Positions 1 to 38,478 of a DNA stretch of 38,478 nucleotides are shown here, piece after piece. Each line of letters opens with the position of its first letter. The stretch's first letter is position 1. The notes under the pieces are model-generated. The model was not told the origin of the DNA, made no database searches, and worked only from the letters and a program-made list of their open reading frames with translations. The DNA lies in contig VBKF01000132.1 in assembly GCA_005888095.1 (NCBI GenBank), positions 1 to 38,478 of the forward strand, read 5' to 3'. The translations under genes were made by a program, and so were the position numbers. The stretch is from Deltaproteobacteria bacterium (lineage in GTDB: Bacteria; Desulfobacterota; Binatia; DP-6).

Positions 1-190
1 CTGTTCGATCAGGACCATTCCCTGCATGAGCGAGCCCGCGACTGGTTTGCCGCGAACGTCCGCCGGGGATGGGCGTCGTGTCCAATCACGCAGAACGGGT
101 GCGTCCGCATCATGTCCCCATCCCCGCTATCCCAACCCGTTGCCGGTTGGCGCGAAAGGCGCTGAGAAGAAGCATCTCGTGACCGTGTGA
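1..190 (+). pseudogene. PIN-domain (VapC-like) toxin, C-terminal part, frameshifted
   Basis: Frame 1 from the window edge reads LFDQDHSLHERARDWF, then GWASCPITQNG, the pattern of VapC-type PIN ribonucleases (acidic residue, HERA helix, W-A-T/S-CPxT-x-N-G). After RIM the frame is lost: frame 1 runs into an unrelated tail, while frame 2 continues with HPRYPNPLP, which is what the family has at this point, and stops at 188-190. Removing one C from the CCCC run at 116-119 restores the reading frame. The N-terminus and any VapB antitoxin lie outside the window. Family assignment is by motif recognition only; the frameshift is seen directly, but could be real decay or a sequence error. Confidence 0.6.
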
Positions 191-256
191 AGCCAATCTG
201 GCATCACGCTGGAGCCTCGATTGCACGCCCTCGCTCGCGCTTGCGGCGTGAAGAAG

Positions 257-1132
257 TCATCGGTCGTCGCTGATGGAGAACACTCGTGGCGCCGCCCGAT
301 TCAGCGGCAGATCCCGTCGCAACCCCGCGTAGGTGGGTAGAAGTTCGCTCGCCCACGACAATTTCGTCGCGTCTTCCCCTTGCGGCAAAGCAGGATGCCG
401 AATCAGATGCGCTTTGATCTCGGGAGGCAGCGCGCTCCACGACGGGGCAAACGTCAGCAGCAGGCAGTCCCGCCGCTCGTCCGTTCTGTTTGCGTGGGTG
501 CCGTGAAGCACCCTGTAGTCGAGGACGACGGCATCTCCAGCACGGAGCTGAAGAGTCACTTGCTCTGGGTGATCGCTCATCGCGGGGTGTGTCGGTGAAA
601 GATCGCCGGCCTCATGGCTGTGGGCTTCGGGAAGAAGGGCGTGAAGCGAAGTGCTTACCCGATGTGATCCGGGTAGCACGCGCAGCGCAGCACTGCGGTC
701 GTCGGTCGCGGAGACGTAGCAGAGAAGCGCGACCTGCGGTGGTCGACGATCGAAGCTCGCGGGATGATCCCAACACCACCAGTCTTGATGCCACCACAGG
801 GATGGGGAGCGGGGCTCTTTGAGGCTCAGGTAGCCGGAGATCCAACGCAGATCCGTCGAGTCGGTCACTTCTCGAATCCGATTGCGCCGGATCTCCGAAC
901 CGAGGACCCGCGCGACGACGTTGTCGTTCCACCGCATCGGAACGAGGGTGTTGTTGGGACGTTCGCACGATGGTCTCTGCGGCATCGCGAGCGCGTGAAC
1001 GATGTCGGTCCGGAACGCAGGGAGCTCGGCCGGCTCGATGAAATGCTCGAGCACTGCATACCCGTAACGTGGCAGCCCGGTCGCGCCCAAGGGTGTCTTG
1101 AGCGCGGGCCGATGGTCGGGTTGAAGGGTCAT
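257..1132 (-). CDS. Phytanoyl-CoA dioxygenase (PhyH) family protein
   Basis: 291-residue non-haem Fe(II)/2-oxoglutarate-dependent oxygenase of the PhyH family, expected to hydroxylate a small organic or acyl substrate in the cytoplasm. The iron-binding HxD is visible in WWHQDWW (His115, Asp117); the distal His is in VLHGTHANRTDERR (about His210), followed by the 2-oxoglutarate-binding Arg220/221. LPGSHR (153-158) is also typical. Its ATG overlaps the stop of the TetR gene upstream by ATGA, so the two are co-transcribed and translationally coupled. With the divergent SDR gene this looks like a small oxidative catabolic or detoxification cassette under TetR control. The substrate cannot be told from the sequence. 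Confidence 0.85.
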   Translation of the reverse strand: MTLQPDHRPALKTPLGATGLPRYGYAVLEHFIEPAELPAFRTDIVHALAMPQRPSCERPNNTLVPMRWNDNVVARVLGSEIRRNRIREVTDSTDLRWISGYLSLKEPRSPSLWWHQDWWCWDHPASFDRRPPQVALLCYVSATDDRSAALRVLPGSHRVSTSLHALLPEAHSHEAGDLSPTHPAMSDHPEQVTLQLRAGDAVVLDYRVLHGTHANRTDERRDCLLLTFAPSWSALPPEIKAHLIRHPALPQGEDATKLSWASELLPTYAGLRRDLPLNRAAPRVFSISDDR

Positions 1133-1800
1133 GCTCGTAGAGGCCGGCCCCGGTGCGAAGCCGTGGGATCGAGCCTGATCGCGATGCCGAGGCTCTGCGC
1201 CACGCCGTTGAGCCCCCCGACGCAGAACGTGACGAGGAGCGACAGGAGTTCCTCATGGGAGATCGGTTGAGACTGCTGCCTCCACGCGGTCGTGACGGAC
1301 TCGGCGACCGCCTGCAACGCGCTGGCGACGAGCGACGCCGTCGCATGGTCGATGTTTGGCGCCACGCTGAGAATGCGCTCGGCCACGAACCGACGCACCT
1401 CATCCCGGAACGGCGTGCACGCGCCGGCCGCGCCGGTCTCGATCCAGTTGAAGCTCGCGATGTCGCCCGCCACCTGCTCTATCCACAGGCGGAGGCCCTC
1501 GGTCACGAGCTGTCCCGGAGTGCCGTGAGCCGCGTCGACCTTGGTTAGGCGCTGCTGCAGACGGGCACTGAACTCGGCGCCCTTTCGCTCCATCAGTGCC
1601 TCCAACAAGGCGTCCTTCGAGGGGAAATGCCGATAGAGCAGGCCCTTGGCGACGCCGGCCTCGGCGGCGACGTCATCCATCCTCGTGCCCTCGACGCCGA
1701 GCCGTCCGAAGGCGCGCGCCGCGGCATCCATCAGCAACGCACGACGGTCGGACGGATGGAGTCGCTGCCGTCTTTTGGCCCTGGCGGTGTATTGACTCAA
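1129..1800 (-). CDS. TetR/AcrR family transcriptional regulator
   Basis: 223 residues. The N-terminal helix-turn-helix domain (about residues 17-63) carries ALLMDAAARAFGRLGVEGTRMDDVAAEAGVA split over the usual helices, then KGLLYRHFPSKDALLEA, the diagnostic TetR recognition-helix region. The C-terminal ligand domain is divergent, as usual. The start is TTG at 1798-1800; an in-frame TAG lies just upstream and no better start exists before the HTH. It is the first gene of a TetR-phyH operon (ATGA overlap) and divergent from an SDR gene; the 88-bp gap holds two inverted repeats that are good candidates for its own operators, one of which touches its start codon, implying autoregulation (inference). 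Confidence 0.9.
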   Translation of the reverse strand: MSQYTARAKRRQRLHPSDRRALLMDAAARAFGRLGVEGTRMDDVAAEAGVAKGLLYRHFPSKDALLEALMERKGAEFSARLQQRLTKVDAAHGTPGQLVTEGLRLWIEQVAGDIASFNWIETGAAGACTPFRDEVRRFVAERILSVAPNIDHATASLVASALQAVAESVTTAWRQQSQPISHEELLSLLVTFCVGGLNGVAQSLGIAIRLDPTASHRGRPLRA

Positions 1801-1846
1801 GTGACTATCCGGTCATTATCGGGAAGCTAGTGACTTCCTGGTCACT
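1800..1846. promoter_or_regulatory. Tandem TetR operators between tetR and SDR genes
   Basis: Two copies of the same dyad lie in the divergent intergenic region: AGTGAC-N6-GTCATT at 1800-1817 (5 of 6 pairs) and AGTGAC-N6-GTCACT at 1829-1846 (6 of 6 pairs), with centres 29 bp apart. The placement and symmetry fit binding of two TetR dimers repressing both directions. Sequence is seen; the binding protein is inferred. Confidence 0.7.
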
Positions 1847-1888
1847 ACATGAATCGCCGCGGTCTCAAAAGCAAACGCGGAGGTGACG

Positions 1889-2821
1889 ATGCGAGGAACT
1901 GCACAGAGAGGTCCCGGGTCGAGCCGGTGGACTCGGGCGCTCATCACCGGCGCCTCGAGCGGCATCGGTGAGGCGATCGCGCGGCGACTGGCTGCCGACC
2001 ACGTCGAGCTCGTTCTCGTCGCGCGCCGACGCGAGCGTCTCCGTGAGGTCGGCCAAGAGCTTGAGCGCGTGTCCGGACGACCCGTCGAGGTGGTTGCCGC
2101 AGACCTCACCGAAGACGCCGACGTGCTGCGGGTGGAAGCGCGTCTTTCCTCGAGCGAGCGACCTGTCGACCTTCTCGTCAACAACGCCGGTGGGGGGCAG
2201 CTCTCTCTCTTCCCCGGCGGGACCCCGGAAGAAGAGGCGCGATCGATCCGGCTGAACGCCACGGCGATCGTACGCCTCACTGCCGCGGTCCTGCCGGGCA
2301 TGCGGGAGCGACACTGCGGAACGATCCTCAACGTATCATCTGGTTCGGGTCTGCAGCCTTCCGGCTACGCCGCCGTCTACGGAGCCAGCAAGGCGTTCGT
2401 CAACAGCTTCAGCGAGGCGATCCGCGAGGAGAATCGGAACTACGGCGTCTCGGTGACCGTCGTCTGTCCGGGCTTCACGAGGACCGGACTGCCCGCACGC
2501 ACGGGTTTCGACGTGGCGAAAGTGCCGCGTTTCCTCTGGATGACCGCTGACGACGTCGCGACGCATGCGCTCGCGGCCGCGGCTCGAGGCCGCGTCCTAT
2601 CGGTTCCCGGCTTCCCGAACAAGATCGGTGCGGCATTCGCGAAATATGCGCCCCGTCGGCTCGTTGCGTCCTTCGTGGCGCGGGCTACACGCGGCATGTT
2701 GAACGAGGATCGCGATCGAGAAGTCAGCGCTCCCGAGGCTCGCGGGAGCCGGAATCACGGCACGACGTCCGCAGGCGGCCGCGTTCCTTCGCGCGTCTCC
2801 GCTTCGGAAAGCGAGCCGTGA
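1889..2821 (+). CDS. Short-chain dehydrogenase/reductase (SDR), classical type
   Basis: 310-residue NAD(P)-dependent oxidoreductase. Cofactor motif TGASSGIG near residues 20-27, NNAG at 98-101, the catalytic Ser in NVSSGSG, and Tyr164/Lys168 in YGASK; CPGF follows, where the family has PG. The ATG at 1889 is preferred over the in-frame GTG at 1883 because GCGGAGG ends six bases before it. About 40 C-terminal residues after the SDR fold are charged and low in complexity. Divergent from tetR-phyH with shared operators, so probably derepressed together with them. The substrate is unknown; membership of the SDR family is secure. Confidence 0.9.
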   Translation: MRGTAQRGPGSSRWTRALITGASSGIGEAIARRLAADHVELVLVARRRERLREVGQELERVSGRPVEVVAADLTEDADVLRVEARLSSSERPVDLLVNNAGGGQLSLFPGGTPEEEARSIRLNATAIVRLTAAVLPGMRERHCGTILNVSSGSGLQPSGYAAVYGASKAFVNSFSEAIREENRNYGVSVTVVCPGFTRTGLPARTGFDVAKVPRFLWMTADDVATHALAAAARGRVLSVPGFPNKIGAAFAKYAPRRLVASFVARATRGMLNEDRDREVSAPEARGSRNHGTTSAGGRVPSRVSASESEP

Positions 2822-3042
2822 CCGAGTCGGAAAGGAGCCGACGAGCTGGAAGGGCTTGCCTACGTAACCCCGGCAAGCGGCGTCGTGCTCACGCCCGTCA
2901 CGAACTTTGCGGTCCGACCGCGCAGCGGGCACACTGACATCGGTGAACAGCTCCGTCGGGGTCTGGACGAAGGGGTCCAGCCACCGTCCCGAGTACGTGC
3001 TCGTGGAGGGCACCGCTTCGCTCTCGTCACCGATTCCTCAGG

Positions 3043-4572
3043 CTACGATCTGGGACGCCGATCGAGGCTCCGGTATTGGATCGCCTCGGCGAGGTGCGAG
3101 ATGGTGATCTCGTCCTCGCCCGCCAGGTCCGCGATCGTGCGCGCCACGCGGAGGATGCGCGTATAGGCGCGGGCGGACAGCCCTAGGCGGTCGCTCGCTG
3201 CCTCGAGGAGCCGGCGGCCGCGGGCATCGATCCGGCAGAGGCGACGGACCTCGCGTCCCGGCACGTGCGCATTGACGGCCGCGCCGAGCCGCGCGAGCCG
3301 CGTTTGCTGGCGGGCGCGCGCGGCGACCACGCGGGCGCGAATCGTGGCGGAAGGTTCGCCGCCAGGGCTGTCCTCGGCGAGGGACGCCACGGCGACGCGA
3401 GGCACCTCGACGTGCAGGTCGATGCGATCGAGCAGCGGTCCCGAGACGCGCGCCCGGTACCGGTCGATGAGCGGCGGCGTGCAGCGACACTGGTCCGACG
3501 CGTCCCCCAGCCACCCGCACACGCAGGGGTTCATGGCAGCGACGAGCTGAAACGCGGCCGGGAACGCGACCGCGCCGGTGCCGCGCGCGACGGTGATGCG
3601 GCGCTCCTCGAGCGGCTGGCGCAGCGGCTCGAGGGCGTTGCGCCGGAACTCCGGCAGCTCGTCCATGAAGAGCACCCCACGGTGGGCGAGCGTCACCTCG
3701 CCCGGCCGGATCGGGTTCCCACCGCCCAGCAGCGCGGCATCCGAGATCGAGCAGTGCGGCGCGCGCACGGGCCGAGCAGCCACGAGCGGGCGCCCGTCGA
3801 GCAGGCCGGCGACGCTGTGGATCATCGTCACCTCGATTGCTTCGTCGAGGCCGAGGGGGGGCAGGATCGACGGCAGACGCCGGGCGAGCATCGTCTTGCC
3901 GGAGCCCGGGGGACCGATGAGCAGCACGTTGTGGCCACCGGCGGCGGCCACCTCGAGGGCGCGCTTGGCGTGGGGCTGACCGCGGACGTCGGCGAGATCG
4001 CCCGCGGTGAGTGGAGCAGCCGCGAGGAGCGCCGCCGCATCGACCGTCGTCGGCCCTCGGCACTCGCCACGCAGGTGAGCGACCGCCTCGGCGAGCGTCT
4101 CGACGCCGAAGACGGGCGGGCCACCGGCGAGCGCCGCCTCCGCCGCATTGGCGGCGGGGACGAGCATCGCTGCCAGACCCGCCCGCCGGGCCGCGGCCGC
4201 GATCGGCAGCGCGCCGCGCACGCCGTGCACCCGGCCGTCGAGCCCGAGCTCGCCGAGGACGCACCAGGGCGCGAGATCGGGAAGCGGCGGCTTCGCGTCC
4301 GCAGCGAGGATGCCGAGCGCAATCGGCAGGTCGTAGTGCGGACCCTCCTTGCGCACGCCGGCGGGCGCGAGGTTCACGGTCAGGCGCCGCGCGGGGTACT
4401 CGAAGCCCGCGTTGCGCAGCGCCGCGCGGATGCGGTCCGTCGCCTCGCGCACGGCGCCGTCGGGCAGGCCGACGGTGGTCGTGTGCGGCAGACCCGTGGA
4501 GATGTCGACCTCGACGTCGACGACGAGCGCATCGATGCCGCGGAGCGCGCCGGAGCGGACGCGGGCGAGCAT
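3043..4572 (-). CDS. comM: ComM/YifB, Mg-chelatase-like AAA+ ATPase (complete copy)
   Basis: 509 residues, the usual length. The N-terminal ChlI-like domain begins MLARVRSGALRGIDA, as YifB/ComM proteins do; the AAA+ domain has Walker A GPPGSGKT at about residues 220-227, Walker B in VLFMDELPEF, MNPCVCGW, and the C-terminal helical lid typical of Mg-chelatase-like proteins. ComM is a branch-migration helicase that supports integration of incoming DNA during natural transformation (established for Vibrio and Haemophilus). An in-frame ORF extends upstream to 4638, but the ATG at 4570-4572 matches the family start. A truncated second copy lies at 8731-9432. Confidence 0.93.
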   Translation of the reverse strand: MLARVRSGALRGIDALVVDVEVDISTGLPHTTTVGLPDGAVREATDRIRAALRNAGFEYPARRLTVNLAPAGVRKEGPHYDLPIALGILAADAKPPLPDLAPWCVLGELGLDGRVHGVRGALPIAAAARRAGLAAMLVPAANAAEAALAGGPPVFGVETLAEAVAHLRGECRGPTTVDAAALLAAAPLTAGDLADVRGQPHAKRALEVAAAGGHNVLLIGPPGSGKTMLARRLPSILPPLGLDEAIEVTMIHSVAGLLDGRPLVAARPVRAPHCSISDAALLGGGNPIRPGEVTLAHRGVLFMDELPEFRRNALEPLRQPLEERRITVARGTGAVAFPAAFQLVAAMNPCVCGWLGDASDQCRCTPPLIDRYRARVSGPLLDRIDLHVEVPRVAVASLAEDSPGGEPSATIRARVVAARARQQTRLARLGAAVNAHVPGREVRRLCRIDARGRRLLEAASDRLGLSARAYTRILRVARTIADLAGEDEITISHLAEAIQYRSLDRRPRS

Positions 4573-4627
4573 CACATCCGCGTGCCGCGGACGCTCGCTT
4601 GGCGCAATCGCTGCGGGCGGAATATCG

Positions 4628-5206
4628 GGAAGCAGCACGAAGGGAGGACGGGGCTGCCCCCGGCGCCCTGGGGCCCACGGCCGCCGGGGAGGCTCCGCGC
4701 CCCGATGGGGACCGATGAGCCGACACGCTCCGGCGGCGCATCAAGGCGACCGCCCGGTCGAGGGTGCAGGGCGGGAGACCTTCCCGCGGGGCGAGCGATA
4801 CCGAGCTGCATCCGAGGCCCGCAGCTGCCGGCGCAGCGCGGTCTCAGGCGCATGCGCAGCCGAGCGGGATGCGAGGGGCGACACCGCCGCGCCGGTTGAG
4901 GCTCGCGGAAGCGCTCGCGGCGCAGTTCACGCGTACGGCCATGTGGTTGGAGTGGAGCGGCAGCGGCCAGACGCGAGCCTACGGCGCCCGACCGTCTCCC
5001 CCGTGACTGTTGGTGCGCCTCCCCGGCTCCTACCGTCGGGCCCTGGTCGCAGCCTGACGGCCTGACTCATCAGGATCGCACGGCTCGCCTGGCCTCACGT
5101 CATGAGTCGGCGGAGCCTTTGAGAGAAACAATGGCCCGGCAAACCTGACTGACGGTTGATTGGTCGCATTCAATCGACGGAATTCCGGATTGTGTCTAGA
5201 TTTTAT
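4628..5206. other. Region without a supported gene
   Basis: About 580 bp between comM and the IPT/RHS locus. ORFs in several frames are arginine/proline-rich and typical of non-coding high-GC DNA. The last 70 bases (from about 5140) are clearly richer in A and T than the surroundings and lead into a candidate promoter. Confidence 0.4.
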
Positions 5207-5235
5207 TTGACAGCAGGTTGGTGCGATGTGCTAGA
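5207..5235 (+). promoter_or_regulatory. Candidate promoter of the IPT/RHS locus
   Basis: Perfect -35 TTGACA at 5207-5212, 17-bp spacer, weak -10 GCTAGA at 5230-5235, in an AT-rich patch about 60 bp before the ATG. The -10 box is poor, so this is tentative. Confidence 0.35.
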
Positions 5236-5297
5236 CGCCGCGCCTACGTTAATCGCGGACGGCTTCGGCGGATGCTGGGGTCGGAGGGGAGGGCCCC

Positions 5298-5891
5298 ATG
5301 CGACGACCACTACACTGGGTGCGGTTTGGGTTGGCGGCGGTCAGCCTGCTGGTCGGGACCCCGAAGGCTCACGGCGCCGGGGACATCCTCAGCATCACAC
5401 CCCGCTGTGCGCCCTCGGGGGCCTCGGTGACGATTCAGGGTCGCGGGTTTGGCGCGACCAATGTCAGCATCGTGGTCGATGGTGTGCAGGCCCAAATCCT
5501 TCACGCGACCGGCAATCAGGTCGTCTTCGTCATTCCCCCGCAACTGTCGCCCGGCGTGGTCAGTGTCGCGAAGGCGGTCAATCCGGGCGGGCAGACGGGC
5601 AGCATCGCGCTGCGGATTCAAGGCCCGGAGATCTGTGGGAACGGGACGGACGACGACTGCGACGGCATCGTTGATAATCCCCAGCTCTGCGCCCATGTGA
5701 ACCATCCGCCGGTGGCGAATGCAGGCCCCGACGTCACGGCCCCGGTCGGTACGACGGTCGAGCTCGACGGCACGCGGTCGAGCGACCCTGATGGCGATCC
5801 CCTCACATTCCAGTGGACCCTCGTCGCGCAACCCTCGGGCAGCGTGGCGGGTCTCCGTGCTCGCCGAGTCACGAACCGCCACTCTGGCTGA
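5298..5891 (+). CDS. Secreted IPT/TIG-MopE-PKD protein, truncated N-terminal part of an RHS protein
   Basis: 197 residues. An N-terminal signal peptide (Arg-rich start, hydrophobic core, cleavage probably after AHG) is followed by an IPT/TIG Ig-like domain (about 27-110: ITPRCAPSGASVTIQGRGFG), a MopE-type acidic metal-binding motif CGNGTDDDCDGIVD (about 114-127), and the first half of a PKD domain (PPVANAGPDVTAPVGTTVELDG ... DPDGDPLTFQWTL). The PKD domain is cut after SGSVAGL and the frame soon ends at 5889-5891. RHS repeats begin immediately in the next frame, so the middle of a much larger surface protein has probably been lost. RBS GGAGG lies just before the ATG. As it stands it may be a non-functional remnant. 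Confidence 0.75.
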   Translation: MRRPLHWVRFGLAAVSLLVGTPKAHGAGDILSITPRCAPSGASVTIQGRGFGATNVSIVVDGVQAQILHATGNQVVFVIPPQLSPGVVSVAKAVNPGGQTGSIALRIQGPEICGNGTDDDCDGIVDNPQLCAHVNHPPVANAGPDVTAPVGTTVELDGTRSSDPDGDPLTFQWTLVAQPSGSVAGLRARRVTNRHSG

Positions 5892-6352
5892 TCCCACCAA
5901 TCCATTGAGTCTAACTGGTGAGACCACGACCCTGGTGCGCAACGGACGTACCTATACCCGCACGTTCGCGGCCGCTGGGCGCACGGTGACGGAGCAAAGT
6001 CCGGCAGGCCGACAGCGCGTGCAGACGCTCGATGCAAAAGGGCGAGTGCTGTCCGACCGGCTTGGAGGCCTGGCACCGACCAATGTCAGCTACGATGCCC
6101 AGGGACGACTCATCACCGCAACCCGCGGAACTAGCGGAAGCGCGCGCACGTTCAGCATGGGATATGACACGCTGAACCGCCTCGTGAGTGTCACTGACCC
6201 GTTATCGCGGACATTGGGTTTCACCTACAACGACGCGGATCGCGTGGTGACCGAAACGCTGCCGGACGCAAGGCAGGTCCGGTACACATATGATGCTGAT
6301 GGCAATTTGACCTCGGTGACCCCCCCGGGGCGCCCGACCCACACCTCCAGTT
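5850..6352 (+). pseudogene. RHS/YD-repeat segment, middle fragment in another frame
   Basis: Frame 1 carries RHS repeats such as YDAQGRLITATRG, YDTLNRLVSVTDP, YNDADRVVTETLP and YTYDADGNLTSVTPPGR. Its left edge abuts the broken PKD domain near 5850; its right edge is a +1 frameshift at the TTT run 6351-6353. Deleting one T makes it read on as SSYTAVNLESAYVPP into the next segment. It has no start or promoter of its own, so it would be translated only if the frameshifts were absent. Nominally the open frame spans 5719-6540, but the parts outside about 5850-6352 are not RHS-like. Confidence 0.7.
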
Positions 6353-6394
6353 TACACGGCGGTCAATCTGGAGAGCGCGTACGTCCCGCCGGAT

Positions 6395-8011
6395 GTGGGG
6401 GCCGGGCCCACGGCCACGATCTACTCTTACAATCTCGACCGGCAGCTGACGCGCATCACACAGCCAGACAGCCAGACGGTCGAGCTTGGGTACGATTCAG
6501 GTGGGCGCCTCAGCACCGTCACGACGGCGGTTGGCGTTAGCGCCTATGCATACCATCCAACGACGGGAAACCTCTCCAGCGTCGCCGCCCCGGATGGTGG
6601 AGTCATCACCTACACCTATGACGGGCATCTTCCCACTGGGACCGCGTGGACGGGAAGTATCGCTGGGAGCGGGACTCGTATCTATGACAGCGACTCGCGC
6701 GTCTCTTCCACCAGCGTGAATGGGGGCCAGACGGTGAGCTTCCAGTACGATGCAGACGGACTGTTGACCCAGGCCGGGTCGCTCACGCTCACGCGCGACC
6801 CGCAGACGGGGTTGGCGACAGGCAGCACGCTCGGCCAGGTGGCCGATACGCTTGGTTACAACGAGTTGGCCGAGGTGACGACCTATTCCGCAAGTACGGG
6901 TGGAACGCCCGTGCTCAGTGTCTCCTACACCCGTGACGCCATCGGGCGGATCACCGAGAAGGTCGAGACCGTCTTGGGTCAAACTGATACCTACACCTAC
7001 GGCTACGACCCAGGTGGTTACCTCACGAGTGTCATGCGCGACGGCTTGCCGAGCGTGACCTACGGCTACGACGCTAACGGAAATCGGTTGACGCGCGTCA
7101 CTGGAGTCGCGACGGAGACGGGTATCTACGACGATCAAGACCGGATTCTCGCCTATGACGACGCCGTGTACAGCTACACGGCGAACGGGGAACTCCTCAC
7201 GAAGACGAACAGCGGTCAGACGACCACGTACAGCTATGACCAGCTGGGCGAGCTGCGCGACGTAACTCTCCCCAACGGCACGGCGATCGAATACCTGATC
7301 GACGGGGAGAATCGCCGCATCGGGAAGAAGGTCAATGGTGCTGTGGTGCAGGGCTTCCTCTACGAGGATCGGCTGAGGCTGCTTGCAGAGTTGGACGGGA
7401 GTGGCGCGATCGTAGCGCGCTTTGTCTATGGCAGCCGTCCCAACGTGCCAGACTATCTAATCAAGGGAGGCAGCACGTACCGGATACTCGCGGACCAGCT
7501 CGGCAGCCCTCGGCTTGTCGTCGATACTGGGACTAGCTTGGTGGCGCAGCGCCTCGACTACGACGAATTCGGCCGCGTGACGCTGAACACGAATCCAGGG
7601 TTCCAGCCATTTGGGTTTGCGGGAGGGCTCTATGACACGGACACTAAACTCCTGCGGCTTGGTGCCCGTGATTATGATGCGCAGACTGGCCGCTGGACTG
7701 CGAAGGATCCGATTAAATTCCGAGCTCACGATCCAAACTTATATCGGTATGTGCTCGACGATCCGGTAAACCGTGCAGATCCAAGCGGCCTTCTCGTGAT
7801 ATGCACGCGGTTGGAGTTGGCTCCCACAACGTTTTTCTGCTTTAGCCTGGATGGAGGTTTACCGTTCACTGACTTCGGATTTTACGATATCAACAACCCG
7901 CCATGCTCATTCAACTGCTTCTTCAGGGATCCCGACTTCGAGGCAGGTCGTCTGCGAGGACGCAATCGAGATCTGCCGGATCCCGCGGCTGCATCACGGG
8001 GATGCTTGTGA
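6395..8011 (+). CDS. RHS repeat protein with RHS-associated core and variable C-terminal tip
   Basis: 538 residues from an in-frame GTG. At least nine YD repeats (YNLDRQLTRITQP, YDSGGRLSTVTTA, YGYDANGNRLTRVTG and others) lead into the conserved RHS-associated core: ADQLGSPRLVV, FGFAGGLYDTDTKLLRLGARDYD, GRWTAKDPI, NLYRYVLDDPVNRADPSG (ends at residue 465). RHS cores form a shell around a C-terminal effector. Here a 73-residue tip (466-538) with several Cys and Phe residues and visibly lower GC follows; I do not recognise it as a toxin. Upstream parts of the same gene are in frames 3 and 1 (5298-6352), so the present start is probably not original. The stop overlaps a small membrane ORF (TGATG). 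Confidence 0.8.
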   Translation: MGAGPTATIYSYNLDRQLTRITQPDSQTVELGYDSGGRLSTVTTAVGVSAYAYHPTTGNLSSVAAPDGGVITYTYDGHLPTGTAWTGSIAGSGTRIYDSDSRVSSTSVNGGQTVSFQYDADGLLTQAGSLTLTRDPQTGLATGSTLGQVADTLGYNELAEVTTYSASTGGTPVLSVSYTRDAIGRITEKVETVLGQTDTYTYGYDPGGYLTSVMRDGLPSVTYGYDANGNRLTRVTGVATETGIYDDQDRILAYDDAVYSYTANGELLTKTNSGQTTTYSYDQLGELRDVTLPNGTAIEYLIDGENRRIGKKVNGAVVQGFLYEDRLRLLAELDGSGAIVARFVYGSRPNVPDYLIKGGSTYRILADQLGSPRLVVDTGTSLVAQRLDYDEFGRVTLNTNPGFQPFGFAGGLYDTDTKLLRLGARDYDAQTGRWTAKDPIKFRAHDPNLYRYVLDDPVNRADPSGLLVICTRLELAPTTFFCFSLDGGLPFTDFGFYDINNPPCSFNCFFRDPDFEAGRLRGRNRDLPDPAAASRGCL

Positions 8012-8127
8012 TGTCACGTAAGAAATCACCCTTCCGGCTTGAGGCTATGCTGAACCTGCTTTTACCCGTAGTCCTCATTCTAATGGGGATCCTTGGCGCC
8101 CTGTGGATACGTTTTTGTGGACGGTGA
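8011..8127 (+). CDS. Small single-span membrane protein overlapping the RHS stop
   Basis: 38 residues from ATG 8011 (or 41 from ATG 8002 in the same frame). The RHS stop and this ATG share bases as TGATG, the classical layout for translational coupling. The product has a basic N-terminus (MSRKKSPFR) and one hydrophobic segment of about 20 residues (LNLLLPVVLILMGILGALW), ending RFCGR, so it should sit in the inner membrane. Genes directly after an RHS tip often encode the cognate immunity protein; that role is only a guess here, as neither the tip nor this peptide resembles a family I know. Confidence 0.45.
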   Translation: MSRKKSPFRLEAMLNLLLPVVLILMGILGALWIRFCGR

Positions 8128-8183
8128 TATGAGCTTGTGGCAATGAGGGTCCAGACGGTGATTATCCGGGGTTTACGAAAAGG

Positions 8184-8535
8184 GTGTTCGGCGAACTGAA
8201 GGGCGGCTTCCCCTTCGGCTGCGTCCCGACGATGCGTTACGCCGGCAGGAGCGCCTGGCAACTGCTCAGCGCGCTGGCGTTCAACCTCATGCGCGGCCTC
8301 CAGACGGCGACGACTGCCCAGCCGCGGCGGCCGATGCGCAGGCGGCGCGGCCTGTTCCGCTTCGAGACGATTCACATGCTGCGCTACCTCTGTCTGCAGC
8401 GGGCCGGCGTGATCGTTCGTCCCGACGGCTGCGCAACGCTCGAGGTCGGGCGCTCGCGGGCCGTCGTCGAGCGGTTTACCCACCTCGACCGCCTTTGGAG
8501 GTGGCGTAGGCTTTGTCACATCGAGGCTAAGAGCC
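8184..8535 (+). pseudogene. IS1380-type transposase, C-terminal remnant
   Basis: The frame reads VFGELKGGFPFGCVPT, then ALAFNLMRGLQ, then a C-terminal helix-rich tail, which matches the end of DDE transposases of the IS1380 group (ELK-GF-DR-P, followed by NLLR-Q). The N-terminal DDE domain is missing: nothing similar precedes 8175, where the RHS locus ends about 50 bp earlier. No terminal inverted repeats could be identified. The remnant sits between the RHS locus and the truncated comM copy, so an insertion here may have generated that duplication. The open frame nominally continues to 8720 but without transposase character. Confidence 0.6.
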
Positions 8536-8730
8536 TGTCCGTGCGCCGGAATGCGCGGCCTCCCGAGGCCCGCCGCGAGCGGCTCGGGCCGGCATTCGGC
8601 GAGTGCGGCATCGGCCAGGTGGTACCGCCGAGTGAATCGCCCGCTCGCGCGCCTACGAGGGCAACCCACCCGGGAACAGGAGGAACAGGGTGGCGGCGCA
8701 AGGAGCCGTCGAGGGCTTAACGCCCGGAAG

Positions 8731-9432
8731 TCAACGGGGCTTCGAGGACGAAGCGGAGTAGTTCACTATCGATCCGAACAGGAGGACGTTGTGGCCACCG
8801 GCGGCGGCCACCTCGAGCGCGCGCTTGGCGTGCGGCTGGCCCCGCACGTCGGCGAGATCGCCCGCGGCGAGTGGAGCAACAGCGAGGAGGGCCGCCGCAT
8901 CGACCGTCACAGGCTCCCTGCTGTTGCCACGCAGATGGGTCACCGCCTCGGCGAGTGTCTCGACGCCGAAGACGGGCGGACCGCCCGCGAGTGCCGCCTC
9001 GGCCGCGTTGGCAGCGGGCACGAGCATCGCGGCGAGGCCCGCGCGCCGGGCCGCCGCCGCGATCGGCAGCGCGCCCCGGACGTCATGCACGCGGCCATCG
9101 AGGCCGAGCTCGCCGAGGACGCACCAGGGGCCGAGATCGGGAAGCGGCGGCTTTGCTTCGGCGGCAAGAATGCCGAGCGCGATCGAGAGGTCGTAGTGGG
9201 GGCCCTCCTTGCGTACCCCTGCGGGCGCGAGGTTCACGGTGACGCGCCGCGTGGGGTACTCGAAGCCCGCGTTGCGCAACGCCGCACGGATGCGGTCCGT
9301 TGCCTCCCGCACCGCGCCGTCGGGCAGGCCGACGGTCGTCGTGTGCGGCAGACCCGTCGAGACGTCCACCTCGACGTCGACGACGAGCGCATCGATGCCG
9401 CGGAGAGCGCCGGAGCGGACGCGGGCGAGCAT
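8731..9432 (-). pseudogene. Truncated second copy of comM (N-terminal domain only)
   Basis: 233 residues, starting at the same MLARVRSGALRGIDA as comM and co-linear with it at a constant offset of 4860 bases without indels inside the coding part. It follows the intact protein to HNVLL, just before Walker A, then diverges into FGSIVNYSASS and stops. The ATPase domain is therefore entirely absent. By eye the copies agree at roughly 85-90% of bases, and similarity extends about 55 bp upstream of the ATG (to about 9486). It is an old or imported partial duplication, not a recent one. Whether the ChlI-like domain is still made is unknown. Confidence 0.85.
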
Positions 9433-9495
9433 GACAGTCCGCGTGCCGCGAGCGACGGGCTGCGGCAATCGCTGCGAGCGGAATACTGTCCTGCG

Positions 9496-10221
9496 CTACG
9501 GGTGCGCGCGCCAGAAGCGCTCGAGGGCCGCCGCCGCCTCGGCGGGGCGCTCGAGCGGCCACCAGTGGCCGCAGCCCTCGAGAAGGACGAGCTCGCCCCG
9601 GACGCGCGCCGCGAGCCGCTCGGCGAAGCGCGGCGCGACGTAGGGATCGTCCCGGCTCCACAGGATCAGCGCCGGTCGGGTGACACGCGCGACATCGTCC
9701 TCCCACTCGTGGCCGACGCGCACGGCGGAGCGATAGAGGCCGAGAATGCACTCCTTCATCCGCGCGTCGACGTGCGAGGCCACGGCACGCGCGTCCTCTG
9801 CCGGCACGCCACCAGCGACGAGGCCGTCGGCCAGGGCGTCCCCGCTCATCGCCGCCATGATCGCCTCGCCCACGCCCGGCGTCTGCCACTGCCGCGCAAG
9901 GTCGTGCCACACGTACTCGCGGTCGATGGGGCCGTCGCCGCAGGCCCAGGTGCGGATCAGGTCGGGCCGCAACGACACCACGCGCTGCACGAGGAGAGAG
10001 CCCCAGTCGTGGCCGACGAGATCGACGGGCTCGCCCGCGCGCTCGATCTCATCGATCAGCCAGTCGACGTAGGCTTCTTTCGTCGGCTGGAAGCCCGGAG
10101 GCGTGGCGGCGCCGAAGCCGGGGAGGCTCGGCGCCAGCACGTCGCGGCGCGACAGACGCGACCGCAGCTTGTCCCAGAGGCGGTGCGTGTCCGCGACGCC
10201 GTGGACGAGGAAGGCGGGCAT
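9496..10221 (-). CDS. Alpha/beta hydrolase, epoxide hydrolase/haloalkane dehalogenase type
   Basis: 241 residues. Oxyanion motif HGVADTHRLW near the N-terminus; nucleophile elbow VGHDWGS with Asp as nucleophile, which separates epoxide hydrolases and dehalogenases from serine esterases; acid region LILWSRDDPYV; catalytic His in GCGHWWPLERP. The ORF is open to 10275, but ATG 10219-10221 gives the usual start (MPAFLVHG), and a promoter-like element ends 8 nt before it with no Shine-Dalgarno sequence, suggesting a leaderless message. The neighbour upstream on the other strand is the receiver-like ORF and rtcB. The substrate is not predictable. Confidence 0.85.
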   Translation of the reverse strand: MPAFLVHGVADTHRLWDKLRSRLSRRDVLAPSLPGFGAATPPGFQPTKEAYVDWLIDEIERAGEPVDLVGHDWGSLLVQRVVSLRPDLIRTWACGDGPIDREYVWHDLARQWQTPGVGEAIMAAMSGDALADGLVAGGVPAEDARAVASHVDARMKECILGLYRSAVRVGHEWEDDVARVTRPALILWSRDDPYVAPRFAERLAARVRGELVLLEGCGHWWPLERPAEAAAALERFWRAHP

Positions 10222-10229
10222 CCGGGGAG

Positions 10230-10258
10230 GGCCTATCCCGCTCGTGTCGGCGTGACAA
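10230..10258 (-). promoter_or_regulatory. Candidate leaderless promoter of the hydrolase
   Basis: On the minus strand: TTGTCA (10253-10258), 17-bp spacer, TAGGCC (10230-10235), then 8 nt to the ATG at 10221. No Shine-Dalgarno sequence is seen. Confidence 0.5.
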
Positions 10259-10379
10259 CCCGTCGCCCGCGGCACGGCGTTCTGGTCCCCTGCTTGTCGG
10301 GACGGACGACGAGGGTGTAGCTGACGGAGGACGCTCGCATCATGACCACAGGTGCGCGCCGGGGCGACACGGTCTGAGC

Positions 10380-10745
10380 CTCCCTCCGGTAATCCTCCTC
10401 GTCCTGCACGACCAGTGGCCCCGCTCGCTTCTGCGCGCGGAGCTGATCGAGCGAGGGTACGACGCCGTCGGCGCCCCCGATCTCCGCACCGCCTTCCGCC
10501 TTCCGTCGCTCGGGGAGCCGCGGGGGCCCGTGCGCCTCGTCGTGCTCGACGAGGCGGCCGTCGCCGCCGAGGAGCGCCGGGTCCTCGATCTCGTGCTGGA
10601 CGAGCACGGCCGGCCGCCCGTCGTGCTCCTCGCTCGTCCGCTGCACGAGCCGCGCGTCGGGCCGTGGGAACGCGTCGTGCGGCGACCGTTCGCGCTCGGC
10701 GACCTGGTGGCGATCGTGGAGGAGATGGTCCCGCTGCCTGCTTGA
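10380..10745 (+). CDS. Receiver-like protein of unclear start
   Basis: Frame 3 reads PPVILLVLHDQWPRSLLRA, ELIERGYDAVGAPDL, VRLVVLDEAAV, RPPVVLLARPL and RRPFALGDLVAIVEEM, the alternating strand/helix pattern of a response-regulator receiver or pseudo-receiver. The acidic pocket and phospho-Asp are not convincingly present (VVLDEAA is the nearest). The region is coding in style from about 10380, but no ATG, GTG or TTG lies there in frame; the first usable start is GTG 10530, which would remove half the fold. An ATG at 10342 is in another frame and ends at 10377. Either a non-standard start or a 5' frameshift is likely. The stop (10743-10745) overlaps the -35 box of rtcB. Confidence 0.45.
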   Translation, partial: LPPVILLVLHDQWPRSLLRAELIERGYDAVGAPDLRTAFRLPSLGEPRGPVRLVVLDEAAVAAEERRVLDLVLDEHGRPPVVLLARPLHEPRVGPWERVVRRPFALGDLVAIVEEMVPLPA

Positions 10746-10769
10746 CAACCAGGCCGCTGGCGATACGAG
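10742..10769 (+). promoter_or_regulatory. Candidate leaderless promoter of rtcB
   Basis: TTGACA at 10742-10747, 16-bp spacer, TACGAG at 10764-10769, then only 6 nt to the rtcB ATG. There is no Shine-Dalgarno sequence before the gene. Confidence 0.5.
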
Positions 10770-10775
10770 TCCCCC

Positions 10776-12233
10776 ATGGCTGCGCCAGCAGGCATCCGAC
10801 GCGTCGACGAAGCCGTGTGGGAGCTGCCGCCGACCTTCCGCCCCGGCATGCGGGTGCCGGTGCGGCTGTTCGCCACCGAGGGCCTGCTCGGCGAGATGGA
10901 CGAGCAGGTGTTCGGGCAGGCGGCCAACGTCGCGACCCTGCCCGGCATCGTGGGCTACAGCTTCGCGATGCCGGACGCGCACTGGGGCTACGGCTTCCCG
11001 ATCGGCGGGGTGGCGGCGATGGACGTGGAGACGGGCGTCATCTCGCCCGGCGGGATCGGCTTCGACATCAACTGCGGCATGCGGCTCGCGCTGACCGATC
11101 TGACCGAGGAGGAGGTGCGTCCGCGCATCCGCGAGCTGGTCGACGCGCTGTTCGAGCGCGTGCCCGCCGGCGTCGGTACCAAGGGCTTCGTCAAGCTCGG
11201 CGAGTCGGACTTCGCCGACGTGCTCGAGCAGGGCGCCGGCTGGTGCCGCGGCCACGGCTTCGCCACCGAGGAGGACCTCGACCGGACCGAGGAGCGCGGC
11301 TGCCTGGCGGGCGCCGACGCCGCGAAGGTGAGCGCGCGTGCCCTCGAGCGCGGGCGGAATCAGCTCGGCACGCTCGGCTCGGGGAACCACTACCTCGAGA
11401 TCCAGGTCGCGCGCCCCGAGGGCATCGCCGACCCGGCGCTGGCCGCTAGCTTCGGCATCACGCGCCCGAACCAGGTGGTCGTCATGTTCCACTGCGGCAG
11501 CCGCGGCTTCGGCCACCAGGTGGCGACCGACTACCTGGAGGTCTTCCTGCACGCCATGAAGACGCAGTACCGTCTCGAGATCATCGACCGCGAGCTGGCC
11601 TGCGCGCCGTTCCGGTCGCGCGAGGGGCAGAACTACTTCGCCGCCATGAAGTGCGCCATCAACGTGTCGTTCGCGAACCGCCAGGTGATCCTCCACCGGG
11701 TGCGCGAGGTGTTCGAGTCCGTCTTCCACCGGAGCCCCGCCGACCTCGGCATGGACATGGTCTACGACGTCGCGCACAACACCGCGAAGCTCGAGACACA
11801 TCGGGTGGACGGCGAGCGCCGCGAGCTCCTCGTGCACCGCAAAGGCGCCACGCGCGCCTTCGCCCCGGGCATGCCGGACCTGCCGCCCGCCTACGCCGAG
11901 ACCGGCCAGCCGGTGATCATCGGCGGGAGCATGGAGACCGGCTCCTACCTCCTCGCCGGCGTGCTCAGCGGCGCCGCCTCGTTCTACAGCACCGCGCACG
12001 GGAGCGGCCGGACGATGAGCCGGACCAAGGCGCGCAAGCAGTTTCCCGGCCGCGACCTCGAGCGGCGGCTCCTCGCGCACGGCATCTACGTGCGCTCGGC
12101 GTCGTATGCCGGGCTCGCCGAGGAGGCCGGGCCCGCCTACAAGGACATCGACGCGGTCGTGGAAGCGACGGACCGGGCCGGCCTCAGCCGCCGCGTCGTC
12201 CGCTTCACACCCATCGGCAACGTGAAGGGCTGA
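10776..12233 (+). CDS. rtcB: RtcB, tRNA-splicing/RNA-repair ligase
   Basis: 485 residues, full length. RtcB joins RNA 2',3'-cyclic phosphate (or 3'-phosphate) ends to 5'-OH ends using GTP and Mn2+. Metal-binding signatures are all present: DAHWGYGFPIGG, GGIGFDINCGMRL (Asp and Cys ligands), GTLGSGNHYLE, HCGSRGFGHQV and YDVAHNTAKLE. The His that is guanylylated lies in AHGSGRTMSR (His408). It is followed after 7 bp by archease, the cofactor that lets RtcB turn over many times, so the two form an operon. In bacteria RtcB repairs stress-cleaved tRNA or rRNA; the exact role here is not shown. Confidence 0.97.
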   Translation: MAAPAGIRRVDEAVWELPPTFRPGMRVPVRLFATEGLLGEMDEQVFGQAANVATLPGIVGYSFAMPDAHWGYGFPIGGVAAMDVETGVISPGGIGFDINCGMRLALTDLTEEEVRPRIRELVDALFERVPAGVGTKGFVKLGESDFADVLEQGAGWCRGHGFATEEDLDRTEERGCLAGADAAKVSARALERGRNQLGTLGSGNHYLEIQVARPEGIADPALAASFGITRPNQVVVMFHCGSRGFGHQVATDYLEVFLHAMKTQYRLEIIDRELACAPFRSREGQNYFAAMKCAINVSFANRQVILHRVREVFESVFHRSPADLGMDMVYDVAHNTAKLETHRVDGERRELLVHRKGATRAFAPGMPDLPPAYAETGQPVIIGGSMETGSYLLAGVLSGAASFYSTAHGSGRTMSRTKARKQFPGRDLERRLLAHGIYVRSASYAGLAEEAGPAYKDIDAVVEATDRAGLSRRVVRFTPIGNVKG

Positions 12234-12240
12234 CGTCCTC

Positions 12241-12666
12241 GTGCCCTACGAGTTCCTCGACGACGGCGTCACGAGCGACGTCACGTTCCATGCCTGGGGC
12301 CGCAGCCTCGAGGAGCTCTTCGCCGCCGCCGCCGATGTGACGCTCAACGTCATGGTCCGTTCGCTCGACTCGGTGCGGCCGCTGGAGATGCGGAGCGTGT
12401 CGGTCGAGGCGGACGCGCTCGACCTGCTCCTCATGCGCTTCCTCAACGAGCTCGTCTACCGCAAGGACGTGGAGGAGCTCCTGCTGCGGGCGACGGAGGT
12501 GGACGTCGACCCCGGGCGGAATCGCGTGCAGGCCGTGCTCACCGGCGAGCGGATCGACCCGAAACGGCATGACCTAGTGGCGGACGTGAAGGCCGTCACC
12601 CTGCACGACCTGCGCGTCGAGCGCACCGAGACGGGCTGGGACGCGCACGTGACGCTCGACGTCTAG
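12241..12666 (+). CDS. Archease family protein
   Basis: 141 residues from GTG. It carries the archease pattern: an N-terminal strand region with FLDDGVTSDVTFHAWG (conserved Asp), a middle helix LLLMRFLNELVYRKD, GERIDPKRHDLVADVKAVTLHDLRV split as in the family, and a C-terminus ending in Asp (VTLDV), which contributes to metal binding. Archease stimulates RtcB by accelerating its guanylylation and broadening nucleotide use (established for archaeal and human systems). It lies 7 bp after rtcB on the same strand. The assignment is supported both by sequence and by context. Confidence 0.93.
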   Translation: MPYEFLDDGVTSDVTFHAWGRSLEELFAAAADVTLNVMVRSLDSVRPLEMRSVSVEADALDLLLMRFLNELVYRKDVEELLLRATEVDVDPGRNRVQAVLTGERIDPKRHDLVADVKAVTLHDLRVERTETGWDAHVTLDV

Positions 12667-12821
12667 CGATGGCCATCGGCCGAACCTGGTGCCCCTCTTG
12701 GAGTGAGCAGCGCGTTCTGAGCCGGCTGGCAGCCCAGGATCTGATACCTGGCCAGCCCGACGGAACCCGCGACGCGCTGCTACGCCGGCAGGAAATCCTC
12801 ATCGAGCGTCTGCGAAGGTGC
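12667..12821. other. Spacer after archease, no supported gene
   Basis: A 60-residue ORF (12669-12851, plus) begins 2 bp after archease but has no recognisable domain or convincing ribosome-binding site. Together with 13083-13454 this is probably decayed sequence around a transposase remnant. An open stretch near 13290-13430 (plus) is basic and unassigned. Confidence 0.35.
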
Positions 12822-13090
12822 TCACCGAACCGGGGATGCCAGCGGTACTGAACCTGGCGGAACGTGCAACCGCCGGGTGTGGGTTCTCGGGCATTCTGTG
12901 TACGGGTTGATGAGTCCGTGCCGCCGCCAGCCTACCGTTGCCAGCCAAGTGCGCGCCTTCGCCACGGGCGCGCGCTCGATTGTCCCCGCCGCTGCCGCGT
13001 CGTGCCACCCGTCGAACCAGCGCGCCGAGGAGCAGGGATCGAGCCCGTGAAGCCCGCGGGCGTGCTTCGCCACGTTCTGCAAGAGGCCCC
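12822..13090 (-). pseudogene. REP-associated tyrosine transposase, C-terminal remnant
   Basis: The minus strand reads LLQNVAKHARGLHG, LDPCSSARWFDGW and KARTWLATVGWRRHGL, a tail I recognise from Y1/REP-associated tyrosine transposases (RAYT) of high-GC bacteria. The catalytic HuH and Tyr domain is absent: the frame carries nothing similar upstream of about 13090. It is too short to be functional. Family recognition is from memory of the motif, so moderate confidence. Confidence 0.5.
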
Positions 13091-13454
13091 ACGTGCGTCA
13101 GGTCGGAGGGCAAGGCTCCGGCCTGGGCGAACGCAGCGCACGTGATGCCGTGAGCCGGCGCGACTGTGCTCGGCGGGTGGCGCTCTGCGAAAACTCAGGT
13201 GACCGAGCGGCGAGCGCTCCGGCGCCGATGACAGCCCAGGTAAGGCCGGACGCGCAGGAGAAGTACGTCCCCAGCCCGCCAGCGTTCAGCTGAAGTCCCC
13301 GGTCTACCTGACGATCGTCAAAGGCGTGAAGCAGAAGGGGATGAAGAACGATCTGGGCGGGAGGCGGCGCAACCTGCTGGGCCGGGGCCGCCTCCCTCAC
13401 CCGTCGAAACGCCGTCCCCGGTCAGACTGATCCACTACTCGGCAGCCCCGGCTC

Positions 13455-13913
13455 CTACGCCGCCAGGAAGTCCTGGTCCAGTATCTGCTCGAGGGTGAAC
13501 GGACACCGGGACGGGAACTTGTCCGCGCGCAGGCCCGTCTCGACGGCTGTGCGCGTCACTGCCCGCGCGTAGTTCCGCGGAAGATCGTGCAGAAGCCTTG
13601 GCCGCAGGCTCGGACTATCGCGGAGGAGGTCGTCGATCTCGGACCGCTGCGTGACGAGCGTGGTATGCCACGAACGGGTCCGCTTCTTTGGCTGGAGCTT
13701 CCACTTGAGTAGGTGCACGAGTACGACCCGCAGCCTACGATTGACCTCCCTCAAGTCCCGCCTGCCCATGTCCTCGATCTCCTGGGCCGCGTGCTCGACG
13801 TCGACCTCGTCGAAGCGACGCGCTCGGAGGAGCGCCGCCGTACGCTGGGTCCAGGCGAAGAAGTCGGCGTCGGACGCTGCGGCGCTGTCAGTCGCTGCGG
13901 GGCGGGACTTCAC
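13455..13913 (-). CDS. DUF29 family protein
   Basis: 152 residues from GTG 13911-13913. Typical DUF29 layout: DADFFAWTQRTAALLRARRFDEVD, then AAQEIEDMGRRDLREVN, LLVHLLKWKLQP-type helix (VVLVHLLKWKLQPKKR), SPSLRPRLL, and CPFTLEQILDQDFL at the C-terminus. An open frame continues to 14009, but that part is not family-like and would overlap the next gene; a TTGCCC/17/TACAGT promoter ending 6 nt before the GTG supports the shorter start. DUF29 proteins are all-helical with unknown function and are common in cyanobacteria and proteobacteria. It is divergent from the DUF4345 gene. Confidence 0.88.
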   Translation of the reverse strand: MKSRPAATDSAAASDADFFAWTQRTAALLRARRFDEVDVEHAAQEIEDMGRRDLREVNRRLRVVLVHLLKWKLQPKKRTRSWHTTLVTQRSEIDDLLRDSPSLRPRLLHDLPRNYARAVTRTAVETGLRADKFPSRCPFTLEQILDQDFLAA

Positions 13914-13919
13914 ACAGTC

Positions 13920-13948
13920 ACTGTACGAGGGCCGCACGGGCGGGGCAA
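13920..13948 (-). promoter_or_regulatory. Candidate leaderless promoter of the DUF29 gene
   Basis: Minus strand: TTGCCC (13943-13948), 17-bp spacer, TACAGT (13920-13925), 6 nt, then GTG at 13913. The arrangement also decides the start choice. Confidence 0.5.
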
Positions 13949-13999
13949 CCACGACGGGCCGTTGACCGCCGGCCGCCTGATTGCATACGGGGAGGCACC

Positions 14000-14431
14000 A
14001 TGACCCCACGGACCACCGCGATCGTCGTCGCCTTCGTGATCGTCCTGCTCGGCGTGGCCGGCCTCATCTATCCCGAACGCGTGCTCGGCCTGCTCGGCTT
14101 CGCCGTGCAGAACCCCGCGCACGCCGCCGCCGCGATGGGCGAGGTGCGCGCCACCTACGGCGGCCTCTTCCTCGTCATGGGCCTCGCAGCGCTCCTCGGG
14201 GCGCTCGACCCGGTGGCGCGTCGCGGGCCGCTCCGCCTGATCGGTCTCCTCTGGCTGGGCGCCTGCGCGGGCCGGTTGCTCGGCGTCTACCTCGACGGCA
14301 ATCCGGGGCTGCCGGGCTGGGGCGCCGTGGGCTTCGAGCTGCTCGTCGGCGCGGCGCTGGTGGTCGCCGCCGGGCGCGCCCCCGTCGTGCTCCACGAAGC
14401 CCCGGTCGCGGCAGCGGCGCCTCCCGCGTAG
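14000..14431 (+). CDS. DUF4345-like integral membrane protein
   Basis: 143 residues with four predicted membrane spans: TAIVVAFVIVLLGVAGLIYP, a second around GGLFLVMGLAALLGAL, a third around LRLIGLLWLGACAGRLLGV, and a fourth around VGFELLVGAALVVAAG. The ATYGG...RLLG pattern and the Pro-Glu after the first span fit DUF4345, small inner-membrane proteins without a known role. ATG is preceded by GGGGAGG at a normal distance. The C-terminal dozen residues are Ala/Pro-rich. It is followed by the SRPBCC gene after 54 bp with a separate promoter-like element. Confidence 0.75.
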   Translation: MTPRTTAIVVAFVIVLLGVAGLIYPERVLGLLGFAVQNPAHAAAAMGEVRATYGGLFLVMGLAALLGALDPVARRGPLRLIGLLWLGACAGRLLGVYLDGNPGLPGWGAVGFELLVGAALVVAAGRAPVVLHEAPVAAAAPPA

Positions 14432-14447
14432 CGCGTCCGGGGAGGCC

Positions 14448-14477
14448 TTGTCCCGCGCGCAGGGGTTCGGCTAAGAG
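14448..14477 (+). promoter_or_regulatory. Candidate leaderless promoter of the SRPBCC gene
   Basis: TTGTCC (14448-14453), 18-bp spacer, TAAGAG (14472-14477), 8 nt to the ATG at 14486; no Shine-Dalgarno sequence. Confidence 0.45.
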
Positions 14478-14485
14478 CCCTTGGC

Positions 14486-15106
14486 ATGAAGGCAATCCTC
14501 GGTATTGTCGCGGCCATCATCCTCGTCGTCGTCGCCTACTTCGCCTGGACGACCTATCAGATCCGGCAGGCGGCCGTCGGGCCGGCCAAGGAGATCGTCT
14601 CGGAGAGCATGTCGAAGTCGGGCGACATCTGGCACGTGAGCTTCGTCTCCAAGTTCGACGCGCCGGTCGACAGGGTCTACGAGGTCTTCAGCCACCCCGA
14701 GCGCTCCCACGAGCTCGCCCCCGACAACGTGCTCAAGTCGGAGGTCGTGTCGGAGCAGGACAATACCAAGGTCATCGACCTGGTCGGGAAGCTCGACATC
14801 CTGCCGCCGGGCTTCAAGGTGCAGAGCATCCGCACCGAGTACACGCTCTACCCCGCGGACCATCGCATCACGTCGAAGACGGTCGACTTCAAGCTCGCCG
14901 ACATCAATTCCGAGTACAAGTTCGAGCCGACGCCCGACGGCAAGGGCACGCTCCTGCGCTTCAACCAGACGAGCAAGGACAAGGGCGGCATCCCGGTCGA
15001 GTCGGTGCAGAAGGGTGCGCTGCGCGAGACCTACGTGACCCAGATCCGCGCGGTGAACCGGGCCCTCGGGCTGACGCCCGGCGAGCAGAAGCGCGCCGCG
15101 GGCTGA
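14486..15106 (+). CDS. Membrane-anchored SRPBCC (START-like) family protein
   Basis: 206 residues. One N-terminal membrane span (residues about 4-22, ILGIVAAIILVVVAYFAW) is followed by a START/SRPBCC domain with the expected first strand FVSKFDAPVDRVYEVFSHPE and the long C-terminal helix ESVQKGALRETYVTQIRAVN. Such domains bind hydrophobic ligands in a deep pocket; anchored forms probably face the periplasm (topology inferred from the short basic N-terminus). The ligand is unknown. It precedes engB by 11 bp, so they may be co-transcribed although functionally unrelated. Confidence 0.8.
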   Translation: MKAILGIVAAIILVVVAYFAWTTYQIRQAAVGPAKEIVSESMSKSGDIWHVSFVSKFDAPVDRVYEVFSHPERSHELAPDNVLKSEVVSEQDNTKVIDLVGKLDILPPGFKVQSIRTEYTLYPADHRITSKTVDFKLADINSEYKFEPTPDGKGTLLRFNQTSKDKGGIPVESVQKGALRETYVTQIRAVNRALGLTPGEQKRAAG

Positions 15107-15117
15107 GCGTTCCGCGC

Positions 15118-15723
15118 GTGCGGGTCACCGAGGCCCGCTTCCTCGGCGCGGCCGCGCAGCCCGGCGCCGAGCCGGTGGCCGGACTGCCCGAGGTGGCGAT
15201 CGCCGGGCGGTCCAACGTCGGCAAGTCCTCGTTGCTGAACCGACTCGTCGGGCGGCGCGGGCTCGCGCGGACGAGTGCGACGCCCGGGCGGACCCGGCAG
15301 CTCAACTTCTTCGTGGTGAACGAGCGCTTCGTGCTGGCCGACCTCCCCGGCTACGGCTTTGCCGTCGGTCCCGAGCGCGAGCGCGTCGCCTGGGGCCCGC
15401 TCGTCGAGGGCTACCTGCGCCGGCGGCCGACGCTGCGCGGCGTCGTGCTGATCGTCGACGTGCGGCGCGGTCTCGAGGCGGAGGAGGAGCAGGTCCTCGC
15501 CTTCGTCGCCGCCGTGGCGCTGCCGGCCGCCGTGGTCGCGACCAAGCTCGACAAGCTCGCCCGCAGCGCGGCACGCGCCGCCCTCGAGCGCATCGCCGCC
15601 CAGATGACGGGCGGTGTCCCGGTCGTCGGCTTCTCGGCGCGCAGCGGCGAGGGGCGGGACGCGCTCTGGCGCATTATCGGGGATTGGATCGCTCGCCCGC
15701 CGCGGCGGCCAGCCGGGATCTGA
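15118..15723 (+). CDS. engB: EngB/YsxC ribosome-biogenesis GTPase
   Basis: 201 residues from GTG 15118. G1 GRSNVGKSS, G2 Thr in ATPGRTRQ, G3 DLPGYG, G4 TKLDK and G5 FSAR are all present in order, with the family's NFF strand (LNFFVVNERF). EngB is an essential GTPase for assembly of the large ribosomal subunit. A longer open frame exists upstream but overlaps the SRPBCC gene and has no coding character; the GTG gives the usual MRVTEARFLG-type start. No strong Shine-Dalgarno sequence is visible, consistent with read-through from the gene 11 bp upstream. Confidence 0.95.
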   Translation: MRVTEARFLGAAAQPGAEPVAGLPEVAIAGRSNVGKSSLLNRLVGRRGLARTSATPGRTRQLNFFVVNERFVLADLPGYGFAVGPERERVAWGPLVEGYLRRRPTLRGVVLIVDVRRGLEAEEEQVLAFVAAVALPAAVVATKLDKLARSAARAALERIAAQMTGGVPVVGFSARSGEGRDALWRIIGDWIARPPRRPAGI

Positions 15724-15727
15724 TCGC

Positions 15728-15756
15728 TTGTCGCACCCCGTTCTTTCATCCATAAC
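15728..15756 (+). promoter_or_regulatory. Candidate murI promoter
   Basis: TTGTCG (15728-15733), 17-bp spacer, CATAAC (15751-15756; 4 of 6 to consensus). Predicted start about 12 nt before the ATG, leaving room for the AGGGGAG ribosome-binding site. Confidence 0.5.
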
Positions 15757-15774
15757 GCCCGCCCAGGGGAGCGC

Positions 15775-16578
15775 ATGGCGGCGGGTGACGCGATCGGCAT
15801 CTTCGACTCCGGCGTGGGGGGCCTCACCGTGCTGCATGCGCTGGCCGAGGCGCTGCCCGCCGAGCGGCTCGTCTACCTCGGCGACGCCGGGCGCCACCCC
15901 TACGGGACGAAGTCGGGCGAGACCGTCGCGCGCTACAGCCTCGAGAACGCGGAGTTCCTGCTGGAGAAGGGCATCAAGCTGCTGGTCGTCGCCTGCAACA
16001 CGGCCTCGGCCGTCGCCCTCGACGCGCTTCGCGCACGCTGCCGGGTGCCCGTCGTCGGGGTCATCGAGCCCGGGGCGCGCGCCGCCGCGGCGCGCACCCG
16101 CAACCAGCGGGTGGGCGTCATCGGCACCGAGGCGACGATCGCCTCCGGCGCCTACACGCGCGCGCTGCGGGCGCTCCGCCCGGGGCTCGAGATCTACACG
16201 CGTCCCTGCCCGCTGCTCGTGCCGCTGGCCGAGGAGGGCTGGGTGGAAGGTCCGATCGCGCGCGGCGTCGTGGACACCTATCTCGCTACGCTGCGCCACA
16301 GCGGCATCGACACCCTCGTACTCGGCTGCACCCACTACCCACTGCTGAAGCCGATCATCGCCGAGGTGATGGGCGACGGCGTGGCGCTCGTCGATTCCGC
16401 CGAGGAGACGGCCCGCGCGGTCGCCGCCGAGCTCGCGGCGCACGGCTTGGCCCGGCGGGACGGGACCGGCTCGTCGAGCTTCTTCGTCACCGATGTCCCG
16501 GATCGCTTCATCCGGATCGGGCGCCGCTTCCTCGGCACCCGGATCGAGTCGGCCGTCCGCATCGAGCGTTTAGCTTGA
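15775..16578 (+). CDS. murI: Glutamate racemase
   Basis: 267 residues, normal length. It converts L- to D-glutamate for peptidoglycan. The catalytic Cys pair is present: Cys74 in ACNTAS and Cys185 in GCTHYP; the N-terminal [12 protein letters not shown] (Asp11, Ser12) and [11 protein letters not shown] complete the active site. The last is normally YxGDtarxPYG, so Ala/Gly replaces the usual Thr-Ala. ATG is preceded by AGGGGAG. It is followed 37 bp later by secA, and its stop codon lies inside the secA -35-like TTGACG. Confidence 0.96.
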
Positions 16579-16603
16579 CGTCCCCGAGCGCCGTGACGAG
16601 AAT
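16575..16603 (+). promoter_or_regulatory. Candidate secA promoter
   Basis: TTGACG (16575-16580), 17-bp spacer, GAGAAT (16598-16603), 12 nt to the secA ATG, which has no Shine-Dalgarno sequence. The -10 box is weak, so this is tentative. Confidence 0.35.
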
Positions 16604-16615
16604 GACTCGTCCCTG

Positions 16616-20137
<3,522 letters not shown>

Positions 20138-20147
20138 CCCACGCCGG

Positions 20148-21350
20148 ATGAAGCTCCAGCGGCGCGCGCACCGCGTCCTGGTCCCGGGGTTCCGCTTCTC
20201 CGGCGTCCGCGCGGGTCTCAAGCAGCGAGGCCGGGATGTCGCCCTGATCGTGGCCGACCGGCCGGCCAGCGTCGCCGGCGTGTTCACGACCAACCGGGCG
20301 CCCGCCGCTCCCGTCCAGCTGGCGCGGCGGCGAGTCGCCGCCGGCCGCGCCTCCGCCGTCCTCGTCCATGCTGGTAACGCCAATGCCTGCACCGGCGCCG
20401 AGGGGCGGCGCACGGCCGCGGACGCGACCGCGCTCGCCGCGCGGCTCCTGGGCCTTGCGCCGGCCGAGGTCGTGCCGTGCGCCACGGGACGCATCGGCGT
20501 CCAGGTGCCGCGGCAGCGGCTCCTGGCCGGGGTGCGGGCGGCCGCGGTCGCGCTCGCGCCGGCGGGCTTCCCGCATGCCGCCGAGGCCATCACCACCACC
20601 GACGCGTTCCCGAAAACCGCCCGTCGCGCGCTCGTGCTCGGCGGGAGGCGGGTCACCGTCGCCGCGCTCGGCAAGGGCGCCGGCATGATCGCCCCCGACC
20701 TGGCGACGCTCCTCGTCTTCGTCGTGACCGACGCCGCGGCGCCGGCGCGCGTGCTCCGCGCGACGCTCGGCGAGGCCGTCGACGCGACGCTCAACGCCAT
20801 CACCGTCGACGGCGACATGAGCACGAACGACACCGTGCTGCTGCTCGCGAGCGGCGCCGCGGCGAACACGCCGATCGCCGTGGGCTCGCGGCAGCACGCG
20901 GCCCTCACACGCGCGGTGACCGCGGTGCTCGACGAGATCGCCCGCCTCGTGGTGCTCGACGGCGAGGGCGGCACGCGCGTGGTCGAGGTCCTCGTGCGCG
21001 GCGCGCGTTCCGGGGGCGAGGCGCGCCGCGTGGCGCGCGCCGTCGCCGAGTCGACGCTCTGCAAGGCGGCCTTCCACGGCGGCGACCCGAACTGGGGCCG
21101 CTTCGTGTGCGCGGCGGGGACGGCGGGTGCGGCGCTCGACGCGGACCGGGTGGACGTGACGATCGGCGACGTGAGGGTCGCACGCCGCGGCCGCCCCGTG
21201 CCCGGCGCGCTCGGCCGTGCCGCCGTCCGCATGCGGCGGACGAGCTTTCGTCTCGAGCTCGATCTTCACCTGGGCGCCGGCACCGCCCGGATGCTCGCCT
21301 CGGACCTCTCGCCCGCCTACGTCCGCTTCAACGCCGAGTACACGACCTGA
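20148..21350 (+). CDS. argJ: ArgJ, glutamate N-acetyltransferase/ornithine acetyltransferase
   Basis: 400 residues. ArgJ recycles the acetyl group between N-acetylornithine and glutamate in arginine synthesis. The precursor cleaves itself at KGAGMIAPDLA|TLL; the nucleophile is Thr187. The oxyanion pair Thr-Gly is in CATGRIG, where Arg replaces the usual Val. NAITVDGDMSTNDT has Met at a position that is Thr in most homologues. HGGDPNWGR and the C-terminal ending NAEYTT are conserved. It starts 11 bp after secA without a separate promoter. Whether it is mono- or bifunctional cannot be told. Confidence 0.95.
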   Translation: MKLQRRAHRVLVPGFRFSGVRAGLKQRGRDVALIVADRPASVAGVFTTNRAPAAPVQLARRRVAAGRASAVLVHAGNANACTGAEGRRTAADATALAARLLGLAPAEVVPCATGRIGVQVPRQRLLAGVRAAAVALAPAGFPHAAEAITTTDAFPKTARRALVLGGRRVTVAALGKGAGMIAPDLATLLVFVVTDAAAPARVLRATLGEAVDATLNAITVDGDMSTNDTVLLLASGAAANTPIAVGSRQHAALTRAVTAVLDEIARLVVLDGEGGTRVVEVLVRGARSGGEARRVARAVAESTLCKAAFHGGDPNWGRFVCAAGTAGAALDADRVDVTIGDVRVARRGRPVPGALGRAAVRMRRTSFRLELDLHLGAGTARMLASDLSPAYVRFNAEYTT

Positions 21351-22196
21351 GTGCGGACCCTCCGGCTGCTCGGCCTGGTCGTCGCGGTCTGGCTGCTCGC
21401 GGCCGTCGTGAGCCCCTGGGTGGCCGGTCTGGCGGCAGCCGGGTGGCGGCTCACGTTCGCGCGCCTCTACGACCGGGTGTTCGAGCTGCTCCTGGTGGCC
21501 GCGGTCGTCATCGCCTGGCGTCGGCTCGACCTGGGCAGCGCCCGCGAGCTGGGGCTCGCACGGCCGCGCTGGGCCGCCGAGGTCCGGCGCGGCCTCGGCG
21601 CGGGACTCGCCGGCGTGGGGGCGGCGCTCCTCGTCTGCATGCTGGCCGGTGCGGTGGTGCCGGAGCTGCGCTTCGCGGCCGTCAAGACGCTGCGCAAGGC
21701 GCTGCTCGGCCTCGCCGCGGCCATTGCCATCGGCACGGCCGAGGAACTGCTCTTCCGCGGTGTCCTGCTCCATCGGATGGCGCGCGACCTCGGGCGAATG
21801 GCAGCCGTCATCCTCACCGCGCTCGTGTACGCGGCGGTGCATGCGGTGCGCACGGGCGCGTCCCGCGGCGGGGCCGTGACCATCTGGAGCGGTCTCGAGC
21901 GGAGCGCCGCACTGGTGACGCCACTCCTCGAGCGGGACGCGCTGCCGGGAATCGTCGGGCTCGTGGGCCTGGGCGTGCTGCTGGCCGTCGCGCGGCTGCG
22001 CACGGGGAGTCTCTGGGTGTCGATCGGCATCCACACGGCGTGGGTGGCGGTCTTCCGCGTGGGGCGACTCTTCCTCGCGATCCAGCGTGAGCCGGCGTGG
22101 CTCGTCGGCCCGGGTTGGCCGCCGCTCATCGGCGGTGTGGCCGGCTGGGTGGCGATCGTCATCACCTCGGCGCTGCTCTTCTCTCGGAGGAGATAG
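21351..22196 (+). CDS. CPBP family intramembrane metalloprotease
   Basis: 281 residues from a GTG that directly follows the argJ stop (TGAGTG). About seven hydrophobic segments. The CPBP (Abi/Rce1) motif 1 is EELLFRG (EExxxR) in GTAEELLFRGVLL; motif 2 is YAAVHAV; motif 3, SLWVSIGIHTAW, supplies the final His. These membrane glutamic proteases process prenylated proteins or peptides, but many bacterial members have no known substrate. Its zero spacing from argJ implies coupled translation, although no functional link is known. It converges on the frameshifted small gene at 22221. Confidence 0.88.
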   Translation: MRTLRLLGLVVAVWLLAAVVSPWVAGLAAAGWRLTFARLYDRVFELLLVAAVVIAWRRLDLGSARELGLARPRWAAEVRRGLGAGLAGVGAALLVCMLAGAVVPELRFAAVKTLRKALLGLAAAIAIGTAEELLFRGVLLHRMARDLGRMAAVILTALVYAAVHAVRTGASRGGAVTIWSGLERSAALVTPLLERDALPGIVGLVGLGVLLAVARLRTGSLWVSIGIHTAWVAVFRVGRLFLAIQREPAWLVGPGWPPLIGGVAGWVAIVITSALLFSRRR

Positions 22197-22220
22197 AGGG
22201 CCAGGATCGAGCCCCCTCGC

Positions 22221-22509
22221 TCATCGCCGCCCGTGCTCTGCCGCGATCGAGACCCGCACTGCATCCTGGGCGCTCGTAATCGGATGCACGCCCAGGACGG
22301 CGATGTAGCGGCGGCTGCCGTCGTCCATCGCGTGGCTCCAGGCATAGGCGAGGCCCGCCTTGGGGTGGCCCTTCAGCGCGAACACCTCGACGACGCCGTC
22401 CCAGGGTCTGGCCCTGGAAGGTCTCGTGGACGCGGACGGAGCGGAGGTGGGTGCTCTCGACGCCGTGCAGGTCCCGGATGGTCTTCCGCAACCGTTCGCG
22501 CTCCGTCAT
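22221..22509 (-). pseudogene. Conserved small protein, frameshifted
   Basis: From ATG 22507-22509 the minus strand reads MTERERLRKTIRDLHG, VESTHLRSVRVHETFQGQT, then slips at the short GGG run (plus strand 22404-22406). In the next frame it reads WDGVVEVFALKGHPKAGLAYAW, split here as WDGVVEVFALKG and HPKAGLAYAWSHAMDDG, SRRYIAVLGVHPI and SAQDAVRVSIAAEHGRR, ending TGA at 22221-22223. Restored length is about 95 residues. I recall similar ETFQGQTxW-G-VEVF proteins from other deltaproteobacterial genomes, without a known function. Whether the extra base is a mutation or a sequence error cannot be decided here. Confidence 0.7.
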
Positions 22510-22570
22510 GCCGCCTTCTCTATCAAGTTGCATCAGCGCCGCGAAGAGTGCCAAGCTCGGACCCGCTGAC

Positions 22571-23815
22571 GTGACCCCCACCACGGACCTCGCGCTCGAC
22601 GACATCCAGCTCGGCGAGCTCTCGCTCTGGCTCCGCCCGGACCGCGAGGGCATCTTCGCGAAGCTGCGCACCGAGCGTCCGGTGTCGTTCCACGCCGAGG
22701 GGGAATTTCCCGGCGTGCCGAAGGGGCGCGGCTTCTGGGCGCTGACCCGCTACGCCGACGTCGTCCGCGCGAGCATGGATGCCGAGACGTTCGTCTCCGG
22801 CCACGGCGTCAACATCCCCGACCAGGTACCCGAGCTGAACGAGTTCTTCGGCTCGATGATCAACATGGACGCCCCCCGGCACACGAAGCTCCGGAAGCTG
22901 GTGAGCGCCGGGTTCACGCCCCGCACCATCAACCAGGTCGAGCAGGCGGTCCGGACGCAGGCGAAGCGGATCGTCGATGCGGTGGCAAACAAGGGGACGT
23001 GCGACTTCGTCGGGGAGGTGGCCGCCGCGCTCCCCCTCCGCATCATCTGCGACATGATGGGTATTCCCGAGGCCGACCATCGGCGCATCTTCGAGCTCAC
23101 GAACCTCATCCTCGGCGTCGGCGACCCCGAGTACGCCAGCTCGCGCGAGGAGCTGATGGCGGGAGCCATGGAGCTCTTCCAGTACGCCCAGACGCTGGCG
23201 GAGGAGCGGCGGACACATCCGCGCGACGACATCACGACCGCCCTCATTCAGGCCGAGGTCGACGGGGAGCGCCTCACCAGCCAGGAGGTCGGGTCGTTCT
23301 TCATCCTCCTCGCCGCGGCCGGCAACGAGACGACGCGCAACGCGATCAGCCACGGTATCAAGGTGCTCACCGACTTCCCCGCCGAGCGCGCCAGGTGGAT
23401 GGCCGACTTCGAGCGGATCGCGCCGACCGCGGTCGAGGAGATCGTGCGCTGGGCCACCCCCGTGATCCACTTCCGGCGCACCGCCACGCGCGACGTCGAG
23501 ATCGGCGGGCAGCGGATCCACGCCGGCGACAAGGTCGTCCTCTGGTACAACTCGGCGAACCGCGACGAGGCGTTCTGGAGCGAGGCGTACCGCTTCGATG
23601 TGACCCGCACGCCGAACGACCACGTGGGCTTCGGCGCGGGCGGCCCGCACTTCTGCCTCGGCGCGAACCTCGCGCGGCGCGAGATCCGCGTGATGTTCGA
23701 CGAGCTCCTGCACCGGCTGCCCGACATGCACGTGACGGGGCGGCCCGACATGCTGCAGTCGGCTTTCATCCACGGCATCAAGCGCATGCGGGTGGAGTTC
23801 ACGCCGGCGCGCTAG
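22571..23815 (+). CDS. Cytochrome P450, CYP125/CYP142-like
   Basis: 414 residues from GTG 22571. Haem-binding loop FGAGGPHFCLGANLAR (Cys362), I-helix oxygen-activation motif AAGNETTRN (from Gly251), ExxR in EEIVRWATP, and the C-helix region MINMDAPRHTKLRKLVSAGF, all as in bacterial class I P450s. The MINMD-PRHTxLRKLVSxGF and the GVP-GRGFWALTRY N-terminal part resemble CYP125/CYP142 enzymes, which oxidise sterol side chains. That substrate is a guess by resemblance. A longer ORF begins at 22451 but its extra part is antisense to the small gene at 22221-22509. The GYD gene follows 85 bp later with its own promoter. No ferredoxin gene is nearby. Confidence 0.93.
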   Translation: MTPTTDLALDDIQLGELSLWLRPDREGIFAKLRTERPVSFHAEGEFPGVPKGRGFWALTRYADVVRASMDAETFVSGHGVNIPDQVPELNEFFGSMINMDAPRHTKLRKLVSAGFTPRTINQVEQAVRTQAKRIVDAVANKGTCDFVGEVAAALPLRIICDMMGIPEADHRRIFELTNLILGVGDPEYASSREELMAGAMELFQYAQTLAEERRTHPRDDITTALIQAEVDGERLTSQEVGSFFILLAAAGNETTRNAISHGIKVLTDFPAERARWMADFERIAPTAVEEIVRWATPVIHFRRTATRDVEIGGQRIHAGDKVVLWYNSANRDEAFWSEAYRFDVTRTPNDHVGFGAGGPHFCLGANLARREIRVMFDELLHRLPDMHVTGRPDMLQSAFIHGIKRMRVEFTPAR

Positions 23816-23844
23816 CGCACAGTTCGCAAGATAACTGCCCCCGA

Positions 23845-23874
23845 TTGACGCGGAGGCCGGCTCCGCACTAGGGT
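23845..23874 (+). promoter_or_regulatory. Candidate promoter of the GYD gene
   Basis: TTGACG (23845-23850), 18-bp spacer, TAGGGT (23869-23874), about 20-nt leader containing AAGGAGG before the ATG at 23901. Confidence 0.45.
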
Positions 23875-23900
23875 CACGTCGCCACGGCAAGGAGGTCAGG

Positions 23901-24185
23901 ATGGCGACGTACGTGATGCTGAGCACCCTCACCGACGAAGGGGCGGAGACGATCAAGAAGAACCCCACCCGCATCCGCGACGTCAACAAGGAGGTCGAGA
24001 AGCTGGGCGTGCGCGTCACGAGCCAGTACGCGTTGCTCGGCCCGTACGACTTCCTGAGCGTCGTCGAGGCGCCCGACAACGAGACGATCGCGCGCGTCTC
24101 GGCGGAGCTGTCGGCGCGCGGCAGCATCAAGATCACGACGCTGGCGGCGATCCCGATCGAGAAGTTCATCTCGGCGATTAAGTAG
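23901..24185 (+). CDS. GYD domain protein
   Basis: 94 residues covering a single GYD domain: N-terminal YVMLSTLTDEGAETIKK, the family motif YALLGPYDFLSVVEAPDN (G-x-YD), and a C-terminal RGSIKITTLAAIPIEKF. GYD proteins are small ferredoxin-fold proteins of unknown function, frequent in actinobacteria and deltaproteobacteria. The ATG has a strong AAGGAGG at 23889-23895. It follows a P450 gene on the same strand; a functional link is possible but unproven. A palindromic element follows the stop. Confidence 0.9.
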   Translation: MATYVMLSTLTDEGAETIKKNPTRIRDVNKEVEKLGVRVTSQYALLGPYDFLSVVEAPDNETIARVSAELSARGSIKITTLAAIPIEKFISAIK

Positions 24186-24189
24186 ATTC

Positions 24190-24308
24190 CGGGGGCCCGT
24201 CCAGTGCTCGCGCGGCTTCGCCGCGCTGCGCGCTTTATGCCCCCGGACCCCGTCGCTCGGGCGCGGCGAAGCCGCGCCCGGCTCCCCCGGGCCTATTGGA
24301 CGGAGCGG
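24190..24308. repeat. Palindromic intergenic element (terminator or REP-like)
   Basis: Between two convergent genes (GYD plus, CMD minus). It holds two GGCTTCGCC-type hairpins in opposite orientation (GCGCGGCTTCGCCGCGC near 24210 and GCGCGGCGAAGCCGCGC near 24260), so the arms can also pair with each other. The outer edges CCGTCCAGT (about 24199) and ATTGGACGG (about 24295) are complementary at 8 of 9 bases. No T-run follows. It could act as a bidirectional terminator or be a REP/BIME-like mobile palindrome; a RAYT remnant exists at 12.8-13.1 kb. Confidence 0.6.
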
Positions 24309-24326
24309 CTGTAGAGGCCTCGTCGA

Positions 24327-24911
24327 TCATTGGGCACTGTCGGGGAAGCGGGGCGCCCAGCTCTCATGCTCCACCCGGGCGCCGTTCGCGATGAAGGCGA
24401 TCGCGTGGTACCAGCCGGCGATCAGCAGTAGCTCGAGGCGCTGTGGTTCGGTCCAGTGCCGTTCGAGCTCCGACCACAGCTCGTCCGACACCGATGCGGT
24501 GTCGTGTAGCTCGTCGACGAGTCGGACGAGCAGGCCGTCGCGAGCCGACCAGACGGCTGCGTCGGCGTCGGCCGTGACGGTCGCTGCCAGCTGCTCGGGC
24601 GAGAGGCCGGCGCGCGCGCCGTACGAGATTGCATGGACCGCCCACTCGTACTCGCACGCGCACCGGGCGCAGACGCGATGGATGACGAGCTCTCGATCGT
24701 GGAGGTCGAGGGACAGCTCGCGGCCGAGGACGAAGCGGCCGAGCGAGGTCATGGCCGCCGCGAGGGGGCGATGCCGCGCGAGCGTGCGGAAGAGCTTGAG
24801 CGGCTCGACGGGAGAGTTCCGCGGCATCATGGCCTGCAGCGTCGCGCCCACCTCCGGCTCGTAGGGAGGGTGGACCGGCTCGATACGTGGACGACGAAGC
24901 TCGGTAGGCAT
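24327..24911 (-). CDS. Carboxymuconolactone decarboxylase (CMD/AhpD-like) family protein
   Basis: 194 residues from ATG 24909-24911, preceded by GAGGAGGGG; the open frame to 24950 is not needed. Family features: LFRTLARHRPLAAAMTSLGRF, HDRELVIHRVCARCACEYEW followed by AVHAISYGARAGLS, and the C-terminal QRLELLLIAGWYHAIAFIANG. The CARCACEYEW-AVH segment is the AhpD-fold core; the Cys spacing differs from the CxxC peroxidase type, so a peroxidase function is doubtful. Homologues often accompany aromatic or steroid catabolism genes. It is divergent from an HxlR regulator 77 bp away, which probably controls it. Confidence 0.88.
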   Translation of the reverse strand: MPTELRRPRIEPVHPPYEPEVGATLQAMMPRNSPVEPLKLFRTLARHRPLAAAMTSLGRFVLGRELSLDLHDRELVIHRVCARCACEYEWAVHAISYGARAGLSPEQLAATVTADADAAVWSARDGLLVRLVDELHDTASVSDELWSELERHWTEPQRLELLLIAGWYHAIAFIANGARVEHESWAPRFPDSAQ

Positions 24912-24927
24912 GAGCCCCTCCTCGGAC

Positions 24928-24948
24928 GTGCTATGCTTTCCGAAGCAC
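24928..24948. promoter_or_regulatory. Possible HxlR operator
   Basis: Dyad GTGCT-N11-AGCAC (24928-24932 with 24944-24948), containing an inner near-palindrome TGCTTTCCGAAGCA (24934-24947), in the 77-bp gap between the CMD and HxlR genes. Only the position and symmetry support it. Confidence 0.35.
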
Positions 24949-24988
24949 ATCTCTAGGACTTCTGAAAACGTAGCGCAAGGGGGTTTCC

Positions 24989-25366
24989 ATGCCCGTACCG
25001 AAGCCGGGCCGGCCCGTACGTGGGTCGCGCACGGGCCGGCCGATCATGGCGCTGCTCGACCTCCTCGGGCGGCGCTGGGCGCTGCGCATCCTCTGGGAGG
25101 CGCGCCACGGGCCGCTCTCCTTCCGCGCGCTTCGGGAGCGCTGTGACGGCATGTCACCGAGCGTGCTGATGCAGCGCCTGCGCGAGCTGCGCCACGCGGG
25201 CATCATCGAGCTCGGGGCGGACGGCTACGCAGCGACCGCCGAGGGACGGAGACTGTTCCACGCCCTGGCGCCCCTCAAGGACTGGGCGGAGCGGTGGGCT
25301 CGACGCTCGGGGAGGAACCGCCTCCGCGCGTCGCGTTGCTCAGGCGACATGCGCACGAAGAGTTGA
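24989..25366 (+). CDS. HxlR-type winged-helix transcriptional regulator
   Basis: 125 residues. HxlR domain from about residue 19: IMALLDLLGRRWALRILWEA, GPLSFRALRERCDGMSPSVL, MQRLRELRHAGIIEL, then the wing and LAPLKDWAERW, which closes the domain. The first 18 residues are basic and Gly/Pro-rich, and the last 20 Arg-rich. HxlR proteins respond to electrophiles or redox signals and usually regulate a divergent neighbour, here the CMD protein. AAGGGGG lies 6-12 bases before the ATG. Confidence 0.9.
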   Translation: MPVPKPGRPVRGSRTGRPIMALLDLLGRRWALRILWEARHGPLSFRALRERCDGMSPSVLMQRLRELRHAGIIELGADGYAATAEGRRLFHALAPLKDWAERWARRSGRNRLRASRCSGDMRTKS

Positions 25367-25374
25367 GCTTCGAC

Positions 25375-25404
25375 TTGTCCCGCCCGAGGCGGTGCTGTTA
25401 GGTT
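25375..25404 (+). promoter_or_regulatory. Candidate leaderless promoter of the Uma2 gene
   Basis: TTGTCC (25375-25380), 18-bp spacer, TAGGTT (25399-25404), 8 nt to the ATG at 25413; no Shine-Dalgarno sequence. Confidence 0.5.
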
Positions 25405-25412
25405 GCCCGTAC

Positions 25413-25991
25413 ATGGCACACGCCGCCCGTGCCGAGCCGAACGCGGCGGGGACGTTCACGAAGGAGCGGTACTTCCGCCTCGTGACCGAGGGAGTCCTCG
25501 AACCCGACGACCGCGTGGAGTTGCTGGAGGGGGTGGTCGTCGCCATGGCTCAGAGTCCAGGCCACGCGGTGGCGGGCGATCTCGTTGCGGAGGCGCTCCG
25601 CCGCGCGGTCGGAACCCGGGCGGCCGTCCGGGTGCAACGGCCCTTCGTCGCCGGCCGGCGCTCGGTCCCGGAGCCCGATGTCGCCATCGTGCCCGGGCGC
25701 GTTCACGACTATGCGAAATCCCATCCGACGACGGCGTTGCTGATCGTCGAGGTGGCCGAGTGGTCTCTGGCGCAGGACCGCATCACGAAGGCCGCGATTT
25801 ATGCGGGGGCCGGCATCCCGGAGTACTGGATCGTGAACCTGCGGGACGACCAGGTCGAGGTGTTCCGTATGCCCGAACGGCGGGCGCGGCTGTACCGGGA
25901 CAGGCGCATCGCGCGGCCCGGTGAGCGACTCGGGATCGCCGCGTTGGAGGGAGCGAGCGTTGCCGTCGACGAGCTGCTCCCCGAACCTTAG
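25413..25991 (+). CDS. Uma2 family (DUF820) PD-(D/E)XK nuclease-like protein
   Basis: 192 residues from ATG 25413. Typical Uma2 order: TFTKERYFRLVTEGVLEPDD, RVELLEGVVVAMAQSPGHAV, PFVAGRRSVPEPDVAIVPG, TALLIVEVAEWSLAQDR, KAAIYAGAGIPEYWIVNL. The Asp in EPDVAIV and Glu in LIVEVAE are the PD-ExK-type acidic residues; the Lys of the motif is replaced by Ala-Glu, as in many members. An in-frame ATG at 25392 is possible, but the promoter element ending 8 nt before 25413 favours the shorter form. The role of Uma2 proteins is unclear; most are abundant in multicopy in cyanobacteria and some proteobacteria. Confidence 0.88.
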   Translation: MAHAARAEPNAAGTFTKERYFRLVTEGVLEPDDRVELLEGVVVAMAQSPGHAVAGDLVAEALRRAVGTRAAVRVQRPFVAGRRSVPEPDVAIVPGRVHDYAKSHPTTALLIVEVAEWSLAQDRITKAAIYAGAGIPEYWIVNLRDDQVEVFRMPERRARLYRDRRIARPGERLGIAALEGASVAVDELLPEP

Positions 25992-26000
25992 CCACGCGCC

Positions 26001-26648
26001 GTGTGGGTCAAGATCTGCTGCATTCAGGACCTCGACGAGGTCCGGCTCGCCGTGCGGCTGGGCGCGACGGCCATCGGACTCGTGTCGGCCATGCCGAGCG
26101 GCCCGGGTGTCATTTCCGAGGAGCGCATCGCCGGGATCGCGCCGCACGTGCCGCCCGGCATCGACTCTTTTCTTCTTACGAGCCTCACGCAGCCGTCAGA
26201 GATCGTCGCTCAGCACCGGCGGTGCAAGACCAGCGCACTGCAACTTTGCGATCGGCTGGAGGCCGGCGCCCACGCCGAGCTGCGCGCCGCGCTGCCGGGC
26301 GTGTCGATCGTCCAGGTCGTACACGTGATCGACCGCGAGTCCGTGGCGGAGGCGCTCGCGGTCGGCGACCACGTCGACGCGCTCCTCCTCGATTCGGGCA
26401 ATCGGGACCTCGCCGCGAGGGAACTCGGCGGCACCGGGCGCACCCACGACTGGCAGCTCAGCGCCGAGATCCGGGAGCGCGCCGCGGCACCGGTGTTCCT
26501 GGCGGGCGGCTTGACGTCGGAGAACGTCGGCGCCGCGATCCACTGCGTCGAGCCCCACGGGGTGGACGTCTGCAGCGGGGTGCGCACGGCCGGCCGGCTC
26601 GACGAGGGCAAGCTCGCCGCGTTCTTCGCTGCGGTCCGCGCCGCGTAG
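26001..26648 (+). CDS. trpF: Phosphoribosylanthranilate isomerase family (TrpF-like)
   Basis: 215 residues from GTG, 9 bp after the Uma2 stop. TrpF pattern: VKICCIQDLDEV at the first strand (usual VKICGIT; the second Cys replaces Gly), GATAIGLV, a catalytic acid in LLLDSG (usual LLLD), GGTGRTHDW, FLAGGLTSENVGAAI and VDVCSGV (usual VDVSSGV). The general base Cys and acid Asp seem to be kept. It would convert PRA to CdRP in tryptophan synthesis, but no other trp gene is near, and the Gly-to-Cys change and a divergent N-terminal half leave room for another isomerase role. Confidence 0.8.
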   Translation: MWVKICCIQDLDEVRLAVRLGATAIGLVSAMPSGPGVISEERIAGIAPHVPPGIDSFLLTSLTQPSEIVAQHRRCKTSALQLCDRLEAGAHAELRAALPGVSIVQVVHVIDRESVAEALAVGDHVDALLLDSGNRDLAARELGGTGRTHDWQLSAEIRERAAAPVFLAGGLTSENVGAAIHCVEPHGVDVCSGVRTAGRLDEGKLAAFFAAVRAA

Positions 26649-28094
26649 CTATCCGCTCAGCGCCGCGCGCAGCAGCTCCTGCACGAGCTGCGGATTCGCC
26701 TTGCCGCCGGTCGCCTTCATCACCTGTCCGACGAGGAAGCCGAGGACCCGGTCCTTGCCGGCGCGGAACTCGGCGGCCTGTCCCGGGTGGCGCGCGACGA
26801 CGTCGGCCACCGCGCGCTCGAGCGCGGCGCGGTCGCTCACCTGTGCGAGTCCCTCGGCCCGGACGAGCTCCTCGGGGTCGCGACCGGTGCCCCGGAGCCG
26901 CGGGATCAGGCTCTTCGCCGTGTTGCGGTTGATCGTGCCCGCCTGAACGAGGAGCGCGAGGCGGGCGAGCTGCGTCGCGGTGAGCGGCCAGTCGCGGATG
27001 ACGAGCGCGCGGTCGAGCTTCTCCTCGCGGACGATCCGCAGCAGCTCCGTCATCACCCAGTTGGCCATCTCCTTCGGCGGGGCGCCGGCCGCGACGCCCG
27101 CCTCGAAGTAGTCGGCGACGTCCTTGCGCTGCGTCAGCACGTCGGCGTCGTAGGGCGACAGCCCGTGGTCGCGGATGAAGCGGTCGCACCGCGGCCCGGG
27201 CAGCTCGGGCAGCGTCGCGCGGATCTCCCCCACCCACGCCGCGTCGACGACGAGCGGCAGCAGGTCCGGCTCGGGGAAGTAGCGGTAGTCGTCGGCGTAC
27301 TCCTTCCGCCGCATCGAACGGGTCTCCTCGCGCTCGGCGTCCCACAGCCGCGTCTCCTGGACGATCCGCTCCCCGCTCGCGAGCGCCTCGGTCTGCCGTG
27401 CGATCTCGTACGTGATCGCCTTCTCGACGGCGCGGAACGAATTCATGTTCTTGACCTCGACCTTGGTGCCGAAGGCCGCCTGGCCCGCCGGCCGCACCGA
27501 GATGTTGGCGTCGCAGCGGAAGCTCCCTTCCTCCATGTTGCCGTCGCAGATCTCGAGGTACATGAGGATCGAGCGCAGCATGCGCAGGTAGGCGCCGGCC
27601 TCGGCGACCGTCCGGATGTCGGGCTCGCTCACGATCTCGAGCAGCGGCACACCCGAGCGGTTGAAGTCGACGAGGCTCGCGTCGCCGTGCGCGTCGTGGA
27701 TGTTCTTGCCGGTGTCCTCCTCCATGTGGATGCGCGTCAGGCCGATCCGCTTCGTGCCGCCGTCGACCAGCACGTCGAGCCAGCCGCCGGTGCAGATCGG
27801 CGTCTCGTACATGCTGATCTGATAGCCCTTGGGGAGGTCGGGGTAGAAGTAGTTCTTGCGCGCGAAGCGGGAGGACCCGGCGATCGTGCACTGCGTGGCG
27901 AGTCCCGCGCGGATCGCGAACTCGACGACGCGGCGGTTGAGGACGGGCAAGACGCCCGGCATGCCCAGGCAGACGGGGCACACGTGGGTGTTCGCCGGGC
28001 CGCCGAAGGCCGCCGAGCAGCGGCAGAAGATCTTGGAGCTCGTCAGCAGCTCGGCATGGACCTCGAGGCCGATGACCGCCTCCACCCCGCTCAT
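26649..28094 (-). CDS. gatB: Asp-tRNA(Asn)/Glu-tRNA(Gln) amidotransferase subunit B
   Basis: 481 residues, normal. GatB phosphorylates the misacylated Glu-tRNA(Gln) or Asp-tRNA(Asn), and GatA supplies ammonia. Signatures: [11 protein letters not shown], the zinc Cys set CRCSA...[29 protein letters not shown] and EVKNMNSFR, and the C-terminal YqeY-like tail [19 protein letters not shown] 28092-28094 overlaps the gatA stop as ATGA. An open frame continues far upstream but is the shadow of gatA. Third gene of a gatCAB operon. Confidence 0.97.
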
Positions 28095-29551
28095 AATGAT
28101 GCCCGCCTCCGGTGCCAGTCGGTCGCCTGCTCGTAGGCGGCGCCGATGCGCAGCACGGTCTCCTCGTCGAACGGCCGGCCGATCACCTGGAGTCCGATGG
28201 GCAGCCCCGAGGCGTCGAAGCCGCAGGGGAGGGCGAGGCCCGGGAGCCCCGCCAGATTGACCGAGATCGTGAAGATGTCCGACAGGTACATGGTGAGCGG
28301 ATCGGCGATCTTCTCGCCCAGGCGGAACGCGGTGGTGGGCGCCACCGGCGTCACCAGCGCCTCGCAGCGCTGGAAGACCTGCTCGAAGTCGCGCCGGATG
28401 AGGGTCCGCACCTGCTGCGCCTTCAGGTAGTAGGCGTCGTAGTAGCCCGCCGACAGCGCGTAGGTCCCGAGCATGATGCGCCGCTTCACCTCGGTGCCGA
28501 AGCCCGCCGCGCGCGACGCCTCGTACATGGCGCCGAGCGAGTCCGCCGGCACGCGGAGGCCGTAGCGGATGCCGTCGTAGCGCGCGAGGTTGGAGGAGGC
28601 CTCCGCGGTCGCGATCAGATAGTAGGTGGCGATCGCGTACTCGGTGTGGGGCAGCGACACGGGCTCGACGATGGCGCCGAGCCGCTCGAGCTCGCGCACG
28701 GCCGCGCGGACCCCGGCCTCGACCTCCGGCTGCATGCCTTCGACGAAGTACTCGCGTGGGAGCCCGAGACGGAGACCGCGCACCCCTTGCTCGAGCGCCG
28801 CCAGATACGACGGGACGGGACGGGGCGAGGCGGTCGAGTCGGCGGGGTCGTGGCCCGCGATCGCCTCGAGCATGAGCGCCGTGTCGGCGACGTCGCGCGC
28901 GAGCGGGCCCACCTGGTCGAGCGACGAGGCGTAGGCGATCACGCCGTAGCGCGACACGCGCCCGTAGGTGGGCTTGAGGCCCACCACGCCGCAGAACGCC
29001 GCCGGCAGCCGCACCGAGCCGCCCGTGTCGGTGCCGAGCGCGGCGTGGCACTCGCCGGCGGCGACCGCGGCGCCCGAGCCGCCGGACGACCCGCCCGGCA
29101 CGCGGTTTCCGTCCCACGGGTTCCGCGTCGTGCCGAGCGCCGAGTTCTCGGTCGACGAGCCCATCGCGAACTCGTCGCAGTTGAGCTTGCCGACGATCAC
29201 CGCGCCGGCGCGCTTGAGGCGCGCCGTGACGGTCGCGTCGTACGCCGGGACGAAACGCTCGAGGATGCGCGAGCCGGCCGTCGTACGGATGCCCGCGGTG
29301 CAGATGATGTCCTTGATCCCCACTGGCACGCCGGCGAGCGGCCCGGGGTCCTCGCCGGCGGCGATGCGCCGGTCGATCGCCGCGGCGGCGGCGAGCGCCT
29401 CCGCCTCGGTCACGGAGAGGAAAGCGCCCACGGCGGGCTCGACGGCCGCGATGCGGTCGAGTGCGGCGCGCACGAGCTCGACCGAGGAGGTCTCGCGCCG
29501 GCGGACGCGCGCCGCGGCGTCGCGGAGAGAGAGGTCGTGGAGCGGCGTCAT
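28091..29551 (-). CDS. gatA: Asp-tRNA(Asn)/Glu-tRNA(Gln) amidotransferase subunit A
   Basis: 486 residues. Amidase-signature enzyme releasing ammonia from glutamine. The Ser-cisSer-Lys triad is visible: Lys80 in [10 protein letters not shown], cis-Ser155 in PGGSSGGS, Ser179 in [13 protein letters not shown]. The start overlaps the gatC stop (ATGA) and its stop overlaps the gatB start (ATGA), so all three subunits should be made in step. The presence of gatCAB indicates that the organism makes Gln-tRNA and/or Asn-tRNA indirectly. Confidence 0.97.
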
Positions 29552-29835
29552 TCGATGATTTTGGGCACCTTGAAGAAGCGCCCATCCCGCGAGGGTGCGT
29601 TGGCGAGCGGCTCGTCGCCCGCCGGCGGGTTCTCGACCGTGTCCTGGCGGAGCAGGGCGCCGAAGTCCTCGACGTGCGCCGTGGGCGCGACCGCTTTCGT
29701 GTCGAGCGCCGACAGGCGCGCGAAGGCCTCGAGGATGTGATCGAGGTCGCCCGTCAGCCGCGCCTCCTCCTCGGGCGCGAGCCGCAGCCGGGCGAGGGCC
29801 GCGACGCGCCGCACCTCCTCACGCGTGATCGCCAC
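29548..29835 (-). CDS. gatC: Asp-tRNA(Asn)/Glu-tRNA(Gln) amidotransferase subunit C
   Basis: 95 residues from GTG 29833-29835, the family length ([19 protein letters not shown]). A second GTG at 29856 would add seven residues; the promoter-like element with -10 box ending 9 nt before 29835 favours the shorter form. Conserved features include the N-terminal helix, [15 protein letters not shown], the PTAHV and LRQDTVE segments, and FFKVPKIIE at the C-terminus. GatC wraps around GatA and GatB and stabilises the complex. First gene of the operon. Confidence 0.93.
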
Positions 29836-29844
29836 GAAGACCTG

Positions 29845-29873
29845 TTCGTAGCGCACGCTCCGGGCATGCGCAA
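29845..29873 (-). promoter_or_regulatory. Candidate promoter of gatCAB
   Basis: Minus strand: TTGCGC (29868-29873), 17-bp spacer, TACGAA (29845-29850), 9 nt to GTG 29835. Confidence 0.45.
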
Positions 29874-29894
29874 CGATTGACGGACGCTACCGGG

Positions 29895-29923
29895 TTGCGA
29901 CGCCGGAGACCGCCAAGTAATCT
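29895..29923 (+). promoter_or_regulatory. Candidate leaderless promoter of yraN-serS
   Basis: TTGCGA (29895-29900), 17-bp spacer, TAATCT (29918-29923), 8 nt to GTG 29932; no Shine-Dalgarno sequence. Confidence 0.5.
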
Positions 29924-29931
29924 CGCCCGCC

Positions 29932-30291
29932 GTGGATGGGCGTGGGGAGCTCGGGCGGCGCGGGGAGGCGATGGCGGAGGAGTTCCTGCGCGCCTGCCGC
30001 TACACGATCGTGGCCCGGAACTACCGCTGCCGCGCCGGCGAGATCGACCTGGTCGCCCTCGACGGCGAGGTGCTCGTCTTCGTCGAGGTGCGGACCCGGC
30101 GCGGGGCCGCCGCCGGCACGCCGCTCGAATCCGTCGTCGGCCGCAAGCAGGCGCAGGTGGTGCGCGTCGCCCGCCACTTCCTCGCGGCGCGCGGCTGGCA
30201 CGACCGCGACGCACGGTTCGACGTGGTGGGCATCCGCTTCGACGCCGATCCGCCGGCCGTCGAGCACGTGCGCGGCGCCTTCGATGCTTGA
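29932..30291 (+). CDS. yraN: YraN/UPF0102 family nuclease-fold protein
   Basis: 119 residues from GTG. Typical UPF0102 order: [49 protein letters not shown], and [16 protein letters not shown]. The Asp in GEIDLVA, Glu in VFVEVR and a following basic residue form a PD-(D/E)XK-like site. The gene is conserved across bacteria without a firmly known function; genome integrity or Holliday-junction processing have been suggested for relatives. Its end overlaps serS by 8 bases, so the two are translationally coupled. Confidence 0.9.
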
Positions 30292-31561
30292 TATCCGCCT
30301 GATCCGCACCGAGCCCGACCGCGTGAAGGCCGAGCTCGCCAAGGTGGGATTTCCGGCGTTCCAGGTGGACGCGCTCCTCGACGCGGATCGGCGGCGCCGC
30401 GAGGCCCTGCACGCGCTCGAGCAGCTCCGCGCCGAGCGGACGGCTGCCTCCAAGACGATCCGCGACATCGGCGATGCGGGGCAGCGCGAGCAGGCCATCG
30501 CCGCGCAGCGGGCGCTGGGCGAGCGGATCGCGGCGGCGGAGAAGGAGGCCACCGCAGCCGAGGAGGAGTTCAACCGGCTGATGCTCGAGGTGCCGAACCT
30601 GCCGCACCCCGACGTCCCGGTCGGACCCGACGAATCCGCCAACGTGGTCGTCCGCACCGAGGGCGCGCTGCCGACCTTCGACTTCCCGCCGCTGCCCCAC
30701 TGGGAGCTCGGCCCCGCACTCGGCGTCATCGACTTCGAGCGCGGCGTGAAGGTCTCCGGCACGCGCTTCTACGTGCTGCGTGGCGCCGGGGCGCGGCTCC
30801 AGCGCGCGCTCATCACCTGGATGCTCGACCTGCACACGCGCGAGCACGGGTACACGGAGGTCTACCCGCCCGCGATGGTGAAGGGCGAGTGTCTGGTCGG
30901 CACCGGCAACCTGCCGAAGTTCGCCGACACCCTCTACCGCGACGTCGAGGAGGACCACTGGTTCGTGCCCACCGCGGAGGTGCCGGTCACGAACCTCTAT
31001 CGGGACGAGATCCTCGAGCGGCTGCCGGTCCACCACGTCGCCTACACGCCGTGCTTCCGGCGCGAGAAGATGTCGGCCGGCCGCGACGTCCGCGGCATCA
31101 AGCGCGGGCACCAGTTCGACAAGGTGGAGCTGGTCAAGTTCGTGCGGCCTGAGACCTCCGACGACGAGCTGGTCCGGCTCCTCGCCGACGCCGAGGACGT
31201 CTGCCGCCGTCTCGGGCTTCCCTACCGCATCGTCCAGATGTGCACCGGCGACCTCTCGTTCACCGCCGCGATGAAGTACGACATCGAGGTCTGGGCCCCG
31301 GGGTGCGCGGAGTGGCTCGAGGTCAGCTCCTGCTCGAATTTCCGCGATTTCCAGGCCCGCCGGGCGAACATCCGCTATCGGCCGGCGCCGCGCGCCAAGC
31401 CGGAGCTCGTGCACACGCTGAACGGCTCCGGGCTGGCCCTCCCGCGCGTGATGATCGCGGTGCTCGAGACCTACCAGCGCGCCGACGGGAGCGTCGCGGT
31501 GCCCGAGGTCCTGCGTCCGTACGTCGGCGTCGATATGATCGCCCGCGGCGCCCCTACATGA
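30284..31561 (+). CDS. serS: Seryl-tRNA synthetase
   Basis: 425 residues from ATG 30284, standard for bacterial SerRS. N-terminal coiled-coil arm (about 30-105: [34 protein letters not shown]) that grips the long variable arm of tRNA-Ser; class II motif 1 around [14 protein letters not shown], motif 2 [20 protein letters not shown], motif 3 [17 protein letters not shown] normal TAEVPVTN and [15 protein letters not shown] are present. Met in REKMSAGRD replaces the more common Ala-Gly. It is coupled to yraN and converges on a lipoprotein gene with an 8-bp overlap. A tRNA-Ser gene lies 2.4 kb downstream. Confidence 0.97.
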
Positions 31562-31916
31562 GCCCGATGAAGCGCGGCGCGCGCGTGCGGACGATGCGGT
31601 CGGCGAGGACGATGTCGTAGAGGACGGCGTCGCCGACCCGCGTCTCGGGGACGAGGAGACCCGTCACCTTGACCCAGTCGTCGGCGCCAGCCTCGACGGG
31701 TGCCGTCGAGCGGACGATGATGCGGGCGCCGCGCCGGTCGGCGATCTCGAGGAGGGTCTCACCCGGCAGCACCTGCGTGCGTGCGATGCGCCCCGTGAAC
31801 TCGACCTTGTGCTGGTAGAACTTGTCCGGCCGCGCGTTGATGCTGGAGATCGTGGGCCCGCAGGCCCCGAGCCCGGCGGCGAGCGCGAAGGGCAGGGCGA
31901 GGCGGCTGAGCCGCAT
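31554..31916 (-). CDS. Small lipoprotein, OB-fold-like
   Basis: 120 residues from ATG 31914-31916. Lipoprotein signal peptide: [19 protein letters not shown], with lipobox LGAC at Cys19 (the next residue Gly). The mature part ([72 protein letters not shown]) has the strand pattern of an OB-fold of the YgiW/DUF5689 type; family not certain. Asp/Gly is not at +2, so it is probably sent to the outer membrane. Overlaps serS tail-to-tail by 8 bp. Confidence 0.75.
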
Positions 31917-31926
31917 GCGGGTGCGG

Positions 31927-31955
31927 CGGGTAGCACGGTCGTCCCGGAAAAGCAA
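31927..31955 (-). promoter_or_regulatory. Candidate leaderless promoter of the lipoprotein gene
   Basis: Minus strand: TTGCTT (31950-31955), 17-bp spacer, TACCCG (31927-31932), 10 nt to the ATG at 31916. Weaker than the others. Confidence 0.35.
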
Positions 31956-31986
31956 AACGGCGGCGTTCGGAGGTAGTGTTCGGCAG

Positions 31987-32367
31987 CTACGCCAGTTGGC
32001 CGAATCTCCTGACTCCAGAGACCCGGTACGACCGTACGTAGATTTCGGCCTGGCCAAACCTCGCCTCGAGCAAGGCCCGGTAGATACGGAAGAACTCGCT
32101 GCTCTTCGGGCTTTCGGAGACATCCACCATGAAGAGATGGTGCCGCTCTTCGGGGCCAGCCCGCCAGCCGCCACGCACCGGAAGCCGCGTGTAGCCGCCG
32201 CTGACGGCATTCAGTTCAAGGACGACGGTGTTGAGTCGCTCAGGGTGGAAGGGGTTCCCCTGGTTGTCGTGGGTCGGGACAGTGATCTCGTATCGGCGAG
32301 TGTACCGCCGATGTCGGCGCCTGCCGGACGTCCGCTTACTACCTCGGGAAGTCCGAGACTTCTTCAA
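31987..32367 (-). CDS. Conserved-looking hypothetical protein, second of a pair
   Basis: 126 residues from TTG 32365-32367, overlapping the preceding gene by 29 bases. The first 25 residues are very basic (KKSRTSRGSKRTSGRRRHRR); the rest looks like an ordered domain: YEITVPTHDNQGNPFHPERL, VVLELNAVSGGYTRLP, HHLFMVDVSESPKSSEFF, YRALLEARFGQAEIYVRSY. The YEI-VP--DN-G-PF and GG-TR-P pattern is one I associate with small uncharacterised proteins, but I cannot name a family. No ATG or GTG is available downstream before the domain, so the TTG or a coupled start is needed. Confidence 0.55.
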   Translation of the reverse strand: MKKSRTSRGSKRTSGRRRHRRYTRRYEITVPTHDNQGNPFHPERLNTVVLELNAVSGGYTRLPVRGGWRAGPEERHHLFMVDVSESPKSSEFFRIYRALLEARFGQAEIYVRSYRVSGVRRFGQLA

Positions 32368-32545
32368 ACGGAACGCCTTCCCTGCGGAGTACCTCCAACT
32401 GCCGGGGAGACGTCACGCCGAAAACGCCGGCCTCCGGGCCGCCCACGATCATGCCCGACCCCACGAGCGTCGTGAGGTCATGCGAATCGTTGGGGCGCCC
32501 CAGGCGGATGAAGATAACGGTTTGAGGCGCTCTGTCGGTCGACAT
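32339..32545 (-). CDS. Small hypothetical protein, first of a pair
   Basis: 68 residues from ATG 32543-32545 (69 if the adjacent ATG 32546-32548 is used). Sequence runs TVIFIRLGRPNDSHDLTTLV, GSGMIVGGPEAGVFGVTS, PRQLEVLRREGVPFEEVSDF. No domain is recognised. The -10-like TATGCT ends 8 nt before ATG 32545, matching the leaderless pattern of other genes here, though with a long 19-bp spacer. It overlaps the following gene by 29 bp. Two short overlapping genes with a basic second product resemble a toxin-antitoxin arrangement, but nothing else supports that. Confidence 0.55.
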   Translation of the reverse strand: MSTDRAPQTVIFIRLGRPNDSHDLTTLVGSGMIVGGPEAGVFGVTSPRQLEVLRREGVPFEEVSDFPR

Positions 32546-32553
32546 CATGAACA

Positions 32554-32584
32554 AGCATATCCGTGCCGGCGGATGCCGCGTCAA
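32554..32584 (-). promoter_or_regulatory. Candidate promoter of the unknown gene pair
   Basis: Minus strand: TTGACG (32579-32584), 19-bp spacer, TATGCT (32554-32559), 8 nt to ATG 32545. The spacer is longer than usual. Confidence 0.35.
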
Positions 32585-32817
32585 GCGTCCGCGCCTCGCC
32601 ACTCGATCAATAGACCCGCATGTTCTCCATCCAACGTGCACCGGCTAATGAATAAGATCGAGACCGCTATCCGGAGATGGCCGCACTCGGGTGCCGAGGC
32701 GACACCGGCGCCGCTACCGCCGGTTGCCGGGGGAAGGCCAAGGCCGCTCAGGCGCCGGAAGGTGAGCCTGTCTGCTGATGGCGACAGTGCCCGCTCGGTG
32801 CCCGTTGCCCCCGGCGG
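32585..32817. other. Intergenic, no supported gene
   Basis: Divergent region between the unknown pair and the DsbA-like gene. Nothing beyond the two promoter-like elements at its ends was found. Confidence 0.4.
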
Positions 32818-32846
32818 TTGACGTGGACGCCCGCGCGCCGTAGCCT
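32818..32846 (+). promoter_or_regulatory. Candidate promoter of the DsbA-like gene
   Basis: TTGACG (32818-32823), 17-bp spacer, TAGCCT (32841-32846); a leader of about 20 nt contains GAAGGAGG before the ATG at 32874. Confidence 0.45.
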
Positions 32847-32873
32847 CTCGCCTTTCCGGCGAAGGAGGCAGGC

Positions 32874-33881
32874 ATGAGCAGGACGTTCCTGGCGGCGCTC
32901 GCGATCGGTGCGGTGCTCGGCTTCGGGTGGGCGGCGCGTGCGGCCGACGAGACGGTTGCCACGGTGGGCGACAAGAAGATCACCCGCGCGCAGCTCGAGG
33001 ACGAGGTCCGGGCGAAGCTGATCGAGATCGAGAACCAGCGCTACGACGCGCTCCGAGAGGGCCTCGACGGTATGGTCGCGCAGGAGCTCCTGAAGCGCGA
33101 GGCGGCGGCGCGCGGCACGACGGCGGAGGCGCTCACCGCGGAGGAGATCGACAAGAAGACGCCCGAGCCCTCGGACCAGGACATCCAGAAGGTCTACGAG
33201 GAGAACAAGTCGCAGCTCGGCGGCCAGACACTCGAGCAGGTCAAGCCGCGCATCGTCCAGTACCTGAAGGGCCAGAAGCAGGAGGAGCGGCGCACGGCGT
33301 TCATCGAGGAGCTCAAGAAGAAGTACCCGACAACGGTGTCCTTGAAGCCCCCGGTGGTCAACGTCGCAGCCGCGGGCCGTCCCGAGCGCGGCGGCAAGAA
33401 CGCGTCCGTCACCATCATCGAGTTCTCGGACTATCAGTGCCCGTTCTGCCAGCGCGCCGAGGACGTCGTCGAGAAGGTGATGAGCACGTACGGGGACAAG
33501 GTGCGGCTCGTGTACCGCAACTACCCGCTCCCGTTCCACCCGCGGGCGCGCCCGGCGTCCGAGGCGGCCGCCTGTGCCAACGCCCAGGGCAAGTTCTGGG
33601 AGTACCACAGCAAGCTCTTCCACGGCGACGGCCTCGAGGCCGAGAAGCTGAAGACCTACGCGGACCAAGTGGGCCTCGATCGCAAGAAGTTCGACGAGTG
33701 CCTGGAGAAGAAGCCGTTCACGGCCGAGATCGACAAGGACGTGAAGGACGGCGAGAAGGCCGGCGTGACCGGCACGCCCGCGTTCTTCATCAATGGCCGC
33801 ATGCTGTCCGGCGCCCAGCCGTTCGAGAAGTTCAAGGAAGTGATCGACGACGAGCTGGCGTCGTCGAAGAAGTCGTCATAG
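32874..33881 (+). CDS. Secreted DsbA-family thiol oxidoreductase with SurA-like N-terminus
   Basis: 335 residues. Signal peptide MSRTFLAALAIGAVLGFG with probable cleavage after ARA; then a SurA/PrsA-like N-terminal helical region (about 24-150: ETVATVGDKKITRAQLEDEV, LDGMVAQELLKREAAARG); then a DsbA-type thioredoxin domain (FSDYQCPFCQRAEDVVEKV, active-site Cys189 and Cys192, cis-Pro in GTPAFFING). It should introduce or isomerise disulfides, or reduce a partner, in the periplasm, possibly with chaperone activity from the first part. Such fusions are known in deltaproteobacteria. ATG has GAAGGAGG upstream. No DsbB gene is nearby. Confidence 0.92.
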   Translation: MSRTFLAALAIGAVLGFGWAARAADETVATVGDKKITRAQLEDEVRAKLIEIENQRYDALREGLDGMVAQELLKREAAARGTTAEALTAEEIDKKTPEPSDQDIQKVYEENKSQLGGQTLEQVKPRIVQYLKGQKQEERRTAFIEELKKKYPTTVSLKPPVVNVAAAGRPERGGKNASVTIIEFSDYQCPFCQRAEDVVEKVMSTYGDKVRLVYRNYPLPFHPRARPASEAAACANAQGKFWEYHSKLFHGDGLEAEKLKTYADQVGLDRKKFDECLEKKPFTAEIDKDVKDGEKAGVTGTPAFFINGRMLSGAQPFEKFKEVIDDELASSKKSS

Positions 33882-33903
33882 CGCCCGCGCGGCCGGCGGG
33901 CGC
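33881..33903 (+). terminator. Hairpin after the DsbA-like gene
   Basis: Perfect 8-bp stem GCGCCCGC / GCGGGCGC with a 7-nt loop right at the stop codon. No T-run follows, so an intrinsic terminator is only possible. Confidence 0.4.
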
Positions 33904-33929
33904 GCGGCGCGAGTCAGCGGGCTTCGTCG

Positions 33930-34019
33930 GGAGGGGTGGCCGAGCCCGGTTTAAGGCAGCGGTCTTGAAAACCGCCAGGGTCTAAAAAGCCCTCGGGAGT
34001 TCGAATCTCCCCCCCTCCG
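33930..34019 (+). tRNA. tRNA-Ser (anticodon TGA)
   Basis: 90 nt. Acceptor GGAGGGG (33930-33936) pairs with CCCCTCC (34012-34018), discriminator G 34019. Anticodon stem GCGGT/ACCGC encloses CTTGAAA with anticodon TGA, reading UCN codons. The long variable arm AGGGTCT-AAAA-AGCCCT is the class II feature that serS recognises. T arm GGGAG-TTCGAAT-CTCCC is intact. CCA is not encoded. Its 3' end is repeated at 35173-35194. Confidence 0.95.
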
Positions 34020-34022
34020 CTC
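34000..34022 (+). repeat. att-like direct repeat, copy 1 (3' end of tRNA-Ser)
   Basis: The stretch from the T loop of tRNA-Ser to three bases past its end (starts TTCGAATCT, ends CTCCGCTC) recurs at 35173-35194 with one C fewer in the C-run. Integrases of islands and phages use exactly this part of tRNA genes. No integrase is left between the copies. Confidence 0.5.
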
Positions 34023-34241
34023 TTGTAGCACTAGGCTTTCTCGCTACTTAGGGGTACCGGTGCAATTTGGGCAGCGGGAGGAAGGCTAAGCTGTGCGTCA
34101 ATAACCCATGACCGCGGGCAGGAGGAATCCGAGGTGCAGGCGATGGCCATGCCCCGCCGAGGGCCAGGCTGAGAAGGTTGGCACAGGCGTAGCGCCGCCT
34201 CCCGCGAGCTGATGAGATCGACCCTTACGCGCGGGTTCCGA

Positions 34242-34883
34242 TCAGGACGGGCGGATTTTAATCATGACCGACTCGGTGATGGTGTTGCCGAGGGCATCCG
34301 TACAGGTCGCGCCGAAGTCCACGTAGAGCCCGTTTCCCGTTGCCTTCACGTGGCCAGCACCCAAAGAACAGTCTCCAGCGCCGTTCTGTGACAGGAACTG
34401 TGTGAGAGTGCTGGTGATGGCTTGCTCGAACACGGACACGTCCCTGATGGGGAACGTGCCAGCCTGCTGGCAGTCGATCCGGACGGGGCCGTCCGCGCAA
34501 AAGGTCACGTCGTAGTTGGCCGGCGGGAGCCAGAACGGAGGCGACGGTGGTGATGGCGGTGACGGCGGCGAGGGTTGGCGCTCGCACCTCATGCGAGTGG
34601 CATTACAGATCGGGCGATCGAGCGGGCAGAACACGCCGTCTCGACACCGCTCGGTCGAAGGAGGGGGCACCACCACGCCGCAGTCACCCGCGTGTTGGCA
34701 GGCGTAGACGATCTTTCGCACGCAATCCCGATAGAACCGTCCCTTGACGAATACCCCTCGACACTCCGTAAGTTCGCCACGGCACTGGGCGCCGCAGCGG
34801 GTGACGCGGGCGGAGCCCGACCACGCCGGGCTGGCATGCGCGAGGCTCACGAGGAGTCCGAGGATGGCGATGGATGTCTTCAT
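34242..34883 (-). CDS. Secreted Cys-rich protein with Ser-Pro-Pro linker
   Basis: 213 residues from ATG 34881-34883. Signal peptide MKTSIAILGLLVSLAHASPA with probable cleavage after WSG or SPA. The N-terminal half has about ten Cys (RVTRCGAQCRGELTECRG, YRDCVRKIVYACQHAGDCG, CRDGVFCPLDRPIC), suggesting a disulfide-stabilised module. A (SPP)4 linker (about 105-116) joins it to a C-terminal domain (YDVTFCADGPVRIDCQ, FEQAITSTLTQFLSQNG, LYVDFGATCTDALGN) with four more Cys. The extended frame to 35408 is not supported. No family is recognised. It is the only gene between the two att-like repeats. A periplasmic DsbA-like enzyme is encoded just before the tRNA. Confidence 0.65.
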   Translation of the reverse strand: MKTSIAILGLLVSLAHASPAWSGSARVTRCGAQCRGELTECRGVFVKGRFYRDCVRKIVYACQHAGDCGVVVPPPSTERCRDGVFCPLDRPICNATRMRCERQPSPPSPPSPPSPPFWLPPANYDVTFCADGPVRIDCQQAGTFPIRDVSVFEQAITSTLTQFLSQNGAGDCSLGAGHVKATGNGLYVDFGATCTDALGNTITESVMIKIRPS

Positions 34884-35172
34884 CGCGAGCGTGCGGAGGT
34901 GAATGGCAAGAAGCGTACCCGCATCGCGGTTGCCGTGCTCGGCAATGATCGGATGACGGGAATGATGGTCCCGCGCGTCCGGCAGAAGGTTCCGCGCCGA
35001 GCTGGCGTCGTCCCTGCCCCGCGTCAGCCGTGGCACACTGTGCCATCGGGAGTGACATTTGGAGTCAGAGCGCTTGCCGATCCACGGAGCCGTCAGGCGC
35101 GGGTCGCTCTGGAGCGGAGGCCCGGGCAAGCGCGCGTCACGCATCCGGCCATACACGGACACGTCAACGGCA
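34884..35172. other. Inside the att-bounded segment, no supported gene
   Basis: Between the Cys-rich gene and the second repeat. Several overlapping short ORFs exist without recognisable content; no integrase fragment was found. Confidence 0.4.
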
Positions 35173-35194
35173 TTCGAATCTCCCCCCTCCGCTC
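35173..35194 (+). repeat. att-like direct repeat, copy 2
   Basis: 22 nt matching the 3' end of tRNA-Ser (34000-34022) apart from one missing C. The bases before it do not match the tRNA, so it is not a second complete tRNA gene. Confidence 0.5.
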
Positions 35195-35317
35195 CATTTT
35201 CGTGCGAATCTGGTGGCTTAGCGGTTGCGATTTGGGAGGTTCCCGCTAGGTTCTCGATCAGCTCGGGACCCTGCGCCCGCGAGACAGGCGGAGATGAGCG
35301 GTGGTCGGTGGCGGGAA

Positions 35318-35593
35318 CTATGCGGCCACGCTCCTCAGGTGCAGTTCCAGCATCTGACGCAACGGAGGTTGCCGCCGGTCCGGTGACGGCTCGCCGCTTC
35401 TCAGCCACCGGATCATGAACGCGAAATACAGCGCGTACAGGTTGTGACTGAGCAGCGCCGTGTCGATGTCCCTCGCGACCTCGCGGCGCTCCTTCGCGAG
35501 GTCGAAATGAAGTGCTGCTGTTAGGCGCGTGTAGCGACTATGGAATCCGGGCCGTGGCGTAGGAGATGAGCGAAGAAGCAGTCCGTCGGTCAA
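35318..35593 (-). pseudogene. TetR-family regulator, C-terminal remnant
   Basis: The reading frame (91 residues) contains FHSRYTRLTAALHFDLAKER, EVARDIDTALLSHNLYALY, FAFMIRWLRSGEPSPDR and LRQMLELHLRSVAA, the end of a TetR ligand-binding domain (typical DxxxLAxxLYALYFGxxLRWL). The helix-turn-helix part is absent, and the first 20 residues of the frame are unrelated. It is therefore a truncated gene, probably a casualty of the rearrangements beside the att-like repeat. Confidence 0.6.
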
Positions 35594-36160
35594 CAGGAGT
35601 CAATCGCCTTGCAGGTCGCTCGCCAATTGGGGCTTGCCCGTCGCTACTCTGACCCAGAGACCCCGGCTCGCGACCGTGGGCATCGGGGAGGAGTCGGACC
35701 GGTACTTGGATACTTGAATGCGTTTTTCGGAAAGATCACGCGGGACGAAGTTCCATCTGCGATCCGAGCTGAGCATGCGCAGCGGGAAACACTGTGGCTC
35801 GTCGAGGTTGAACGGCTCGACGTATGTCCCTCTTGGTCGTCTGCGGTCGGAAGCACACGGAGACCTTCAAAGAAGCTTCTGATCCAGCGAGGCGTGACAT
35901 GTGAAGTCATTTCGCCGAGGCTGGGTGACTAGAGCGGGTGAACGCTGGCCGGCGCTTCGCGTGGTCGGCTGACTACTTCTGCGCGGGCGCCTGCGCGGCG
36001 TCTTGAAGCGAGGATGATCCTGACCTCCGCCGGACAGCCGCGCGTTATCCCCAAGTGTGGACAAGTCGGGATGTGCTTCCAGGGCAGGCGATTGTCGGTG
36101 ATCTTGGCGTGCACGTGCATGGCGCACCGTACGTCGTTGGATACGTTTTCCTGATCGCAC
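35594..36160. other. Region without a firmly supported gene
   Basis: Less GC-rich than most of the window. A plus-strand ORF (35609-35932, 107 residues) and overlapping minus-strand ORFs (35644-35910, 35929-36120) are all possible but no frame shows a domain, a good start or clear coding style. Probably remnant DNA. Confidence 0.35.
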
Positions 36161-36161
36161 C

Positions 36162-36190
36162 TTGACAGCGATTCGGGTTCGGCGTTAGAG
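36162..36190 (+). promoter_or_regulatory. Candidate promoter of the frameshifted ORF at 36275
   Basis: Perfect TTGACA (36162-36167), 17-bp spacer, TTAGAG (36185-36190), about 85 bp before the ATG at 36275. Confidence 0.4.
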
Positions 36191-36274
36191 ACTGCCGCGT
36201 GCGGTGTGTGGCGGGGGGGAGGCGCGGAGCGAGTTACCTCCCGCGAGCCATGTAGGAGCGTAGCAGACCCCGCG

Positions 36275-36740
36275 ATGAGATGCTCCCTCGACTATGCTCG
36301 GGCGCATCGGGTGGAACAGGCTGCGCACCGCTACGGAATCGATCTGACCGTGACGCGGGAGCGGATGTTCCTCAGCCTCGTCGCCGCGCAAGGCCATGTC
36401 CTTGCCCGGCAACCGGGGGGCAACGTCCTCTACCTCGTGCGCCACATGAGGCGCTGGGTTCTCCTGTGCGTCAGTGAGCGGCAGCGACGGATTCGCACCT
36501 TTCTGCCGCTCGGCCCGGGGGCGTGGTTGCGGCAACGGAACGGGGATTCGCCTGCCGGTGGGGACCGTCATCGACGCGAACCTCTCGGCGTATCGGCAGG
36601 CGATCCGGGCCCCGCTCGCGCCGCCCCGGCCGACGGAGACCTCAGGCGCCTATCGCGCCCGGATTGAAGCGGTCGTTACAGAGCGGATCGCCAGGCTGAG
36701 GGATAAACGTCGGCAAAAAAGGCCGCGGGCTGCGTTGTAG
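36275..36740 (+). pseudogene. Hypothetical protein, one +1 frameshift
   Basis: From ATG 36275 frame 2 reads MRCSLDYARAHRVEQAAHRY, GIDLTVTRERMFLSLVAAQG, NVLYLVRHMRRWVLLCVSE, RIRTFLPLGPGAWLRQRNG. At the GGGG run 36542-36545 coding character passes to frame 3: IRLPVGTVIDANLSAYRQAI, RAPLAPPRPTETSGAYRARI, VVTERIARLRDKRRQK, ending at 36738-36740. Deleting one G gives a single protein of about 154 residues. No family recognised. Either a young pseudogene or a base-count error. Confidence 0.5.
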
Positions 36741-36746
36741 ACGGCC

Positions 36747-36917
36747 GTAGTCCATGCGCAGATCGTCGCCGATCCTGCCGACCACGACCGCGCCCGAGTT
36801 GAGGCCCATGCGGGTCGAGAACCCGATGCCGTGCTCGCCCTTCACCTCGGTCGCGTAGCGGGTGATCTCGTCGCGGAGGTGCAGCGCCGCATAGCAGGCG
36901 CGCTGTGCGTGGTCCTC
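36747..36917 (-). pseudogene. Class III nucleotide cyclase domain fragment
   Basis: The minus strand reads EDHAQRACYAALHLRDEITR, then EHGIGFSTRMGLNSGAVVVG and RIGDDLRMDYG, the middle of an adenylate/guanylate cyclase catalytic domain (GLNSGEVVVGRIG-D-RMDYTA). It stops matching on both sides: after MDY at 36747 and near 36917. The second catalytic Asp region and the rest of the protein are missing. It lies just after the YheT-like hydrolase gene and before the frameshifted ORF, in line with local decay. Confidence 0.7.
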
Positions 36918-36944
36918 CGGTAGGACGGTGCGACGCGCGAGTCT

Positions 36945-38063
36945 TCAGGTCGAGGGGTGCGTGCCGGCGGCCGCTCGCTCTTCCGGACGGCCGCTGGCGC
37001 GCGGGCGCGGCCGTAGCGCGTCGTCGACGGCGCGGAGGTACTGCGCGATCACTCGATGTGCCCACGACCCCGGCCGCCTCGTTCCTTCGAAGAAGGCGCA
37101 GTGGCTGCCGCGCGAGGTGAGCGCGATCAGGCTCTCGGCCACCACGTCGACCAGCCCGAGGTGCTCGAGGACGTTCTCGACCACGCAGACCGGGTCGTCG
37201 GCAGCGTTGAGGACGAGGAGCGGAACGCGAATCCGCTCGGCGACGGCCATCGGATTCGTGGCGGCGTGGTAGTCGGCCACCGAGGCGAAGCCGGCGAGCG
37301 GGTGACAGCGGTCCTGGAACTCCTCCACCGTGCGACTGGTAAGCCCCTCTGCGTAGGCGGCATGACCGCGCAGGACGTAGGCGTGCCGCTCGAGGAAGTG
37401 CGCCTTGAGCATCCGCGTCAGGTAGCGATCGTACGGCCGGTGTACGCGGCCGAATGCGCGCGTCGTGTCGTAGCCCGGGCAGGAGGCGATGGCCGCCGTG
37501 AATGGTGTGGCGTCGCCATCCTCCCCGAGCGCGCGCACCAGGAGACCGGAGCCGGCCGACACCCCGACGCCGTAGAGCGGCGATCCCGGCACCTGGCGGC
37601 GTATCTCCGCGAGCTGCACGCGCAGGTCGGCGACCGATCCGAGCATGCTGAAGCGCGGCGTAGTGAGCGGCAACGTGCCGTGCCCGCGGCGGTTGCAGAC
37701 GACGATGCGCCAGTCGAGGTGGGCGCGGAGGTCGCGCACCAGACGGCGCATCGACTGGCCGTCGCCGCACACGGTCGGCAGCACGACAACGGTTGGCGTC
37801 GCCGGGTCCGCGTCGAGCCCGGACCATTCCAGGGACACACACCCGCCGTCGCCGAGGCGCAGCACGTTGCAGCGATCGTAGAGCAACGGCAGATCGTGCC
37901 CGTCGGCGAACGCGAGCAGCGCGAGCTGGAGATGGCGATTGACCGCCCAGGGTGTGGGGCGGAACGGGCGCGCGAGCGCCGAGCAGGCCGCCACGACCTC
38001 GCGCAGCAGCGGGGTCGGACGGTAGTAGAGCCGGGTGGAGTGCGGCGGGCCGACCGATGTCAT
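36945..38063 (-). CDS. YheT-like alpha/beta hydrolase (COG0429 type)
   Basis: 372 residues. FRPTPWAVNRHLQLALLAF corresponds to the 'P-W-NxHLQT' region of YheT/ABHD1-3 hydrolases; the fold follows with VVVLPTVCGDGQSMRRLVRD (oxyanion strand), IVVCNRRGHGTLPL, nucleophile Ser in YGVGVSAGSGLL (GxSxG), acid in LVLNAADDPVC, and His in SRGSHCAFFEG. These enzymes act on esters, probably lipids, in the cytosol or at the membrane. The C-terminal 20 residues are Arg/Ala-rich. It lies downstream of tatA on the same strand, about 100 bp after its stop, so it may be in the same unit. Confidence 0.88.
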   Translation of the reverse strand: MTSVGPPHSTRLYYRPTPLLREVVAACSALARPFRPTPWAVNRHLQLALLAFADGHDLPLLYDRCNVLRLGDGGCVSLEWSGLDADPATPTVVVLPTVCGDGQSMRRLVRDLRAHLDWRIVVCNRRGHGTLPLTTPRFSMLGSVADLRVQLAEIRRQVPGSPLYGVGVSAGSGLLVRALGEDGDATPFTAAIASCPGYDTTRAFGRVHRPYDRYLTRMLKAHFLERHAYVLRGHAAYAEGLTSRTVEEFQDRCHPLAGFASVADYHAATNPMAVAERIRVPLLVLNAADDPVCVVENVLEHLGLVDVVAESLIALTSRGSHCAFFEGTRRPGSWAHRVIAQYLRAVDDALRPRPRASGRPEERAAAGTHPST

Positions 38064-38103
38064 GCCGGTAACCCGTTGCTATCCCGGTCGGAAGGTTTCG
38101 TCG

Positions 38104-38127
38104 ATCCACCCCCGTGAGCGGGTGGTG
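38104..38127 (-). terminator. Hairpin between tatA and the hydrolase
   Basis: 6-bp stem CCACCC / GGGTGG (38106-38111 with 38120-38125) downstream of tatA on the minus strand. No T-run follows; weak. Confidence 0.25.
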
Positions 38128-38161
38128 GAGGCTACCTCGCTTATCTTCATCTTCCGAGGGA

Positions 38162-38362
38162 TCAGGCCTTCGTGTCGTCCGTGATCTGTTGGTCCGCCTT
38201 CGGGCTCGCGAGCGACTTCGGCTCTTCGAGCCCCTTCTTGAACGCGCGGATCGACCGGCCGAGGCTCTCGCCCAGCTCGGGAAGTCTACTTGGGCCGAAG
38301 ATGACGAGGACGACGACCAACACCACGAACAGATGCAACGGCTGAAAGAGCCCCTCAAGCAT
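38162..38362 (-). CDS. tatA: Twin-arginine translocase subunit TatA
   Basis: 66 residues from ATG 38360-38362 (GGAG six bases upstream). One N-terminal span, HLFVVLVVVLVIFGPSRLPE, with the hinge FGP, then the amphipathic helix LGESLGRSIRAFKKGLEEP and a charged tail. TatA forms the pore through which folded, twin-arginine-signal proteins cross the inner membrane. TatB/TatC are not in the window. The longer open frame upstream to 38476 is not family-like. Confidence 0.92.
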   Translation of the reverse strand: MLEGLFQPLHLFVVLVVVLVIFGPSRLPELGESLGRSIRAFKKGLEEPKSLASPKADQQITDDTKA

Positions 38363-38478
38363 GACGCACTCCGTCGACGGGTTCCGGAACCACCGGAGAA
38401 CGGAGCAATAGACGTCCGGACGCCCGCGCTGACGCGAGGCGCGATCCGGGACGGACGGTGTGGCAGGACGCTGCAAAG

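Follow-up and report, generated by a model that had tools for sequence, protein, structure and literature searches.

The window, the whole analysed stretch of 38,478 nucleotides from a Deltaproteobacteria bacterium, carries on its forward strand an RHS/teneurin-like gene that is split into three frames upstream of a short variable tip. The probable N-terminal piece, frame A (5298..5891, +; ORF list and Pfam), encodes a TIG/IPT domain (Pfam TIG, E 9e-9), a PKD_4 domain (E 6e-8) and a MopE-like repeat below the cut-off, and its start appeared signal-peptide-like by eye. It was assigned to the RHS gene by its position and domain type, since no significant match to this piece was found in the eight relatives examined. 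Frame B (5860..6342, +, ends approximate), the middle piece of the YD-repeat shell, was delimited by tblastn of relatives and uses a reading frame that differs from those of both neighbours; by blastp it mapped inside the shell, from residue 1,294-1,636, of six long relatives resembling teneurin-like proteins (TLPs). The C-terminal part of the shell lies in frame C (6353..7789, +, first listed start codon 6395), identified with Pfam, TIGR03696 and PDB. The 538-aa ORF of this frame matched Pfam TEN_YD-shell with 75.6 bits, along with RHS repeats, and the Rhs-associated core model TIGR03696 with 67 bits against a cut-off of 32.5. The core end, PVNRADPSGL, fits PxxxxDPxGL, the motif at which sequence conservation ends in Rhs proteins (PMC3150448). 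Among solved structures in PDB, the shell was closest to two teneurin-like proteins (E 1.2e-75 and 3.6e-74), with animal teneurins (E 3.5e-29 at best) and Rhs-family proteins (E 2e-27 at best) well behind. The residues of self-cleavage are in place, with Arg at 7667-7669 and Asp at 7706-7708 and 7778-7780, spaced by 13 and 24; as R150, D163 and D187 of alignment A1, they were invariant in 12 of 12 aligned cores. The cleavage residues of BiTLP, R2103, D2116 and D2140, have the same 13/24 spacing (PMC13018210).

A TLP is recognised by FN-plug, NHL and YD-shell domains lying adjacent, in this order and in one frame. The window copy falls outside this definition: Pfam found neither FN-plug nor NHL in its pieces, and the YD shell is partial and spread over two frames. 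Relatives from five other genomes of the same class have open frames of 2,096-2,328 codons. The delivery gene of the window is broken and therefore the effector is not produced there in its normal form; the small gene behind the tip could at most survive as orphan immunity. The frame breaks may also be an assembly error.

Directly behind the core signature DPSG (7778-7789, +, within PVNRADPSGL), a tip of 73 aa extends over 7790-8008 (7790..8011 with the stop, +), as assigned by translation and by homology to the tip of a second locus, L095, described below. Its stop codon TGA (8009-8011) overlaps the ATG (8011-8013) of a mini-ORF in the arrangement TGATG. This mini-ORF (8011..8127, +, stop 8125-8127) encodes a one-span membrane peptide of 38 aa, the candidate immunity partner, which was likewise assigned by translation and by homology, in this case to the 31-aa ORF of L095. 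A weak Shine-Dalgarno-like GGGGA (7998..8002, +) was noted by eye 8 nt before it. The tip contains 5 Cys and 10 Phe (counted by eye) and lacks a strong membrane span, with a best Kyte-Doolittle 19-mer of 1.4; the 38-aa peptide has a single hydrophobic span reaching 2.5. In 300-base windows the GC content was 0.52-0.54 across 7600-8199, 0.57-0.64 in the preceding core, and 0.66-0.79 before 5050 and after 8200. The sequence-only reading had described a 73-residue tip of lower GC past DPSG and a 38-residue one-span ORF starting in TGATG, and the coordinates, GC profile, translation and Kyte-Doolittle values bear this description out. The frequency of such a junction was evaluated by counting stop codons with an ATG at -4..+11 nt that opens an ORF of 28-60 aa with a hydrophobicity of at least 2.4. 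Only 14 of 25,402 plus-strand stop codons at other loci qualified, and none of 4,767 in base shuffles of 5201-8130, which makes a hydrophobic mini-ORF so placed unlikely by chance. The window itself gave 1 of 539 on the plus strand, presumably the tip/mini-ORF junction, and 0 of 604 on the minus strand.

The neighbourhood downstream bears the marks of rearrangement. A probable C-terminal remnant of an IS1380-family transposase (8187..8447, +) starts 60 bases past the mini-ORF; it adjoins the debris and lies outside the module. The match was weak (NCBIfam NF033539, E 3e-4), its 19.4 bits lying far below the cut-off of 180, Pfam gave nothing at 8187..8447, and no second copy of the remnant was found in its own genome. 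It is followed by a partial second copy of a gene with Pfam ChlI and Mg-chelatase domains (8774-9485, -), which marks the debris boundary, also outside the module, and is 87.6% identical over 712 bp to a full copy at 3043-4638 (-); we take both genes to be comM-like. By eye, the partial copy is cut near its Walker-A region. Since the broken TLP gene and the IS1380-like remnant sit between the two copies, comM may have been an entry point of foreign DNA. The region looks like an acquired element in decay. We regard it as an even bet that the window copy is inert debris throughout, left by a TLP gene of horizontal origin, and that the tip and mini-ORF have stayed open by accident. The two frame breaks, the plug and propeller domains missing from the remaining pieces, and the adjoining IS1380-like remnant and partial comM-like copy are in favour of this explanation, as are the lack of a core match at 1e-20 in two genomes of the same genus and a promoter search with no convincing result (one site, on the minus strand, versus 0.7 expected). 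However, no internal stop interrupts the mini-ORF or the final 538 codons, which include the tip, and expression of orphan CDI immunity genes is known (PMC3150448). The debris explanation is also compatible with reading the tip and mini-ORF as a toxin-immunity module, a reading that concerns the module as a kind. The sequence-only reading had offered either a tip with a membrane partner or mere debris; the former holds in that the variable tip and its small membrane partner recur in L095, and the latter holds upstream of the tip, where the frames are broken.

A related core at E <= 1e-20 was present in 28 of 145 genomes, that of the window included. Most of the alignments that reached the core end stopped at residue 464-474, and a few at 478-495; past this point the sequences differ between relatives, so that a conserved core is joined to a variable tip. 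Distinct motif-bearing tips are carried by L030, L023, L006 and L016, with motifs that we take to be phospholipase-A2-like (L030), lipase-like (L023) and YHTH (L006 and L016). The motif CCxxHDxCY, presumably of the phospholipase-A2-like kind, was seen in the tips of L030 (2899-3192) and L107, and the L030 tip had no match in Pfam. A scan of 84,980 species genomes gave at least 475 related places, of which the best 80 (L082-L161) were kept. Among these best 80 of at least 475, 77 tips were complete, with lengths of 32-205 aa (median 122), and only six of the 77 measured 73 aa or less. An ATG ORF of at least 28 aa lay at -25..+50 nt after 44 of the 77 tips, and an ORF with a strong membrane span stood close behind 20 of them; with open-ended ORFs uncounted, the mini-ORF of L095 was the sole membrane-span ORF of 60 aa or less among those 20. 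Separately, L074 (G087:C5:200-2500) has a TLP-type tip of 96 aa followed at +41 by a 58-aa ORF with a GTG start and one strong membrane span. Related cores, among the matches listed, were also seen in genomes labelled Nitrospirae, Planctomycetota, Chloroflexi, Omnitrophota and Nitrospinota, and these five labels lie outside the six phyla given for TLPs in PMC13018210.

Tip cysteines were considered in a side test asking whether they can bond to the plug, as in BiTLP, with 2,000 shuffles per comparison. The first set consisted of 76 tips of at least 40 aa, namely 75 of the 77 complete L082-L161 tips (best 80 of at least 475) and that of the window. A cysteine occurred within the last 10 residues in 34 of the 76 versus 14.7 in shuffles, a number reached by 0 of 2,000, and none of the 75 tips lacked Cys versus 7.7 expected. 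The terminal excess in the L082-L161 tips would fit a tip-to-plug disulfide of the BiTLP type. For the second set, 28 tips were picked by hand among the 47 loci of the window's class (L002-L030 and L062-L079), 27 of which are represented; loci passed over include L011, whose alignment extends beyond the core, L012, where a stop falls in the core region, and L018, whose core end lacked coverage. No terminal excess was found in this set (6 versus 4.9, reached by 692 of 2,000 shuffles), five tips were without Cys versus 2.5 expected, and plug and tip cysteines showed no clear link in the 27 loci. The two sets have a few contigs in common (e.g., the class contigs L091, L133 and L161).

Both parts of the pair were found together at only one of the best 80 of at least 475 places. 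This locus, L095, belongs to the metagenome-assembled genome "Proteobacteria bacterium WH4.bin33" (G160) and has a 68-aa tip followed, 4 nt past the tip stop, by a 31-aa one-span ORF. The matching tip segments read LYYIDNAPCYFLCFF in L095 and FYDINNPPCSFNCFF in the window, with the conserved segment G.Y.I.N.PC.F.CFF.D, and the two mini-proteins both end in GR. The tips are identical at 21 of 52 positions (40%; pairwise E 8e-9 for a single comparison) and the mini-ORFs at 12 of 31 (39%; E 7e-6). Over roughly the last 20 residues, the alignment of the tips largely breaks down. Compared with the best 80 tips, the window tip scored 79 with L095 and 38 with the next; against the ORFs downstream of the same 80, the window mini-ORF scored 57 with L095 and 35 with the next. 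Matches at codon positions 1, 2 and 3 numbered 33, 36 and 23 of 66 for the tip and 16, 23 and 7 of 31 for the mini-ORF, so the likeness is at the protein level, most clearly in the mini-ORF. That it merely reflects chance between short peptides is extremely improbable. The peptides are indeed short and the examples only two; nevertheless, both find their top match at one locus, in the equivalent position after the same core, and none of 5,000 full shuffles reached either score. When the hydrophobic span of the mini-ORF was shuffled alone, 3 of 5,000 did so. The sequence-only reading had proposed looking for co-occurring pairs behind other RHS cores, and one such locus was thus found, which leaves the family at two members: the tip and the adjacent small gene occur together in two genomes only, that of the window and G160. 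It had also considered that the tip might be a longer one truncated in the window and the small ORF not conserved. A homologous tip of similar length, 68 versus 73 aa, ends a long open relative in L095, and therefore the window tip is not a truncated long tip; this candidate explanation was ruled out, and the 31-aa homologue beside the L095 tip demonstrates conservation of the small ORF.

The host gene of the pair is intact in G160, where the tip closes an unbroken TLP frame of 2,321 aa (L167). TTR, NHL and YD-shell scored above their Pfam cut-offs, and FN-plug reached 23.7 bits against a cut-off of 27.8; with FN-plug, NHL and YD-shell in order and in a single frame, the protein is a TLP in the sense of PMC13018210, save for the weak FN-plug score. 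The debris explanation given for the window is silent on this module, whose host frame is open. The order in G160 is the tip, the mini-ORF, an 83-aa ORF, a core copy of 84.9% nucleotide identity and a third core copy of 81.7%. The first of these displaced copies has a Tlde1-like tip (Pfam PF10908, E 3e-6, 27.9 bits versus 30.1). In L095 (2948-4569), this copy with its Tlde1-like (L,D-transpeptidase-type) tip is followed by a 140-aa ORF, hydrophobic by eye, and then by the further core copy. The 83-aa ORF would measure 99 aa from an earlier ATG and has two spans by eye.

With an 83-aa ORF placed behind the mini-ORF and ahead of the next core copy, immunity may be conferred by a protein other than the mini-protein. 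Under this alternative, which we consider unlikely, the toxic tip would be accompanied by a mini-protein helper and, encoded apart, by its true immunity factor, the 83-aa protein found in G160. The mini-protein would then serve, for example, as a membrane receptor, an insertion partner or a second toxic component, and the window would have lost its immunity gene during the rearrangement to which the IS1380-like remnant testifies. The position of the 83-aa ORF suggests such a division of roles, and the singular smallness of the L095 partner among the 20 strong-span ORFs points the same way. On the other hand, no trace of a counterpart of the 83-aa ORF was found in the window, the mini-ORF stands directly behind the tip at both loci, and in the published TLP systems the immunity gene follows the TLP immediately (PMC13018210). 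A different role appears quite improbable, in which the tip would form a structural end-piece of a surface TLP or act as its adhesion ligand, with the mini-protein as membrane anchor or chaperone for it. In favour of this role, teneurins of animals are receptors in adhesion, PMC13018210 leaves room for signalling by bacterial TLPs, and the tip matched no catalytic family; but the displaced core copies, one of them with a Tlde1-like tip, form the pattern of a toxin array, and the tips of relatives bear the presumed phospholipase-A2-like and lipase-like motifs.

The pair was rare in every collection searched. A two-row tip profile was run on 148 genomes of the class, 395 of the phylum, 398 of the phylum of G160, three of the order of G160, 245 of the phylum of a Sorangium genome, and genomes representing 68 of the 80 loci (49 genomes for 50 loci, plus 18 of 18 for the rest of the 68); these sets overlap, and the phylum sets are samples. 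Strong matches were obtained only in G000 and G160, and four other hits (E 0.0015-0.009) were as chance predicts for so many genomes. The profile of two sequences is weak and therefore more distant members may exist. L032 (E 0.002, 145 genomes), L165 (E 0.0015, 398 genomes) and L033 (E 0.011) were rejected as chance matches with nearby stops and no upstream core; L163, L164 and L166 (E 0.008-0.009) were taken as chance by their E values alone. The 38-aa ORF gave hits at E <= 1 in 25 of 145 genomes, all except its own at E >= 0.058, and its own genome held no second copy of the tip or mini-ORF. No matches were found in viral contigs, plasmids or phages (phages searched with the window tip alone). 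The scan of species genomes with the window tip alone found no relative although L095 is in that collection, and was insensitive because it missed this locus. The sequence-only reading had placed both peptides outside recognised families, in agreement with the absence of a match for the window tip and mini-ORF in Pfam, NCBIfam and PADLOC. The L095 tip (Pfam, NCBIfam/PADLOC) and mini-ORF (NCBIfam/PADLOC libraries) likewise matched no known family. The best hit of the tip among solved structures was at chance level (E 2.7), and its predicted structure was useless (mean pLDDT 41); given this model and the lack of a family match, no activity can be named for the tip. Among the matches listed in literature word searches of partial coverage, no title or abstract opening dealt with a one-span immunity protein of 31-38 aa behind an RHS/TLP tip.

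Because the pair recurs behind an open TLP frame with displaced core copies, a rare TLP toxin-immunity module appears the most likely reading. Together, the tip and the 38-aa ORF would serve a bacterial teneurin-like protein as its polymorphic toxin-immunity module, a reading to which we assign a probability of roughly 60%; toxicity, immunity and the membrane target are predictions. The intact protein would be exported with the tip enclosed in its shell, and the aspartyl self-protease of the shell, whose residues are conserved, would cut after DPSGL. The freed peptide of about 72 residues, rich in Cys and Phe, would then harm a neighbouring cell, most likely at the inner membrane. In the producer, the one-span mini-protein, translated from the overlapping TGATG, would block the toxin in the inner membrane. 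The proposed membrane site draws on two things, the single span of the partner and, by analogy, the likeness to the BiTLP tip and Tse5. In its narrowest form, the proposal is a minimal pair: a PCxFxCFF tip some 70 residues long, which would be released from the teneurin-like shell to act against the inner membrane, and a lone transmembrane helix of 31-38 residues, which would neutralise it within the bilayer; we put this forward tentatively, as a possibility rather than an expectation. To our knowledge, few immunity proteins of polymorphic toxins are as small as this partner of 31-38 residues would be. Should the pair function in this way, it would be a new toxin-immunity family for bacterial teneurin-like proteins and, if true, an unusually small system for how a single helix protects a membrane. 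Genes of 31-38 codons are easily overlooked in annotation, and short ORFs right behind RHS/TLP tips merit a conservation test. The window copy itself, a broken remnant, is of little weight.

Toxic tips of TLPs, with immunity genes behind them, have already been published (PMC13018210), and the small partner is the unusual trait here. In PMC13018210, three of nine tested TLP C-termini inhibited E. coli, almost all TLPs had a gene directly downstream, one of which was shown to neutralise, and animal teneurins are thought to descend from the bacterial teneurin-like kind. The pair described here shares with these TLPs the YD shell, the PxxxxDPxG site, the R/D/D spacing of 13/24, a polymorphic C-terminal domain and a downstream gene, and the G160 copy also has TTR, NHL, YD-shell and a weak FN-plug match. 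It differs in that the window copy is frame-broken and without FN-plug and NHL, the tip is small, roughly half of the ~15 kDa reported as average, and the partner has 31-38 aa and a single span (PMC13018210). The exported BiTLP tip permeabilises membranes, and membrane action of the window tip is proposed by analogy with it; both occupy the TLP tip position and contain Cys (BiTLP C2216 bonds plug C719), whereas the BiTLP tip is described with a predicted transmembrane region and the window tip lacks a strong span (PMC13018210). Tse5/Tsi5 of Pseudomonas aeruginosa, a pore-forming Rhs toxin, similarly has an Rhs shell that encapsulates a membrane-acting tip, with cleavage needed for toxicity, but Tse5 is a T6SS effector with a 16-kDa tip and is related to the window only in the core (E 3e-13 to the Tse5 chain; PMC10684867). 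Rhs and CDI loci are known to carry orphan modules in arrays; the orphan rhs-CT/rhsI and cdiA-CT/cdiI modules resemble the G160 array of core copies with different tips and ORFs and have the PxxxxDPxGL boundary in common, whereas the window has one tip followed by an IS-like remnant instead of an array (PMC3150448).
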